In this document: piece by piece, positions 1-64,000 of the stretch | Numbering within the stretch: position 1 is the stretch's first letter | How the letters are laid out: each line of letters opens with the position of its first letter | From: an uncultured Acidimicrobiales bacterium | GTDB taxonomy: Bacteria > Actinomycetota > Acidimicrobiia > Acidimicrobiales > Bin134 | Assembly: GCA_951813325.1 (NCBI GenBank) | Contig: OX638350.1 | Span: 2,709,954 to 2,773,953, forward strand | Direction of reading: 5' to 3' | DNA: 64,000 nt | Notes under the pieces: generated by a model | Told to the model about the DNA's origin: nothing | Databases searched by the model: none | The model's input: the letters and a program-made list of their open reading frames with translations, nothing else | Translations under genes and position numbers: made by a program

Positions 1-263
1 TGAACGCCCGCGGCTTCTACGAAGCGGTAGAGCATCGCCTGGCCGGCACCCACCGCTTCCCGGCCTTCCCGGCGCGATTCGGCCGTCAGCCCGATCGCTG
101 GTTCACCCGCCCCGCCCCCACCCTTGGAGAGCACAACGCCGAGGTGCTGGGCGGCCTGCTCGGAGTGGACGATAGCGAGCTGGCCCGCCTCGAGGCCGTT
201 CAAATCATCGGCACCCGCCCGGCATTCGCGCCGGTCAGCCCTGCTGTCGGATCTTCGAGTTGA
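1..263 (+). CDS. CaiB/BaiF (family III) CoA-transferase, C-terminal fragment
   Basis: This is the last 86 residues of a protein whose start lies outside the window; the reading frame begins at base 3 and ends at a TGA at 261-263. The segment PTLGEHNAEVLGGLLG followed by a short helix and an IIGTRP tail is the usual C-terminus of family III CoA-transferases, which move CoA between carboxylic acids through an aspartyl-CoA intermediate. The catalytic Asp is not in the visible part, so activity cannot be judged. It runs in the same direction as the oxidoreductase 53 bases downstream and may share a transcript with it. A second family III transferase, complete, lies at 40.7 kb. Confidence 0.72.
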   Translation, partial: NARGFYEAVEHRLAGTHRFPAFPARFGRQPDRWFTRPAPTLGEHNAEVLGGLLGVDDSELARLEAVQIIGTRPAFAPVSPAVGSSS

Positions 264-316
264 CGGACGAATTGCACGACGCCATCTCCCATCCTTGCTC
301 CTAGACTGACTTCCAC

Positions 317-3300
317 ATGACGGCCACCGAGTCGAATCGCAGCTACCGGCTCTCCGATCGTTTCACCAACGATTACGGAACGGTCTTCCTTACCGGCATT
401 CAGGCCATGGCCCGCCTGCCGCTGGAGCAGCTCCGAGCCGATCGGGCTGCGGGACTGAACACCGCCGCGTTCGCCGCCGGCTACCCCGGCTCGCCGTTGG
501 GCGGACTCGACTCCGCGTTGGCCCGGGCCGTCCGAGAATCGGGGGAAAGCGCCGTTGCGCTGCGGCCGTCGGTCAACGAGGAGCATGCCGCCACCGCGGT
601 GATGGGCAGCCAGCTCGCCGGATCGAGGCCCGATGCCCGCTACGACGGCGTCGTCGGGATTTGGTACGGCAAAGCCCCCGGCGTCGACCGGGCCTCCGAC
701 GCCATTCGCCACGCGGTGTTCGCCGGTGCTGACCCCAAAGGCGGCGTGATCCTGCTGGCCGGTGACGACCCCAACGCCAAGTCCTCCACGCTGCCGTCCA
801 CTTCGGCCGGGGTGCTGGCTGATCTGCACATCCCCGTCCTCTATCCCGGCGATCCCGGCGACGTGCTGGAGCTGGGCCGCCACGCCATCGCCATGAGTCG
901 GGCCACCGGCCTGTGGGTGGGCATGAAGATCGTGGCCAACGTGGCCGATGGATCGGCCAACGTGAGCCTCGACCCCAACCTGGTCAACCCAGTCATCCCC
1001 CTTCACGAGGACGCGCCCTACCAGCATCGTCCCGACCCCCGTCTGCTCACCCCCTACACGCTGGACTTCGAGCGGGAGATCGTGGAGGTCCGCACCAATC
1101 TTGCCCTCGAGTATGCCGAGCTGAACCACCTCAACCGTGTGGCGGTGGACTCCCCCGACGCTTGGATCGGGATCATCGCCTCGGGCATCACCTACTGGGA
1201 GGTGCGCGAGGCGCTGGCGGCAATCGGGCTGGATGAAGACGCCAAGATCGCCGACTCCGGGATCCGCCTTTTCCGCATGGGCTTGCCCATCCCGTTCAAC
1301 GCCTCCACCATCCGGAAATTCGCCGCCGGATTAGAGGAGATTTTCGTCATAGAGGAGAAGACCCCCAATGTGGAGTCGAGGGTCAAAGACGCCCTCTACA
1401 ACACCTCCCATCATCCTCGGATCGTGGGCGAGTTCGATGAGCACGACCGCCGCCTGGTGAAAAGCTATGGCGCCCTCCACGCCGACGATCTGGCCGGGCC
1501 GCTGCGCAGCCGCCTGTCCCGACTGGCTGACCGCCTGGCGCCTGAGCCCCCGAAGCGGGAGCGCATCGCCCTTTCGGTGAACCGCACCCCCTACTTCTGT
1601 TCGGGGTGCCCCCACAACCGCAGCACGGTGACCGACCCCGGCACCGTGGTAGGCGCGGGCATCGGCTGCCACACCATGATCCTGCTGGGGGACGAATCCC
1701 GGTATGGAGACATCGCCGGTCTCACCTGCATGGGAAGCGAGGGCACCCAGTGGATCGGCATGGCTCCGTTCGTGGAGACCCCCCATTTGATTCAGAACAT
1801 GGGCGATGGAACATTCTTCCACTCCGGACAGCTGGCCATGACCGCGGCCGTCGCCGCCGGGGTGAACATCACCTACAAACTGCTGTGGAACGGCGCGGTG
1901 GCCATGACCGGGGGACAGAATCCCACCGGCGGCATCCCCCTCGACCGAGTATGCCGGTCGCTTTTGGCCCAAGGTGTGGCCCGCATTGTCATAACCTCCG
2001 ACGATCCGGCCCGCACTCGCCGCCTCGACCTCCCCGCCGAGGTGGTGGTCAAAGACCGCACCGAGCTGGCCGAAGCCCAAAAGGAATTGGCCGCCGTGGC
2101 CGGGGTAACCGTGCTCATCCACGACCAGCGGTGCGCCGCCGAGCTGCGCCGAGACCGAAAGCGGGGCCGGATCGGCCAACCCCGGACCCGGGTGGTGATC
2201 AACCACCGGGTGTGCGAGGGATGCGGTCACTGCGCCGAGGTCTCCAACTGCCTGTCAGTGCAGCCTTTCGACACCCCGTTCGGCCGCAAGACCACCATCG
2301 ACCAGGACAGCTGCAACGTGGACTTGTCCTGCCTGGAGGGAGACTGCCCGGCGTTCATCACCATCACCCGGCCCAAGCGATCCCGGCGTCGCAGGTCCTT
2401 GCCATCAGAGGCCACCAGCCTGCCCGTGCCGCCAGCTTCTATCCCCGCCCCGCCGAAGTCTTCTCGGGACGAAGTGAAGATCCATATCACCGGCATCGGC
2501 GGCACCGGGGTGGTGACCACCGGACAACTCATCGGCACCGCGGCCATGCTGGACGGATCCGGAGCTCACGGGCTGGACCAGATCGGACTGTCGCAGAAGG
2601 CCGGACCGGTGGTCAGCGATCTTCGCATCACCCAGAACGGCCGCTCGGGCAGCAACCGGCTCGGCGATCGCCAGGCCGATCTGTTGCTGGCCTTCGATCT
2701 GCTGGTAGCGGCGTCGCCCACCGGCCTGGGGGCGGCCGACTCGTCCCGCACCTCAGTCGTGGGATCGCTGGACCTCGTGCCTCCGGGATCCAAGACCGCT
2801 CATCCAGAGATCGAGATGCCCACCGCCGCCGAACTGCTGGAGCGGGTGCAGGCCGAGACTCGATCCGACGCCCAGTTCTGGGCCAGCGCATCCGATCTGG
2901 CCCAAGCGCTGGTAGGCGACACCGTGGGCGCCAACGTGTTCGTTGTGGGCATGGCGGTGCAGTCTGGGCTGCTGCCGGTGTCGCCCGAGGCCCTGGAAAC
3001 CGCCATCGGGCTCAATGGGGTGGCCGTGGAATTGAACACTGCCGCATTCCGCTGGGGCCGCTGGTGGGTAGCCGACCAGCCCATGGTGGAGGAGACCGCG
3101 GCCCGCCTCCCGGCGACTGCCCCCGACGACGCCCCGCCATCAGGGCTGTCAGCCGACCGCAGCAACCAGGCCGTGCTCGGACAGAAACTGAGCGACCGCA
3201 TCGCCGAATTGGCCGACGGCGACTCGGTGTTGGCCTCTGCTGTGGAGATGCTCGCCGCCGAGATAGTGAGATTCCAGAACCGAGCGCTAGCCGCCCGCTA

Positions 3301-3832
3301 TCTGGGCGGGGTAGCCGAATTCGCCGCCGTCGAGCGCCGGGCGAACCCCGGCTCGGCTGCGTTGACTGCGGCGGTGGCTGCGGGCCTGTTCAAGCTCATG
3401 GCCTACAAAGACGAATACGAAGTGGCCCGCCTGATGCTCGACCCCGACGGCCATGCCCCGGCAATCGCAGTCGCTGAGCCCGGCGACCGACTGGCCTGGC
3501 GGCTGCATCCGCCCACCCTGCGGGCATTGGGCCGCAAGAACAAGATCGCCCTGTCGGTGAGGCGCTGGCGACCGCTGGTCGGCCTGCTGGCCAAGGGCAA
3601 GCGCCTTCGGGGCACGCCGTTCGACCCCTTCGGCCGGGCCCACGTCCGCCGACAGGAGCGCCTCCTCCCCGACGAATACCTCGCCGCCCTCCGCCACGCG
3701 GTTGAAGGCGCCACCACCCCCGAGGACCTGCACCGCGCCACAGCCATAGCCGAAACCGCCGACCTCGTCCGCGGCTACGAGGAAATCAAACTGGCCAACA
3801 TCGAGAAATTCCGCTCTCGCCTAGCTCCTTGA
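317..3832 (+). CDS. Fused indolepyruvate:ferredoxin oxidoreductase (IorA-IorB type)
   Basis: A 1171-residue protein of the size of the fused 2-oxoacid:ferredoxin oxidoreductases that decarboxylate arylpyruvates (from aromatic amino acids) to aryl-acetyl-CoA with ferredoxin as acceptor. The N-terminal third is the pyrimidine-binding region (GYPGSPLGGLD near residue 50). A TPP-binding part begins at YFCSGCPHNRST (about 426-437). Cysteine clusters at about 633-645 (CEGCGHCAEVSNC) and 665-678 (CNVDLSCLEGDC) resemble ferredoxin-type Fe-S ligands. The gamma-type domain starts at HITGIGGTGVV (about 723). Start ATG at 317 follows the upstream gene by 53 bases. In actinobacteria such enzymes feed phenylacetyl- or indoleacetyl-CoA into CoA-linked catabolism, which fits the neighbouring CoA-transferase. 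Family assignment is firm; the exact 2-oxoacid is inferred. Confidence 0.9.
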   Translation: MTATESNRSYRLSDRFTNDYGTVFLTGIQAMARLPLEQLRADRAAGLNTAAFAAGYPGSPLGGLDSALARAVRESGESAVALRPSVNEEHAATAVMGSQLAGSRPDARYDGVVGIWYGKAPGVDRASDAIRHAVFAGADPKGGVILLAGDDPNAKSSTLPSTSAGVLADLHIPVLYPGDPGDVLELGRHAIAMSRATGLWVGMKIVANVADGSANVSLDPNLVNPVIPLHEDAPYQHRPDPRLLTPYTLDFEREIVEVRTNLALEYAELNHLNRVAVDSPDAWIGIIASGITYWEVREALAAIGLDEDAKIADSGIRLFRMGLPIPFNASTIRKFAAGLEEIFVIEEKTPNVESRVKDALYNTSHHPRIVGEFDEHDRRLVKSYGALHADDLAGPLRSRLSRLADRLAPEPPKRERIALSVNRTPYFCSGCPHNRSTVTDPGTVVGAGIGCHTMILLGDESRYGDIAGLTCMGSEGTQWIGMAPFVETPHLIQNMGDGTFFHSGQLAMTAAVAAGVNITYKLLWNGAVAMTGGQNPTGGIPLDRVCRSLLAQGVARIVITSDDPARTRRLDLPAEVVVKDRTELAEAQKELAAVAGVTVLIHDQRCAAELRRDRKRGRIGQPRTRVVINHRVCEGCGHCAEVSNCLSVQPFDTPFGRKTTIDQDSCNVDLSCLEGDCPAFITITRPKRSRRRRSLPSEATSLPVPPASIPAPPKSSRDEVKIHITGIGGTGVVTTGQLIGTAAMLDGSGAHGLDQIGLSQKAGPVVSDLRITQNGRSGSNRLGDRQADLLLAFDLLVAASPTGLGAADSSRTSVVGSLDLVPPGSKTAHPEIEMPTAAELLERVQAETRSDAQFWASASDLAQALVGDTVGANVFVVGMAVQSGLLPVSPEALETAIGLNGVAVELNTAAFRWGRWWVADQPMVEETAARLPATAPDDAPPSGLSADRSNQAVLGQKLSDRIAELADGDSVLASAVEMLAAEIVRFQNRALAARYLGGVAEFAAVERRANPGSAALTAAVAAGLFKLMAYKDEYEVARLMLDPDGHAPAIAVAEPGDRLAWRLHPPTLRALGRKNKIALSVRRWRPLVGLLAKGKRLRGTPFDPFGRAHVRRQERLLPDEYLAALRHAVEGATTPEDLHRATAIAETADLVRGYEEIKLANIEKFRSRLAP

Positions 3833-3869
3833 CCGGGAATATATGCATCAAACCCGATGTTTTCTCCAA

Positions 3870-3897
3870 AGTCCTATTTTGTTCAAAAAATAGGACT
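3870..3897. promoter_or_regulatory. Perfect 11-bp inverted repeat upstream of the AlbA_2 gene
   Basis: AGTCCTATTTT and its exact complement AAAATAGGACT are separated by the 6 bases GTTCAA. The repeat is AT-rich in a GC-rich setting and lies 13 bases before the ATG at 3911. No T-run follows on the plus strand beyond the repeat itself, so an operator for an autoregulated DNA-binding protein is more likely than a terminator, but termination of the upstream oxidoreductase transcript is not excluded. Confidence 0.55.
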
Positions 3898-3910
3898 CAA
3901 AGGCTGGGCC

Positions 3911-4730
3911 ATGACACCGCGCATTTTGGGGTTGAACCCGCTCTGGGACCAGATCGAGCAGGCACTGTCCGCACTCAAGAGCGGACAGCCTCCGAACCTG
4001 ATCGAGACAACCCAAGTGGATTTCAAGGAGGAGCGGGGACGTCGAACCAACAGAGGGGGCATCACCCCCGGCTACGCCGAGAATGAGCAGTCGGCCAACT
4101 ACCTCGCCAGAGAGATGGCCTGCATGGCGAACACGCCCGGTGGAGGCGCCATCATCCTAGGAGTCGCCGACGACGGTGCGGTGATCGGTACACAGCTCAA
4201 CCGTTGAGCACATAGGGGACACGCTGACCGTGACCTCACCGGGCGGGTTCATCGGCGGGGTCATGCCCTCGAACATCATCTCCCATCCGGCTGTGCCTCG
4301 ATACCGCAGCCTGGCCGAAGCCTTGGCACGACTGCGGCTCGCTGAGCGTGAGGGCATCGGCGCCGAAGAAGTCGACCATGTGCTTCACCAAGTCAGCGAA
4401 ATGACCGTTGACGGCCTTCCGATCATTGACCGAGTACGCAGCACCCCAAACAACCAGCCGTTCGCCTACCGCCTCTCCGACCACTCCCGGAGACGGCTGG
4501 ACCATCGTCTCAAGCCTCGCAACACACCCGAGTGCCGTGAATCCCTCATCATCGACTGGGCGCAGTCCCGGGGTCGAATCTCCTCTACTGAGGCAGCAGA
4601 CCTGACCGGACTCACGGTATCCCACACGGGGAGACTGCTCTCCTCTCTTGCCGAGGACGGACTCCTCACCGGTAGTCGCCCCAGAAAAAGAGGTCGCGGC
4701 TTCCACTACCTCCCCGCCGACCACAACTAG
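3911..4730 (+). pseudogene. AlbA_2 / RecG-like helix-turn-helix regulator with internal deletion
   Basis: The first frame (ATG 3911 to TGA 4207) gives the N-terminal half of an AlbA_2 (Schlafen-like) DNA-binding domain: VDFKEERG, a run of ALA-rich helix, then GGAIILGVADDG. It stops just after that. A different frame, open from about 4200 to 4730, continues with TVTSPGGFIGGV, the C-terminal ATPase-like segment typical of these proteins, and ends in a winged-helix DNA-binding region (residues like SSTEAADLTGLTVSHTGRLL). The middle, usually 150-250 residues between these parts, is absent. A frameshift alone cannot explain this; a deletion does. Whether either piece is made is unknown. The inverted repeat just upstream would be its operator. 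Confidence 0.7.
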
Positions 4731-4810
4731 TGGTCGGCCTGCACCCGCATCTCCACCCTCAGCGCATCGCCCTGATCAGGAACAACACCCTGATGGGCGA
4801 GTTTTGCAAT

Positions 4811-4834
4811 CATGACTGCTATCATACAGTCATG
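4811..4834. promoter_or_regulatory. Leaderless promoter inside an operator palindrome (vapBC-type)
   Basis: CATGACTG and its exact complement CAGTCATG flank 8 bases; the right arm ends in the antitoxin start codon (ATG 4832). The spacer contains TATCAT (4820-4825), a good -10 hexamer, exactly 6 bases before the ATG. That spacing puts the transcript start at or next to the start codon, as in leaderless actinobacterial genes. No Shine-Dalgarno is present. No convincing -35 was found. The layout fits autorepression by the ribbon-helix-helix antitoxin. Confidence 0.6.
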
Positions 4835-5128
4835 CAGCAAGTAACCTGGCGAGCAGACAACGATCTCGTAACCCGGGTCAAGCTGACCGCAAAACACCTG
4901 GATCTCTCCATGAACGAGTATCTGACTCAAATCGTAAGGGCAGCCACCGACCCTTCTCTGTCGTCGAGCTCAGTGGAAGAAGTCCGGGCAAGACTGCGCC
5001 TAGCCGGACTCCTTGTTGAGACGCCTCCTCCCACCGTCCCCCCGCCAGATCAGGCTGCCGTGGCTGCGGCCCGTAAGCGGGCTGGTCAAGGAACCCCCCT
5101 CTCTGAACTGGTCCGCGCCAACCGGTGA
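4832..5128 (+). CDS. vapB: Antitoxin of a VapBC-type pair (ribbon-helix-helix)
   Basis: A 98-residue protein. The first 35 residues (QQVTWRADNDLVTRVKLTAK then LSMNEYLTQIVRAA) have the strand-helix-helix pattern of a ribbon-helix-helix DNA-binding domain; the C-terminal half is Pro/Ala-rich and would be the toxin-binding tail. The ATG at 4832 is chosen over an earlier ATG-like start at 4730 because family similarity begins here and because the promoter palindrome ends on it. The stop overlaps the toxin start (GTGA at 5125-5128), so translation is coupled. It neutralises the PIN toxin and probably represses the operon. Confidence 0.75.
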   Translation: MQQVTWRADNDLVTRVKLTAKHLDLSMNEYLTQIVRAATDPSLSSSSVEEVRARLRLAGLLVETPPPTVPPPDQAAVAAARKRAGQGTPLSELVRANR

Positions 5129-5556
5129 CCTCCTTCCTTGATACCTCGGCTCTGGTCAAGCGGTACGCCGACGAATCAGACAGCGACCTCGTCAGAGACC
5201 TAGCCACCACTGTCGTTGTCAGCGAGCTGGCCAAAGTAGAATTACCAGCCGCGCTTTGGCGCAAACACCGGATCGGTGAATTTTCTGCTCAAGAAGCCCG
5301 CGTCCTGTGCCAGCAATTCTCCTCTGACCTTGTGTATTGGTTCTCCCACCACGACACACAGCTCATCGAGGCAAGTACCGACATCCTGCACACAGCGGCA
5401 GACTTGGTAGCCCGTCACCCGCTGAGCGCCTATCACGCCGTGCAGCTTGCCTCCGCGCTTGAAGTACTCCGCATCGTCGGTGACTGCTCTTTCGGATGCT
5501 TCGACCGTCAACTCTCAACCGCCGCCGCCATCGAGGGCCTTCCACTGCTGTGGTGA
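5125..5556 (+). CDS. vapC: PIN-domain toxin (VapC family) with an altered acidic site
   Basis: A 143-residue PIN-domain protein; VapC toxins are Mg-dependent RNases that cleave tRNA or rRNA. Seen: the first catalytic Asp in FLDTSALVK (D6), the second acidic residue in AKVEL (E39), and the last Asp in FGCFDRQL (D127). Where most relatives have an Asp in the motif AYDA-x-LA-S-A, this one has His104 (codon CAC at 5434-5436; one base from GAC). That could weaken or abolish metal binding. Start GTG 5125 overlaps the antitoxin stop. The downstream lipoprotein start overlaps this gene's end, so the three may be one transcript. Confidence 0.82.
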   Translation: MTSFLDTSALVKRYADESDSDLVRDLATTVVVSELAKVELPAALWRKHRIGEFSAQEARVLCQQFSSDLVYWFSHHDTQLIEASTDILHTAADLVARHPLSAYHAVQLASALEVLRIVGDCSFGCFDRQLSTAAAIEGLPLLW

Positions 5557-6668
5557 GTGCTCCGAAGCTGGCGAGCGCGGCTGGGGCTTTTCTTGCCTCG
5601 GCCTTGTTGTTCGGGTGCGGACAGTCGCAGGTTGCGGCACCAGGCCGCGACATTGAGATCTCGCTTTCTGGTGCTTCGGGACCTGGGTTGTCAGCTACGC
5701 CTCCCGCCACTCTTCCATCCGTGGTTGATACAGAGCCAGTTGCTGCCGCCACCCCGATTCCCAGTCCTTCCCCGTTTCCAGCCAGCTCTCCTTCCCCTGA
5801 TCCGACACCGACGCCGACCAGCCTTTCTTCGGTAGATGTACTGCCCCTAGCGACCAATTCTCCCGACCCCACTGTGACAGCCGTCCCAATCACCACGCCT
5901 GAGCCGGTGCCCGGCCCTATTGGCACTCCTGCTCCCGGGCCAACGCCCGAACCAGCCAACGTGCCGGAACCTGAACCGATGGTCCCGGTGTTGCAAGAAG
6001 AGCCGATGACGTTTGAGAGGGCTCTCGACATTGCTGCCAAATTGGCACCAGATGTCGTCGTGCCCAGTGACTGCCAGCCGCCGCCCCTCGACCGACCGGA
6101 GTTGCTTCCAAACTCGGCGCGTGGCTACCGGTGGGGCACACACCATGGAGTCGACTTTCCCTGTTGGGGTGGAGACGACAACGCGTCAGCGGTCATGGAC
6201 GGTCGAGTGATTGTGGCCGTTGGCGACTACCAGACCCCCTCTTCGGCAGAGCTCACAGAGGTGCTCGAGGTAACCCGGCAGCTCAAGGCCACACCTCCCT
6301 ACACCCTCATCATGCTGTACGGCAACTACGTGGTGCTCGACCACAGCATTATCGACGGCGTGGGCCATGTCGTGTCGATATACGCCCACTTGGAATCGCT
6401 TGATCCCACTGTTCGGATCGGCGAGCTCGTTGAAGCAGGTCAGCCGCTCGGAATCATCGGCAACAGCGGAACCCAACAAGCCGCGTCCGGTTCAACCGAT
6501 GATGCGACGCACCTGCACTGGGAGCTGCACGTCAACAATCAGTACCTCGGCGCAGGCCTGCCAGCCCAAGAAACCCGAGAGGTGTATGCCGCCCTTTTCG
6601 CAGGGGGCCCTGAGCCAGACCAGCACCAGCCCGAAGAACTCACCGACAACAGCGAACAGTCGCCGTAA
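5550..6668 (+). CDS. M23 (LytM) peptidase lipoprotein with Pro/Thr-rich stalk
   Basis: A 372-residue exported protein. Residues 1-23 form a lipoprotein signal ending in the lipobox LLFGC (Cys23). Roughly residues 45-165 are a Pro/Thr/Ser-rich, low-complexity stalk likely to span the envelope. The C-terminal LytM domain keeps both zinc motifs: HxxxD (H198 to D202 in HHGVDFP) and HxH (H321, H323 in THLHWEL). Such enzymes cut peptidoglycan cross-bridges or serve as activators of other hydrolases; with all ligands present, activity is expected. The start is one of two adjacent GTG codons (5550 or 5553) overlapping the toxin stop at 5554-5556; an ATG-type start further upstream would put the signal peptide in the wrong place. 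Confidence 0.85.
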   Translation: MVSAPKLASAAGAFLASALLFGCGQSQVAAPGRDIEISLSGASGPGLSATPPATLPSVVDTEPVAAATPIPSPSPFPASSPSPDPTPTPTSLSSVDVLPLATNSPDPTVTAVPITTPEPVPGPIGTPAPGPTPEPANVPEPEPMVPVLQEEPMTFERALDIAAKLAPDVVVPSDCQPPPLDRPELLPNSARGYRWGTHHGVDFPCWGGDDNASAVMDGRVIVAVGDYQTPSSAELTEVLEVTRQLKATPPYTLIMLYGNYVVLDHSIIDGVGHVVSIYAHLESLDPTVRIGELVEAGQPLGIIGNSGTQQAASGSTDDATHLHWELHVNNQYLGAGLPAQETREVYAALFAGGPEPDQHQPEELTDNSEQSP

Positions 6669-6777
6669 GCCGCTGTTTTCCTCAACCGCGGGGGAACCGT
6701 CGCGCGAAATCAGACGTAACACAGTCCTGTGGCGAGCAGGGTTCGGAAATGGTCCGCGCCAACCGCGAGCAGATGAA
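6669..6777. other. Intergenic gap with an echo of the antitoxin 3' end
   Basis: Between convergent genes. Bases 6750-6765 (TGGTCCGCGCCAACCG) repeat 16 bases found at the end of the antitoxin gene (5110-5125); here the local frame reads E-M-V-R-A-N-R. It may be the tail of a lost toxin-antitoxin gene. No terminator hairpin was recognised. Confidence 0.3.
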
Positions 6778-7839
6778 TCAGATTTGGGCTTCGCGGGGGT
6801 CCCAGCGCTCGCGGGCTTTGTCGCCTACCCGGTTGAGGGCGAACACGGTCATGAACATCACGATGCCGGGGACGAACACCAGGTGAGGATGGTCTTTGTA
6901 GTTCTCCTGTCCCGCCTCGATCATATTGCCCCACGTGGGTTCGGGGGGCTGGATGCCCACGCCCAAAAAGCTGAGCGAGGCCTCGGCCACGATCAGCACC
7001 GCGGTGACCAAGAACGCATACGACACCATCGGCAGGGCCACGTTGGGCATCAGCTCCCGGAAGATGACGCGCCTATCCCCCGAGCCCATGGCCTTGGCCG
7101 CCATTACGAATTCTCGCTGGGCGAAGGTCAGCGTGTTGGCCCGGGATAGTCGGATGTAGGTGGGGATGCCCAGAAGGGAGAGCTCCAGCGCCATGGTCCA
7201 CTGGTTCTGGGTGAACACCGTGGCCATGGCCACCAGCAGGATCAGCGGGGGAAAGGCCAGCAAGGAGTCGGCCAGAATGCCCACCCCGCTGTCCAGCGGC
7301 CCTCGGAAGTAGCCGGCAGCGATGCCGATTATCCCCCCGATCAACAAGCCAATGGCCACCGCCCCCAAGCTGATGATCAGCGAGGTGCGGGCCCCCCACA
7401 TCACCCCGCCCAAGATGTCGAGCTCCTGGGAGTTGGTACCTAACGGATGCCGGGAGAACAAGTCGGGCCTTAGCCGCAAGCCCTCTCCGAAGGAGTTCTT
7501 CACCAACTTAGACTCTGGCAAAGGCAGCCACGCCACCGTGATCGCCGACAGCCCGATGAGGGTCAGCCAGAACCCCGACAGCCACGCCGAGGTGTCAAAG
7601 CTGGCCCCCCACCGCCTCTGGCACAGGGCGTCTAAGCCGAAATAGCCGGCCACGATGCCGAGCAATACCAACGTGACTCTGATCTCGGCGGTCACATCAT
7701 TGAGCACCATGGTGCCCACGAAGATCGTCGCAATGCCGATGGGCAGCAGCGGCCAGAGCCAGAATGGCCGAGGCTCGGCGCTGCGAGCCCGGATCTCTGG
7801 CTCGCCTTTGGCAATGGTGCCGAACGTCGCCTCAGACAC
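6778..7839 (-). CDS. Peptide/nickel-type ABC transporter permease (DppC/OppC-like)
   Basis: A 353-residue integral membrane protein. Several hydrophobic helices at the N-terminus are followed by a loop containing HPLGTNSQELD, the marker before the permease core in DppC proteins. The cytoplasmic EAA loop reads EFVMAAKAMGSGDRRVIFRELMPN-like and docks onto the ATPase. The N-terminal membrane part (about 110 residues, three or four helices) is longer than the single anchor helix of standard DppC. Its start overlaps the stop of the DppB-like gene by 8 bases, so the two are translated together. The operon (binding protein, DppB, DppC) has no ATPase gene; one must come from elsewhere. Confidence 0.9.
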   Translation of the reverse strand: MSEATFGTIAKGEPEIRARSAEPRPFWLWPLLPIGIATIFVGTMVLNDVTAEIRVTLVLLGIVAGYFGLDALCQRRWGASFDTSAWLSGFWLTLIGLSAITVAWLPLPESKLVKNSFGEGLRLRPDLFSRHPLGTNSQELDILGGVMWGARTSLIISLGAVAIGLLIGGIIGIAAGYFRGPLDSGVGILADSLLAFPPLILLVAMATVFTQNQWTMALELSLLGIPTYIRLSRANTLTFAQREFVMAAKAMGSGDRRVIFRELMPNVALPMVSYAFLVTAVLIVAEASLSFLGVGIQPPEPTWGNMIEAGQENYKDHPHLVFVPGIVMFMTVFALNRVGDKARERWDPREAQI

Positions 7840-8959
7840 GACCCCGCCTGATTCTCGGATCGAGGTACTGATAGGAGATGTCGATGATGGCGTTCAGCAG
7901 CACATAGCCCACTGCCAGCACCAACACGCCGCCTTGCACGATGGTGTAGTCCTTGGGGATCACGCCGGTACCCACGATCAGCTTGCCCAGCCCATCCAAC
8001 CCGAAGATGGTCTCGATGATCACCGTGCCGCCGATGAGCCGGCCCAAAGTGATTCCCGCCACGGTGATCAGGGAGAACGACGACGGCCGCAGCGCATCGC
8101 GGAACAAGATCCGCCACGTAGGCATGCCCTTGGCCCGGGACGACAATACGAACTGCTCTTGCAGGGTCGACAGCATGTCAGCTCGCAACAGGCGGGTGAA
8201 CACGGCGATCTCGCTCAAGGCCAAGGCCAGTGCGGGCAGGAACAGGGAGCGAAGCTGCTCTCGCCAATTGTCGTCGTAGCGGTGAGACGCCGTCCGGGGG
8301 AAGTCGGGCCACTGGACGAATACCCAGAGCATTAGTCCAGCTACCGCCAGCGCGGCCACAAAATACACCGCCCATCCGAAGACATCGGCGCGGTCTTCAC
8401 GCAATCGGGATATGGCCAGATAGACCAGTCGCAAAACGATCAGCCCAACGCCGATTACCCACATATAGCGGGGGATGGACTCCCGGAACACGAAAAAGAA
8501 GATGAACAGCAGGCCAGCCAGGAATGTCGGAACCGAGATGAAGCCGAACATGGTGCCGCTCACCAACCGGTCGACTCGAGTTCCGGCTGCTTGGGCCGAC
8601 CACACCCCCAAGAAGATGGAGATGGTGAACGACATGCCCAGTGCCATGGCAGACAATCGCAGTGTGGGCCCAACGCTGCGTTGAAGCAAGTCAGAGACCG
8701 GCTCGTTAGGAGGCCTCAACGACTGGCCCAAGTCGCCGCTCAGCGCACCGCTCAGCCAGTCCGTGTAGCGGTCGGTGATGGGCTTGTCCAGGCCCAGCGA
8801 CTTTCTGATCGCCTCCATGTCCTCAATCGTGGCATCGGTGCCCAACATGTTCGCGGCGGGGTCGCCGGGAATCAGGTCGATCAGAAAAAACGTGGCCAGG
8901 GAAACGAGGAAGAGCACCGGCACGAGCCTGACCAGCTTCAAGCCGATCGCTCGTAGCAC
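7832..8959 (-). CDS. Peptide/nickel-type ABC transporter permease (DppB/OppB-like)
   Basis: A 375-residue membrane protein. It starts with the classic DppB anchor helix (RLVPVLFLVSLATFFLIDL) and the periplasmic IPGDPAANMLG segment, then the six-helix permease core with the EAA loop (QFVLSSRAKGMPTWRILFRD). A stretch of about 60 residues in the middle adds two extra predicted helices (around residues 170-220) not present in Escherichia coli DppB. It lies 52 bases downstream of the binding-protein gene. The same extra segment is not seen in the second permease pair at 25-27 kb. Confidence 0.9.
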   Translation of the reverse strand: MLRAIGLKLVRLVPVLFLVSLATFFLIDLIPGDPAANMLGTDATIEDMEAIRKSLGLDKPITDRYTDWLSGALSGDLGQSLRPPNEPVSDLLQRSVGPTLRLSAMALGMSFTISIFLGVWSAQAAGTRVDRLVSGTMFGFISVPTFLAGLLFIFFFVFRESIPRYMWVIGVGLIVLRLVYLAISRLREDRADVFGWAVYFVAALAVAGLMLWVFVQWPDFPRTASHRYDDNWREQLRSLFLPALALALSEIAVFTRLLRADMLSTLQEQFVLSSRAKGMPTWRILFRDALRPSSFSLITVAGITLGRLIGGTVIIETIFGLDGLGKLIVGTGVIPKDYTIVQGGVLVLAVGYVLLNAIIDISYQYLDPRIRRGRV

Positions 8960-9011
8960 GGTGCTCTTTCTCCCCGAGAGCCCTATTGACTCCGAGTTGT
9001 CGTTGTTTGTA

Positions 9012-10865
9012 TCAGTTCTCGATGGAGGCGTTGCCGAACAGGAACACGGTGGCCGCAGAGCGCTGAACGCCCTTTATGTTGTCGGCCAGCGCCAAGCCCT
9101 CCTCGGTCACCGAGTAGATCATGGCCGGCAGGTAGTCCTTCCAGACGCACTGCACCGCAGCCAATGCAGCCCGCTGATCTTCCACGGTTGCCGCCCCGTA
9201 CATCATCTCCAGCGCAGCATCCATGTCGGGGCTGGCGAATGCCATCCGGTTGGACCCGCTCGCCGAATTGAGGTTGTCATTGAGAGACGCAACCCAAGTG
9301 GCGCCATCAGCGTTGAAGCCCCATCCGGCCATCTCGTAGTCGGCCTGGACGATGACTCGGGGAATCAGCACCGTGGTGACTGGGCCGAGGGCAACCTCCA
9401 CGTCGAAGCCAGCGGCCTCCAACATTCCCTCAACCGCCTGAGCGATCTCGGGACCGGGGTCGGTATCGGCATGCACAAAGAACAGCGACCCATCCCAGCC
9501 GGTGTCAGCTTTCACCTCCTCCACCAGCGCGGCGGCGGCATCGGGGTCGTAGGCCGGTTCCTCATCGGCGCATTCCTGCAATTCAGGCGACCATAGCAAT
9601 GTGCCCTCAGCAGCCACGCCATTGGTGGTGTTGAGCTTGCCCTCGAACGCCCGCTCGTTGATGATGTCCCGGTTGATGGCGTAGTGAGCGGCCTGACGGA
9701 CCCGCAGGTCAGCGCCCATACTATCGGCGCCCCTGACTCCGTGGTTGAAGAGGAATAGGCCGCCGAGGTTCTGGAACTCGGAGCTCAGCACTGTGCCGGC
9801 CTCCCGAGCTTCGGCGAACACCCGGGGATCGCGCAGGAAGGCGGCATTGAAGTCACCCGCCTGGAATGCCTCCCAGTTAGCCTTGGAACTGCCCGGCCAG
9901 GTGAACTCGATCTCCTCGATGCATACCGGGCCGCCCCAGTAGCTGTCTCGAGCTCGCAGCACGGTCCGCACGTTGGGTTCCACCTCGGCTACTTCGTAGG
10001 GACCGACACTGGCCGCGTTGACCAGGTCAGGCGATACCGCCATCCGGTTGCGGACCAGCCGCTCCGCGCTGGTCTCCTCGGTGGCGTTGGCCGCCTCTTC
10101 GTCCAGCAGCTGGGCGATGATCCGCGGGTTCACGATCATGCCAGGCTCGTCGCTCAACAACGACGGGAAAGTGCTCCAAGCACGAGAAAGCCGGAAGACA
10201 ATGGTGTTGTCATCGGGGATTTCGGTGGCCTCGAAGTCGACGAGGCCAACCGAGCCGGCAGAGCGGTTGGTCACCCCATTGCCCCGACCCTCCAGGAATC
10301 GCAGCATGTGTTCGATCACGTCTTGGGCGATCAATTCGTCGCCGTTGCCGTAGGTGATGCCCGAGGGGATCTTCAGCGTCCACTCGGTGAAATCGCCATT
10401 GGGGGTCAACGACTCCGCCACTTGGCCGCTGTACAGACCCGACTCGGGGTCGAAGGTCATCATGACATCCCATACGTTCACCAACTGGGTTCCGCCCACC
10501 AGTGCGCCGCTGCTGGCCGTGGGATCCATATTGGCGTTGGGAGAGTAAACCGCATAGTTGACCTTGGTTCCCGACACCGTGGCCTCGCAGGCGCCCATCA
10601 TCTCTTCTTCCGGTGGAGCCTCCTCGCCTGCGCCGTCATCGGAGGGCGTGGTGGCCGGCTCTTCGCCGTCGTCGTCAGGCACCGGGGCGGGCTCTTCATC
10701 GTCGCCAGCAGGCGCGGGCTCGTCGTCCCCGTCGTCGGCGGGTTCGGCGGGCGCTGAGTCGTCTGGGGCGGTCGCAACCCCGTCATCATCGTCGTTGCCG
10801 CACGCCGCGGCCACCAGGCCGAAAACCATCAACAACGCCAAAAGCTTCAATAACCATGAACGCAT
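9012..10865 (-). CDS. Family 5 extracellular solute-binding lipoprotein (peptide-type)
   Basis: A 617-residue lipoprotein. The start at 10865 is chosen because it is preceded by GGGGGAG at a suitable distance and gives a clean signal: MRSWLLKLLALL then a lipobox ending AAAC. The mature N-terminus is C-G-N-D-D-D-D, followed by an acidic, Ala/Pro-rich linker of about 75 residues and the family 5 binding domain (WTLKIPSGITYGNGDELIAQDVIE region, then FNAAFLRDP). These proteins capture oligopeptides, opines or similar solutes outside the cell for the permeases downstream. The ligand cannot be deduced. Confidence 0.9.
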   Translation of the reverse strand: MRSWLLKLLALLMVFGLVAAACGNDDDDGVATAPDDSAPAEPADDGDDEPAPAGDDEEPAPVPDDDGEEPATTPSDDGAGEEAPPEEEMMGACEATVSGTKVNYAVYSPNANMDPTASSGALVGGTQLVNVWDVMMTFDPESGLYSGQVAESLTPNGDFTEWTLKIPSGITYGNGDELIAQDVIEHMLRFLEGRGNGVTNRSAGSVGLVDFEATEIPDDNTIVFRLSRAWSTFPSLLSDEPGMIVNPRIIAQLLDEEAANATEETSAERLVRNRMAVSPDLVNAASVGPYEVAEVEPNVRTVLRARDSYWGGPVCIEEIEFTWPGSSKANWEAFQAGDFNAAFLRDPRVFAEAREAGTVLSSEFQNLGGLFLFNHGVRGADSMGADLRVRQAAHYAINRDIINERAFEGKLNTTNGVAAEGTLLWSPELQECADEEPAYDPDAAAALVEEVKADTGWDGSLFFVHADTDPGPEIAQAVEGMLEAAGFDVEVALGPVTTVLIPRVIVQADYEMAGWGFNADGATWVASLNDNLNSASGSNRMAFASPDMDAALEMMYGAATVEDQRAALAAVQCVWKDYLPAMIYSVTEEGLALADNIKGVQRSAATVFLFGNASIEN

Positions 10866-11041
10866 GGGCAATCTCCCCCTCGTGGAACTTGGTTCCGACA
10901 CTCTAGGAAATGTGGCCTATGGGGGCAACCGCCAGTGGGGATCGACCCCTGCGACACCGGCGACCGCAGCCCTGCGCACCTTTGGGGGCGTGTTATTCGC
11001 CACGACCTGCCTGTCGCGGCCGAAACCTCCGATAAAGCCGT

Positions 11042-11947
11042 CTAACCCAAAGTCGTCTCGATGAACTCGCGCATCACCGCGACGCACTCCTCTGGCTGCT
11101 CGACCTGGAGCATGTGAGTGGCGTCAGGTAGGAAGTCGTAGTCGATGCTGGAAATATCGCTGAGGTTTAGCGACGGAAGATACGAAGAGGGCACCGTAGG
11201 ATCTGCGCCCACCACCTTGGTGGGGCAGCGAATCTCCGAAAAGTCAATGAACACTCCGTAGACGCTGGCGTAGGCTATGATTTGGGCCTCATATTCGCGA
11301 GGGCACCGCAGCTCAAACCCCTCACCATCTGCGGATTCACGAAGCGTGGTATCAGCCAGAAGTTCGACTACCCCGGGCACTGCCCATTTGAAAGTCGGAA
11401 ATATACGATACAGGTCAGTGAACGAGTTCTTCGTCTTGAAGCGAAATGTGCGTCGGCCCGCCGACCTCGACATGCGAACGGCCGCCTCCTCAAAATCGAA
11501 ATAACTCCTTCCTGGCTTGCATATCGGAGGATCAAATAAGACAAGCGCAGAGTATTCACCGCCTTTGGATGGCGACAACAACGGCGTGAGTGACGCTAGC
11601 GAGTGGTAGACGCCCACTTGCAATTTCTGACCAAATTGATTGTTGATCTCTTCAATGATGCGGTCATGATCGTTCACTAATGTTGGGACACTGTGATCAT
11701 TCAAATTGCCTACTGTATTCCACCCGTGATTTCTCAAGTCGTAGATAATCAGGTCGAAATCTTTGCGAAGTCTTGACCAAAACGGATAGTAAAGGTCTAC
11801 AGCTAGGCCATTACCGTGACTAAGTATCAGCCGCATGCCATCTGGATTCCCGTGGCGGCGAAGCAGGATCGTAGTATTGCTGTCCACCTCAACTTCATGG
11901 ACAGAAATAGGATCGGGCACCTCCCAAGTAGTTGCTTGATCAGTCAC
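11042..11947 (-). CDS. Alpha/beta hydrolase at the end of the PKS operon
   Basis: A 301-residue alpha/beta-hydrolase fold protein. Seen: the oxyanion-side motif SHGNGLAVD (about 44-52), the DLRNHG segment typical of the strand-4 region, the nucleophile elbow GVYHSLASL and a late His in DATHMLQVEQPEE. The elbow lacks the usual second Gly (H-S-L-A-S instead of G-x-S-x-G), so the Ser assignment is inferred. Its start overlaps the phosphopantetheinyl transferase stop (ATGA at 11944-11947). In this position it could release or edit the PKS product as a type II thioesterase would, or act on the finished lipid. Base composition is clearly more AT-rich than the PKS. Confidence 0.72.
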   Translation of the reverse strand: MTDQATTWEVPDPISVHEVEVDSNTTILLRRHGNPDGMRLILSHGNGLAVDLYYPFWSRLRKDFDLIIYDLRNHGWNTVGNLNDHSVPTLVNDHDRIIEEINNQFGQKLQVGVYHSLASLTPLLSPSKGGEYSALVLFDPPICKPGRSYFDFEEAAVRMSRSAGRRTFRFKTKNSFTDLYRIFPTFKWAVPGVVELLADTTLRESADGEGFELRCPREYEAQIIAYASVYGVFIDFSEIRCPTKVVGADPTVPSSYLPSLNLSDISSIDYDFLPDATHMLQVEQPEECVAVMREFIETTLG

Positions 11948-12654
11948 GATCTTGGTTCCGCTTCATATGCAATAGCTGCGGCGAATTCATCAGTACTTAT
12001 GTCCTCCACATGCCACGTCAGATTGGGAAACTGAGTGAACTTGCACTTGCTCTTGGTAGCTCCATGACGCATGCCTGCTGGAATCTCCAATTCAGAGACA
12101 TCTAGGGAAAGTCCTTTTCCATGAGCTTTCACGAGTGCCTCTTTGATTGTCCAGAAGCGAAAAAATAGAAGGAGTTTCTGACAACCATCGAGCACCTTCA
12201 ACTCAGCTTTTTCTTGAGAGCTGAACACTCCCTCTATGAGATTCTCAAGATTTCGGCGGGGAGATCGCTCTTCAATATCCACCCCCAGTCGACCACTGGG
12301 AGCGACCGCAATCAATCCATGCTTGCCGCTGTGGCTGACGTTGAAGCTGGTGGCAACCGGTTTGCCTTCTACTCTGGCAAAAGGCTTGCCATACTTGGCG
12401 TTCACAAATGCCAGAGACTCGTTTGTGCAATCGATTTGGCGGCAAAGGATGGCACGAAGCGCGGCGCGACATAAGACAAAGCGCCGCCGAGCGGCCAGTG
12501 ATTGGAAGCGCTGCCAACGCGAGACCTCTTCTCCATCAAGCCACGCTAAGGCTTCGGCTTCGCAGCCCAGACGAGGAATCAAATCAACGTGGTATATGGC
12601 AATGTCACCGACACTTTTAAACGGGTGCCACCAGCGATCTTTGTCGATGATCAA
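11944..12654 (-). CDS. 4'-phosphopantetheinyl transferase (Sfp type)
   Basis: A 236-residue enzyme that loads the phosphopantetheine arm from CoA onto carrier-protein serines. Seen: GVDIEERSPRRN (Mg-binding GVDIE motif, near residue 123), the FWTIKEALVKAHGKGLSLD motif (W-x-x-K-E-A, catalytic Glu and Lys) and the length expected for the Sfp/EntD group. It overlaps the ACP gene upstream and the hydrolase downstream by 4 bases each. The obvious substrates are the free-standing ACP and the ACP inside the PKS. Like its two neighbours it is less GC-rich than the PKS gene. Confidence 0.92.
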   Translation of the reverse strand: MIIDKDRWWHPFKSVGDIAIYHVDLIPRLGCEAEALAWLDGEEVSRWQRFQSLAARRRFVLCRAALRAILCRQIDCTNESLAFVNAKYGKPFARVEGKPVATSFNVSHSGKHGLIAVAPSGRLGVDIEERSPRRNLENLIEGVFSSQEKAELKVLDGCQKLLLFFRFWTIKEALVKAHGKGLSLDVSELEIPAGMRHGATKSKCKFTQFPNLTWHVEDISTDEFAAAIAYEAEPRS

Positions 12655-12896
12655 CCAGCAATAGATTCGAGATGATTGATGAGATCTTGGGGAGTCAACA
12701 GTTCGGCGAACTCCTCAGCCGAGATATCCGTGCCGAACTCTTGGTTCACCATTTGCCAGAACGCCACGATGTCGGAAGAGGAGACACCCACTTCGGCCAC
12801 GTTGCGGGTGAGATCCAAGGGCTGACCCGAATCTCTTCCCTCAATTTCCACCGTTTGATCAACGATCGCCCGAATTCTCTCTTCAGTCGAAGCCAT
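12651..12896 (-). CDS. Free-standing acyl carrier protein, atypical attachment site
   Basis: An 81-residue acidic helical protein of ACP size, directly downstream of the PKS (60-base gap) with a strong AAGGAG ribosome binding site. The attachment site is unusual: the standard D-S-L/M is replaced by GVSSSDIVAFWQ, so the phosphopantetheine Ser has to be one of S-S-S before D. Helix III (DISAEEFAELLTPQDLINHLE) is typical. Because the last PKS module has a ketosynthase but no carrier domain, this protein is the natural partner for it. Stop overlaps the transferase start (ATGA). Confidence 0.78.
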   Translation of the reverse strand: MASTEERIRAIVDQTVEIEGRDSGQPLDLTRNVAEVGVSSSDIVAFWQMVNQEFGTDISAEEFAELLTPQDLINHLESIAG

Positions 12897-12956
12897 CTAC
12901 CCGCTCCTTTTTGATTGATTGAAGGCGGGCAAAGTGTACCAAGGTGTGAAAGATTG

Positions 12957-15900
12957 TCAATCGCCAGGAGCACTATGAGGGCTATCGGGGGCATCAGCCC
13001 AAAATCGCTGGCGCTGGAAGGGATAGCTGGGCAGGGAAATCCGGCGGCGCTCCTCGCCTTGGAACAGGCTCTCGAACGGAACCGCACGCCCCTCCTCATA
13101 GTCTGAGGCGACACCCTCGATGAAGCCGTCACCAGCAATAGGAGTCGGATCGGCGGTTGCAGGCTGTGATGAGTTCGCTGCACTGGCCTCCACAGCCCCA
13201 CCAGCATCGGCTAGCAACCTCAGCTGATGGCGCAGCGACGCTGCGTCGCGGAATACCAGCGCGGCCCGGTGCGAGAAGTGACTGCGCCCGACGCTCGCGG
13301 TCCATGCCATGTCGGAGAGCAGCGGATCGGTTGGTGCGCCGGCCTCGGGCAGATGGTCGATGTGCTGGTCAAGCCAGCTGAGATACCGCCCGGCAAGGTC
13401 TGCCAGTGCTTGCGGCGACTTCGCCGAGAGGGGAAGCAGGCGGACAGAGGAGGTACTGGGTGCGTGCTCTATGGCTGTGTCCACCGCCTTCGCCGCCCCC
13501 ACAGGCCACACCGACTCTCCGAGCTCAGCGGATTCGGGTTCTGGGGATTCATATCCCTGCACCACAATGTGCGCGTTGGCGCCAGAGATGCCGAACGCGT
13601 TGACCGCGGCCACAGCCTGTTGACCGGGAGAGCGAGGCCAGCTCATCGCTTCGGTGGCAACCCTGAGCGGCATCCGCTCCCAATCGATCTCCGGACTGGC
13701 GTTGTCGAAGTGCAAGTGCTTCGGGACCGTATCCTGTCTCATCCCCAGCACGACTTTGATCAGGCTGGCCATCGCCGACGCGCTCTCCAAATGGCCGATG
13801 TTGGTCTTCACCGAACCGATCCACAGCGGGCGGTCCTCCCCGCGTCCTCGGCCATAGATCGCGGACACCGCGCTCGCCTCCACCGCATCGCCCACTGCGG
13901 TGCCGGCCCCGTGGGCCTCCACATAGTCGACTTCATTTGGCGTGACGCCAGCCCGGGCCAACGCCTCCACCATGACCCGCTCCTGAGCGCGCCCACTGGG
14001 GACGGTGAGGGCCAGCCCCGATCCCGTCTGGCTCACCGCCGAGCCCCGAACGACGGCCCAAATCCGATCGCCAATCGCTTCGGCGTCGCTCAGCCGCTTC
14101 AACACCACGACGCCGCATCCCTCACCCCGCACATAGCCGTCGGCCGAGGCATCGAACGACTTGCACTGTCCTTGTGACGACAACAATCCCGAATCGGCGA
14201 GAGCTTTGGTGACCGCAGTGGAGAGGATCGCATTGACGCCTCCGACCAGGGCGAGATCTATCTCGCCCCGCCGAAGGCTCTCGACCGCCTGGTGTACGGC
14301 AACGAGCGATGACGCACAAGCCAAATCCAGCGGCATCGCCGGGCCTTCAAAGCCCAGCGTGAACGCCACTCGCCCCACGGTCACACTTCCCGCGGTATTG
14401 AGGTGGCCCCCCTTCAGACCGTTCTTCTCGAGCAGTCCGCGGTACTCGCTCACGCCGACGCCGACGTACACCCCGCTGCGAGTGTCTTTGAGCCGGTCGG
14501 GGTCGATGGCCGCATCTTCGACGGCCTGCCAGCTGGTCTCCAGCAGCAGCCTCTGAAGCGGGTCGATCGTTCGGACCTCCTTGGGCGGCACCCGGAAAAA
14601 CTGGGAGTCAAAGGAGTCCAGTCCCGGGATGAACGAACCCCTGCGGTAGGCGGCATCGGCGGCGGTCGGATCTCCGGGAACTCCTTCCCAAAAGCCGCCG
14701 TCTTGGCGTCCGTCGCTGACCGTATTCTCGCCGGCTTCCAACAGCCGCCAATAGGCCGACAGATCCTCCGCTCCGGGGAACCGGCAGGCCATGCCGACAA
14801 TGGCGATCCCGTCCTCGGTAGATTGAACAACCCGAGGTTGAGGCAGCTCGACCTCTTCCAATGGCTCGACCGCCTCGCCCGTCTGCCCGAACTCTTTGGA
14901 CAGATGTCGGGCGAGGCCGGTGATATTCGGATAGTTGAAGATCGCGGTGTTGGACACGGTGCACTGTCCGGCAAACGCCCGGTTCAAGCGGTTGCGCAGC
15001 TCCACCACCATCAACGAGTCCATGCCCAGATCGGCGAACACGGCCGACGTCTCCGGCATTTCCGGCAAACGCATCACGGCCTGGAGCTCCCGCTGCAAGA
15101 ACGAGATCAACCGTTGCTCGCGCTCCGCGGCGGTCACATTCCGGAGGTCGTCGAGCAGTTCCACCGAAGAGTCCTGGGTACCGGCCGCGGCACCGCCGCT
15201 CGCCGACAGCAGGCCTTCCAACAACGGGGATTGCGCGTCGGGGCCCTCAGAAACCACCTGCCAGTCGACCGCAGCCACCATACCCATGGTCACGTCTTGT
15301 CGAACCAGATGATCGAACGCTCTCAGCCCTTGTTCAGGTGAGATCCACCCGGTGCCAGCGGCTTCTAGCTGCCGGGCGATCCGCTCCCGCTGTTCTTCAG
15401 CCTCGCCCAGCCCCGACCACGCCCCCCACGCGATGGACTGCCCGGGAAAGCCCAGCGATCGGCGGTGGGCGGCCAGCTGGTCGAGGAAGGCATTGGCAGC
15501 AGCGTGGTTGGACTGCCCCGGATTGCCCATAACGCCGGCGACGCTGGAAAACAAGACGAACAGGTCCAGATCGCGGTCCTCGGTAGCCCGGTGCAGATGC
15601 CAAGCCCCCAGCATCTTCGGCCACAGCACCTCCTCGAACTTCTCCCAGGTCTGGTTGGTGAGCGCCCCGTCGGACAGCACGCCCACGCTGTGGACGACGC
15701 CCCCGAGCGGCGGCAGGTTTGCGTCGATCCGGGCCAGCATCTCGTCGAGGGCCGCCGGGTCGGTCACATCGGCCAGTTCCACGCCCACCGCCACCCCTTG
15801 CTGGCGGAGCTCTTCGATCGCTTCAGCAGCCTCGGGATCAGGGGCCCGGCGACCGTTCAGCACAATGGCCCCTGCGCCCCGGTCGGCCAGCCAGCCGGCG

Positions 15901-18900
15901 ACAACACACCCGATGCCCCCCAAACCGCCAGTCACCAGATAGGTCCGGTCGTCCCGCAGCCGCCCGGTTTCGAGGGGGGCGCCGGCCAATACGATCTTGC
16001 CGATATGCCGGGCAGCCTGCATGTACTTCATCGCCGAACCCGCCTCGGCCAGCGACCACCGGGTATGCACCAGCGGTGACAGATCACCGGTCGCCACACC
16101 TTCCATCACACGCCTGAGGGAATCTCCCGCTCGAGCCGGATCGCTCTCTTTGAGAACGTCGAGCTCCAAGATCCAGTAGCCCACGTCGGGACGCACGGCC
16201 GACATCTCTTCTGGGCTGAGGATCTCCACTCGGGCCATCTCCACGAACCGACCACCGCGGGCCAGACAGGACAGGCTGGCATCGATGAAGCCGGGGCCAG
16301 TCAGGCTGTTCAACACCATGTGAACCCCTTCGCCGCCGGTGGCTTCGAGAATCTCCTCGCCGAACTTGGTCTGGCGGCTGTCGAACACGTGCTTCACGCC
16401 CAGCGACCGCAGATAGGCCTGCTTCGGGGCGCTGGTGGTGGCAAAGACCTCCGCCCCCGCCGCCTGGGCCAACTGCACGGCGGCCATCCCCACACCACCG
16501 GTCCCGGCATGGATCAGCACCCGCTCGCCCGCATTGAGGTCGGCCATGTCGAACGACAGGGCAGCCGACACGAACGCAGTGGGGATTGTGGCCAGGGCGG
16601 CGGCGGGAATCCCCGGAGGTGCCGGGGCCACCATCTCCTCTCGCGTGACCGCCTTGGAGCCGAACGTGCCGAACGCCAAGCCCACCACCCGGTCGCCGGG
16701 TGAGGCGGACGAGACCTCGGACCCGATCTCCACGACCCGGCCGCAGAACTCTCCGCCCAGCAGTCCCTCGTCGATGACGCCCAGAGAGCGGAACATGTCC
16801 CAGAAGTTGAGCCCGGCTGCTTCGACGGCCACCCGCACCTCTTGAGGTGTCAGGGGCACTGCTGAGCAGGCCTCCACTCGGATCTCTTCAAGGGCGCCGT
16901 CTGAGTCGGGCTCGAGATACCAGTTCGCCTCTCCCGCGGGTTCCGGCAGACTGGGGCGACCCGATCCGACGCCGGAGCGATCCAGCCGGGCCGCTTGGCG
17001 CAATCCCAAGCGATAGGCAATGTGGTTTTCCGCGTCGGGGTGGAGAAGTTCGTTGGCCAGGTCGGACAGCGGCACCGCCCTGCCCGGGTCCAAGTCGATC
17101 ATTCTGAGGTTCAGATGAGGGGCCTCGCGGGCCACCACCTTGCCAAACCCCCAAAGAAGCGAGCTGGCAATGCCCTCGGCGCGTTCGTGTTCCAGCACCT
17201 GCGCACCCCTGGTCACCAGCCAAACGCCATTTGTTGGCGTGGCGTCGGCATCTCCCATTCCCTGCATGAGCGCCAACGCGCTCATCCCCGCCTGGGCTGC
17301 GTCCTGCGCGAGCTGTTCGGTGGTAACCAATGCACCTCGCCCGTCCAAAGACGCAACATGGACAACGCCGCGGAGCGGGGCGTCAGAAGGAATATCCTCG
17401 AAGAGCGACTGCCACGACTCCCGCTGGTTCATCAGCAGAGATGCCCTGATGACCCCGGGACCGTTCGACAGCGGCACCGAGCCGGTGGGCTCACCATCGC
17501 TGATTAGCACCACCGTCTGGTTCTGGGCGGCCAGCTCCAGCCCCAGGTATTCGGCTGAGCCGAGGGAATCCGATGCCAGAACCCACACGCCGGGCAGCTC
17601 GCTCACCTTCGCCGGCCCCTGGGCCGCGATCACACCGCGATCAGGCTCTCGGGCGGTGTCCGACCGGTCCACACCCAGGACATCTGCCTCCGCGAAGCCG
17701 GCGTCCCCCAGCGCCTGCTGCCAGACGTCGGGACTGGCCAGGGCATGGTGCGGGCGATAGTCGTCGGCAAACCGCCACCATCCGTCGAGCTGCCCGAAGG
17801 TCAGGTCCAGCCAGCCCTGGCCGCGGAGGTTCTCCAGCGCAATCAGATAACCCGACGGCGCGAGCAGCCGCCGGCAGTGGTCCAGCGTCTCATCCAGGTA
17901 CCGGGTGGCGTGCAAGACGTTGGAGGCGATCACCAGGTCGTAGCCGTGGTTGTCGAAGCCCTGCTCTATTGGATCGACTTCAATGTCCAGCACTCGGTAG
18001 TCGATTGACGCCTCTGCCCCGCCGAAACGCGACTCTGCCTCGGCAAAGAAGCCCGCCGAGATGTCCGTGTAGGTGTAGTCATACCGCTGTTCGGGAAGCT
18101 CAGGTAGCACCGATGCTGTGGCCGATCCGGTTCCCGCCCCCACTTCCAGCACCCTCAGCCTCCGGCTCTCCGGCAATTCGGCCACGAGCGCGGCCACGGC
18201 GTCTCCCAGCATCCGGTTGGCGGCTTGAGCCACCGGCGCCTTCAGATACAGATCGGCGGCGCTCGGCTCGCCGCTGCTGAACAGCAGCGTCAGCGGATCG
18301 GCGGCGCCCACCAGCACATCGGCCAGAGAGCCGCCGCTTCGACGGAACAGCCCGATTTCGGTAACCCCGTGCGGGTATCGGCCCTCCATCCAGTCGGCCA
18401 GCCCCAAAGGATCGCTGGGCAGCGCCTCGGGCAGGGGGTCATCCGACCCGACCCTTACCACGAACCCGTCGCCGGACTCTTCCAGTACCCCGCCCTCGGC
18501 CATCATCTCGAGCATCCGGCGGAACAGGCGTCCATGCTCGGGGGCAACCCCCGAGTTCTCCCGCAGGCCGTCGGGGTCCACCGCTTCGCCCGCTTGACGC
18601 ACCCACCCAAGCCGGTCCAAAGCCAAACGGGCGTACGACCACGCCAGACGCTCTAGGTCGGCCAGCAGCGCGGCTCGGCTCTCAGCCCCAACGCCCTCCG
18701 CCATCAGGTACTGCGAGAATGGCTCCGAGCCGTCGGCGATGGCGGTTGGGCGGGGCAGGAAATCCGCGGGCAGCAATCCGGGCGCCAGGGGGCGATCGCG
18801 CCAGACCACCTCATAGAGGAGGCCGTCCACCCCGCTTGCGGCCGAGAGCAGTGCGGCCCGGGTGGCCCGCTTCACCGAGTAGCCGCTCAATCCGCCTATG

Positions 18901-21900
18901 GCGGCACCGCGTCGGTCATAGAAAAGCAGATCCCCGGTCAGAACCTCCTGCGTCTGCTCTTCAGCCTCCTCCGCCTCACCGTCGGCCTCCCGCAAACGAG
19001 CATGACAGAACAGCTGCTGCGGCAGCGGCCCGATCAGCCACAGCCGATCCCATGCCAAGGGCAGGTAGGCCATGCCGTCTTCTGCGCCGGCTGCACAACG
19101 CGCCTCGGCCATGACCTGGAAGCATCCGTCCAGCAGCAGGGGGTGAGCTTCCAGACTGCCGCCGTCCACTGTTTCGGGGAGGGCCACCTCGCCGAGCGCC
19201 TCGCCCTCGGCGGCCCACAAGCCCCGCAGGGTGCGGAACCGCGCCCCGAGATCGATCCCGGTGCCGGCTCGAGAACCATAGAACTCCGAGACGTCTTTCG
19301 ACTCGAGGCCAGCTCGCAGGCCATCCAAGTCGACGGCTTCGGTACCATCGGCCCGATCAGCCTCGAGAGTCGCCCGGCCCTCGGCGTGAAGCGTCCACCC
19401 GTCCTCACCACCGCCTCGGCTGAAGATCTCGAATTGCGACGGCGCCTTGGGCTCTGCCCCGTCCAGCACCAGCTGCACTCGGCGCCCCTCAGACTGGCCA
19501 TCGTCATCCGAGTCGGGCTCGGAAAAGATCATCGGGCTGTGCAGCTGGAGATCCTCGACAACCAGCGTCCCCGACCAGCTGGCCGGAGCTTTCGATGGCC
19601 GTTCGGCGCCGTTGGCCCGCAACGCCGATGCGGCCATGGCGCCGTACAGCGCGCCGGGCGTGATGACTCGGCCGTAAACCCGGTGATCAGTCAGCCACGC
19701 CGGATCGGAGGCATCCATCTCCGTCTCGAACAGGAGGTCGCCCCGAGGGGATTCATGGCAGATGCCGAGCAATTCGTGTCCCGTGCTCGATCGACGGCGT
19801 TTCGGCGTTTGCACCCAGTGGCGTTGACGTTGGAACGGGTAGCCGGGAAGCGAGATGCGCCGCCGGGTCTCGCCGCCGAACAGGCCCTCAAAGGAAACAC
19901 CGACCCCCGCTTCGTGCACCCCCGCCACGGCATCGATGAACCCGCAGCCGTCGAAAGGAACCGGGGTTCGATCGGACGGCCGCTTCATGCTTGACACCAC
20001 AACCGGCTCGGTGGTTTCGGCCTGGCCCGGCCAAGCCAGAACCGTCATGGGGCCGAGCACCGCACCGGGGCCGACCTCGATGACCACCTCCGCTCCCAAA
20101 TCGGCCAGCGTCTCGACACAACTGCGAAACTCCACCGGCTGTCGGGCCTGGCGACGCCAGTAAGCCCCGTCCATCGCTTGGCCCTCTTCGAGCACTTGGC
20201 CGGTCATGCTGCTCACCAGCGTGAGTGACGGCGCCGTGGTCGTCAGTTCAGAGTGAAGCGCTTCGATCCCGTCCAAAATCGGTTCCACCATGGCGCTGTG
20301 GTACCCGGCGCTCTTCTCCAATCGCCGAACCCGAACCTCCTCAAACTCAAAGCGCTCCAGGATCGCCTCGACATCGGCGGTTGGTCCGCTCACCATGAGG
20401 TGGGCGCCGTTGTCGGCGGATCTGGCCAGCCTCGAGTCGCCGGAAACCGCGCGCTGCTCCTCTACCGCCGCCGCCACTTCGGATGTTGGGGCGAACACCG
20501 CGGCCATCGCACCGGGCTCTTGCAGCTCCGACATCAACTTGCCGCGTCCAGCGGCGAAGCGAAGGCCATCTTCCAGGCTGAGAACTCCAGCGGTGTGCGC
20601 TGCCGCGACCTCACCCAGGCTGTGCCCGACTACCGCACTGGGCCGAACCCCCAAGCTCGACCACAAGGCGGTGAGCGCGCACTCCAACGCGTAGACGGCC
20701 GGCTGCGTCCACGCCGGATCGTCCAGATCCCCCTTTGCATCGGGCTTTCCGGACATCACCGCCAGCAGCGAAACCCCGCGCTCTTCACGGAACACCTCGT
20801 CGCAGCGGTCCAGGACGGCTCGTGCCACCGGCTCGCTGCGATAGAGCGATTCGCCCATCCCCACCCACTGGCTGCCCTGGCCGGTGTAGGCAAACGCCAC
20901 CTTCGGGGCGGTGCGGGCGCTCGACACCTCCTCACCCGAATCAACCAGCGCCTTGAGCTGCTCCCGCAGCGTCTCGGCATCTCGAAATACCACTCCGGCT
21001 CGGTGGGAGAAGTGGCTGCGACCCACCCCTGCCGTCCAGGCCATGTCTGAGAGCAGATCGCCTTCTGGGGAATCGAGATCCTCCGCTCGTTCTTCTAGCC
21101 AGGGGAGGTAGCTGCCCGCCAACTCCCTCAGGGCCTTTTCCGACTTCGCCGAAAGGGGCAGCAGCCTCGCGGGCCGCGGTGTGATGGCGCCGTCCACCCG
21201 CAGAGCCGCCGCAAGCTCCGGGGAGGTGATGGCAACGGGTCGAGGAGCACCTGTCGGCCACCGCTCCTCACCGGGTTTAGCCGGTTCGTCCTCCCGCGTG
21301 TCGTAGGCCTCCACGATGATGTGGGCGTTGGTGCCCGACCAGCCGAACCCGCTCACCCCGGCAATGGGCATGCGGTCGGTATGGCGCGGCCAGGGGGTCG
21401 GCTCGGCAGTCACCTGCAACGGCACCCGATCCCATTCGATCTCCGGGGTCGGATCCTGGAAATTGAGGTGCTTGGGTATCACCCCTTGCTTCATGGCCAG
21501 CATCACCTTGACCAACCCGGCGACACCGGCGGCTGGCTCCAGATGGCCGACGTTGGTCTTGACCGACCCGATCAGCAGCGGTTGATCGGCATCTCGCTCT
21601 TGGCAGTAGGCGGCGGCTGCGGCCCTCAATTCGATGGGATCACCCACTGGGGTTCCCGTCCCGTGGGCCTCCACGTAGTCCACCTGCGATGGCGAAATCC
21701 CCGCACTGGTCAGCGCCTCTTGGATCACCCGCTCCTGGGCTTCGCCGTTGGGCACGGTCAGCCCGGTGCTCGCCCCGTCCTGGTTCAGCGCCGAACCCCG
21801 GATCACCCCCCAAATCCGGTCACCGTCGGCCTCGGCCTCGCTCAGCCGCTTCAGCACGAGAATGCCGCAGCCCTCGCCCCGGACATACCCGTTGGCCGCC

Positions 21901-22610
21901 GCGTCGAACGTCTTGCACCGTCCATCCGGGGCCAGCATCCCGGCGTTGCCCCGCAATTCGAACAGCCGGCCCGACAAGATGACGTGTACCCCTCCGGCCA
22001 GAGCCAGATCGGCTTCGCCTCGCTGGAGCCCGGACACCGCTTGGTGCACCGCGGCCAGCGACGACGAGCAGGCGGTGTCCACCGCGATCGCAGGGCCTTG
22101 CAGCCCCAGTGCGAAGGCCACTCGCCCGATGGCGGTGTTGAACGAGGTGCCGCTCACCGAGTACAAGCTGACTGCGGCCTCGGCGGTCGCGCTGTCGGTC
22201 AAGATCAGCCCGCGGTAGTCGTTGTTGCTGATTCCCGCATACACCCCGGTGCGGCTGCCCTTGAGCTGATCGGGGTCGATTCCCGCTTCTTCCAGAGCCT
22301 GCCAGCTCGTCTCCAGCATCAACCGCTGCTGGGGATCCAGGAACTGGGCCTCAACCGGCGAGATCCGGAAGAACGAGGCGTCGAACTGATCGATGCCGTC
22401 GATGAACCCGGCAAAGCGACAGGCATCGTTCTGAACACCGACATCGGGGAACAGCTCTCCAATCCGCCCGACGCCGGAACCGGGAACGCCCTCGGCTACC
22501 GCATTCTCGCCCGCTTCCAGCAGGCGCCAAAACCCCGGTAGGTCGCTGGCCCCCGGGAAGCGGCAGGCCATCCCCACAACCGCGATCGATTCCCCCGACC
22601 GAGAAGTCAT
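12957..22610 (-). CDS. Type I PKS: KS-AT-DH-CMeT-psiKR-ER-KR-ACP-KS(AT-less)
   Basis: A 3217-residue synthase; ATG 22610 has an AAGGAG site 6 bases upstream. KS1 (8-435): Cys181, His316, His356. AT (570-860): GHSLGE Ser664, substrate-loop motif AGYH (768-771), neither HAFH nor YASH. DH (940-1240): His976 in HxxxGxxxxP, Asp1161. C-methyltransferase (about 1315-1660): VGAGTGSATA at 1490. A structural KR half (1670-1875). ER (1895-2215): HAGTGGVGMA at 2034. KR (2220-2400): GGLGGIG, Ser2355, Lys2332, but His2369 at the Tyr position. ACP (2500-2570): Ser2532. KS2 (2600-3020): Cys2765, His2900, His2940. After KS2 the KS-AT linker joins directly to the post-AT linker (YPFQRQRFW) and the protein ends. 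Predicted product: a reduced alpha-methyl acyl chain. The architecture resembles sponge-symbiont Sup synthases, proposed to make methyl-branched fatty acids. Confidence 0.95.
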   Translation of the reverse strand: MTSRSGESIAVVGMACRFPGASDLPGFWRLLEAGENAVAEGVPGSGVGRIGELFPDVGVQNDACRFAGFIDGIDQFDASFFRISPVEAQFLDPQQRLMLETSWQALEEAGIDPDQLKGSRTGVYAGISNNDYRGLILTDSATAEAAVSLYSVSGTSFNTAIGRVAFALGLQGPAIAVDTACSSSLAAVHQAVSGLQRGEADLALAGGVHVILSGRLFELRGNAGMLAPDGRCKTFDAAANGYVRGEGCGILVLKRLSEAEADGDRIWGVIRGSALNQDGASTGLTVPNGEAQERVIQEALTSAGISPSQVDYVEAHGTGTPVGDPIELRAAAAAYCQERDADQPLLIGSVKTNVGHLEPAAGVAGLVKVMLAMKQGVIPKHLNFQDPTPEIEWDRVPLQVTAEPTPWPRHTDRMPIAGVSGFGWSGTNAHIIVEAYDTREDEPAKPGEERWPTGAPRPVAITSPELAAALRVDGAITPRPARLLPLSAKSEKALRELAGSYLPWLEERAEDLDSPEGDLLSDMAWTAGVGRSHFSHRAGVVFRDAETLREQLKALVDSGEEVSSARTAPKVAFAYTGQGSQWVGMGESLYRSEPVARAVLDRCDEVFREERGVSLLAVMSGKPDAKGDLDDPAWTQPAVYALECALTALWSSLGVRPSAVVGHSLGEVAAAHTAGVLSLEDGLRFAAGRGKLMSELQEPGAMAAVFAPTSEVAAAVEEQRAVSGDSRLARSADNGAHLMVSGPTADVEAILERFEFEEVRVRRLEKSAGYHSAMVEPILDGIEALHSELTTTAPSLTLVSSMTGQVLEEGQAMDGAYWRRQARQPVEFRSCVETLADLGAEVVIEVGPGAVLGPMTVLAWPGQAETTEPVVVSSMKRPSDRTPVPFDGCGFIDAVAGVHEAGVGVSFEGLFGGETRRRISLPGYPFQRQRHWVQTPKRRRSSTGHELLGICHESPRGDLLFETEMDASDPAWLTDHRVYGRVITPGALYGAMAASALRANGAERPSKAPASWSGTLVVEDLQLHSPMIFSEPDSDDDGQSEGRRVQLVLDGAEPKAPSQFEIFSRGGGEDGWTLHAEGRATLEADRADGTEAVDLDGLRAGLESKDVSEFYGSRAGTGIDLGARFRTLRGLWAAEGEALGEVALPETVDGGSLEAHPLLLDGCFQVMAEARCAAGAEDGMAYLPLAWDRLWLIGPLPQQLFCHARLREADGEAEEAEEQTQEVLTGDLLFYDRRGAAIGGLSGYSVKRATRAALLSAASGVDGLLYEVVWRDRPLAPGLLPADFLPRPTAIADGSEPFSQYLMAEGVGAESRAALLADLERLAWSYARLALDRLGWVRQAGEAVDPDGLRENSGVAPEHGRLFRRMLEMMAEGGVLEESGDGFVVRVGSDDPLPEALPSDPLGLADWMEGRYPHGVTEIGLFRRSGGSLADVLVGAADPLTLLFSSGEPSAADLYLKAPVAQAANRMLGDAVAALVAELPESRRLRVLEVGAGTGSATASVLPELPEQRYDYTYTDISAGFFAEAESRFGGAEASIDYRVLDIEVDPIEQGFDNHGYDLVIASNVLHATRYLDETLDHCRRLLAPSGYLIALENLRGQGWLDLTFGQLDGWWRFADDYRPHHALASPDVWQQALGDAGFAEADVLGVDRSDTAREPDRGVIAAQGPAKVSELPGVWVLASDSLGSAEYLGLELAAQNQTVVLISDGEPTGSVPLSNGPGVIRASLLMNQRESWQSLFEDIPSDAPLRGVVHVASLDGRGALVTTEQLAQDAAQAGMSALALMQGMGDADATPTNGVWLVTRGAQVLEHERAEGIASSLLWGFGKVVAREAPHLNLRMIDLDPGRAVPLSDLANELLHPDAENHIAYRLGLRQAARLDRSGVGSGRPSLPEPAGEANWYLEPDSDGALEEIRVEACSAVPLTPQEVRVAVEAAGLNFWDMFRSLGVIDEGLLGGEFCGRVVEIGSEVSSASPGDRVVGLAFGTFGSKAVTREEMVAPAPPGIPAAALATIPTAFVSAALSFDMADLNAGERVLIHAGTGGVGMAAVQLAQAAGAEVFATTSAPKQAYLRSLGVKHVFDSRQTKFGEEILEATGGEGVHMVLNSLTGPGFIDASLSCLARGGRFVEMARVEILSPEEMSAVRPDVGYWILELDVLKESDPARAGDSLRRVMEGVATGDLSPLVHTRWSLAEAGSAMKYMQAARHIGKIVLAGAPLETGRLRDDRTYLVTGGLGGIGCVVAGWLADRGAGAIVLNGRRAPDPEAAEAIEELRQQGVAVGVELADVTDPAALDEMLARIDANLPPLGGVVHSVGVLSDGALTNQTWEKFEEVLWPKMLGAWHLHRATEDRDLDLFVLFSSVAGVMGNPGQSNHAAANAFLDQLAAHRRSLGFPGQSIAWGAWSGLGEAEEQRERIARQLEAAGTGWISPEQGLRAFDHLVRQDVTMGMVAAVDWQVVSEGPDAQSPLLEGLLSASGGAAAGTQDSSVELLDDLRNVTAAEREQRLISFLQRELQAVMRLPEMPETSAVFADLGMDSLMVVELRNRLNRAFAGQCTVSNTAIFNYPNITGLARHLSKEFGQTGEAVEPLEEVELPQPRVVQSTEDGIAIVGMACRFPGAEDLSAYWRLLEAGENTVSDGRQDGGFWEGVPGDPTAADAAYRRGSFIPGLDSFDSQFFRVPPKEVRTIDPLQRLLLETSWQAVEDAAIDPDRLKDTRSGVYVGVGVSEYRGLLEKNGLKGGHLNTAGSVTVGRVAFTLGFEGPAMPLDLACASSLVAVHQAVESLRRGEIDLALVGGVNAILSTAVTKALADSGLLSSQGQCKSFDASADGYVRGEGCGVVVLKRLSDAEAIGDRIWAVVRGSAVSQTGSGLALTVPSGRAQERVMVEALARAGVTPNEVDYVEAHGAGTAVGDAVEASAVSAIYGRGRGEDRPLWIGSVKTNIGHLESASAMASLIKVVLGMRQDTVPKHLHFDNASPEIDWERMPLRVATEAMSWPRSPGQQAVAAVNAFGISGANAHIVVQGYESPEPESAELGESVWPVGAAKAVDTAIEHAPSTSSVRLLPLSAKSPQALADLAGRYLSWLDQHIDHLPEAGAPTDPLLSDMAWTASVGRSHFSHRAALVFRDAASLRHQLRLLADAGGAVEASAANSSQPATADPTPIAGDGFIEGVASDYEEGRAVPFESLFQGEERRRISLPSYPFQRQRFWADAPDSPHSAPGD

Positions 22611-22629
22611 GCTTTCTCCTTCGGCAGGT

Positions 22630-24396
22630 CTAAGCCCCTCCTTTGACCTGCACCGTAACGATATCCAAGCCGTGGTACTTCTGATGGTGGACAGAGGACG
22701 CAAAGTGCCTCAGGAGGCGAAGTGACAGCTCCCCCTCCTGCAAGCCCTCGGATTCTTCGCTTAAACAGGCCAAACGATCTTCAAGATTCTCCTCATCGAA
22801 CACGGCCAAGAACTCCATCTCCACCATTCGGGCGTCGGGGCGGGCCTGGATGATCAATCGAGGCTCATGTTCGGGAGGCTGGTCCGCTGGCACCAGGCTC
22901 AGCAGCATTTCCTCGCCGGGCTCATCGGGCTGCACCAGGCTCAGCAACGCCTCTTCACCGGCAGAGCGCAGCCGCTGGGTCGAGGCTTCGTTCCAGCCGA
23001 CACCGGCGGCCAGACCTTGGAGGAAGCGATCGATCTCGGGCAGCGCTGAGACGCCCAGCTCGACCTCCAAGCGGCTGCGCCGCTGTGGCCTGGTCAGATC
23101 CAAGAACACGGTCATCAACACCGCAGCTACTGCGCCGACCAGCATGCCGTTGTCGAGCAGGAGACCCCACTTCCTGCCCAGCAGATCGGCAAAGATCGTC
23201 TGGTTGTCGAGTCCCATGCCCAGCGAGAATGCCAGCCCCACAACCAGGGCCTTCTGCGCGTCGAGACCATCCTGGACCACTGTGCGAATGCCGCTCACAA
23301 AGAGCAGCGCAATGGCCGTCAGCAGGTAGGCGGCCATGACCGGACTGGGAAGGGTGAGCAGGAACGCGGTCAGCTTTGGCAAAAAGGCCAGTGCCAGCAA
23401 GGCGCCGCCGATGACATACCCGATACGGCGAGCGGCCACACCGGTGAAGCCGATGAGCGACACGCTGGTCCCTGAGTACACGGAGTTGGGAGGAGTTCCA
23501 AAAATGCCAGACGCCAGGATGCCGAGCCCGTTGGTGTTGAGTGATCCCTGCACCAGGCGGAAGTCGGGAACCCGCGGCCGGCGCCACGAGACCTGCTGGA
23601 TGGCGACGCTGTCGCTGACGTTTTTGACTCCGCCGGCCAGCGTCACCACCACAAAGGCGGGCAGCAGCGACCAGAAGCTTGCCCCCGGGGTCAGGTCGAA
23701 TCCGGGGAACCCGCCGGAGTCGGGAATGCCGACCCAGGCCGCGTCGCCCACCGAGCTGATCTCATAGGCACCGAACAGCGCCGCCGCCACGCTGCCGGTG
23801 ACGATTCCAATGAGCGGCGACCACAAGCGCCAAACCCCCGAAGCCTGCAAGAAGAGCACGGTGGACACCACCAGCGTCACCAAGGCGACTGTCGGTCCCG
23901 CGGCCTCGGGAGCGTCGGCCGGCACATCTTCGAGCCGGTCGAGCGCCACCGGCAAGATGGTGGCTGCAATCAGCATCAGCACCGTGCCAGTGACCACCGG
24001 CGTGACGATCCGGCGCAAAAGCGGCAGCCAGAAGGCCAGAACAAGGTAGAACAGCGAGGCCACCACGGTGAGGCTGGCCAATAGCTCTGGACCGCCCTCG
24101 GCCAGCGCCAACACCGAGATGGCAATGAAGTTCGGGGTCGGCCCCATGATCAGGATGTGCCCGGCGCCGAACCGCCGGAATCGGGTGGCCTGCAACGCGG
24201 TCAGCGCCCCCGCAATGATCAGCGCCCCGAACAGGGCCCACGAGAAATACCCCGCATCTTGGCCCCCAGCCCGAGCAGTGATGACCACGATCGACACGAT
24301 CGGCGCCAAGGCCAGCACAATGCCCTGCAATCCCGCGATGGCAGCAACAGCCGGAGGACATCGCTCGTTCGGCTCGTACTGAATGGCGTCGCTCAT
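22630..24396 (-). CDS. NCS2 (xanthine/uracil) permease fused to an RsbW-like tail
   Basis: A 588-residue protein. Residues 1 to about 445 are the NCS2 nucleobase permease fold, with the signature stretches VKNVSDSVAIQQ and NTNGLGILASGIFGTPPNSVYSG and a series of hydrophobic helices. The remaining 140 residues are cytoplasmic and resemble an anti-sigma-type histidine-kinase ATPase: a helix LPEIDRFLQGLAAGVGW, then RLRSAGEEALLSL where the N-box Asn is lost. A short internal duplication (LSLVQPDEPGEE, LSLVPADQP) follows. Typical NCS2 permeases end near residue 450-480, so the tail is an addition. The gene ends 19 bases before the PKS start, so both lie on one transcript. Substrate and role of the tail are unknown. 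Confidence 0.8.
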   Translation of the reverse strand: MSDAIQYEPNERCPPAVAAIAGLQGIVLALAPIVSIVVITARAGGQDAGYFSWALFGALIIAGALTALQATRFRRFGAGHILIMGPTPNFIAISVLALAEGGPELLASLTVVASLFYLVLAFWLPLLRRIVTPVVTGTVLMLIAATILPVALDRLEDVPADAPEAAGPTVALVTLVVSTVLFLQASGVWRLWSPLIGIVTGSVAAALFGAYEISSVGDAAWVGIPDSGGFPGFDLTPGASFWSLLPAFVVVTLAGGVKNVSDSVAIQQVSWRRPRVPDFRLVQGSLNTNGLGILASGIFGTPPNSVYSGTSVSLIGFTGVAARRIGYVIGGALLALAFLPKLTAFLLTLPSPVMAAYLLTAIALLFVSGIRTVVQDGLDAQKALVVGLAFSLGMGLDNQTIFADLLGRKWGLLLDNGMLVGAVAAVLMTVFLDLTRPQRRSRLEVELGVSALPEIDRFLQGLAAGVGWNEASTQRLRSAGEEALLSLVQPDEPGEEMLLSLVPADQPPEHEPRLIIQARPDARMVEMEFLAVFDEENLEDRLACLSEESEGLQEGELSLRLLRHFASSVHHQKYHGLDIVTVQVKGGA

Positions 24397-24523
24397 AACC
24401 GGCTTTCGAGGCCGTCCCGTAACTTAGCCTGAATCCACCGGGTACCTCCCTGGCCCTCTTCGCACTGACATGGCTCCATCCTCCCAACGAACGGAGACAG
24501 CGCAATACCCGGGGAGGTTCATC

Positions 24524-24589
24524 ACAACGTCACAGCCACCCCGGCCGTGACTCAACAAAAACAGCCTCTACCAAACCCGGCGTGATTCA
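24524..24589. repeat. Relic of an IS3-family right end (unoccupied IS256 target)
   Basis: Bases 24531-24589 match the last codons and right end of the IS3-family element at 36.3-40.4 kb: here the frame still reads T-A-T-P-A-V-T-Q-Q-K-Q-P-L-P-N-P-A-stop and ends in the terminal repeat. Unlike that copy it contains a single uninterrupted TGACTCAA (24548-24555), the octamer duplicated around the IS256 element there. The relic sits between the permease gene's end and the NCS2 promoter region; the rest of 24397-24596 shows nothing else recognisable. Confidence 0.85.
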
Positions 24590-24596
24590 ACAGGGC

Positions 24597-25664
24597 TTAG
24601 AGCTTGGCTTCGCGGGGGTCCCAAATGGTTCGGAGGGATTCTCCGATGCGGTTCAGCGACAACACGGTGAGGAACATCAGCACACCGGGCACGAACACGA
24701 TGTGGGGAGCGTCTTGCAACACGGTTTGTTGGCGGCCTTCGCTGATCATATTGCCCCATGTTGGAGTGCTGATGGGGTCGATCCCCACTCCCAGGAAGCT
24801 CAGCGAGGCCTCGGCCACGATCACCACCGCCACGATGATGACCGCGTACGAGGCCAATGGGAGAGCGACGTTGGGCATGATCTCTCGGAACAGAATTCGG
24901 CTGTTGGACGCCCCCATGGCCCTGGCTGCGGTGACGAACTCCCGGGCGGCAAACGTCAGGGTATTGGCCCGGGCCAGCCGGGCCATGGTGGGAATGCTGA
25001 GCATGGACAGCGCCAAGGTCACGACAAGCACGCTGCCGCCAAATATGGCGACGATGGTAAACAGCAGAATCAGAGCCGGATACGCCAGGATCGAGTCGGT
25101 GAGGATGTTGAAAGTCCCCTCGATCGGCCCGCGGAAATACCCGGCAACCAAGCCCACGATTGATCCAAGCACGAGGCCTATACCCACTGCGCCAATCCCC
25201 ACGATCAGCGAAACCCGCGCGCCTTGGATGGCCTGAGCCATCACGCTTTTGCCGACTCGGTCAGTGCCCAAAGGCTCATGAGTGCTCAACTCTGGCGGCT
25301 GCTCCAAATTTTTGAAATCGGACGTTAGGTCGTCGAACAGCCCAGCAAGCTGCATGAACACAAACACCAGCAGGATCGCCATCCACGCCACCGACAGCCA
25401 CGTGGCTGGGTCGATATGGGAGCCGAACACCCCCTTGATTAGCAACCCCAAGCCGGTAACGATGGCATAAAACCCCATCAAGGTGACGATCACCTGCAAC
25501 CAGGCAACGCGGTCAAACAGCACATTCAGCTGCACGACCAACAGAGGCACCCCCACGACTATCCGGACAATGCCCTCCCACGAGTTCCGAGTCCGACGAC
25601 TACGTTCGGGATCAACTATGAGGGCCCCTTCTGAATTGCTCGCCGAGCTAGAGACATCAGCCAC
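24597..25664 (-). CDS. Peptide/nickel-type ABC transporter permease (DppC/OppC-like)
   Basis: A 355-residue membrane protein with a loop STHEPLGTDRVGKSVMAQ before the permease core and the EAA loop EFVTAARAMGASNSRILFRE. As in the first operon, the N-terminal membrane part is enlarged (three or four helices before the loop), and both C-termini end in W-D-P-R-E-A. The start overlaps the DppB-like gene by 8 bases, exactly as in the first operon. The two operons therefore look like diverged paralogues. Its stop lies 8 bases from an IS3 end relic, so any native terminator has been lost. Confidence 0.9.
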   Translation of the reverse strand: MADVSSSASNSEGALIVDPERSRRTRNSWEGIVRIVVGVPLLVVQLNVLFDRVAWLQVIVTLMGFYAIVTGLGLLIKGVFGSHIDPATWLSVAWMAILLVFVFMQLAGLFDDLTSDFKNLEQPPELSTHEPLGTDRVGKSVMAQAIQGARVSLIVGIGAVGIGLVLGSIVGLVAGYFRGPIEGTFNILTDSILAYPALILLFTIVAIFGGSVLVVTLALSMLSIPTMARLARANTLTFAAREFVTAARAMGASNSRILFREIMPNVALPLASYAVIIVAVVIVAEASLSFLGVGIDPISTPTWGNMISEGRQQTVLQDAPHIVFVPGVLMFLTVLSLNRIGESLRTIWDPREAKL

Positions 25665-26610
25665 GTCTGATCCTTGGGTCTAGCAATGCGTAGGTGACCT
25701 CCACTAGCAAATTGAGGAGCACATAGGCCACCACCACCACGATCACCATCCCCTGCAACATGACCAAGTCGTTGCCGAGAATTGAATCGACCATCTTTCT
25801 CCCGACGCCCGGGATCGTGAACAACACCTCGATGATGACCGCCCCGCCGATAAGGCGACCCGTGCTCACCCCGGCCAGGGTGATGAGCGAGAACGACGAC
25901 GGCCTCAGGGCATGTCGAAATAGAATGTGGGTGGGAGACATGCCTTTGGCCTTGGCGGTCAGAACAAAGTCGTCTTGGAGCGTGGCCATCATGTCAGCCC
26001 GCAACAACCGCTGGAATACCGCGATCTCGGTGAGAGACAGGGCAACCACAGGCATGATCATGCGTTGTATGTGGTCCCACCAGTCCCATTCAGTGAGGCG
26101 CGTCCATCCTTGGGGGGGCAGCCAATCAAGCTGAGTGAACAAAATGACGACGAGCAGAATCCCCACCAGGAATTGGGGTACCGAAATGGCCGCAAACGAG
26201 GCTGAGTTCAACGTTCGATCGATCCGGCCTCCCGCCCGATAGGCGGCATACACCCCCAAGGGAATTGAAATGAGCAGGGCGAAGACCTGGGCGACTAGGG
26301 CAATCTCCAACGTGACCGGCAGCCGATTGCGCAGCTCAGAAACAACCGTCAAGCCCGGGGTCTTCACCGACTCCCCGAGATCCCCGGTGACCACGTCACC
26401 CAGCCACTTCCCGTAGCGGACCACAACGTTGTCATCGAGGCGCAGCTCTCGGTTTACAAATTCTCGTGCACCCGGCTCTTGGGCCCGCTCCTGACCAAGC
26501 AGCCGCACGGTGGGATCACCGCTGAGAAACTCAACGTATGACGAGGTGAAGAAGCTCACGATGAGCAGCACGGGGATCAACCGGATGATGCTGCGCCCGA
26601 TGGTCTTCAA
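25657..26610 (-). CDS. Peptide/nickel-type ABC transporter permease (DppB/OppB-like)
   Basis: A 317-residue protein of normal DppB size: N-terminal anchor (IIRLIPVLLIVSFFTSSYVEF), the LSGDPTVRLLGQ segment, then the core with EAA loop DFVLTAKAKGMSPTHILFRH and the C-terminal LLDPRIRRG. It is separated from its binding-protein gene by 115 bases that contain a very strong hairpin, so it is probably expressed below the level of the binding protein. No ATPase gene follows in the operon. Confidence 0.92.
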   Translation of the reverse strand: MKTIGRSIIRLIPVLLIVSFFTSSYVEFLSGDPTVRLLGQERAQEPGAREFVNRELRLDDNVVVRYGKWLGDVVTGDLGESVKTPGLTVVSELRNRLPVTLEIALVAQVFALLISIPLGVYAAYRAGGRIDRTLNSASFAAISVPQFLVGILLVVILFTQLDWLPPQGWTRLTEWDWWDHIQRMIMPVVALSLTEIAVFQRLLRADMMATLQDDFVLTAKAKGMSPTHILFRHALRPSSFSLITLAGVSTGRLIGGAVIIEVLFTIPGVGRKMVDSILGNDLVMLQGMVIVVVVAYVLLNLLVEVTYALLDPRIRRG

Positions 26611-26662
26611 TGTTCGTCACCTCCCCCGACGCCTCAACTCGGACCCGTACATGATGCCCCAC

Positions 26663-26709
26663 AGATCAAGGGGGGGTGGGCACGATTCGTGCCCACCCCC
26701 CCTTGATCT
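26663..26709 (-). terminator. Perfect 23-bp hairpin between binding-protein and permease genes
   Basis: Two 23-base arms, AGATCAAG plus seven G, then TGGGCACGA, and the exact complement, flank a single central base at 26686. It lies 16 bases after the binding-protein stop and 53 before the permease start. No U-run follows on the minus strand, so partial termination or protection of the upstream mRNA 3' end is more likely than full termination. Such intercistronic hairpins commonly raise binding protein over permease. Confidence 0.75.
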
Positions 26710-26725
26710 CAGTAGAAGTTGTCGA

Positions 26726-28555
26726 TTAGCCCTTCGCGACGAAGGCGAGGAGGAGCAGACCGGTCTCCGATTGGAATATGCCCGACACCTCGTCGGTGTA
26801 GTAGTACCCCGTCTCGGGCTTGTCCAGGATAATGATCGGCACTTGCTCAGCGAACTTGCGCTGGAATCGGCTATAGCCCTCGTACCTCTCTTCGAAGGTG
26901 AGGCCTTGACGGCCCAGCGCGAGCGAGGCGTCATACTCGGGGGAGCAGGCCTTGGCCCAGTTTCGGGACGAGACGGCAGGACCGCACACCCCGTCTTCGG
27001 GAGAATCACCGTAGTAGAGGTCGTACATATAGTCGGGATCTGCCGCAGGAGCAGCCCACGGATTGGCTATTGCCTCTCCAGAGAACACCGCGCTCACCAT
27101 CTCACCCACTTCGGTGCAGTTGGCGGTGGCGGAGATGCCCACTTCCGCCCACATGGCAATCAACGTCTCGGTGAGGAGCCGGTTTACCGGATCAGTGGTG
27201 CAGAAGGTCTCGAACTCCAGTGGGCCACCCAGTTCGGCCTCACACTCTTCGACTGCCGCGGCAGCCGCCTCCAGGTCGTAGCCCGGCAGGAGTGCTTCAG
27301 GATCATGCCAAGGAGATCCTTCCCGCATGAGTTGGCGGGGAATGGACCTGAGACCGTCCCAGGCAATCTCGTTCGCAGTGTCGTAGTCGATGGCATGGGC
27401 TACAGCTACCCGGCAAGCCCGGACGTTGAACGGCTCCTTTTGGTTGTTCAGCATCCAGTAACCGCCGTGATTGTCAGTACGGGTAACGGTGTTGACGCCC
27501 CTGTCCTTGGCGTCGTTCATATGAATGGGATCACGGTCAAAGGCGATATCCAGGTCGCCCGCTTTGAAGGCGTTGTATCTCGGCGAGGCTTCGGTGATGG
27601 GCTTGAAGATCACCTTGTCCAGATAGGGACAGCCCTCCCGGAAGTAGTCCGGGTTGCGGATCAGCACCGCCTCGTCGTCTTGGACCCAAGACTCGAAAAT
27701 GAACGGTCCCGCGCCGATGCCGACCGGATTCACGTTGATGCCTGTATTTAGACCTGTTTCGGGATCCTGGCCATCCTCATAGGCGGTGGGCGACATCATC
27801 CACGCCAATCGGTTGGTGAAAGCCTGCGGGAAGGTGGCGTTCACACTGGTCGCAGTGAGACGGATGGTGTGGTCGTCAATCTTCTCCATCTCGGCAACAA
27901 GCTTGGCCTGAGCCGCTGACTGTGAACCGACTTCTGGCCTTTGGTGGTGCTCGATATTCCAGATGAAGGCATCAGCATCAAGGGGGGTGCCGTCGGAGAA
28001 ATTGAGCCCCTCGCGCAGCGTCAGGGTGAATACCTGGCTGTCTTCGGTGGTGATGCTCTCGGCCAGGCCAGGGACAATCTTCCCGGTGGTGAGGTCCAGA
28101 TAGAAGAGTGCGTCGTAGATCGCCGTCATCTGGGTGCCGCCCAGCGAGGCTCCTCCTTGGATCAAAGTGGGATCCCAGCCGGTGATCTCGCCAAACATTC
28201 CCATGGTCAGCGTGCCGCCGGTGGGCCGCCCGTCGGCGCACTCAGTCAGAAGGATGGCGCCACTGGTATGTCCAGTGTTGCCTGTGGGCACGATTCCTTG
28301 TGAAACTTCTTCTTCAGACCCCTCAATGGTCACCTGAATCTCCTCGGTGGGCTCGGGCGCCGGCTCAGCAGATGCTTGTTCCGCGGGAGCTTCCTCCTCG
28401 GGATCATCGGAAGGTGCCGCGGGCTCACCACCGCCATCATCTGCTTCCTGCGCCGGAGTTCCCGCGGTAACACCGTCGTCGTCGTTGCCGCACGACACGG
28501 CGAACACCGCCAGCGCCAACAGGACGGCAAGAAGCCTCAACGAGCGCGAATTCAT
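26726..28555 (-). CDS. Family 5 extracellular solute-binding lipoprotein (peptide-type)
   Basis: A 609-residue lipoprotein. Of two in-frame ATGs, 28555 is preferred: GAGGGGG is then 8 bases upstream, while the ATG at 28561 is only 2 bases from it. Signal MNSRSLRLLAVLLALAVFAVSC, then C-G-N-D-D-D-G and a 75-residue acidic linker. The binding domain shows GGTLTMGMFGEITGWDP and TLREGLNFSDGTPLDADAFIWNIEHH, typical of the family, and DLDIAFDRDP. Clearly related to, but diverged from, the binding protein at 9-10.9 kb. Confidence 0.92.
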   Translation of the reverse strand: MNSRSLRLLAVLLALAVFAVSCGNDDDGVTAGTPAQEADDGGGEPAAPSDDPEEEAPAEQASAEPAPEPTEEIQVTIEGSEEEVSQGIVPTGNTGHTSGAILLTECADGRPTGGTLTMGMFGEITGWDPTLIQGGASLGGTQMTAIYDALFYLDLTTGKIVPGLAESITTEDSQVFTLTLREGLNFSDGTPLDADAFIWNIEHHQRPEVGSQSAAQAKLVAEMEKIDDHTIRLTATSVNATFPQAFTNRLAWMMSPTAYEDGQDPETGLNTGINVNPVGIGAGPFIFESWVQDDEAVLIRNPDYFREGCPYLDKVIFKPITEASPRYNAFKAGDLDIAFDRDPIHMNDAKDRGVNTVTRTDNHGGYWMLNNQKEPFNVRACRVAVAHAIDYDTANEIAWDGLRSIPRQLMREGSPWHDPEALLPGYDLEAAAAAVEECEAELGGPLEFETFCTTDPVNRLLTETLIAMWAEVGISATANCTEVGEMVSAVFSGEAIANPWAAPAADPDYMYDLYYGDSPEDGVCGPAVSSRNWAKACSPEYDASLALGRQGLTFEERYEGYSRFQRKFAEQVPIIILDKPETGYYYTDEVSGIFQSETGLLLLAFVAKG

Positions 28556-28659
28556 GAGCATGACCCCCTCGGGTTTGTCTTCAACAGCCGAGCCTCAGCC
28601 GACCGCAAGTTGTCAGACCTTAGGTATTTGTTGGGGGTGGTCGCAAGGTAAGCGGACGC

Positions 28660-29220
28660 TCACGCCTGCATGCGGACGGCGGCCGGAGCGAGTTCGCGCT
28701 CCAAACGGTCGGCAATTGCTCGAAAGTACGGCAAAGACTCGCCGATGGGGTCGGGGACTTCGTCGACGGCCCGGCCCATGAACCGGCTGGCGGTCTGGGA
28801 TTCACGCCGGGCAGCCAACTGGGAAACCCACTCGGCAGCAGTCGTGCCGTTGCGGTTTCCCACTTCGCCAGCCAGCCGGCTCAGCTCGGCGGGCAGGAAA
28901 GTGGCTGCCGCCTTGGCCTCGCTGCGGGCGGCCACCGCCCATCCGTGGTTGCGGGTCATGGCCACGATCAGGTCGGCCTCGTCCACCATGTAATCGGAGA
29001 GTCGGCGGCTGCGGTGGGCCGACAGGTCCAGCCCCCGCTCGGCCATGGCCGCAATGGCGTGCTCGTGGGCGGGTTGCCCGCTCCAGTCCATGGTCCCGGC
29101 CGAGCTGACCTCTGCTTCAGGGGCCATATGGGCAAACAGCACCTCGGCCATCGGCGATCGGCAGATGTTTCCCGTGCAGACGAACAGAACCTTGATGGCG
29201 AGAGTGTAGGGCCCCGCCAC
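28660..29220 (-). CDS. Low-molecular-weight protein-tyrosine phosphatase
   Basis: About 186 residues. The catalytic loop VCTGNICRS (C-x5-R, Cys15 and Arg21 with the chosen start) sits at the N-terminus as in all members, and the general-acid Asp is in VPDPIGESLPYF near residue 155. No ATG fits; GTG at 29220 gives a short leader of nine residues before the core and is the best guess. Actinobacterial relatives act in signalling, capsule control or as arsenate reductases; the catalytic loop here is of the phosphatase kind. The gene diverges from the coiled-coil gene at 29332. Confidence 0.85.
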   Translation of the reverse strand: MAGPYTLAIKVLFVCTGNICRSPMAEVLFAHMAPEAEVSSAGTMDWSGQPAHEHAIAAMAERGLDLSAHRSRRLSDYMVDEADLIVAMTRNHGWAVAARSEAKAAATFLPAELSRLAGEVGNRNGTTAAEWVSQLAARRESQTASRFMGRAVDEVPDPIGESLPYFRAIADRLERELAPAAVRMQA

Positions 29221-29331
29221 GCAGACGATTGTCTGCTGCCCCTTCAACAGGTATGGTTGCTGTGCGCCGTCGGAACCGGCATCGTCCCCGGACACAGGGT
29301 TCCCCACACAGCCAGAGCGAAAGACAACCCG

Positions 29332-29709
29332 ATGCCGGTCACCGAGATTCAGCGCACCGAACTGATCAACCGCCTCGTCGAGGTTCTCGGAGAGGAGCGC
29401 ACCGAAACCCTCATGCAGTGCATCCTCCCCGAAGGCCGCGGCCAACTCGCCACCAAAGACGACCTCAAAGCCCTAGAAACCACCCTTCGAAGCGAGTTCA
29501 AAGACGAGTTCGCCAAGATATGGGTCGAGTTCGCCGGACTCAGAACCGAACTAGCCGAGCACAAAGCCGAGACCAAGGCCGGTTTCGCCGAGATGCGGGG
29601 CTACATCGACTCGTCCCTGGCGAAGTACAACCGCCACCACACGTTCATGCTCGTCGGCTTCGTGGTCACCAACTGGGCCACCATGGTTCCTCTCGCCCTC
29701 GCCACCTGA
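29332..29709 (+). CDS. Small coiled-coil protein with C-terminal membrane helix
   Basis: A 125-residue protein. Residues about 40-100 form a heptad-rich helix (LATKDDLKALETTLRSEF, then GLRTELAEHKAETKAGFAE), followed by a hydrophobic segment (HTFMLVGFVVTNWATMVPLAL). This is the layout of the DUF1640-like proteins common in actinobacteria and mitochondria. Function unknown. ATG 29332 is chosen because similarity begins there; the ribosome binding site is weak. Confidence 0.65.
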   Translation: MPVTEIQRTELINRLVEVLGEERTETLMQCILPEGRGQLATKDDLKALETTLRSEFKDEFAKIWVEFAGLRTELAEHKAETKAGFAEMRGYIDSSLAKYNRHHTFMLVGFVVTNWATMVPLALAT

Positions 29710-29731
29710 CCCCTGAGCTTCCCCCCTAATC

Positions 29732-29945
29732 GCGGACCCTCAGACCACCCCCTACACAGAGCACCCGAGTGTCATTGTTGTGGTTGCCGGGGGGTCTGTC
29801 CAGGCGCTGGAGGTCTACGACCCGCTGGTCGCTGAGGTCAAGGCTGTGCTCGAGCACCGTCGAGCCCTGGTAGCAGCCAGAATACTCATGTTGCACCACG
29901 TCGCGGACCAGATCGCCAAGCTCCCCACCGATCCCCATAAACGCT
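29732..29945 (+). pseudogene. Insertion-sequence debris (IS256-end-like and transposase-like fragments)
   Basis: Bases 29733-29745 (GCGGACCCTCAGA) match the inner right end of the IS256 element at 40.3 kb and are followed by a looser match. From about 29780 one frame reads YDPLVAEVKAVLEHRRALV and then LMLHHVADQIAKLP, which resembles the helical middle of IS110/IS1111 transposases. Neither piece is functional. The remaining bases up to 30171 hold only the upstream part of the next IS110 relic; no intact gene is seen. Confidence 0.35.
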
Positions 29946-29959
29946 CATATTGTTTGGGT

Positions 29960-30470
29960 TCTTTCGTCGGGGGCGGGTCTGACCTACCGCATAACTGGCT
30001 TTGTGCCTTCAGGTTGATTTGTCGGCTTGTTTCCGGCGGGAGGGCGCGCACCGACCGGTCGGGCAGATGTGACCTGATAGGAGCCTTGTGCGAAACACCG
30101 TGAGTGTTCTGTCCGCCGCCGCGGCCGGTGGTGCCTTCGTCAACTCGTCGAGCAGAGGAGGCTCACAGATTATGGCAGATATCCCAGCCAAGATCACTGG
30201 CGGGGTCGACACCCACAACCACGCCCATGTGGCAGCGACCATAGATTCAGCGGGGTGCCTGTTGGGCGCTGCGTCCTTCGCCGCCGACACGGCTGGCTAC
30301 CAGCAGCTGCTGGGGTGGCTGGAGTCGCAGGAGACAGTGGCGCGCGTCGGGGTGGAGGGCGCCGGCTCCTATGGGGCCGGGCTGGGCCCGCTATCTGGGG
30401 GGCCGCTGGCATCAGGGCAGTCGAGGTGAACCGCCCCAACCGGCAGATGCGCCGGCCAAAGGGGGGAACC
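29960..30470 (+). pseudogene. Truncated IS110-family transposase with its 5' flank
   Basis: From ATG 30172 (preceded by AGAGGAGG) the protein begins GGVDTHNHAHVAATIDSAG and continues to VGVEGAGSYGAGL, the DEDD transposase N-terminus with its Asp and Glu. A frameshift follows near 30395. The correct continuation (IRAVEVNRPNRQMRR) is in another frame to about 30455 and is then cut by the G-rich repeats at 30458-30500. About three quarters of the transposase is missing. The upstream 200 bases resemble the left flank of the intact IS110 element at 37.3 kb (for example the TTGAT-TGTCGGCT stretch). Confidence 0.7.
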
Positions 30471-30500
30471 TCAATGTCTCCACAAAAAGGGGGGAACCTC
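30458..30500. repeat. Two tandem G-rich units, IS21-end-like
   Basis: AAAGGGGGGAACCTCA occurs twice, 27 bases apart (from about 30458 and 30485), directly after the truncated IS110 transposase. Multiple short direct repeats of this kind mark the ends of IS21-family elements. No istA or istB gene is present, so this would be an orphan end; the assignment is tentative. Confidence 0.4.
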
Positions 30501-30688
30501 ACCTGCCGGCAAAAACAGGGCCGCGAGGCAACATCAAGACAAATAGCAGTCAAATACATGACACCCAACCTGGTGCGACCAACGCCGCCCGCACTCCACA
30601 ATCGACATGACCAACCCCATAGAATACGAACAAACCCATACTCCAAAACCCCACAAACAACCTCCCCACGACCACGGGAGAACCTCAC
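30501..30688. repeat. 188-bp direct repeat, copy 1
   Basis: Identical to 33032-33219 except for one base (GGTGCG here, GGCGCG there). It lies just downstream of an RCC1-type gene on the minus strand, as does copy 2. It contains no convincing gene: short frames exist on both strands but their codon use is unlike the neighbours. It may be a non-autonomous mobile element or IS end. Confidence 0.9.
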
Positions 30689-30696
30689 AATCTAGC

Positions 30697-32721
30697 TCAC
30701 GGCATGTCGAGCTGGCCGCGGCTGAAATCGCCCCAGCACTCCAGTGTCTCATCAAGGCGCAGCCCGCACTCATGGACAATCCCGGTGGACACAGCGGTGA
30801 ACACGCCGGGGGGACGGCTATCGTCGCAGCTGGCTATTCCGTCGTGGTTCATCCCGCACCCATACATCAGCCCGACTGAATAATCTGACAGCCCGCTGAC
30901 TACATAGGCCGTCTGGTCTTGTTCTACTGTTGGCCAGCACAAGATTGCCTGGTCGGCCCGTTGGGCGCAGTTGACCACTACTCCAGCCGACACCGATGTG
31001 AATTCGCCGTCGAGCGCGGTGGCCTGCCCGAACTCATTGTCACCCCAGCATTCCAACGCCCCGCCGACACGAACACCACAGGAGTGCGACCCGCCGGCGG
31101 CAATCGAGATGAACTGATCGTCCGGCGCTTCGGATTGGCCGAACTCGTTGTCACCCCAGCACACCGCAGTGCGTTCAGTGCGCAGCCCGCAAGTGTGCGC
31201 CCCACCAGCCGACACAGACGCGAACTCGCCGCCGGGCGACTCTGTCTGCCCGTAGGTGTTGTCACCCCAGCACACCACCACCCCGCCGACACGAACACCA
31301 CAGGAGTGGTATCCGCCCGAGCACTCCACATCGGGCACTGGTGGCCACTTGCAGGTGGGGTCCACACCAGCAGAAACCGAGATGAACGAGCCGTCCGGCG
31401 CTTCGGATTGGCCGAACTCGTTGTCACCCCAGCATGCCACAGTTTGATCGGTTCTCATCCCGCAGGTGTGGTAGCCGCCCACCGACACCGCCGTCCAGGT
31501 GCCCGACGCGGAATTCGCCGCCGACAACAACGGCTCATCCAAGGGCCTACCGTCCCGGTCGCTCCAACACTCCACCACGACATGCTTGCGCAACCCACAG
31601 ACCACCCAACCCCCAACCGACACCGCCGAAAATCCGATCTCACCGGGCAGAGAGGCAAAGTACTGGTGCGATGGTGCCTGAGGGAACTCACAGTTTACCA
31701 GGCGATCCGCCCGCAACCCGCAGAAATAGTACCCCCCTGCAACGACGCCTTCATACACGCCCTCGACAACACCGGTATAGGACCGGTACAGGCCCCAACA
31801 CACCACCGCCCCATCAGCCTGTAACGCACACGAACCGCCCCGGCTTGAAGCGATCGCGGTGAACTCTCCATCGGGCGTCCGCCCATACCAGTCCTCCATT
31901 GCGTCGCCCCAGCACACCACCGCGCCATCAACCCTGAGGCCACACGTGTGCGACCAGCCCGCGTCTATTGCTGTGAACTCGCCGTCAGGCGCATCCAACA
32001 GCCCATAGCGCGGCAACCCCCAACACACCACCGACCGGTCCGCCTTGATCCCACACGAATGGTCCTTGCCCGCATCCACCGCTTCGAACTCCCCGTCAGG
32101 CGCCTTCAGCTTCCCATAGAAAGAATCGCCCCAGCACTCAAGAGTGCGATCAACCCTGATACCACACGAATGCGTCACACCCGACGACACCGCCGAAAAT
32201 CGGCCCTCAGGCGCATCTAATTGCCCGTAATAATTTAGGCTACCGTAGGAAATCTCGCTCCAACACTCCACCTCGCCCCCCTCCCGCAACCCGCACGCGA
32301 AATCCCATCCCGCCGAAACCCCCACCCACAGACGCTCCCCCCACTCCACTTCCCAAATCGACTCCGGCAACAGCACCACAGACGGAACCGACGTGGCGGT
32401 CGGCACCGGTACCACAGTCGCAACCGGCATCGCAGTCGACACCGGCGTAGGAACTACCGTCGCCGTCGGTGCCGATGTGGGAGTTGCAGATACCACCGGA
32501 GAAGGAACCACTGCCTCAACCGGCATAGGCACTTCCGTCGGTTGGAGCGACGCAGGCTCGCTGCCAGGCCCAGCCGGAACAGCAGCCTCTTCAGGAGCGC
32601 CGCCGGAACACGCCCCCACCACCAAACCAAGAGCCAGCAACAACCTGACCCAACAGCTGCGACCTTTGCTCAACTTCTTCGGGCGACCTGCTGAGAGCCG
32701 CATACTGATCTTGAAAATCAT
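30697..32721 (-). CDS. RCC1-repeat lipoprotein (left paralogue)
   Basis: A 674-residue secreted lipoprotein. The signal ends in LGLVVGAC; residues about 40-125 are a Pro/Thr/Val-rich stalk; the rest is a run of roughly 12-14 repeats of about 38 residues with the pattern FxxVSAGxxHxCGxRxDGxVxCWGDNxxGQ, which is the RCC1/BLIP-II beta-propeller type. Nearly every unit has two Cys (H-S-C-G and V-x-C-W), suggesting disulfides. Such propellers usually bind other proteins. The start (32721) follows the stop of an Fn3-like fragment by 11 bases, with AGGGAAG as binding site. It is a paralogue of the gene at 33.3-35.5 kb. Host-surface interaction is an inference from the family, not shown here. Confidence 0.85.
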   Translation of the reverse strand: MIFKISMRLSAGRPKKLSKGRSCWVRLLLALGLVVGACSGGAPEEAAVPAGPGSEPASLQPTEVPMPVEAVVPSPVVSATPTSAPTATVVPTPVSTAMPVATVVPVPTATSVPSVVLLPESIWEVEWGERLWVGVSAGWDFACGLREGGEVECWSEISYGSLNYYGQLDAPEGRFSAVSSGVTHSCGIRVDRTLECWGDSFYGKLKAPDGEFEAVDAGKDHSCGIKADRSVVCWGLPRYGLLDAPDGEFTAIDAGWSHTCGLRVDGAVVCWGDAMEDWYGRTPDGEFTAIASSRGGSCALQADGAVVCWGLYRSYTGVVEGVYEGVVAGGYYFCGLRADRLVNCEFPQAPSHQYFASLPGEIGFSAVSVGGWVVCGLRKHVVVECWSDRDGRPLDEPLLSAANSASGTWTAVSVGGYHTCGMRTDQTVACWGDNEFGQSEAPDGSFISVSAGVDPTCKWPPVPDVECSGGYHSCGVRVGGVVVCWGDNTYGQTESPGGEFASVSAGGAHTCGLRTERTAVCWGDNEFGQSEAPDDQFISIAAGGSHSCGVRVGGALECWGDNEFGQATALDGEFTSVSAGVVVNCAQRADQAILCWPTVEQDQTAYVVSGLSDYSVGLMYGCGMNHDGIASCDDSRPPGVFTAVSTGIVHECGLRLDETLECWGDFSRGQLDMP

Positions 32722-32732
32722 ACAGAACTTCC

Positions 32733-33031
32733 CTACTTGCCTGTTGAGCTTGTGGTGCAGGCAGCGGAGTCTGATGAGGACCAGCCGCCCAACAACATAT
32801 ACGACAACGGCTTGAACAAGCAGTACACATTGTGCAAAACCCCCGACGCCATCGCCCCTCCGCCCCCCGCCTTGCCTATCGCAACATCGACTGCGATATC
32901 GCCGTTTACAATCACGCAGATTTGCCCGCCAACCGCGAAAATACCCTCACCCACCATTTCACCTAGAACACGAACAGCGGTCTCCGCCGCTTTATGATCT
33001 GCTGGCAACCCACCCTCCGAATTGAAACCGG
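32733..33031 (-). pseudogene. Chimaeric fragment: serine-hydrolase-like start joined to an Fn3-like end
   Basis: One open frame. Its last 18-20 residues (GGWSSSDSAACTTSSTGK) are the exact C-terminus of the Fn3-like gene at 35.5 kb, while the part before (GGQICVIVNGDIAVDVAIGKAGGGGAM) looks like the N-terminus of a class C beta-lactamase-type serine hydrolase. The join lies at about 32785, where similarity to the other copy stops abruptly. The hydrolase part is itself truncated by the 188-bp repeat. Neither half can be functional; the hydrolase identification is tentative. Confidence 0.5.
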
Positions 33032-33219
33032 ACCTGCCGGCAAAAACAGGGCCGCGAGGCAACATCAAGACAAATAGCAGTCAAATACATGACACCCAAC
33101 CTGGCGCGACCAACGCCGCCCGCACTCCACAATCGACATGACCAACCCCATAGAATACGAACAAACCCATACTCCAAAACCCCACAAACAACCTCCCCAC
33201 GACCACGGGAGAACCTCAC
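33032..33219. repeat. 188-bp direct repeat, copy 2
   Basis: Partner of 30501-30688, differing at one position. Here the right edge continues into 68 bases of different sequence before the RCC1 gene's stop, while in copy 1 the stop is 9 bases away. Both edges are near the tract AACCTCAC. The near-identity contrasts with the much greater divergence of the adjacent RCC1 genes. Confidence 0.9.
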
Positions 33220-33287
33220 CCACCAACAACTGCGCCAAACCCCCGCCTACCTCCAACTCATGGACCAAACCGAAGAGAAAATCCAGC

Positions 33288-35534
33288 TCACGGCATATCA
33301 AGCTGGCCACGGCTGAAATCGCCCCAGCACTCCAGTGTCTCATTTAGGCGCAGCCCGCAGGTGTGGAATATGCCCCTGGACACAGCGGTGAACACGCCGG
33401 GAGGCGCGGGATCGGTGGGGGCGTACTCGTGGAAGGCAGCCGAACGGCTGCACCCGAGTGTTCCGTCGTTGAGGATCCCGCACCTCCAGTGCAAGCCGAT
33501 GGAGTAGTCCACCAAACCGGTCAACACCTCTGGCGGGCGGAGGCCCTCCAAATCTGTTGGCCAACATACGATGGCCCGGTCGGTGCGGTGCGCGCAGGTG
33601 TCCACTACCCACGCTGTCACCGAGGCGAACTCGCCTGCGGGCGCGTTGGCCCGGCCGTACTCGTTGTTGCCCCAGCACTCCAGCTCTCCGCCGACGCGCA
33701 CCCCACAAGAATGCGTGCCCCCCGCAGCGACCGAGATGAACTCGCCAGCGGGAGCGTCTGATTGGCCGAACTCATTGCCGCCCCAACACACCGCAGCGCG
33801 GTCGGTCCGCAGCCCACACGAGTGCGTGCCACCGGCTGAAACGGCCGCGAACTCGCCTGCGGGAGCGTCTGTTTGGCCGAGTTCGTTGTCGCCCCAGCAC
33901 ACCACAGCCCCGCCGACCCGCACCCCGCAGGAGTGGTATCCGCCCGAGCAGTGAACGCTGGGCCAAGGCGTCCACGTGCAGGTGTGATCCACACCAGCAG
34001 AAACCGAGATGAACGAGCCGTCCGGAGCGTCTGATTGGCCGAACTCATTGTCGCCCCAGCACGCCACAGTGCGGTCGGTCCTGATCGCACAGGTGTGAAA
34101 ACCACCCGCCGACACCACCGACCATGCGCCCGACGCGAGACTCCCCGCCAAATCAAACGAAACTGATACGCCGTCCCTGCCGTCCACATCGATCCAACAC
34201 TCAACAGCGCCGCCTTTGCGCACCCCGCACGCCAGCCAACCTCCCACCGACACCATCTCGAACTCGCCATCCAATCGGCTGACGTACTGGCGCCTTGTGT
34301 CGGGAAGGGGCCCGCACTCCACAGCACGGTCAGAGCGCGTCCCACAGAATCTATATCCCCCGCCGGTGATGTCCTCGTAAGAGCGGTCGTCAACACCCGA
34401 ATGGGACTGGTACATCCCCCAGCACTCCACCGAGCCGTCAGCGTGCAGACCACACCAGCCGTCCCGGCTCGTAGCAACCGCGGTGAACTCCCCCGTCGGC
34501 CCTCCCCCATGCCACTCCCCCACCGAATCGCCCCAACACACCATCGCCCCGCCAACCTGCCGCCCACACATCAGCGGCCAGCCCCCATCCACCACGATGA
34601 ACTCGCCATCAGGCCCAAGCCCATGCCACTCCCCGACCGCGTCTCCCCAGCACACCACCGCCCCGTCAACCCCTAGCCCGCAGGTGTGATACCAGCCCGC
34701 GTCCACCGCTGTGAACTCTCCGCGGGGCGCGTCCAACAACCCATACCGCCGCAAACCCCAGCACACCACCGTGCGATCAACCCGAATCGCGCACGAATGG
34801 AACCTGCTCGCGTCCACCGCTGTGAACTCTCCGCCAGGCGCCTCCAGCCTCGAATAGAAGGAGTCCCCCCAACACTCAAGCGCGCGATCAACTTTGATCC
34901 CGCACGAATGCGTCGCCCCCGACGAAATCGCCGTGAACTCCCCTTCCGGCGCATTCAACTGCCCAAAGTCATTCTCGAAGCCAAACCAATACCCATCCAC
35001 CAGCCAACGCTCACCCCAGCACTCCACCCCGCCCCCAACCCTGATCCCGCACGCGAAATCCCACCCCGCCGAAACCGCCTCAAACCCGCCCGCAGGCACC
35101 CCTTCCAAATCGACCTCCCACACCGACTCACCAGAAGCAACTGGCACCGCAGACGGCTCCTCCGTCGGCGAGGGCACCGGCGTCGCAACCGGCTCTGGCG
35201 TCGCAACCTCAGACGGCACCTCAGACGGCACCGGAGCGAGAGTTGGAGTCGCGGGCGCCGCCGCAAGAGGGCCAGCCTCGCCGCCATGATCCATTTCCGG
35301 CGTCGGAGAAGAAACCGGAAGAGCGACAGGCGTCGCAGCATCCGCTGCGTCCGGTTGGGCAACTGCGGTCACGCGGTCAGATGGAGTCGGATCAGCGCTG
35401 TCTTGAGGAGCACTACTCGAGCAGGCCACAGCCACCAGGGCCACGGCCAACACCAGACCACCCCAGCAGTTGCGACCTTTGCTCAACTTCTTCGGGCGAC
35501 CTGCTGAGAACCGCATACTGATCTTGAAAACCAT
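33288..35534 (-). CDS. RCC1-repeat lipoprotein (right paralogue)
   Basis: A 748-residue secreted lipoprotein. The start is set at 35534 because the signal MVFKISMRFSAGRPKKLSKG onward, ending in ALVAVAC, matches the left paralogue. A Pro/Thr/Ala-rich stalk of about 120 residues follows, then about 14-16 RCC1/BLIP-II-like units (for example FAAVSAGGTHSCGLRTDRAA then VCWGGNEFGQ). Both genes end in the same GQLDMP. It follows the Fn3-like gene by 11 bases, so the two would be co-translated. It is longer than the left copy, mostly in the stalk and the first units. Confidence 0.87.
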   Translation of the reverse strand: MVFKISMRFSAGRPKKLSKGRNCWGGLVLAVALVAVACSSSAPQDSADPTPSDRVTAVAQPDAADAATPVALPVSSPTPEMDHGGEAGPLAAAPATPTLAPVPSEVPSEVATPEPVATPVPSPTEEPSAVPVASGESVWEVDLEGVPAGGFEAVSAGWDFACGIRVGGGVECWGERWLVDGYWFGFENDFGQLNAPEGEFTAISSGATHSCGIKVDRALECWGDSFYSRLEAPGGEFTAVDASRFHSCAIRVDRTVVCWGLRRYGLLDAPRGEFTAVDAGWYHTCGLGVDGAVVCWGDAVGEWHGLGPDGEFIVVDGGWPLMCGRQVGGAMVCWGDSVGEWHGGGPTGEFTAVATSRDGWCGLHADGSVECWGMYQSHSGVDDRSYEDITGGGYRFCGTRSDRAVECGPLPDTRRQYVSRLDGEFEMVSVGGWLACGVRKGGAVECWIDVDGRDGVSVSFDLAGSLASGAWSVVSAGGFHTCAIRTDRTVACWGDNEFGQSDAPDGSFISVSAGVDHTCTWTPWPSVHCSGGYHSCGVRVGGAVVCWGDNELGQTDAPAGEFAAVSAGGTHSCGLRTDRAAVCWGGNEFGQSDAPAGEFISVAAGGTHSCGVRVGGELECWGNNEYGRANAPAGEFASVTAWVVDTCAHRTDRAIVCWPTDLEGLRPPEVLTGLVDYSIGLHWRCGILNDGTLGCSRSAAFHEYAPTDPAPPGVFTAVSRGIFHTCGLRLNETLECWGDFSRGQLDMP

Positions 35535-35545
35535 ACAGAACTTCC

Positions 35546-36274
35546 CTACTTGCCTGTGGAGCTGGTGGTGCAGGCAGCGGAGTCTGATGAGGACCAGCCG
35601 CTGGTGTTGCCGGCCTGCACGTACAGGGTCTTTGTGGTGTCCGATGAGAGGCCGCTGCGGGTTTTGGACCGGGTGGTCTGCTCGGTCCACGTCGAGCCGT
35701 TGTAGCTGGTGCGATACCGCGTGGCTCCCGTGACGGCTGGCCAGGTCCAGGTGATGGACGAGGCTGTGCTCGTGCACGAGACATCCGGTGCAGCCGGGGT
35801 GGTGGTGCAGGTGGCGGAGTCCGAGTCCGACCAGCCCGCCGCGTTGCCCGCCTGCACGAATAGGAGTTGAGTGGTGCCAGCGGACAGGTCGCTGAGAGTC
35901 TTCGTCCGGCCGGTCTGCTCAATCCACGGTGCCCAGAAGTAGGCAGTCCGGTATTTCGTCGCCCCTGTTGCCGCCGGCCAGGTCCAGGTGATCGAATCCG
36001 CATCGGCGGTGCACGACACCGACGGCGCAGCCGGAATCGTGGTACACGGCGCGGAGTCCGAGTCCGACCAGCCCGAGGCGTTGCCCGCCTGCACGAATAG
36101 GAGTTGAGTGGTGCCAGCGGACAGGTCGCTGAGAGTCTTCGTCCGGCCGGTCTGCTCAACCCAATCAGAGAACAGGTAGCCGGTCCGGTATTTCGTCGCC
36201 CCCGTCACCGCCGGCCACGACCAGGTGATCGAATCCGCATCGGCGGTGCACGACACCGACGGCGCAGCCGGGAA
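35546..36274 (-). pseudogene. Fn3-like repeat protein, N-terminus lost at an IS3 junction
   Basis: The surviving C-terminal 243 residues contain three units of 79 residues, each with PAxPxVSCTxxxxSITWTWP, ATxYRT, a Q-T-x-R-x-K-T strand and VQAGNxSGWSxSDSAxCTT. This is a fibronectin-III-like beta-sandwich pattern with two Cys. Two units share about 80 identical bases (35841 on and 36078 on; period 237). The frame runs into the IS3 left end at 36275, so the true N-terminus, including any signal peptide, is missing. What remains could still be read from a start inside the IS, but export is unlikely. Confidence 0.72.
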
Positions 36275-36324
36275 TGAGTTACTCCGGGTTCGGTGGAGGC
36301 TGTGTTCCTTGGGAGGATGGGGCA

Positions 36325-36645
36325 ATGCCTAATCATGGGAGATGTCCGGCCGGGCTGGGTGAGCGGGCGGTGCGGATGGGGCTGGACAACGGGCGGCTTT
36401 ATGGGTCGCGGTGGGAGGCGGTCTGTTCGGTTGCCGACAAGCTGGGCCCGTCGGCGGAGTCGGTGCGCAAGCAGGTGCGCCGAGCGGAGATCGACGGCGG
36501 GACCCGTCTGGGTGTGGCCACCGCCGAGCGTGCCCGGATCAAGGATCTCGAGCGGGAGAACCGCGAGCTGCGCTGGGCGAACGAGATATTGAAGGCGGCG
36601 TCGGCTTTTTTCGGGGCGGAGCTCGACCGCCAGTGGAGGTCGTAG
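36325..36645 (+). CDS. IS3-family OrfA (helix-turn-helix transposase subunit)
   Basis: A 106-residue protein starting MPNHGRCPAGLGERAVRM, with the helix-turn-helix (WEAVCSVADKLGPSAESVRK) and the leucine-zipper-like helix (RIKDLERENRELRWANEILK) of OrfA. It ends in ASAFFGAELDRQWRS. The T-run at 36606-36611 (GGCTTTTTTCGG) is where a programmed -1 frameshift would join it to orfB. OrfA itself is intact, but without a working OrfB it can only act as a regulator of related elements. Confidence 0.85.
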   Translation: MPNHGRCPAGLGERAVRMGLDNGRLYGSRWEAVCSVADKLGPSAESVRKQVRRAEIDGGTRLGVATAERARIKDLERENRELRWANEILKAASAFFGAELDRQWRS

Positions 36646-37389
36646 TGGCGTTCATCGACGCCCACCGGCGCCGGTTCGGGGTCGAGCCGATCTGCGCGGT
36701 GCTCACAGAGCACGGCGTCGGGATCGCTTCGTCCACCTACTACGCGGCCAAAAAGCGGGCACCGTCGGCGCGTGCGTTGCGGGACGCGCAGCTGCGCCCG
36801 GTGATCGCCAGGGCGCACAAGGCGAGCTACGGCGCCTGCGGCGCGGCCAAGGTGTGGAACCACCTGAACCGCGTCGAGGGCGTGGGGGTGGCCCGCTGCA
36901 CCGTCGAGCGGCTGATGGCCCAGATCGGCCTGGCAGGCACCCGCCGGGGCAAAAAGCCGTGCACCGCCACCCCCGCCGCCGGCGACGTGCCCGAGGACCT
37001 CGTGAACAGGGACTTCGGCGCCGACGCCCCGAACCGGCTGTGGCTCGCGGACCTCGCCTGGGTGCGAACCCGCTCCGGCTGGGTCTACATGGCGTTCGTC
37101 ATCGACGCCTGCTCCCGCCGGGTCCTGGGCTGGCAGGCGTCGCGCTCTTTGCGCACCGACCTCGCGCTCGACGCTTTGGACATGGCCATCGCCGCCCGCC
37201 GGCGCTGCGGCCACAGCATCGACAAAGCCGTCCACCACAGCGACGGGTTGAACCTGGCCAATATGTGTCCATCCGCTACAGCCAGCGCCTCGACGACAAC
37301 GACATCGTCGCCTCGGTCGGCTCCAAAGGCGATTCATATGACTGTGATGAGGATGGTTGGGTCATCGGGTTGGGTCTGACTCTTGCTAT

Positions 37390-37575
37390 GACAGGCCGCT
37401 GAGTGCCTTTGCGTTGATCTGTCGGCTCGGCTCGGTGGCGTTTCAACCACTACGTGACCGGCTGGCCGGGAGGGCAGTGACCGAATAGGGGCCTGCCCGT
37501 TTCCGACAGATCGGCCCGTCACAGTCCTGTCCGCCTGCCCGACCAGCTGGCGCGCTGAACTTGATGGGAACAGCA
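37390..37575 (+). ncRNA. Candidate bridge-RNA region of the IS110 element
   Basis: A 186-base non-coding stretch upstream of the transposase start. In characterised IS110 elements the left non-coding end is transcribed into a structured bridge RNA with target- and donor-binding loops. Here the stretch is free of conserved coding potential, contains several short complementary segments, and is partly conserved in the IS110 relic at 29.96-30.17 kb (GTCGGCT, GGGAGGGC and GACCG blocks in the same order). No structure was computed. Confidence 0.35.
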
Positions 37576-38640
37576 ATGTCCAGCATTCCATCTGGGGTCG
37601 ACCGGCGGAAGGTCATCGTCGGTGTCGATACCCACAAACACATTCATGTGGCGGTCGCGCTCGATCATCACGGAGCGCGCCTCGGTGATCTATCGGTCGC
37701 GGCCGACACTGGCGGTTACACCGAGCTCGAGCAGTGGGCTCGGGCGCTTGGCCGGGTCGACCGGTTCGGGATCGAGGGCACCGGCAGCTACGGCGCCGGG
37801 CTCACGGGCTTTCTGCGGCGTTGCGGGCATCGCATCGTCGAGGTCAACCGGGGCGATCGTCGCTCTCGTCGCCAGAACGGCAAGTCCGACACTCTCGATG
37901 CCAAAGCAGCCGCGCGTTCGGTTCTGGCCGGCACCGCGACGACGATTCCCAAAACGGCCGATGGCGCCTCGGAAATGATCCGCCAGATCAAGATCGCCCG
38001 CGACACGGCCCGCAAGGGCCGAACCACGGCGATCATCACGCTGAAGGCGATCGCGGTGAACGCGCCAGCGGAGCTGCGCGAGTCGCTTGAAGCCATGACC
38101 GACAAGCAGTTGCTGAAGAGATGCTCGCTCTACCGGCCCGGCGATGTAGAAGACACAACCGCTTCCGCGAAACACGCCATAAGGGCGCTCGCGAAGCGGT
38201 GGCTCGACCTCGACGACGAGATCGCCGGCCACGACCGGCTGCTCGACCAGCTCACCGCCCAAGCGGCTCCAACACTGCGCGACGGCTATGGCATCGGCCC
38301 CGACACCGCCGCTGAGATGCTCATCGTGTTCGGCGACAACCCCGACCGGATCAAGTCTGAAGCAGCGTTCGCGAAGCTCTGCGGCACCTGCCCGATCCCG
38401 GCATCATCGGGGCTGACCAACAAACACCGGCTCTATCGAGGCGGACACCGCCAGGCCAACGCCGCGCTATACCGCACCGTGATCGTCCGAATGCGATTCC
38501 ACCAGCCCACCATCGAGTACGCGGCTCGGCGCACCGCCGAGGGCCTGACGAAAAAAGACATCATACGCTGCCTCAAACGCTTCGTCGCCCGCGAGGTCTA
38601 CCAGCGCGTGATGCTCGACCACCGAGCCCGAACCGCCTGA
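37576..38640 (+). CDS. IS110-family DEDD transposase, intact
   Basis: A 354-residue recombinase. The N-terminal RuvC-like domain shows all four acidic positions: VGVDTHKHIH (Asp), FGIEGTGSYG (Glu) and SDTLDAKAAA (two Asp). The C-terminal Tnp20 domain has GIGPDTAAEML, LCGTCPIPASSG (with the conserved Ser) and RLYRGGHRQANAALY. No internal stop or frameshift. Of the starts TTG 37561, ATG 37564 and ATG 37576, the last is chosen for spacing to GGGAA. The element is probably still functional. Confidence 0.9.
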   Translation: MSSIPSGVDRRKVIVGVDTHKHIHVAVALDHHGARLGDLSVAADTGGYTELEQWARALGRVDRFGIEGTGSYGAGLTGFLRRCGHRIVEVNRGDRRSRRQNGKSDTLDAKAAARSVLAGTATTIPKTADGASEMIRQIKIARDTARKGRTTAIITLKAIAVNAPAELRESLEAMTDKQLLKRCSLYRPGDVEDTTASAKHAIRALAKRWLDLDDEIAGHDRLLDQLTAQAAPTLRDGYGIGPDTAAEMLIVFGDNPDRIKSEAAFAKLCGTCPIPASSGLTNKHRLYRGGHRQANAALYRTVIVRMRFHQPTIEYAARRTAEGLTKKDIIRCLKRFVAREVYQRVMLDHRARTA

Positions 38641-38956
38641 ACCCGCGCCCACCACCCCAACCCGGCCGGACACACCGGCCGGACCCGACGCGCCCAAAAA
38701 CACCAACCTGACCTATAGGGGCGTCAACGCCATGATCAAGAGCTTCAACAGCCTGTTCAAATGGGAGCTCATCTACCCGCGCGGCCCCTGGCGGGGACAA
38801 AGCGACGTCGAGTTCGCCACCCTCGAATACATCGACTGGTACAACCACCGACGCAGCCACAGCCAACTCCTACCCGGCCGATACGCGTACACCACCCCCG
38901 CCGACCACGAAACCGCCTACCATAACAACACCACAGCCACCCCGGCCGTGACTCAA

Positions 38957-40360
38957 GGGTCTGTCAGATTTTCTGTGTATGCGGCCGTGATGGTTTTCAT
39001 TTGATGTGGTCGGCGATCCGGTCGCCGTAGTGGACGGTCAGTGTGTTCAGTATGGCCTTCCAGCCGTTGGTTTTGCCGGTGAGGTTCTCGCGGCCTTTGC
39101 GCTTGGCGGTGGCGACAAGGTAGAGGATCTTCATCGCGGCCTGCTCGTTGGGGAAGTGCCCTCGGTGCCGCACGGCTCTTCGGAACCGGGCGTTGAGGCT
39201 CTCGACGGCGTTGGTGGTATAGACCACCCGGCGCAGCTCTGCGGGGAACTCCAAGAAGGGCACGAACTCGGCCCAGCTGTTGCGCCAGGCCCGGATCATG
39301 GCCGGGTAGGTGTCTTCCCAGTCTTCGGCGAACGCCTCGAATTGGGTTTCGGCGGCCCCTGCGGTGGGGGCGGTGTAGATGGCCCGCATGGCCTTGGTGA
39401 TCGGACCCCAGTGCTTTTTGGAGGCGTATCTGAGGCTGTTGCGCACCATGTGCACCACGCAGGTCTGCACCGTCGCGTCGGGCCAGGTCATACGGATCGA
39501 CTCCGGCAGGCCTCTTAGGCCGTCGCAGCACACGATCAGCGCGTCGGCCAGGCCCCGGTTGCGGAGCTCGCCCAGCATCGACGCCCACTGCTTGGCGCCC
39601 TCGCCGCCCGTTGGGCCCAGCCACAGGCCCAAAACGTCGCGCTCGCCGCCCAGATCCACGCCGATAGCCACATAGACGGGCCGGTTGGCCACCTGGGAGT
39701 CGCGGACCTTGACCACTATCGCGTCGATCAGCAGAACCGGGTACACCGCGTCGAGGGGGCGGTTCTGCCACGCCGCCATGTCGGCGACGATCTCGTCGGT
39801 GATCTTGGAGATCGTCTCCCGGCTCACCGAGGTGTCGTAGATCTCGGCCAAGTGCGCTTGGATCTCACCGGTGGTGAGCCCCTTGGCGTACAGCGAGATC
39901 ACGTTGCCCGACAAACCGTCCAAGCGGCGCTGGTGCTTGGGCACCGTCACCGGCTCGAAGGTCCCGGCGCGATCGCGCGGCACAGCCAGGTCGATCTCGC
40001 CGATCTCGGTCTTGACCCGCTTGGGCGAAGAGCCATTGCGGGAATTGCCCGACCCACGGCCCTCCGGAGCGTGGCGCTCATAGCCCAGATGGTCGGCCAT
40101 CTCGACCTCCAACCCGATCTGGAGCACCTGGCGGACCAGCCCCGTCAACAGCCCGCCGTCGCCGGTCAGCTCCACGCCCTCGGCGCGGGCCCGCTCGACC
40201 AAAAGCTCAGCCCAGTCTTGCATCGCCGCCTCATCGGCAGCCTCGTTCGCCGGCACCGCCGGCATTTCATGATCAGTCACAGACATGATCCTTCCCGGCC
40301 CACAGCACCCGGCCGCGGACCCTCAGATCACGCCCGATACACAAAAATCCTGACAGACCC
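38957..40360 (-). mobile_element. IS256 (Mutator-type) element, complete
   Basis: 1404 bp with both terminal repeats, an 8-bp target duplication and one intact transposase on the minus strand. It landed in the last codons of the IS3-family orfB; joining the flanks at one TGACTCAA restores the sequence preserved at 24531-24589. The order of events is therefore clear: IS3 first, IS256 later. Confidence 0.95.
38997..40286 (-). CDS. IS256/Mutator-family DDE transposase, intact
   Basis: A 429-residue transposase. The N-terminal region has the zinc-poor DNA-binding part with GSGNSRNGSSPKRVKTEIG typical of the family. The catalytic triad is seen as Asp in YPVLLIDAIVVKVRD, Asp in LIVCCDGLRGLPE and Glu in TTNAVESLNARFRR, with the C/H-containing VVHMVRNSLRYA between. 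Length and ends are normal for the family, so the element is likely active. Confidence 0.95.
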   Translation of the reverse strand: MSVTDHEMPAVPANEAADEAAMQDWAELLVERARAEGVELTGDGGLLTGLVRQVLQIGLEVEMADHLGYERHAPEGRGSGNSRNGSSPKRVKTEIGEIDLAVPRDRAGTFEPVTVPKHQRRLDGLSGNVISLYAKGLTTGEIQAHLAEIYDTSVSRETISKITDEIVADMAAWQNRPLDAVYPVLLIDAIVVKVRDSQVANRPVYVAIGVDLGGERDVLGLWLGPTGGEGAKQWASMLGELRNRGLADALIVCCDGLRGLPESIRMTWPDATVQTCVVHMVRNSLRYASKKHWGPITKAMRAIYTAPTAGAAETQFEAFAEDWEDTYPAMIRAWRNSWAEFVPFLEFPAELRRVVYTTNAVESLNARFRRAVRHRGHFPNEQAAMKILYLVATAKRKGRENLTGKTNGWKAILNTLTVHYGDRIADHIK

Positions 40361-40404
40361 TGACTCAACAAAAACAGCCTCTACCAGACCCGGCGTGACT
40401 CAAT

Positions 40405-40608
40405 CGCGCCTATGGTTTCGGGCTGTTGGCGTTCTGTCGTTGGTTGGCCGACGAGGATCTTGATGGGACGCCCCCTCTTGATGTGTCGGCGGTGACGAAG
40501 GACGTGTTGTTGCGGTTGTGGTGGCCTGTCGGCAAAAGCGCGTGGGCGGCCGTGCGGGCGGCCCAATGTGGTCGGTCTCGACGGGCAGAGGACCGACACG
40601 TTGTCTGC
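40405..40608 (+). pseudogene. Fragment of a tyrosine recombinase (N-terminal SAM-like domain)
   Basis: From just after the IS3 right end one frame reads RAYGFGLLAFCRWLADEDL and, after a short loop, VSAVTKDVLLRLW, the pattern of the core-binding domain of Xer/phage-type integrases. Both the beginning and the catalytic domain are missing. The 60 bases from here to the CoA-transferase show nothing further. Confidence 0.5.
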
Positions 40609-40670
40609 GGCGACGTGAGCTTCCCCCCACGGCAAGGCTCTGATCTTGCCTGCTTTCTATGCTCAGGGGC

Positions 40671-41873
40671 ATGGCAGGGCCGATGGATGGCGTGAAGGTT
40701 GTCGAGTTGGGGGTGTGGGTGGCCGGCCCTGCCGCCGGGGGAATCCTGAGCGACTGGGGGGCCGACGTGGTCAAGATCGAGTCCCCCTCCGGCGATCCAT
40801 CCCGGACGTTCCAGCGGATGCTGGGCGGGGACATGCCCACAAATCCGGTATTCGAGCTGGACAACCGGTCGAAGCGCTCGGTGGTGGTCGATCTGGCTCG
40901 CCCCGAGGGACAGGCCATCGCGGCCGACATCATCGACGGCGCCGACGTGTTCCTCACCAATCTGCGGCTGAGCGCGCTAAACCGGCTGGGACTGAACTAC
41001 CAGTCGCTGGCCGCCCGCAACCCGGCGCTGGTGTACTGCGCCATCACCGGCTACGGCGTCGAGGGGCCTGACGCCGACCGCCCGGCCTATGACATTGCCG
41101 CCTTTTGGGCCCGCTCGGGCATCGCCGCCCAGCTCACCCCGCCGGGTGGGGCGCTGCCCTTCCAGCGGGGCGGGATGGGCGACCACAACGTGGGCCTGGC
41201 TGGCGCGGCGGCTATCAGCGCGGCGCTGTTCCATCGGGAGCGCACCGGCGAGGGCCAGATGGTGTCCACGTCGCTGTTCCGTGAGGGCATGTACACCATC
41301 GGCTTCGACCTCAACACGCTGTTGATGTGGGGGCTGTCGATGGCGGTGGGCACCCGGGAGGCGATGGGCAACCCGGCCATCAACAACTACACCGCCGGCG
41401 ACGACCGCCGCTTCTGGGTGGTGGGCCTGGAGGGCGACCGCCACTGGCCGCCGCTGGCCCGGGCGGTGGGCCACCCCGAGTGGATCGACGACGATCGGTT
41501 CGCCACCGCCCGGGACCGGGCGGTCAACGCCGTGGAGCTGATCGCCGCGCTGGACGAAGCATTCGCCGCTCGTGCGCTGGAGGAGTGGGCCGAGATTTTC
41601 GCCACCGAGCCCGACATGTTCTGGGCGCCGGTGAACACCCTCGACGAGCTGCTGGCCGACCCCCAGACCGGTCCGTCGGGCGCGCTGGTGGAGGTGCCTG
41701 ACGGGGCCAGCGGTACCACCATGCTGGCTACCCCCGTGGACTTCCACGGCACCCCGTGGTCACCTCGGAGCCTGGCCCCCGGCCTGGGCGAGCACACCGA
41801 CGAGGTGCTGGCCGATTTGGGCCGCAGCGCCGAGAAGATCGCCGAGTTGCGGGCTAGCGGCATCGTGGCCTGA
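40671..41873 (+). CDS. CaiB/BaiF (family III) CoA-transferase
   Basis: A 400-residue transferase. The N-terminal VVELGVWVAGPAAGGILSDWGADVVKIE is the CoA-binding start of the family, and the catalytic Asp is most likely Asp141 in RPAYDIAAFW. Regions such as FHRERTGEGQMVSTSLFREGM and LGEHTDEVLADLG are standard. Several ATGs are close together (40659, 40671, 40683); 40671 is preferred for length. It is the first of four genes in line with an unknown protein, an SDR and a molybdopterin oxidoreductase, suggesting activation of an organic acid as its CoA ester before redox steps. Confidence 0.9.
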   Translation: MAGPMDGVKVVELGVWVAGPAAGGILSDWGADVVKIESPSGDPSRTFQRMLGGDMPTNPVFELDNRSKRSVVVDLARPEGQAIAADIIDGADVFLTNLRLSALNRLGLNYQSLAARNPALVYCAITGYGVEGPDADRPAYDIAAFWARSGIAAQLTPPGGALPFQRGGMGDHNVGLAGAAAISAALFHRERTGEGQMVSTSLFREGMYTIGFDLNTLLMWGLSMAVGTREAMGNPAINNYTAGDDRRFWVVGLEGDRHWPPLARAVGHPEWIDDDRFATARDRAVNAVELIAALDEAFAARALEEWAEIFATEPDMFWAPVNTLDELLADPQTGPSGALVEVPDGASGTTMLATPVDFHGTPWSPRSLAPGLGEHTDEVLADLGRSAEKIAELRASGIVA

Positions 41874-41968
41874 GCTTCCCGGCTAGCGGCCTGGCCGCGA
41901 ACGGGCGGGGTGGTCTGGCCCGGCGGCGATCCTCGCAGGGCGCACCGACGCAGCCATAGGATGTCGCC

Positions 41969-43114
41969 GTGCCTTTGACCAGACTCGACGAGACGCTGCG
42001 CCATCAGATCGCCACCACCTTCGACCATGTGGGGACCAGCGACCCCCGGTTCTTCGACCGCTATTGGTTCTCCTGCTACGACCCGGCCGGGTCGCTCACC
42101 ATGATCATCGGGGTGGGGCTGTACATGAACATGAACGTGTTCGACGGCTTCGTGGCCTGCCAGGTGCCCCGAGACGGCGGAGGCGCCAGCCAGCGCAACT
42201 TCCGCTTCAGCCGGGCGCTTCGCCCCGACGTCGACCGGGTGGGGGTGGGCCCGCTCGACATCGAGATCATCGAGCCGTTCGAGAAGGCCCGCCTCACTGC
42301 ATCCGGTGACGATCACCCCATCAACATGGACCTGACTTGGACCAGCTTCCTACCCCCCAAAGAGGAGGACCACCACTTCAGCCGGGTCCGGGGCCGGGTC
42401 ACGCAGGACTACCGCCGCTATACCCAGGTGGGCCACATGGACGGCTCGGTCACATTGGACGGAACCGCCTACACCGTGGACCACTGGTGGGGCGGGCGGG
42501 ACCACTCCTGGGGGGTGCGGCCCCAGACCGCCGGCCCTGAGCCGGTCACCGGAGAAGACGGCATCGATGCTCGGGCTCAGCACGGCTCGGTGTTCTACTG
42601 GCTGCCGTTCTCCTGCCCCGACTTCGGCGGCCATGTGCAGGTCCACAGCACCGGCGACGGCCGCCAGCACTATCTCGATGGGGTGATCGGACGGCCCGAC
42701 GGTGAAGAAACCGAGGTGGCGGCGGCCGAATTCGAGGTGGACTTCTGGGAGGGCACCCGCCGCTGGCGCCAGGTTCGCTCCCAGCTCACCGACGCCGCCG
42801 GAGAGGTCTACGAGATCGAGACCAACCAGATCCACCGGGACTGGGCCATGATCGGCACCGGCTACGACTGGGGCTGGACCGATGGTGGCGGCCTGGGCGT
42901 GTACCGGGGGCAGTACTACTCCGAGACCGATACCTACGACCTGTCCCATCCCGAGAACGTGGTGCTCGCCTCCGGCGAGGTCCGCGTCCCCGGCCACCGG
43001 GAGGCCCCTGCCGCGGGCACGGTGAACGGCCGACCGCTGGCCGGCCACCAGATCGTGATCTGCTCGGGGCGGGTGCCGTTCTTGGGCTTGGACGACGACG
43101 TGAGGCCGTGGTGA
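41969..43114 (+). CDS. Conserved protein of the AttH/CrtC-like (DUF7065-type) group
   Basis: A 381-residue soluble protein, mostly predicted beta-strand. It has the motif YTVDHWWGGRDHSWGVRP around residues 168-185, with the charged-aromatic DHSWG core typical of lipocalin-like AttH/CrtC relatives found in actinobacterial lipid and steroid loci. No enzyme activity can be assigned. Start is GTG 41969; the stop overlaps the SDR start by 7 bases, so they are co-translated. Confidence 0.6.
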   Translation: MPLTRLDETLRHQIATTFDHVGTSDPRFFDRYWFSCYDPAGSLTMIIGVGLYMNMNVFDGFVACQVPRDGGGASQRNFRFSRALRPDVDRVGVGPLDIEIIEPFEKARLTASGDDHPINMDLTWTSFLPPKEEDHHFSRVRGRVTQDYRRYTQVGHMDGSVTLDGTAYTVDHWWGGRDHSWGVRPQTAGPEPVTGEDGIDARAQHGSVFYWLPFSCPDFGGHVQVHSTGDGRQHYLDGVIGRPDGEETEVAAAEFEVDFWEGTRRWRQVRSQLTDAAGEVYEIETNQIHRDWAMIGTGYDWGWTDGGGLGVYRGQYYSETDTYDLSHPENVVLASGEVRVPGHREAPAAGTVNGRPLAGHQIVICSGRVPFLGLDDDVRPW

Positions 43115-43944
43115 CCCAGCAGCCCCTGGCCGGCCAGGTGGCGATCGTCACTGGGGCCAGCCGGGGAGTGGGCCGGGCCGCGGCCATCCAGTTGGGCGAG
43201 TTGGGGGCTGCGGTGGCCTGCGTGGCCCGAGCCACCGACGCCGCCCGCTTCAAGCTGCCGGGCACGGTAGACGAGACCGCCCGGGCGGTTGAGGCCGTGG
43301 GCGGCGACGCCTTGGCCGTGCCCTGCGACCTGTCGCGCCCCGACCAGATCGAGGCCATGGTGAATACCGTGGTAGCCCATTTCGAGGGCATCGACGCCCT
43401 GGTCAACAACGCCGCGGTCACCTTTGCCGGCGATCTGGAAATCGAACCCAAGCGCTACGACCTGACCTTCGCCGTCAACACCACCGCCCCGCTGTTGACC
43501 ACCCGGTTGTGCCGGCCCCATCTGGCCGTCCGCGGCGGGCGAATCGTCAACATCTCGTCGGCGGCTGCGCTGGCGTTCTACCCACCGATGATGGCCTACG
43601 GCATGTCCAAAGCCGCCTTGGAGCATCTGACCGTATGCAGTGCCGCGATCTTGGCCGACGACGGGATTGCGGTGAACTGCTACCGCATCGACACCCGGGT
43701 GGCCAGCGAGGGCTTCCTGAAGAACTCCCCTGGCGCCGACCACTCCACCTGGGCTGACACCTCGGTGGCAGCCGAGGGCATTGCCTGGATGCTGCAACAG
43801 CCTATCTCCTATACCGGAAAGCTGGAGAGCATGGTGGGCATAGCCCAAAGGGAGGGAATCATGGCCGACATCGCCCACAAGGCCAACTCCAATTCCCCAT
43901 CTGCCAACCGATGGAGCATCGACCATGCCCGCGGCCTTGCCTGA
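43108..43944 (+). CDS. Short-chain dehydrogenase/reductase
   Basis: A 278-residue Rossmann oxidoreductase with the nucleotide motif GASRGVG (16-22), NNAAV after beta-4, the catalytic Ser in NISSAAAL and the Y-x-x-x-K pair in YGMSKAAL. A phosphate-binding Arg (VARATD) after beta-2 hints at NADP preference. It starts at one of two tandem GTG codons overlapping the upstream stop, and its last 20 bases overlap the molybdopterin oxidoreductase start, so the four-gene block is one operon. Confidence 0.9.
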   Translation: MVTQQPLAGQVAIVTGASRGVGRAAAIQLGELGAAVACVARATDAARFKLPGTVDETARAVEAVGGDALAVPCDLSRPDQIEAMVNTVVAHFEGIDALVNNAAVTFAGDLEIEPKRYDLTFAVNTTAPLLTTRLCRPHLAVRGGRIVNISSAAALAFYPPMMAYGMSKAALEHLTVCSAAILADDGIAVNCYRIDTRVASEGFLKNSPGADHSTWADTSVAAEGIAWMLQQPISYTGKLESMVGIAQREGIMADIAHKANSNSPSANRWSIDHARGLA

Positions 43945-45925
43945 GGCCCAGGAGATCCACTCCTTCTGCCGCATCTGCACCGCCATGTGCGGCATCACCG
44001 TCACCGTGGAAGGCGATCGGGTGCTCAAGGTGAGAGGCGACGACGCCCACCCCCTGTCCCAGGGCTACACCTGTGCGAAGGGCCGGGGGCTGCCCGACTG
44101 GCACCACCACCCCCACCGCCTCGACCATCCCCGCATCAAAGGCCAGGCTGTCGATTGGGACCGCTGTCTCGACGACCTGGGCAACCGCCTGGCCGCCATC
44201 ATCGCCGAGTGCGGGCCCGACGCAGTAGCCATGTACCTGGCCAGCGGCTCGGCCTACGACGCCAACGGCCGTCGGGCCGCCGAGCGGTTCGTCGGCGCCA
44301 TCGGCTCGCGCCAGAAATACACTGCCACCACCATCGACACCCCCATGCGCCCGCTGGTGGCCGAGCTGATGGGAGGCTGGTCGGGGCTCACCCCCCTGTG
44401 GGACCAGGAGGCCGCCCGGTTGCTCATCCTGGTGGGCACCAACCCGGTGGTGTCCCACGGCCACGGCAATGGCCTGCCCGACCCTATACGGCGGCTGCGA
44501 GCCCAGCAGGAGCGGGGCCCGGTGTGGGCGATCGACCCCCGCCGCACCGAGACCGCCCGTTTGGCCGACCGCCATCTGGCCCCCCGGCCCAGCACCGACT
44601 ACCTGATATTGGGCTGGCTGGTACGAGAGCTGCTGGCCGACGGCGCCGATTGGGACTACCTGGGCGAACACGCGATCGGGGTCGAAGATCTGGCCGCAGT
44701 GGTGGCCCCTTTCACCCTCGACCGGGCGATTGCCGGCACCGGGCTGGACCCCGCCGACTTGCCCGACCTCTTGGAGGCAGTCCGCACCGCGGGCCGCTTG
44801 TCGATTCTGTCGGGCACCGGAGTATCAATGGGCCGCCACGCCAACGTGACCGAGTGGCTGCTGTGGGCCCTGGCGGTGGTCACCGGCTCCTATGACCAAC
44901 CCGGCGGGATGTGGTTCAACCCCGGCTATCTGATGCAGCTCGACACCCGGAGCTGGCAGCCGTCCGACGGCCACCCCGAGCCGGGGCCGGCCAGCCGCCC
45001 CGAGTTGCCCCGTCGGTTCGGGGAGTATCCGTGTGCCGCGTTGGTGGACGAGATTGAGGCCGGCAACGTGCGAGCGCTGGTGGTGGTAGGCGGCAACCCG
45101 CTGATCGCCTTCCCCGACCGGGATCGCACCCAGGCCGCACTGGTTTCCCTCGACGTGCTGGCGGTGGCCGACGTGGTCGAAACCGACACTACGGAGCTGG
45201 CCACCCATTTGCTGGCCGTTGCCGGCCAGTTGGAGCGGGCCGACCTGCCCTGGATGCTCGACGCCTACCAGCCCGCCATCGCCACCCACTACACCCCGGC
45301 GGTCGTTCCGCCCGGCGCCGACCGCTGGCTCATGTGGCAGGTTTTTGCCGAGCTGGGCCGTCGGCTGGGAGTGGGGGTGCTGCCCCGGGGAATCGACCCC
45401 GACACCGCCGCCGACGAAGGCCTGTTGGCGCTGATCGCCGAGCGGGGCCGCAGCGACGCCGCCACCGTCCTGGCCGCCCGCCGAGGTCTGGTGGGCGAGG
45501 CCCGCCCGGTTCACGGCTGGGTGCTCAACCGGGTGCTGCCCGACCGCCGCTGGCGGTTGGCGCCCGAGCCTCTCGTGGCGCAGTTGGCCGACCTCGACAA
45601 TCCCGAGCCGCTGGTGCTGTTGCCCCGCCGCCAGATGCGGACCATGAACAGCCAGCTCCGCGACCTGGGTGGAGTAGGCCCCGAGGTGCTCGTCCATCCC
45701 GACCACGGAATTGCCGACGGGCAGCTAGTGCAGGTGCGCAGCGCCCACGGCGAGTTGGTGGGCTCAGCCCGAACCAGCGACGAGATCGCCCCCGGTGCCG
45801 TGTCCATCCCCCACGGCTGGGCCGACCCCAACGTCTGCACCCTCACTACAGCCAAATCTGACGTAGACCCCCTCACCGGCATGGTCTGGCAGTCAGGGCT
45901 GCCGGTTCGGTTAAGCCCGGCATGA
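43925..45925 (+). CDS. Molybdopterin-dependent oxidoreductase (DMSO-reductase superfamily)
   Basis: A 666-residue bis-MGD enzyme. The N-terminal [4Fe-4S] motif is C-R-I-C-T-A-M-C with the fourth Cys in GYTCAKG. The cofactor regions LLILVGTNPVVSHGHG and WAIDPRRTETARLAD follow, and the C-terminal MGD-binding barrel includes PRRQMRTMNSQLRDL and HPDHGIADGQLVQVRS. It has no twin-arginine signal, so it is cytoplasmic. At the position where Cys, Sec or Ser usually binds Mo, the sequence reads TTIDTP, so Asp is the likely ligand (inferred). Formate or aldehyde dehydrogenases and hydratases belong here; the substrate is unknown. Confidence 0.85.
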   Translation: MPAALPEAQEIHSFCRICTAMCGITVTVEGDRVLKVRGDDAHPLSQGYTCAKGRGLPDWHHHPHRLDHPRIKGQAVDWDRCLDDLGNRLAAIIAECGPDAVAMYLASGSAYDANGRRAAERFVGAIGSRQKYTATTIDTPMRPLVAELMGGWSGLTPLWDQEAARLLILVGTNPVVSHGHGNGLPDPIRRLRAQQERGPVWAIDPRRTETARLADRHLAPRPSTDYLILGWLVRELLADGADWDYLGEHAIGVEDLAAVVAPFTLDRAIAGTGLDPADLPDLLEAVRTAGRLSILSGTGVSMGRHANVTEWLLWALAVVTGSYDQPGGMWFNPGYLMQLDTRSWQPSDGHPEPGPASRPELPRRFGEYPCAALVDEIEAGNVRALVVVGGNPLIAFPDRDRTQAALVSLDVLAVADVVETDTTELATHLLAVAGQLERADLPWMLDAYQPAIATHYTPAVVPPGADRWLMWQVFAELGRRLGVGVLPRGIDPDTAADEGLLALIAERGRSDAATVLAARRGLVGEARPVHGWVLNRVLPDRRWRLAPEPLVAQLADLDNPEPLVLLPRRQMRTMNSQLRDLGGVGPEVLVHPDHGIADGQLVQVRSAHGELVGSARTSDEIAPGAVSIPHGWADPNVCTLTTAKSDVDPLTGMVWQSGLPVRLSPA

Positions 45926-45954
45926 CCCACACGACCCAGAAGTAGCATTGAGGC

Positions 45955-46245
45955 ATGAGCCGGCGCGACCTCATTCTCGGCAGCCTCCGAGAGACCATCC
46001 GCGAGACAGCCGCCCAGCGAAAAGCCACTGCCATCGCCGTCACCGGGTCAACCGCCCGCGGCACCGACACGGAGACTAGCGATTGCGATTTCCTCGTTGA
46101 CCTCCAAGACGGCGCCTCCTTGTTCGACCTAGCCGGCATCCAGTGCGATCTCGAAGACCTCCTCGGCTGCAAGGTCGACATCGTCCCAGCCGACAGCGTC
46201 AAACCCGGCTTCGAGCAGCTGTTCGACGATGCCTTGCTACTGTGA
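45955..46245 (+). CDS. mntA: MntA-type nucleotidyltransferase antitoxin
   Basis: A 96-residue minimal nucleotidyltransferase with the exact GS-x10-DxD motif (G31 S32, D43, D45). In characterised MntA-HepT pairs it inactivates the HEPN toxin by attaching AMP to a Tyr. The stop overlaps the toxin start (GTGA, 46242-46245). Confidence 0.88.
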   Translation: MSRRDLILGSLRETIRETAAQRKATAIAVTGSTARGTDTETSDCDFLVDLQDGASLFDLAGIQCDLEDLLGCKVDIVPADSVKPGFEQLFDDALLL

Positions 46246-46733
46246 AAACCGACCAGCAGATCCTCACCGACATCCTGCACGCTGCCGACGAACTTGCCAT
46301 CCTCGTATCGAGAGGGCGCAGCCGATTTGACTCCGACTTCGAGCCTCGCCGGAGCGCCGAGCGCCTCATCGAGATCATTGGCGAAGCCGCCGGGAATCTC
46401 TCCCTTGCGTTGAGAAACCGCCGGGCCGACCTTCCCATTCGTGAAGCTCGAGCAATCCGCAACATCATCGCTCACGACTACGCAGCCGTCTCGTACGACC
46501 GTCTCTGGCAGATTGCCGCGGAGCACGTTCCACAACTGGCTGATCAATTGCGAAACGAGCTCTCTGCGATTCAACAGCAAATCCTGCCCAGCAGCGCAAC
46601 TCCCGTCACTCCTATCGAATCGAGAATGCCCCAAGAGCAGCTATGCGGTGCCCCTACTCATTCCGGCGATCCCTGCCACCACCCCCTCCCCCCGCCCGGA
46701 CAAGAGTGCGCAGCCGGGCACAAGTACCGCTAG
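46242..46733 (+). CDS. hepT: HepT-type HEPN RNase toxin with a Cys/His tail
   Basis: A 163-residue HEPN protein. The RNase motif R-x4-H-x-Y is complete (R73, H78, Y80 in RNIIAHDY), including the Tyr that MntA AMPylates. The HEPN core is about 115 residues. An extra tail of about 45 residues follows, ending CGAPTHSGDPCHHP and ECAAGH, a C-G-x2-T-x2-G-x-P-C...C-x3-H pattern found at the end of many small actinobacterial proteins and likely to bind zinc. The codon use does not change at the join, so it seems a genuine fusion. Start GTG 46242 is fixed by overlap with mntA. Confidence 0.87.
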   Translation: MKTDQQILTDILHAADELAILVSRGRSRFDSDFEPRRSAERLIEIIGEAAGNLSLALRNRRADLPIREARAIRNIIAHDYAAVSYDRLWQIAAEHVPQLADQLRNELSAIQQQILPSSATPVTPIESRMPQEQLCGAPTHSGDPCHHPLPPPGQECAAGHKYR

Positions 46734-46772
46734 CTCTAGCCCAAGATCGGATCTCTGTTTGAGGACCAATAG

Positions 46773-47792
46773 ATGAGTACTTCTGACTCAAGTCTCCTGA
46801 CCATGAAGCTGCCCAAAGAACTGGGCGGGCTCGAAGCCGGCCTGCGGAGCCAATTCCTGGCCACCGAGGCGGCCAGCCGAAAGGACGGATCGGCGGGCTG
46901 GAATGAGACCTTCTGCACCACCTCCGCAGCCATCGCCGCCGCCCGGCTGCCCGAAGAGGGTTTGGCCGAGGTGGCGGCCAGCGCAAGTGGCGGAGTTGTC
47001 TGGCCGCCGTTCGCAGGCACGTTTGTCATGTCGGGACGGGCCGTGCCTGCTTCCAACGGCGGCGCGGTGGTAACTGGGCGGTGGGGATTCGCCTCAGGAA
47101 TTGCCGACGCCGCCTGGGTTGTGGCTGGTTGCGCCACCGATTCGGGGCCGCGGTGGGCGGTGATCCCGGTGGAGCAGGTGACCGTCCACGAAACCTGGCA
47201 GGTCAGCGGCCTGGAAGACACCCAGAGCCATGACTACAGCGTCGACGAGGTCTTCGTGCCCCACAGCCGGCTGTTCGATTTGTCGATGCCTGCGCCTAGG
47301 GGCGGGATCCTCCACGGGCTGCCCATGTACGCGCTGATCACTCCTGACCATTGCGGGGTGAGCCTGGGCATCGCCCGACGGGCTTTGGATGAGATCGCCA
47401 TCGCCGCTGCGGGCAAGGACCGCCTGCACAGCACGGCCCCCCTCGATGAGCGGCCGGCCTTCCAGCGCGACCTCGGGCAGGCCGACACCAAGCTGCGGGC
47501 CGCCCGAGCGCTGGTGCTGGAAGTGCTGGACGAGTTCTGGGCCACTGCGGTCGCGGGCGAGCCAGTCACAGACTTCCTGGTGCAACGGGCCCGAGCAGCC
47601 GCCACCCACGCCGCCGACATCGCCGTAGAGGTTGCGTCTTTGGCCTACCGCCGGGGCGGCGGGTCGGTCCTCTACCAAGACCACCCCCTGAACCAGTGCT
47701 TCCGAGACGCCCACGCCGCCACCCAGCACGTCCATGTGATCGACGAGATGTACGAGGTGGTCGGCGCCGTCCTGGTCGGGGACGCGCCTTAG
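46773..47792 (+). CDS. Acyl-CoA-dehydrogenase-like flavoprotein (HsaA/DszC-type hydroxylase group)
   Basis: A 339-residue protein with the acyl-CoA dehydrogenase fold: the middle beta-domain GGAVVTGRWGFASGIADAAWVV and VHETWQVSGLEDTQSHDYSVDEVFVP are typical of the flavin-dependent hydroxylase branch (two-component monooxygenases using FMNH2 or FADH2). The C-terminal RRGGGSVLYQDHPLNQCFRDAHAATQHVHV is the family's substrate-pocket helix. No flavin reductase gene is adjacent. ATG 46773 has GAGGACC upstream. It ends 4 bases from the convergent MFS gene's stop. Confidence 0.8.
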   Translation: MSTSDSSLLTMKLPKELGGLEAGLRSQFLATEAASRKDGSAGWNETFCTTSAAIAAARLPEEGLAEVAASASGGVVWPPFAGTFVMSGRAVPASNGGAVVTGRWGFASGIADAAWVVAGCATDSGPRWAVIPVEQVTVHETWQVSGLEDTQSHDYSVDEVFVPHSRLFDLSMPAPRGGILHGLPMYALITPDHCGVSLGIARRALDEIAIAAAGKDRLHSTAPLDERPAFQRDLGQADTKLRAARALVLEVLDEFWATAVAGEPVTDFLVQRARAAATHAADIAVEVASLAYRRGGGSVLYQDHPLNQCFRDAHAATQHVHVIDEMYEVVGAVLVGDAP

Positions 47793-47796
47793 GTAA

Positions 47797-48996
47797 CTAC
47801 GAAGTAGCCGAAGCGGGTTCACTTGCCGGGCTGTCAGGCGGGCCCATGAGTTCTCCCCCCAGCGCAATCGCACCTGCCAGTGCCACCACCATGACCACCG
47901 ACGAGCCGGTGAACAGCACTTCAGGACCCCAGGCGTCGTAGATCGTCCCGGCAGCCAACGCGGCACTCCCAGCGACCGCCAAACCCATCGCACCATAGAG
48001 TCCTTGGGCCGCGGCAGCCTGGTCGGTGGGTGCTGACATAGCCACTGCTAGCTGCCCGGCAGGCAAGGTGAATGCATCGAACATGGCGTGAGCCGCCGAA
48101 ACCGCGATGAGCACCCAGAGGAACTCCACGTAGCCGTACACAAACATGCAGGCCACCGCCCCCATTATGGAGAAGGACATGACCCGAATCGGGCCCCTGC
48201 GCTGGGCATACTTGCCGCCGAGAGGGGCCAGGGGGATCATGGGCACGGCAAAAAGGCTGATTGAAAGAGCGATGAGCAGCGTGCCGGCCCCCAAGTCGTC
48301 AAGCAACAACGCCCACGAGGCTTCGAACACGCCGATGGTGGTGTAGAAGGCAACACCGGCCAGAATCCCAGCCAGCATCGGCCTGATTCCCAGCAGTCGG
48401 CGAACGGGAACCTTGATGTGAGTCGCGCCGCCAGCCGACACGTCCAGTTTCAGCACCCAGCAATAGACCAGGGCATAGACCGCGGCCAAGAACCAGAACG
48501 GAGCATGCAGATTGAAGAAGTGAGCAAATACCCCGGCCACTAGTGGCCCGAGCACGAAACCGCTGACGTCAAATGCCCCCATCGCCCCCAGGTTGCTGCC
48601 CATATTGGAAGGATCCTGGGTGATGAGAATGCGGCGAACGGCCGGGGCAACCATCCCGACACCTGCACCGAAGAAGAAGCGAGCCGCGATGAATTGCCAG
48701 GCCTGACCAGCCATCGCCATGCCCAACATGGAGATCATGGCCACGATGATCCCCATATGAACCAGCAATCTGATATGACCCTTGTCGGCGAAGCGAGCCA
48801 ACCCAACCTGGGCAATGACCCCGGCATAGAGGCCTGCGCCAGCGATCAGACCAATTTCGATTCCACTGACCCCGTACTCCTCTTCGATCTCGGCCAGCAG
48901 GGTGAACACCGAGCCGTAGCCCATGGACAGCGCGCTGGTAACCACAAAATAGGGCATGAACTGGCGCGCTGATCCTGGTGCGGTGTTCACAGCCAT
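47797..48996 (-). CDS. MFS transporter
   Basis: A 399-residue protein with twelve hydrophobic segments in two halves. The loop between helices 2 and 3 reads GLARFADKGHIR, a variant of the MFS G-x3-D-R-x-G motif, and the equivalent loop of the second half is PLGGKYAQRRG. The substrate is not evident. Transcribed towards the flavoprotein gene; an exporter role for a product of the neighbouring oxidative genes is only a guess. Confidence 0.85.
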   Translation of the reverse strand: MAVNTAPGSARQFMPYFVVTSALSMGYGSVFTLLAEIEEEYGVSGIEIGLIAGAGLYAGVIAQVGLARFADKGHIRLLVHMGIIVAMISMLGMAMAGQAWQFIAARFFFGAGVGMVAPAVRRILITQDPSNMGSNLGAMGAFDVSGFVLGPLVAGVFAHFFNLHAPFWFLAAVYALVYCWVLKLDVSAGGATHIKVPVRRLLGIRPMLAGILAGVAFYTTIGVFEASWALLLDDLGAGTLLIALSISLFAVPMIPLAPLGGKYAQRRGPIRVMSFSIMGAVACMFVYGYVEFLWVLIAVSAAHAMFDAFTLPAGQLAVAMSAPTDQAAAAQGLYGAMGLAVAGSAALAAGTIYDAWGPEVLFTGSSVVMVVALAGAIALGGELMGPPDSPASEPASATS

Positions 48997-49030
48997 CGGG
49001 GAACCCTACTCCCCAATGCTGCTGATGGAC

Positions 49031-49987
49031 TCAGCGCTCTTCTCGACGGTAGGGCAGGCCTAACGCCGCAGGCGCCGGGGAAGGCCGGTGGCGGAAGCGC
49101 CAGCTGATGATCACCAACACCACCACGGTGAGCACGAAGGGCAAGATGCCCAGCAGCGCGGGTGAGATCCGGTTTACATCCACCCCCAAGAACTCGATGT
49201 CGAATGACTGCAACCGGGGTTGCAGCGCCAAGGTGAAGCCGAACAGCAGCGCTCCCAGGGCCAGTCGCCCCGGCCGCCACGCCCCGAAGATCACCAAGGC
49301 CACTGCGATCCAGCCCCGGCCGGCCACCATGCCCTCGGTCCAGCCTGGGGCCATATAGAGCGATAGGAATGCCCCGCCCGCGCCGGCAAAAGCTCCGCCG
49401 ACCATGACCGCCCCCGAACGCAGGGCCATCACCGAATGGCCGACGGCGTCGGTGGTGGGCGCCGACTCGCCCACCGCCCGCAGGGCAAGCCCCCAGCGAG
49501 TGCGGGTTAGCACGAACCAAACGGCCAGCCCCAGCAGCACGGCCACATACACCACCGGCGGCTGGTTGAAGAAGATATCGCCAAACCAGGGAATATCTGC
49601 CAGCCCGACAATCCCCAGATCGGTGAACTTGGTTTCAGGCCGCTCCCCCACCACGTTGCGGCCCACATAGGCGGCCAACCCCAATCCGCCAATGGTGAGG
49701 GCTAGGCCTGACACCACTTGATCTGCACCCAACACCACGCTCACCAGGGCATGGAGCCCACCCACCAATGCGCCGACCGCGGCAGCGGCAATGAACGCAG
49801 CCCACGGGCTTCCGGTTTCCAGCCCGACCATGAACCCGCTCACCGCGCCCATGGTCATCATCCCCTCGACCCCGAGGTTGAGCACCCCGGCCCGCTCAGC
49901 GATCAACTCGCCCAGCGCGGCTAAGAACACCAGCGTGCCGAACTGCACGGTGGCCACGAACAGGCCGACTATTGCCGCTTCAGACAT
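49031..49987 (-). CDS. BMP-type nucleoside ABC transporter permease (NupQ/YufQ-like)
   Basis: A 318-residue membrane protein of the branched-chain/nucleoside permease type: AERAGVLNLGVEGMMTMGAVSGFMVG is the diagnostic N-terminal stretch, and TRTRWGLALRAVGESAPTTDAVG is the cytoplasmic coupling loop. The start is placed at 49987, where family similarity begins and 8 bases overlap the partner permease. Last gene of the four-gene importer operon. Confidence 0.92.
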   Translation of the reverse strand: MSEAAIVGLFVATVQFGTLVFLAALGELIAERAGVLNLGVEGMMTMGAVSGFMVGLETGSPWAAFIAAAAVGALVGGLHALVSVVLGADQVVSGLALTIGGLGLAAYVGRNVVGERPETKFTDLGIVGLADIPWFGDIFFNQPPVVYVAVLLGLAVWFVLTRTRWGLALRAVGESAPTTDAVGHSVMALRSGAVMVGGAFAGAGGAFLSLYMAPGWTEGMVAGRGWIAVALVIFGAWRPGRLALGALLFGFTLALQPRLQSFDIEFLGVDVNRISPALLGILPFVLTVVVLVIISWRFRHRPSPAPAALGLPYRREER

Positions 49988-51098
49988 CGGGTTCTTCCAC
50001 CGCTGGTTCAAGTTGTTCGATCTCTTCGCCCGACGACTCTCCCAAGGGGCCGGTCCAGCGAATCCGATAGTTGAAGAAGACCGCGGCCACCAGTGCGCCA
50101 AACAAGATCATGGCCTGCAAGATGTCAGAGATGGCCGAGCTCACCCCCAAGGTTTGGATGCTCTGGCCGCCCACCTGCACTGCCCCGAACACGAAGGCCA
50201 CCACCGCCACCCCGGAGGGCCGCATCAAGGCAAGGGCAGCCACGATGATGCCGGAGAAGCCGAACCCGTTTGAAAGCCCCGGAGTCAGCCTGACCTCTGC
50301 GCCAGTGAGCTGAATCGTTCCCGCCAGACCAGCGATACCGCCTGAAAGCAGCAGCGCCGTCAGCACTTTGCGCCGCAAGGAAACGCCGGCATAGCGGGCG
50401 GTGTCGGGCGAAGATCCTGCCAAGCGCAACTCGTAGCCCCAGGCAGTGCGGGACACGGCTAGCGAGAACACGATTAGCAGCCCAAGGGCGATAAGGGCCC
50501 CAATGTTGACCCGACCGAACAGCCCCGGCAGAGATGCCTGGCCGGGCACCTCTTCGATACGCGGAAACCCGAGCGACCCAGGGTCTTTCCACGGGCCGAC
50601 CTGAAGCCACTCCACCACTCGGATGGCCACATAGACCAGCATCAGCGTGGTGATGATCTCGCTCACGCCGAGGTGGGATCGGGCCAGCGCGGGACCGAGC
50701 ATCAGCAGCATTCCCCCCGCCACGCCCGAGGCCAGCATCACCGCGATCAGCGCGGGACCGGAGAGCCCGTCGGCCATCATGGCCACACCAGTGGCGACGG
50801 TGGCACCGGCCATCATCTGGCCTTCAGCACCAATGTTCCAAAGTCCCATTGATCCAGCCACCGCTACCGATAGGCCGGTCAACGCCAGCGGCGTCGTCCG
50901 CTCCAGCGTGCGAGAGAGCGAATCGGTGCCCACAAATGCGGAATCGAACATCCGCTCATACACCTCAGCCGGACTGTTGCCTGAAACCCACAACAAGATG
51001 GCCCCCAACACCAGCGCCACCAAGATGCCGACAACGAACCCAAACGATTGAGTGGCAGGCAATACCCGGTCGCGCCTCACCAAGACTGGTCGGATCAT
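49980..51098 (-). CDS. BMP-type nucleoside ABC transporter permease (NupP/YufP-like)
   Basis: A 372-residue membrane protein. LALTGLSVAVAGSMGLWNIGAEGQMMAGA is the family signature, and SRTAWGYELRLAGSSPDTARYAGV is the coupling loop. Start ATG 51098 overlaps the ATPase stop (ATGA); a longer frame upstream is a shadow of the ATPase gene. Forms the heterodimeric channel with the permease downstream. Confidence 0.93.
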   Translation of the reverse strand: MIRPVLVRRDRVLPATQSFGFVVGILVALVLGAILLWVSGNSPAEVYERMFDSAFVGTDSLSRTLERTTPLALTGLSVAVAGSMGLWNIGAEGQMMAGATVATGVAMMADGLSGPALIAVMLASGVAGGMLLMLGPALARSHLGVSEIITTLMLVYVAIRVVEWLQVGPWKDPGSLGFPRIEEVPGQASLPGLFGRVNIGALIALGLLIVFSLAVSRTAWGYELRLAGSSPDTARYAGVSLRRKVLTALLLSGGIAGLAGTIQLTGAEVRLTPGLSNGFGFSGIIVAALALMRPSGVAVVAFVFGAVQVGGQSIQTLGVSSAISDILQAMILFGALVAAVFFNYRIRWTGPLGESSGEEIEQLEPAVEEPDV

Positions 51099-52612
51099 TT
51101 GGGCGCCTTCCCCGCCATCGCCGAGCCCAAAATCGTCCTCGGGGTGACGTCTGGGCCGTATTCCCCCATTATCCGTCCCTCGAACATCACAATGAGGCGG
51201 TCGGACAGGGCCAGCAGCTCGTCGAGATCCTCTGAGATCAGCAACACCCCAACCCCGGCGGCCCGCTGATCCACGAGATGACCTTGAATGGCGGCCACAC
51301 CCTGCACGTCCAAACCCCTGGAGGGCTGAGCGGCCACCAACACCGAGGGCTGTTCGGCCAGTTCCCGACCCAGAAGCAACCGCTGGAGATTCCCTCCCGA
51401 CAGTCCTGCTATCGGGTCGTTCAGCCGGCCCACCCGCACCGAAAACCTCTCGACCAAACTCTGGCAGAACTTGACGCACTTGGATATCGACAAGAACATG
51501 CCCTGCCGCTGAGACCGGTACGAGCGCACCACCGCGTTGTCCACGACCGACATCTTGGGGGCCAAACCTACTCCGAGACGGTCTTCGGGCACATAGGCCA
51601 CGCCCATGCGATAAAGGTCTCCCGGTGACGCTCCGGTGACGTCCCGCCCTTTGACCGTGACCCTGCCCTCAGTGGGTCGGCGCAGTCCGTTGATGACCTC
51701 GGCCAGCTCCTTTTGGCCATTGCCCGACACCCCGACGATGCCCACGATCTCACCGGCATGAACGGTCATGTTGATGTCGGTGAGCGCAGGCAATCCGCGA
51801 TCGTTCAGGGCGCAGACTCCTTGCAGGGATAGCACTTCGGGACCTGCTTCCACAGCCGGCGGGCGATCCACATACCCGCCCTCGGACGACCCCACCATCA
51901 TCTCGGCCAATGAGGTCAAATCCACATCCTGTAGGTCTTTGACGGTGGCAACGGTCTTGCCTTGGCGCAACACTGTGGCCTCATCACAGAAGGCCACCAC
52001 TTGGTCCAGCTTGTGACTGATATAGATGACTGAGCGACCCCCTTCGGCCATGGCCCGTAGCGCCGCCCCCAACTCGGCGGCCTCGCCGGGGGTCAACACC
52101 GCGGTGGGCTCGTCCATGACCAGCACCGAGGCATTCCGCCACAAGGACTTGAGGATCTCGACCCGCTGGCGCTCGCCCATCGACAGCTGCCAGACCGGGC
52201 GAGTGGGGTCGGCGGCCATACCGTAGGCCGCCGACAACTCGGCCACTCGCTCCTCGATTTCTGTGCTTCGCAGCAGCCGGGGAGCAGAGCCCAGCACGAT
52301 GTTCTCGGCCACCGTCAGGGTGGGGACAAGGCGGAACTCCTGGTACACCATGCCCACCCCGGCGGCGATGGCATCAGCGGGAGAATGGAATGAGCGTCGT
52401 TGGCCGTTCACCCACACCTCGCCGGCGTCGGGCCGGTATATCCCGGCCAACACGTTGACCATGGTGGTCTTGCCCGCGCCGTTCTCTCCCAAGAGCGCGT
52501 GGATGGTGCCGGGGCGGACCCGCAGGTCGGCCCCGGCGCAAGCGATCACTCCGGGGAATTGCTTCTCAATTCCCCGGAGCCAGACCGCATGGTCGGCATT
52601 CTCAGATGCCAT
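51095..52612 (-). CDS. BMP-type nucleoside ABC transporter ATPase (two NBDs)
   Basis: A 505-residue protein with two nucleotide-binding domains. NBD1: Walker A GENGAGKT (42-49), Q-loop YQEF, signature LSMGERQR, Walker B VLVMDEPTAVLTP. NBD2: degenerate Walker A GVSGNGQKEL, signature LSGGNLQR, and an altered Walker B region VLVAAQPSRGLD, as is usual in this NupO/YufO/RbsA-like group. Energises uptake of nucleosides captured by the lipoprotein encoded upstream. Confidence 0.94.
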   Translation of the reverse strand: MASENADHAVWLRGIEKQFPGVIACAGADLRVRPGTIHALLGENGAGKTTMVNVLAGIYRPDAGEVWVNGQRRSFHSPADAIAAGVGMVYQEFRLVPTLTVAENIVLGSAPRLLRSTEIEERVAELSAAYGMAADPTRPVWQLSMGERQRVEILKSLWRNASVLVMDEPTAVLTPGEAAELGAALRAMAEGGRSVIYISHKLDQVVAFCDEATVLRQGKTVATVKDLQDVDLTSLAEMMVGSSEGGYVDRPPAVEAGPEVLSLQGVCALNDRGLPALTDINMTVHAGEIVGIVGVSGNGQKELAEVINGLRRPTEGRVTVKGRDVTGASPGDLYRMGVAYVPEDRLGVGLAPKMSVVDNAVVRSYRSQRQGMFLSISKCVKFCQSLVERFSVRVGRLNDPIAGLSGGNLQRLLLGRELAEQPSVLVAAQPSRGLDVQGVAAIQGHLVDQRAAGVGVLLISEDLDELLALSDRLIVMFEGRIMGEYGPDVTPRTILGSAMAGKAPK

Positions 52613-52639
52613 CTGGAAACCGGGAAGCCCCGGTCAATC

Positions 52640-53794
52640 TCAACCAGTCGCGCTGCCGACGACGCCTTCGACGAAGAACTCCATGCCCAGCATCGGGCCG
52701 TCTTCCATCGTTTCGCCTTCGGCCACAACTACGTTGCCGTCCTGATCCCGGATCTCGCCGGTGAACACGTCCCACGACCCGTCGGTGAGCTGGGCGGCCA
52801 CTTCGTCGATCTCCGCAGCCACATCAGCAGGCACGTCGGCGGCCAGCGGAGCGAGGGCGACGATTCCGTCGTCCATTCCGCCCCAATAGGCCCCTGGTGC
52901 ATAGGTGCCCGCAGCGACTGCGTCAATGATCCGGGCGTAGTACGGACCCCAGTTCCACACTGGAGCAGTAATGAAAGCATCCGGTGCGAAGGCGCTCATG
53001 TCGGAGTTGTACGACACCCAGCGGGCCCCGGCATCTTGAGCCGCTAGGCCAGGCGCAGTGGAGTCTTGGTGCATGGCGATCACGTCGGCGCCGGCTTCCA
53101 ACAGAGCCGCCGCGCTATCGCCTTCAACCGCCGGGTCGAACCAGGTGAATGTCCAAGTCACGTGGACTTCCACATCCGGGTTGGTCCGCTGGGCGCCCAA
53201 GGTGAAGGCGTTGATGCCTCGCAGCACCTCGGGAATCGGGAAGGCGGCCACATAGCCGATCTCGTTGGTTTCGGTCAGTGCACCGGCAGCCATACCCGAT
53301 AAGTAGCGGGGCTGGTACATGCGGCCGAAGAAGTTGCCGAAGTTGGTGTCGTTCATCTTGTAGCCGCTGGCGTGCTCGAATACCACGTCGGGATATTCAC
53401 CAGCCAGTTCCTCCATGGCATCCATGTAACCGAAGGAGGTGGCGAAAATGACGTTGGCATTCTCGTCCTCGATGAAGTCCACGACGACATTACGGAAGTC
53501 GGGCCCATCCTCGGGGACGTTTTCCACGAATAGCGTCGTCGCCCCAGTCCGATCCTCCGCAAGACGACGGCCCTGATCATGGGCCCATGTCCATCCCGCA
53601 TCACCTACGGGACCCACGAAGACGAACGCGGCTATCACCTCGTCGTCCATGGGCGCCTCAGTGGGCTCCGGGGCGGGCGCCTGAGTGGCCTCTGGCTCTG
53701 GAGCCGCGTCATCATCGTCGTTGCCGCACCCCACTGCGATCAACGTCAGCGCCGCCAAAACCACCAGCAACTTCAGCAATAACTTCTTGGCCAT
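52640..53794 (-). CDS. BMP-family (basic membrane protein) nucleoside-binding lipoprotein
   Basis: A 384-residue lipoprotein; ATG 53794 has GGAGGGA upstream and gives signal MAKKLLLKLLVVLAALTLIAVGC with C-G-N-D-D-D-D at the mature end, a short Pro/Glu linker and the BMP domain (FVFVGPVGDAGWTWAHDQGR, FATSFGYMDAM, MHQDSTAPG). BMP proteins bind purine or other nucleosides in the species studied. First gene of the importer operon; it diverges from the PLP-enzyme operon across a shared control region. Confidence 0.92.
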   Translation of the reverse strand: MAKKLLLKLLVVLAALTLIAVGCGNDDDDAAPEPEATQAPAPEPTEAPMDDEVIAAFVFVGPVGDAGWTWAHDQGRRLAEDRTGATTLFVENVPEDGPDFRNVVVDFIEDENANVIFATSFGYMDAMEELAGEYPDVVFEHASGYKMNDTNFGNFFGRMYQPRYLSGMAAGALTETNEIGYVAAFPIPEVLRGINAFTLGAQRTNPDVEVHVTWTFTWFDPAVEGDSAAALLEAGADVIAMHQDSTAPGLAAQDAGARWVSYNSDMSAFAPDAFITAPVWNWGPYYARIIDAVAAGTYAPGAYWGGMDDGIVALAPLAADVPADVAAEIDEVAAQLTDGSWDVFTGEIRDQDGNVVVAEGETMEDGPMLGMEFFVEGVVGSATG

Positions 53795-53841
53795 CAATCC
53801 CTCCTCGGATCGGCTCAACAACAAGCCCCAAGAGGGTAGCC

Positions 53842-53854
53842 TGTAACGCTTACA
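53842..53854. promoter_or_regulatory. TGTAA-CGC-TTACA palindrome between divergent operons
   Basis: A 5-bp inverted repeat with a 3-bp spacer in the 117-base region between the importer operon and the PLP/amidohydrolase operon. The form is that of LacI/GalR-family operators. It is 47 bases from the lipoprotein ATG, and 57 bases from the GTG at 53912. No regulator gene is in view. Confidence 0.45.
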
Positions 53855-53911
53855 CGGGTGCCCCAAACTGGGTTTCCGCTTCATTACAACTTCGATTCGA
53901 CAGGTTCTGCC

Positions 53912-56603
<2,692 letters not shown>

Positions 56604-56607
<4 letters not shown>

Positions 56608-57902
56608 CCGCCCGCACGGTGCTGCGGGGGGCCCGCTGGCCCGGCGACATCGCCATCGCCGACGGCGTCATCGTCGAGACGGGCATCGTCGAGGCCCAGC
56701 CCGGCGATGCCGTGGTCAACGTGGACGGCGACATCATCACCGCCGGTCTGGCCAACACCCACCATCACCTCTATCAATGGATGACCCGAGGTCGAGCGGT
56801 GGGCTGCGACCTGTTCGGCTGGCTGGTGGAGCTATATCCAGTTTGGGGACGGCTGACGGTGGATGACGTGGCCGCCGCCGCGCTGGTGGGGCTGGGAGAG
56901 CTGGCCGTTACCGGGTGTACCTCCGCGTCCGATCACCACTATCTGGTGCCCCACGGCGACGACGCAGTGTTCGACGCCATCGTCGAGGCCGCCGCCACAG
57001 TGGGCATCCGGCTGCACCTCAGCCGTGGATCGATGGACCTGGGCGAATCGCAGGGCGGTCTGCCCCCCGACCATGTGGTGGAAAACTTGGACTCCATCAT
57101 GGCCTCCACCGAACGGGTCATCACCCAACACCACGACGGCGACATGGTCCACGTGGTGGTAGCGCCGTGCAGCCCGTTCTCGGTCAGCTCTGAGCTGATG
57201 GAGGCGTCGGCTGCGCTGGCCCGACAACATGGCCTGCGGCTCCATACTCACCTGTGCGAGACCATCGACGAGCAGGAACACTGCCTGGAGCGGTTCGGCC
57301 GCCGGCCGGTGGAGCAGCTCGACGACTGGGGCTGGGTGGGCGACGACGTGTGGCTGGCCCACGGCATCTGGATCAACGACGAGGAGATCAACCGGCTCGG
57401 CTCAGCCGGGGTGGGAGTGGCCCATTGCCCCTCGTCCAACGCCCGTTTGGCCGCGGGCACCTGCCGGGTGACCGACCTGGAGGCCGCTGGCGTCCCGGTG
57501 GGGCTGGGGGTGGACGGGGTGGCGTCCAACGAGGTGGGCGGCCTGTTCCCCGAACTGCGCCAATCGCTGTATGCCGCCCGGCTGCGGGCCAAGGACCCCA
57601 GTGCCTTCATGCCCGCCGACGCCCTTCGCCTGGGTACCTCCGGCGGGGCGAGCTGCCTGGGAGTGGCCGACCGACTGGGCCAGATCGAACCCGGCATGGT
57701 CGCCGACCTGGCCGTGTGGCCCGGCGACGACATCGCCGACGTGGTCGATCCCTTGGCCGGATTGGTCCTGGGCCCCGACCGCCGGGTCCGCCACCTCTAT
57801 GTCGCCGGCAACCCCGTGGTCCAAGACGGTCAACTCCTAGGCTGCGACCTCGCCACCGCCCACGCCGACCTCGCCCACCGAGCCCGCCGCCTCTGGGACT
57901 AG
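56604..57902 (+). CDS. 8-oxoguanine-deaminase-like amidohydrolase
   Basis: A 432-residue metal-dependent hydrolase. H-x-H at 53-55 (NTHHHLYQ), the metal His in HTHLCETIDEQEH, AHGIWINDEE, and the late Asp in GLGVDGVASNE make up the site. The Q-W-M-T-R segment after the first motif and the C-E-T-x-D-E loop are those of the 8-oxoguanine deaminase / hydroxyatrazine hydrolase branch, which deaminates oxidised or substituted purines and triazines. ATG 56604 overlaps the PLP-enzyme stop (ATGA). Third gene of the operon. Confidence 0.88.
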
Positions 57903-57948
57903 CAGCAAGTCCCCGTCAGGGCCCGGGAGCTGACGCGTCAGAGCTGCT
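57901..57948. terminator. Candidate bidirectional terminator between convergent genes
   Basis: AGCAGC (57901) and GCTGCT (57943) could close a stem that contains further pairing options: CGTCAG with CTGACG, and the 12-base palindrome CTGACGCGTCAG (57930-57941). A short T-rich tail follows. It lies between the amidohydrolase stop and the MazF-like gene's stop. Folding was not computed. Confidence 0.4.
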
Positions 57949-57966
57949 GCTTATTTCCGAGAATCC

Positions 57967-58284
57967 TCAGAGGTCGAGAACAGCTCGCAGGCCGTCGTCG
58001 ATGGCGTCAATGAGCGCACCGGGCAGTTGCCCCACCGCTTCCACCAGCCACGAGCGATTGACAAGCTCCAATCCGAGCGGCACCGCAACAGAGTCCGTCG
58101 GCAAACCTGTCATAGCGGTGTTGAGCAGCACGTTGCCCGCGAGTCCCGCTCTGTCGAGATTCGACGTCAGGGGTACGACATGGGTCTGCCATACCTCGGC
58201 ACCTAGGACATCCTCCGAAGACACCACGACGCATGGCCGACGCTTGTCGAGATCAGCCCAGTACACCGCACCTCGCGCTACCAC
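57967..58284 (-). CDS. mazF: MazF/PemK-family RNase toxin
   Basis: A 105-residue toxin with the family start RGAVYWADLDKRRPCVVVS and the VVPLTSN strand; the loop between the two strands is shorter than in E. coli MazF. Such toxins are sequence-specific mRNA/tRNA endonucleases. GTG 58284 is chosen because it lies inside the antitoxin's end (overlap of 7 bases) and gives the normal N-terminus; the longer open frame upstream is an antitoxin shadow. Confidence 0.82.
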   Translation of the reverse strand: MVARGAVYWADLDKRRPCVVVSSEDVLGAEVWQTHVVPLTSNLDRAGLAGNVLLNTAMTGLPTDSVAVPLGLELVNRSWLVEAVGQLPGALIDAIDDGLRAVLDL

Positions 58285-58526
58285 GGAGCAGATCGCTCCA
58301 TGCGCTGACCGGCTTTGAGCGCGTCTGCCCTGGTCAGCTTTCGCTCGGTGGTGGCTAACGCGGCATCTGCCTCGATCTGTTGAGCGAAGGACATGTTCGA
58401 CTGAGCCGCATGGCGGCGGAGTTGTTCGGTCACCCACCTCGAGAACGGGATGTCCAGGCTGTCGATGACCGGCACAACGTCATCGGGGATGCTGATCGTC
58501 TTGTTCGGCACGTACGTATTATACAT
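58278..58526 (-). CDS. Ribbon-helix-helix antitoxin partner of MazF
   Basis: An 82-residue (or 77) protein with NKTISIPDDVVPVIDSL and SRWVTEQLRRHAAQ, a ribbon-helix-helix DNA-binding domain, and a charged C-terminal tail. Two starts are possible: ATG 58526, or GTG 58511, which stands exactly 6 bases after a perfect TATAAT. The second would make the mRNA leaderless and leave the whole operator upstream of the gene. Confidence 0.78.
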   Translation of the reverse strand: MYNTYVPNKTISIPDDVVPVIDSLDIPFSRWVTEQLRRHAAQSNMSFAQQIEADAALATTERKLTRADALKAGQRMERSAPW

Positions 58527-58532
58527 ACGTAC
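58512..58532. promoter_or_regulatory. Operator palindrome with embedded TATAAT (RHH-mazF)
   Basis: GTACGTAT and its exact complement ATACGTAC flank 5 bases. On the minus strand the -10 hexamer TATAAT (58523-58518) lies inside, with GTG 58511 six bases after it. The layout equals that of the vapBC-type locus at 4.8 kb: palindrome, -10 box in the palindrome, start codon six bases on, no Shine-Dalgarno. Confidence 0.65.
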
Positions 58533-58575
58533 ACCTCTCGATGGGCTCGATCGCCAACGCGCGGCGGCTGCCCGA

Positions 58576-60036
58576 CTAGCGGTTCTCAGCTAGCTGGAGG
58601 GAGTTGAGGATGGCGTTGCGCATGTCTCGGGGGTCGATCACGTCGTCGCTGCCCAGGCGATTGGCCAGGCGGTAGGGGCCGGAGCGCTGGTCGCGCTCTA
58701 CTTGGGCCTGGGTCTCGGCGTCAAGCTTGGCTGAGCGGCCGCCGGGCTCGGCGGGCATGGCGGCCATGTTCACGCTGGGCAGGGCGAACGACTGGGTCTG
58801 GTTGTCGAACGGATTCTGGGCCATCACCACCGAGCCGAAGCCGAACGCCTTGCGCATGGTGATCTCGACCTTGGGGTTGGTGAGGCGCCGCTCGGCCTTG
58901 TACATCTTGCCGCCCCACTTCAAAATGCCCTCCCGCTCGGCCTTGGTGCCGGCCATCACTCCGGGGTTGTCGGCCAAGAACACCACCGGGTGGTCGTAGT
59001 TGCCGATCACCTCCAAGAAGTCGGTGGCCTTGATGGCCGCGGCCGAGTCCACCGAGCCGGCCAAATAGGAGGGGTTGTTGGCCACGATCATGCTGGGCCG
59101 GCCTCCGAAGCGGGCCAGCCCGATGATGATGGCCGGGCCGTAGGCGGGCTGGATCTCGAAGAAGCTGTCGTCGTCAACGATCAGGTCGATCACGTCGTGC
59201 ATGTCGTAAGGGCGGCGGTCGTTGGGGGGGATCACGTCGAGCAGCTCTTCCACAACACGAGGCTCGGTGTCGGGGCCGGTGAAGCGATGCGCGGGCTGGC
59301 CGGCCCGAGACGGGAAGTACGACAGGTAGAGCCGAGCCATGTCGATGGCCGACTCGTCGTCGGGGGCCTCGTTGTGGGCCGAGCCGGCGATACGGGTGCA
59401 GACGTGGGCACCGCCGAGCTCCTCTTTGGTCACGTCCTCGCCGGTGGCCGCCTTCACCAGGGGCGGTCCGCCGGTGAACATGGAGGCGTACGACGTCATG
59501 ATCACGAAGTCGCTGAGGGGTGCGGCCAACGCGCCGTGGCCGGCGGAGGCCCCCATCACCAGACACACCATGGGCACCTGCCCATTCAAATCAGCGTAGG
59601 CCTGGAGGTCGCCGGGCGAGCGGCTGCCCCCGGTGTCGGTGAGACGGTGGCCGGCCCCCTCCAGCATGGTCACCAGCGGGAGGCCCTCCTGGGCGGCCAG
59701 CTCGGCGATGCGGTAGCGCTTGGCGGTGTTGCCCGCGCCAATCGACCCGCCCAGCACGGTGAAGTCCTCGGCACCGGCCAGCACGGTGCGGCCGTCGATG
59801 CGGCCATAGCCGCACACGAATCCGTCGGAGGGGATGTCCTCCATGGTGCCCACCAGCGGGCCGATCTCCCGGAAGGTGCCGGGGTCGAACAGCCGGTCGA
59901 TGCGTTGGCGCACATCCAGCTTGCCCCGGGAGTGCATGTACTTCTCGACCCGCTCGGGGCCGCCCATGGCCGCGCCCACAGAGCGCCGACGGTCGAGCTC
60001 CTCCAGCCACGGCTTCCACTCCTCGCGGTTGCTCAT
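58576..60036 (-). CDS. Biotin-dependent acyl-CoA carboxylase carboxyltransferase subunit
   Basis: A 486-residue crotonase-fold carboxyltransferase. The N-terminal SRGKLDVRQRIDRLFDPGTF, the first oxyanion region MLEGAGHRLTDTGGS, MGASAGHGALAAPLSDFVIM and the C-terminal half's second site (AFGFGSVVMAQNPFDN) are those of propionyl/acetyl/methylcrotonyl-CoA carboxylase beta chains. No biotin carboxylase gene is nearby. It is separated from the LLM gene by 60 bases on the same strand and may be part of that transcript. Confidence 0.9.
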   Translation of the reverse strand: MSNREEWKPWLEELDRRRSVGAAMGGPERVEKYMHSRGKLDVRQRIDRLFDPGTFREIGPLVGTMEDIPSDGFVCGYGRIDGRTVLAGAEDFTVLGGSIGAGNTAKRYRIAELAAQEGLPLVTMLEGAGHRLTDTGGSRSPGDLQAYADLNGQVPMVCLVMGASAGHGALAAPLSDFVIMTSYASMFTGGPPLVKAATGEDVTKEELGGAHVCTRIAGSAHNEAPDDESAIDMARLYLSYFPSRAGQPAHRFTGPDTEPRVVEELLDVIPPNDRRPYDMHDVIDLIVDDDSFFEIQPAYGPAIIIGLARFGGRPSMIVANNPSYLAGSVDSAAAIKATDFLEVIGNYDHPVVFLADNPGVMAGTKAEREGILKWGGKMYKAERRLTNPKVEITMRKAFGFGSVVMAQNPFDNQTQSFALPSVNMAAMPAEPGGRSAKLDAETQAQVERDQRSGPYRLANRLGSDDVIDPRDMRNAILNSLQLAENR

Positions 60037-60096
60037 GGTCCTAACTCTTCCAGCTATGGCTGTCTACGTTCTGATCGTGCCTGTAGTGGAGGTTCG

Positions 60097-61095
60097 TCAG
60101 GGCGAGAAGGCGTCGATCATGGCCGCCACGTCGGGGCCGAGGGGATACAGGATGGGGCAGGTGGCCCCGTTGGCCACGTATTCGTCCACCTTGGCCCGGC
60201 ACTCCTCGGCGGTGCCGGCCGCGCACAGCATCTGCACGATCTCGTCGGGCACCAGCTTGGAGGCCGCCTCCACCTGCTCCATGGTGGCGGGCCAGGTGAG
60301 CACGGCGTTGACCTTGTCCAGCAGCGAGTCGGGCACCCCGGAGGCGGCCATGATGTGGGGCTGCTGGCCCAGGTACTGGGTGACCAGCAAGCGGGCGGCG
60401 TCCAGGGCCTCGGCCCGGTCCTCGGCCAGCGAGCACACCACCAGTTGGGGCCGGTCGAGGTCGTCCACCGTCCGGCCCGCCCGGGCCGCGCCATCGGCCA
60501 GGGCGTCCATGGCCCGGCGGTTGTAGTCGGGCGACACCAAGTAGTTGAGCACCACCCCGTCGGCGATCTCGCCGGTGAGCTCCATCATCTTCATGCCGGT
60601 GGCCCCGATGTAGATGGGCACGTCCTTGGGACGGCGGGGCTGATGCACGTAGTCGAGCTCCACGTCTTCGAGGTGCACGTAGTCACCGTCGAAGGTCACG
60701 TTCTCGTCGGCCAACAGCGCCCGCACCACGGTGACCACCTCCCGCATGGCCCCCAGCGGGCGGCGGCGGTCTACGCCGACCTTGCTGGCCAGCGGGTCCC
60801 ACCATGCCCCCAGCCCGCACAGGATGCGGCCGGGGGCCAGGTCGTCCAGCGTTGAGAACGTGGCCGCCAGCCGGGCCGGGTTGCGGGTCCACATGTCGAG
60901 CACCCCGCTGCCCACCTTGATGGTGTCGGTGGAGGCGGCGAAGGCGGCCATGGGCACGGTGGCCTCCCGCACCAGCCGGGAGTCGGCCTGCCACACGGCG
61001 TCGAATCCCCGCTGCTCGGCATACTGCACGTAGGCGATGGCATCGGCCATGGAGTGGGCGTCTTGCAGGTAAAGGGCCACTGGGTATGAGCTCAT
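60097..61095 (-). CDS. LLM-class (F420-dependent type) oxidoreductase
   Basis: A 332-residue luciferase-like TIM-barrel protein: [19 protein letters not shown] near the start, [30 protein letters not shown] and the [24 protein letters not shown] stretch are typical of the F420-dependent methylene-H4MPT-reductase-like branch. Whether F420 or FMN is used cannot be read from the sequence with certainty. Its start overlaps the stop of the amidohydrolase upstream by 4 bases. Confidence 0.85.
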
Positions 61096-62144
61096 GGGTC
61101 GATCTCCTCCAATTTCGCGAACATTCGGCCAGCGGCCATGGCGGCCTTGGCCCGGATCTCGTCGGGGTCCACCCGGGTGGCCACCCCATTGGCCAGCAGC
61201 GTCTCACCGTCGACCGTCACGTCCACCGCCCGCACTCCGGGGGTGAAGGCCAGCCGCCACGGGTCGATGGGTTCATACGACCAGCGGACCATATCGGAAC
61301 GGGCCTCGGGAAACAGTTCCCAGCCCTGGGCCAGCCATTCCCATGCCGAGTCGGGGGTGGCGGTCACGTCATGTTCCCGGTGGCGGGCATAGGCCACCCG
61401 GAACTCCTCGAGCATGTCAGCGCCGATGCCGTCGGTGCCCAGCGCCACCGGGTTGGCGAAGCGGGTGGGACGGGCGTAGCCCACTGCGTTGTTCATGTTG
61501 GACCGGGGGTTGTGCACCAGGGTGCCGGCCAGTTGGTGGTCATCGGGCAGGTGTACTCCGTGGATCAGCAGCCACTCGTCGGTGCTCCACCGTTCCAGCC
61601 GCTCGGCGGCCGGGGCATCAACCGGCCCCTCGGCCACGTGGATGTGGACGCCGGTGCCCAAATCGGCAGCCAGCCCGGCGGCGGCTTCCAGCGTGTCGTC
61701 AGAGCAGGTGAAGGCGGCGTGAACCCCGACCATGCCCCGGCCCCCGGCCCGCAAGAACCGCTCATTCTCGGCCAGGCCCCGGCGGGCCCCGTCGGCCCCG
61801 TGGCGGTCGGTCACCCCGTAGGCGCAGCTGATTCGCACCCCCACCTCGGCGCAGGCCTCGGCGATGGTCTCCAGCGAGCCCTCGATGGCGTTGGGCGACT
61901 CGTGATGGTCGACGATGGCGGTGCAGCCCGCTTCCAGGGCCTCCAGCGCCCCCAGCTTGGCCGACCACTCGATGGTGTCGAGGTCGAGCGCCCGGTCGAG
62001 GCGCCACCAGACCAGCTTGAGGATGTCGGTGAACCCGGTGGGAACTCCGGGCGGGGCGGGCATGCCCCGGGCCAGCGCCGAATACAGGTGATGGTGGGCG
62101 CAGACCAGCCCGGGCGTGGTGCTGGTGTGGTGCCCGGTTTCCAT
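61092..62144 (-). CDS. SsnA/cytosine-deaminase-like amidohydrolase, short N-terminus
   Basis: A 350-residue metal-dependent hydrolase. H-x-H is at 17-19 ([14 protein letters not shown]), other ligands are in [17 protein letters not shown] and ALGTDGIG. Relatives such as SsnA are about 440 residues, with 50-60 residues of beta-sandwich before PG-x-V. Here ATG 62144 comes only 10 codons before that motif, and just 42 bases separate it from the xanthine dehydrogenase stop, so the N-terminal half of the small domain is missing. Missing also is any upstream frame that could supply it. Whether it is functional is open. Confidence 0.78.
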
Positions 62145-62186
62145 ATCAGCAGTAAAGGATAAGCGGCTCAGCCCAGGCGGGGTCGC

Positions 62187-64000
62187 TCACTCCCCCATGG
62201 GAAGGCTGGTGTGCCACGTTCCGCTGTGGGCCCGCAGGGCAGCGGCCACCGCACCGGCGGTGGGCACCAGGCCGATCTCCCCCACCCCTTTGATGCCGTA
62301 GGGGGCGCCGGGCTGGGGCGACTCCACCAGGATCACATCCACCGGGGGCATGTCCTTGGGCCGCAGGATTCCCAGCGATTTGAGGGTCATGTTGGTGGGC
62401 CAGCCGTTCTCATCGGCGGGGAAGTCCTCAGTGAGGGCATAGCCCAGCCCCATGTGCACCGCCCCCTCGATCTGGCCCTCGCACAGCAGCGGGTTGACCG
62501 CCTTGCCCACGTCGTGGGCGGCCACCACCCGCTCGACGGTGCCCTCGTCGTCGAGCACCACCATCTGCGCGGCGTAGCCGAAGGTGGAATGGATGATGGG
62601 ATTCTCCACGCCGTCGGACAGCTTGTTGGTCCAGTCCACCCGGTATTCGCCGTAATAGTCCACGCCGGGCTGACACCCGTCGGCCAGAGCGGCCTGGCAG
62701 GCGTCGGCCACCGATCCGGCCCCCATCAGCGTGCCCCGGCTGCCGGTGGTCTGGCCGGCGCCCAGCTCGTGGGTGGTGTCCACTACCACCCGCACCCGAT
62801 CGGCGCTCACTCCCAGCTCGGTCACCGCCACCTGCTGGGCCACGGTGTGGACCCCTTGGCCCATCTCCGTCCAGCAGTGGCGCACCTCCACGCCGCCGCC
62901 TTCGTGGTAGTCGTCGTCGAAGCGCACGACCGCCTTGGCGATCTCTTTGAAGCCGTTGCCCAGCCCGGAGTTCTTCAGGCCCAGTCCCATGCCCACCGAT
63001 TTGCCGGCCGCCCGGGCCTCGTCCCACGCCGGCTTCACCGCCTCCAAACAGGCGCGGGCCCCCAGCGATCCGTCGTCCATGATCTGGCCCGGTCCCCAGA
63101 TGGCGCCGGGGGCCACCGCGTTGCGCGACCGCATCTCCCACCCGTCGATGCCCACCGCCTCGGCGAGGCGGTCCATGGCGCCCTCCATGGCGAACTGGGC
63201 CTGGTTGGCCCCGAATCCCCGGAAGGCGCCGCACACCGGGTTGTTGGTGCGAGCCGCGATTGCCTCCACGTCGATGTTGGGCACCGAATAGGGGCCGCTG
63301 GCGTGACCCGCGGCCCGCTCCAGCACCTTCATTCCCACCGAGGCATAGGGGCCCGAGTCGCCCACCATACGGGCCCGCAGGGCGGTGAGATTGCCGTCGG
63401 CATCGCAGCCGGCCCACATCTCGATGCGGATGGGATGGCGCTTGGGATGCATCCGCAGCGACTCCTCCCGCGACACGGTGCACGACACCGGGCGGTTCAG
63501 CAGCCAGGCCGCCAGCGCAGTCTGGGCCTGGTTGGCCATGTCTTCTTTGCCGCCGAACGCCCCGCCGTTGCTCACCAGCTCCACGGTGATCTTCTGGGGG
63601 TCGATCCCCAGCACCGAGGCCATCTGGTCGCGGTCGTCCCACACCCCCTGGCCGCCGGAGTACACGTGCAGGCCGCCGTCTTCGGTGGGCACCGCCAGGG
63701 TGGACTCGGGCTCCAAGAAGGCGTGCTCGATGCGCTGGGTCTGGAACACCTCGTGGATGGTGTGGGCACTGGCCGCCAAAGCGGCGTCCACGTCGCCCCG
63801 GGCATACACCGAGCGGGACAAAACGTTGCCGTCGAGCTCCCACACCGCGTCCTCGGAGCCGTTGGTCACCGCGGCCACCGGGTCGGTGATCGGGGTGTGC
63901 ACCTCATAGGTCACCTGCACAGCCTCGGCCGCTCGCCGGGCGGTGGCCCGGTCTTCAGCCACCACGATGGCCAGCACGTCGCCCACATAGGAAGTCCGGC
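62187..64000 (-). CDS. Xanthine dehydrogenase-type molybdopterin subunit, cut by window end
   Basis: The C-terminal 604 residues of a molybdenum hydroxylase large subunit; the frame is open to the right edge. Seen: FLEPESTLAVPTEDGGLHVYSGGQGVWDDRD, GGAFGGKED (Mo-cofactor loop), CGAFRGFGANQAQFAME (purine-site Arg loop) and QTTGSRGTLMGAG. The C-terminal VHMGLGYALTEDF is where the base Glu of the family lies. These enzymes hydroxylate hypoxanthine/xanthine or other N-heterocycles. FAD and Fe-S subunits would be upstream, beyond the window. The gene precedes the short amidohydrolase by 42 bases in one operon. Confidence 0.92.
   Translation of the reverse strand, partial: RTSYVGDVLAIVVAEDRATARRAAEAVQVTYEVHTPITDPVAAVTNGSEDAVWELDGNVLSRSVYARGDVDAALAASAHTIHEVFQTQRIEHAFLEPESTLAVPTEDGGLHVYSGGQGVWDDRDQMASVLGIDPQKITVELVSNGGAFGGKEDMANQAQTALAAWLLNRPVSCTVSREESLRMHPKRHPIRIEMWAGCDADGNLTALRARMVGDSGPYASVGMKVLERAAGHASGPYSVPNIDVEAIAARTNNPVCGAFRGFGANQAQFAMEGAMDRLAEAVGIDGWEMRSRNAVAPGAIWGPGQIMDDGSLGARACLEAVKPAWDEARAAGKSVGMGLGLKNSGLGNGFKEIAKAVVRFDDDYHEGGGVEVRHCWTEMGQGVHTVAQQVAVTELGVSADRVRVVVDTTHELGAGQTTGSRGTLMGAGSVADACQAALADGCQPGVDYYGEYRVDWTNKLSDGVENPIIHSTFGYAAQMVVLDDEGTVERVVAAHDVGKAVNPLLCEGQIEGAVHMGLGYALTEDFPADENGWPTNMTLKSLGILRPKDMPPVDVILVESPQPGAPYGIKGVGEIGLVPTAGAVAAALRAHSGTWHTSLPMGE

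Follow-up and report, generated by a model that had tools for sequence, protein, structure and literature searches.

Where does translation of the small antitoxin gene on the minus strand of this DNA begin, and do its promoter, operator, and start codon share one short site? The sequence-only reading of the 64,000-nt stretch analyzed here (the window) had described a TATAAT followed after exactly 6 bases by a GTG codon, with an ATG located upstream of the -10 box, and the letters of the minus strand agree with this description. The -10 box (58518 to 58523, of the form TAnnnT) is followed by the six bases ACGTAC (58517 to 58512) and by GTG (58511 to 58509); the ATG (58526 to 58524) abuts the upstream edge of TATAAT and is in frame with the GTG (MYNTY-VPNK...). 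The arms of a palindrome, GTACGTAT-5-ATACGTAC (58512 to 58532, minus strand), match the letters exactly, such that the minus strand from 58532 to 58509 reads GTACGTAT GTATA ATACGTAC GTG. When every ATG and GTG codon in the 64 kb with at least 40 open codons was scanned for TATAAT with at most one mismatch (TA....T) located 5 to 8 nt upstream, near-perfect matches were found in only two places, at 58511 and at a VapB-like gene starting at 4832. On the basis of the comparisons described below, we consider it highly probable (approximately 0.88) that the site is the leaderless, self-repressed promoter-operator of a chromosomal type II toxin-antitoxin (TA) operon of the MazEF/PemIK kind.

The antitoxin gene (58278 to 58511, minus strand) encodes 77 residues when read from GTG 58511, as assigned from the open reading frame and the conservation of the N terminus in relatives, and its predicted product possesses a short N-terminal strand-like segment (PNKTISIPDD) followed by helices. 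The toxin gene (57967 to 58284, minus strand) encodes 105 residues of a predicted PemK/MazF-like mRNA interferase (PF02452, 44.3 bits with a cut-off of 23.1), and its nearest solved structures are those of Mycobacterium tuberculosis MazF6 (E = 1.3e-14). The GTG start of the toxin at 58284 overlaps the antitoxin stop by 7 nt, as it also does in 63 of the 68 pairs of orthologs, and the toxin is adjacent to the antitoxin in 68 of 77 antitoxin loci. Comparison with relatives thus establishes, at the level of sequence, a toxin of the PemK/MazF family and a small antitoxin gene that overlaps it from directly upstream, which is the arrangement of MazEF/PemIK systems. The antitoxin family gave no match in Pfam, NCBIfam, PADLOC, or PDB sequences. 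When the antitoxin was compared with ribbon-helix-helix (RHH) antitoxins by using hhalign, a weak profile match was obtained (probability 37%, P = 3.6e-4 for one comparison). Because of that match, the TISVPDDV pattern, and the strand-helix-helix spacing, the DNA-binding fold is likely to be RHH. The structure model was of modest confidence (pLDDT 76.6), and searches with Foldseek and VIA-align revealed no meaningful fold match to it in the PDB, an absence that proves nothing. The family is well conserved (PNKTIS[VI]PDDV...PFSRWV...RMERSAPW) and, in the collection of genomes searched, occurs almost exclusively in Acidimicrobiia; the named relatives are nearly all from acidimicrobial MAGs. A match was present in 20 of the 197 genomes searched from the host genus and order (window genome not counted), and no relative was found in plasmid records. 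The pair sits at varied places in relatives and is therefore probably mobile. In three of the relatives (L012, L016, and L017), the bases just upstream of the antitoxin promoter resemble the 3' end of a tRNA gene.

The promoter region was compared among 53 distinct orthologous sequences, which are related by descent such that the counts obtained are not independent events. In every one of the 53 orthologs, exactly 6 bases separate TAnnnT from the start, with the hexamer being TATAAT in 28, and 50 of the 53 have no Shine-Dalgarno (SD)-like sequence from -16 to -4 before this start, as is characteristic of leaderless promoters. Aligned with GTG 58511, 33 orthologs carry ATG, 19 carry GTG, and one carries GTA, the last being a copy with a short match and without an adjacent toxin. 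Nucleotide conservation spans from about -20 to -1 and ends abruptly upstream, and the antitoxin N terminus is conserved in relatives from the GTG 58511 codon onward with PNKTIS invariant. A TTG resembling a -35 element is spaced 16 nt from the -10 box in ten orthologs and 17 nt in nine, whereas each of the remaining spacings between 10 and 25 nt has zero to three cases; the window copy of the promoter has no TTG at 16 to 18 nt. The spacing of the -10 box, the TTG at 16 to 17 nt, and the limits of conservation argue for a real promoter with its +1 on the start codon, and the predicted +1 in the window is the first base of the GTG at 58511 (minus strand), as judged from the -10 spacing and the TTG at 16 to 17 nt in 19 of 53 orthologs.

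The same alignment bears on the upstream ATG. Aligned with ATG 58526 is ACG in 30 orthologs and ATG in 20, such that 33 of the 53 have a codon other than ATG, and 10 of the 53 carry an in-frame TAA or TAG inside the -10 box, in 3 cases immediately following an ATG aligned with 58526. The exact -10 spacing, the position of the start codon, the loss of ATG 58526, and the in-frame stops lead us to conclude from sequence comparison that GTG 58511 is very probably the antitoxin start, on a leaderless mRNA; this upholds the original assignment, given an ATG or GTG at that position in 52 of 53 orthologs. An SD-like GAGGTG (58532 to 58537, minus strand), probably there by chance, lies 5 nt before ATG 58526 and weakly favors that codon in this genome alone. 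Since this hexamer precedes the ATG, and since no terminator was detected after the carboxyltransferase gene, which runs on the same strand and ends 65 nt ahead of GTG 58511, a minor 82-residue read-through product is possible. We regard it as very unlikely that both starts are used, with a repressible leaderless mRNA giving the 77-residue protein and a read-through mRNA bearing the SD giving a low, constant amount of the 82-residue form. This genome does have both the hexamer and the ATG downstream of a co-directional gene, but orthologs do not keep the two together: an SD-like match of at least 5 nt precedes the 58526 position in 2 of the 20 orthologs with ATG and in 2 of the 33 orthologs without it. 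Less probable again is the reading in which the antitoxin starts at ATG 58526 (82 residues) on a leadered mRNA, made from an upstream promoter or by read-through from the carboxyltransferase gene, with the palindrome serving as operator only and TATAAT being incidental. An in-frame ATG behind an SD-like hexamer, downstream of a same-strand gene with no detected terminator, would suit such a reading, but no TAnnnT other than TATAAT 58523 to 58518 occurs within 200 nt upstream, the conserved protein begins at PNKTIS, the SD is not kept, and the ATG is lost or followed by stops in the numbers of orthologs given above. On the comparison of orthologs, ATG 58526 was rejected as the start.

The comparison of orthologs also places the palindrome more exactly. 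The conserved form is a 17-bp palindromic predicted operator (58512 to 58528, minus strand) with the consensus GTACGTATAATACGTAC, which is centered on -9 and ends at -1, immediately upstream of the start codon. At this center the 53 orthologs have a mean of 7.0 of 8 complementary pairs, compared to 4.26 at the center of -11 used in the sequence-only reading. The window copy is GTATGTATAATACGTAC with GTATGTAT as its left half. The conserved register is two bases off the earlier 8-5-8 register, whose arms are perfect in this genome owing to a second copy of GTAC four bases outward from the first. With at most 3 mismatches allowed, the palindrome GTACGTAT-5-ATACGTAC occurred only at this site in the window (in two overlapping registers), compared with 0.01 per window in shuffled sequences, and it gave p of about 0.01 against local shuffles. 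A test for compensatory change linking position -18 to the start codon's first base showed no clear pairing. As judged from the aligned orthologs, the ATG (58524 to 58526, minus strand) is a C-to-T variant within the left half-site and a by-product of the operator. The palindrome overlaps the -10 box and is conserved in orthologs, as expected of an operator; that it acts instead in RNA, as the hairpin of a terminator or attenuator, or serves in recombination is the least credible of the alternatives, as the perfect 8-bp inverted repeat would suit such a role but would lie upstream of the mRNA if transcription starts at 58511, no terminator-like site was found at the locus, conservation tracks the promoter (invariant TAnnnT with a -35 at the right distance), and unrelated TA loci carry different palindromes in the same place.

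The comparative results point to a leaderless, self-repressed operon that may work as follows. RNA polymerase would recognize TATAAT (58523 to 58518) and start at the first base of GTG 58511, yielding a leaderless mRNA that is presumably translated from its 5' end to give the 77-residue antitoxin, and the toxin, a predicted RNase, would be translated from the same mRNA by way of the 7-nt overlap. The antitoxin, alone or with the toxin, most likely binds the 17-bp palindrome over the -10 box and up to +1, which would block RNA polymerase, and degradation of the antitoxin would lift the repression. We infer the transcription start, the leaderless translation, the binding by the antitoxin, and the RNase activity of the toxin; the -10 box, its 6-nt spacing, the position of the start codon, and the palindrome were each established by comparing orthologous sequences.

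The antitoxin gene at 58511 had been described as the second TA locus of the window with the merged design, and the VapBC-like pair at 4832 to 5556 (plus strand; antitoxin 4832 to 5128, PIN-like toxin 5125 to 5556, PIN E = 0.0014, below the curated cut-off) does share it. There the palindrome CATGACTG-8-CAGTCATG (4811 to 4834, plus strand; p of about 0.01 against shuffles) encompasses TATCAT (4820 to 4825), which is followed after 6 nt by ATG 4832, such that the palindrome spans both the -10 box and the ATG start codon. TAnnnT-N6-ATG is kept in 10 of 11 copies of this locus.

The proposal that these two cases reflect a general rule in the organism was examined in 37 TA loci of its own genome (29 PIN and 8 PemK matches) and in PemK loci of relatives. 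TAnnnT was located 6 to 7 nt before a possible antitoxin start in 26 of the 37 PIN/PemK loci and, in relatives, in 22 of 28 PemK loci. Since all candidate antitoxin starts of a locus were considered, part of the 26 and of the 22 may have arisen by chance, a level gauged by the other spacings at about 3 of 37 and 2.5 of 28. For other adjacent pairs of spacings in the own-genome set, the mean was 3.0 and the maximum 8 of 37 loci. All 8 PemK loci of the genome have TAnnnT at 5 to 8 nt. The control genes were taken from 264 kb of the same genome, including ten 20-kb stretches, with rough gene calls; the divergently transcribed genes with a leaderless signal numbered 22 of 85, and the co-directional ones 11 of 97. 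Compared with the divergent controls, the TA loci are enriched (odds ratio 6.8, Fisher p = 6e-6, with related TA loci not being independent). The rule thus holds for most of the TA loci, and the signal is also common elsewhere, in about a quarter of ordinary promoter-bearing genes. The genome contains only six TetR_N matches, too few to serve as a control set. For 29 TA promoters of this kind (28 found, plus VapB 4832), inverted repeats over the -10 box had a mean best score of 5.83 versus 4.28 in shuffled sequences (standard deviation of the mean 0.18). An inverted repeat overlapping the -10 box at p of about 0.03 or less was found in 11 of the 29 promoters, the other 18 had no clear palindrome by the shuffle test, and the sequence of the palindrome varies between loci. 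Because 18 of 29 promoters are without a clear palindrome, the leaderless spacing is better supported as a rule than does the palindrome. As read from their promoter sequences, most PIN/PemK TA loci of this genome are built on the same plan, with a separate palindrome for each locus in which one can be detected. The TA load of the genome is high, with 29 PIN, 8 PemK, and 18 PhdYefM matches in 3.59 Mb (loci L079-L133).

The merged design is already known from M. tuberculosis, given published results on its TA start sites and on the MazE6 operator (PMC3898074 and PMC9477884), and its spread in Acidimicrobiales is what is added here. In M. tuberculosis, 32 of the 37 TA pairs that have a primary start were found to be leaderless, with TANNNT -10 elements and use of both ATG and GTG as start codons (Cortes et al. 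2013, PMC3898074). The present loci resemble these in having TAnnnT shortly before ATG or GTG and in the enrichment among TA genes (32 of 37 there, 26 of 37 here by sequence), whereas the earlier study mapped 5' ends (PMC3898074) and the present starts are predicted from the sequence of an uncultured acidimicrobial genome, in which an operator palindrome is present in addition. The RHH antitoxin MazE6 binds an operator of 18 bp that holds the -10 element just upstream of the start (Kumari and Sarma, PMC9477884), and mycobacterial TA operators are usually centered on the -10 element (PMC9477884). M. tuberculosis mazEF6 is thus similar in its antitoxin dimer on an 18-bp operator with a TANNNT -10 element and in MazF6 being the nearest solved relative of the window toxin. 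It differs in that the mycobacterial operator CCGGTTATACTATCTGTA is not described as palindromic (PMC9477884), whereas the window operator is a near-perfect palindrome, and in that the two antitoxins have no significant sequence match, the only likeness seen being a weak profile match to MazE6-like RHH antitoxins. Escherichia coli mazEF is likewise an autoregulated operon with a palindromic operator overlapping its promoter (PMC4803016), but its MazE is of the AbrB/SpoVT type, its palindrome is an alternating one, it has two promoters, and it is not described as leaderless (PMC4803016). A literature search linking Acidimicrobi* with leaderless found nothing on topic.

The core idea is already published, and the gain here lies in breadth and comparative support. 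The results suggest that a distant actinobacterial class shares the leaderless arrangement of TA operons measured in M. tuberculosis. We put at about even odds the broader proposal that most type II TA operons of Acidimicrobiales, with unrelated antitoxin families, fuse the -10 box, a palindromic operator, and a leaderless start within about 20 bp, and that the antitoxin here represents an undescribed family. If so, then together with the mycobacterial data, leaderless operator-fused TA promoters would be ancient and general among actinobacteria rather than a feature of mycobacteria. For this uncultured group, the comparison offers a rule for locating TA starts and operators (TAnnnT 6 to 7 nt before the antitoxin start, with a palindrome across it) and would correct the start that an annotation tool might pick, ATG 58526, upstream of the -10 box. 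It also bears on why stress-response operons should avoid SD-dependent translation. In four loci of relatives (L144, L146, L147, and L153) that encode MazE6-like antitoxins (MKTAVSIPDD...), the sites with a TTATACT -10 element resemble the M. tuberculosis mazEF6 operator.
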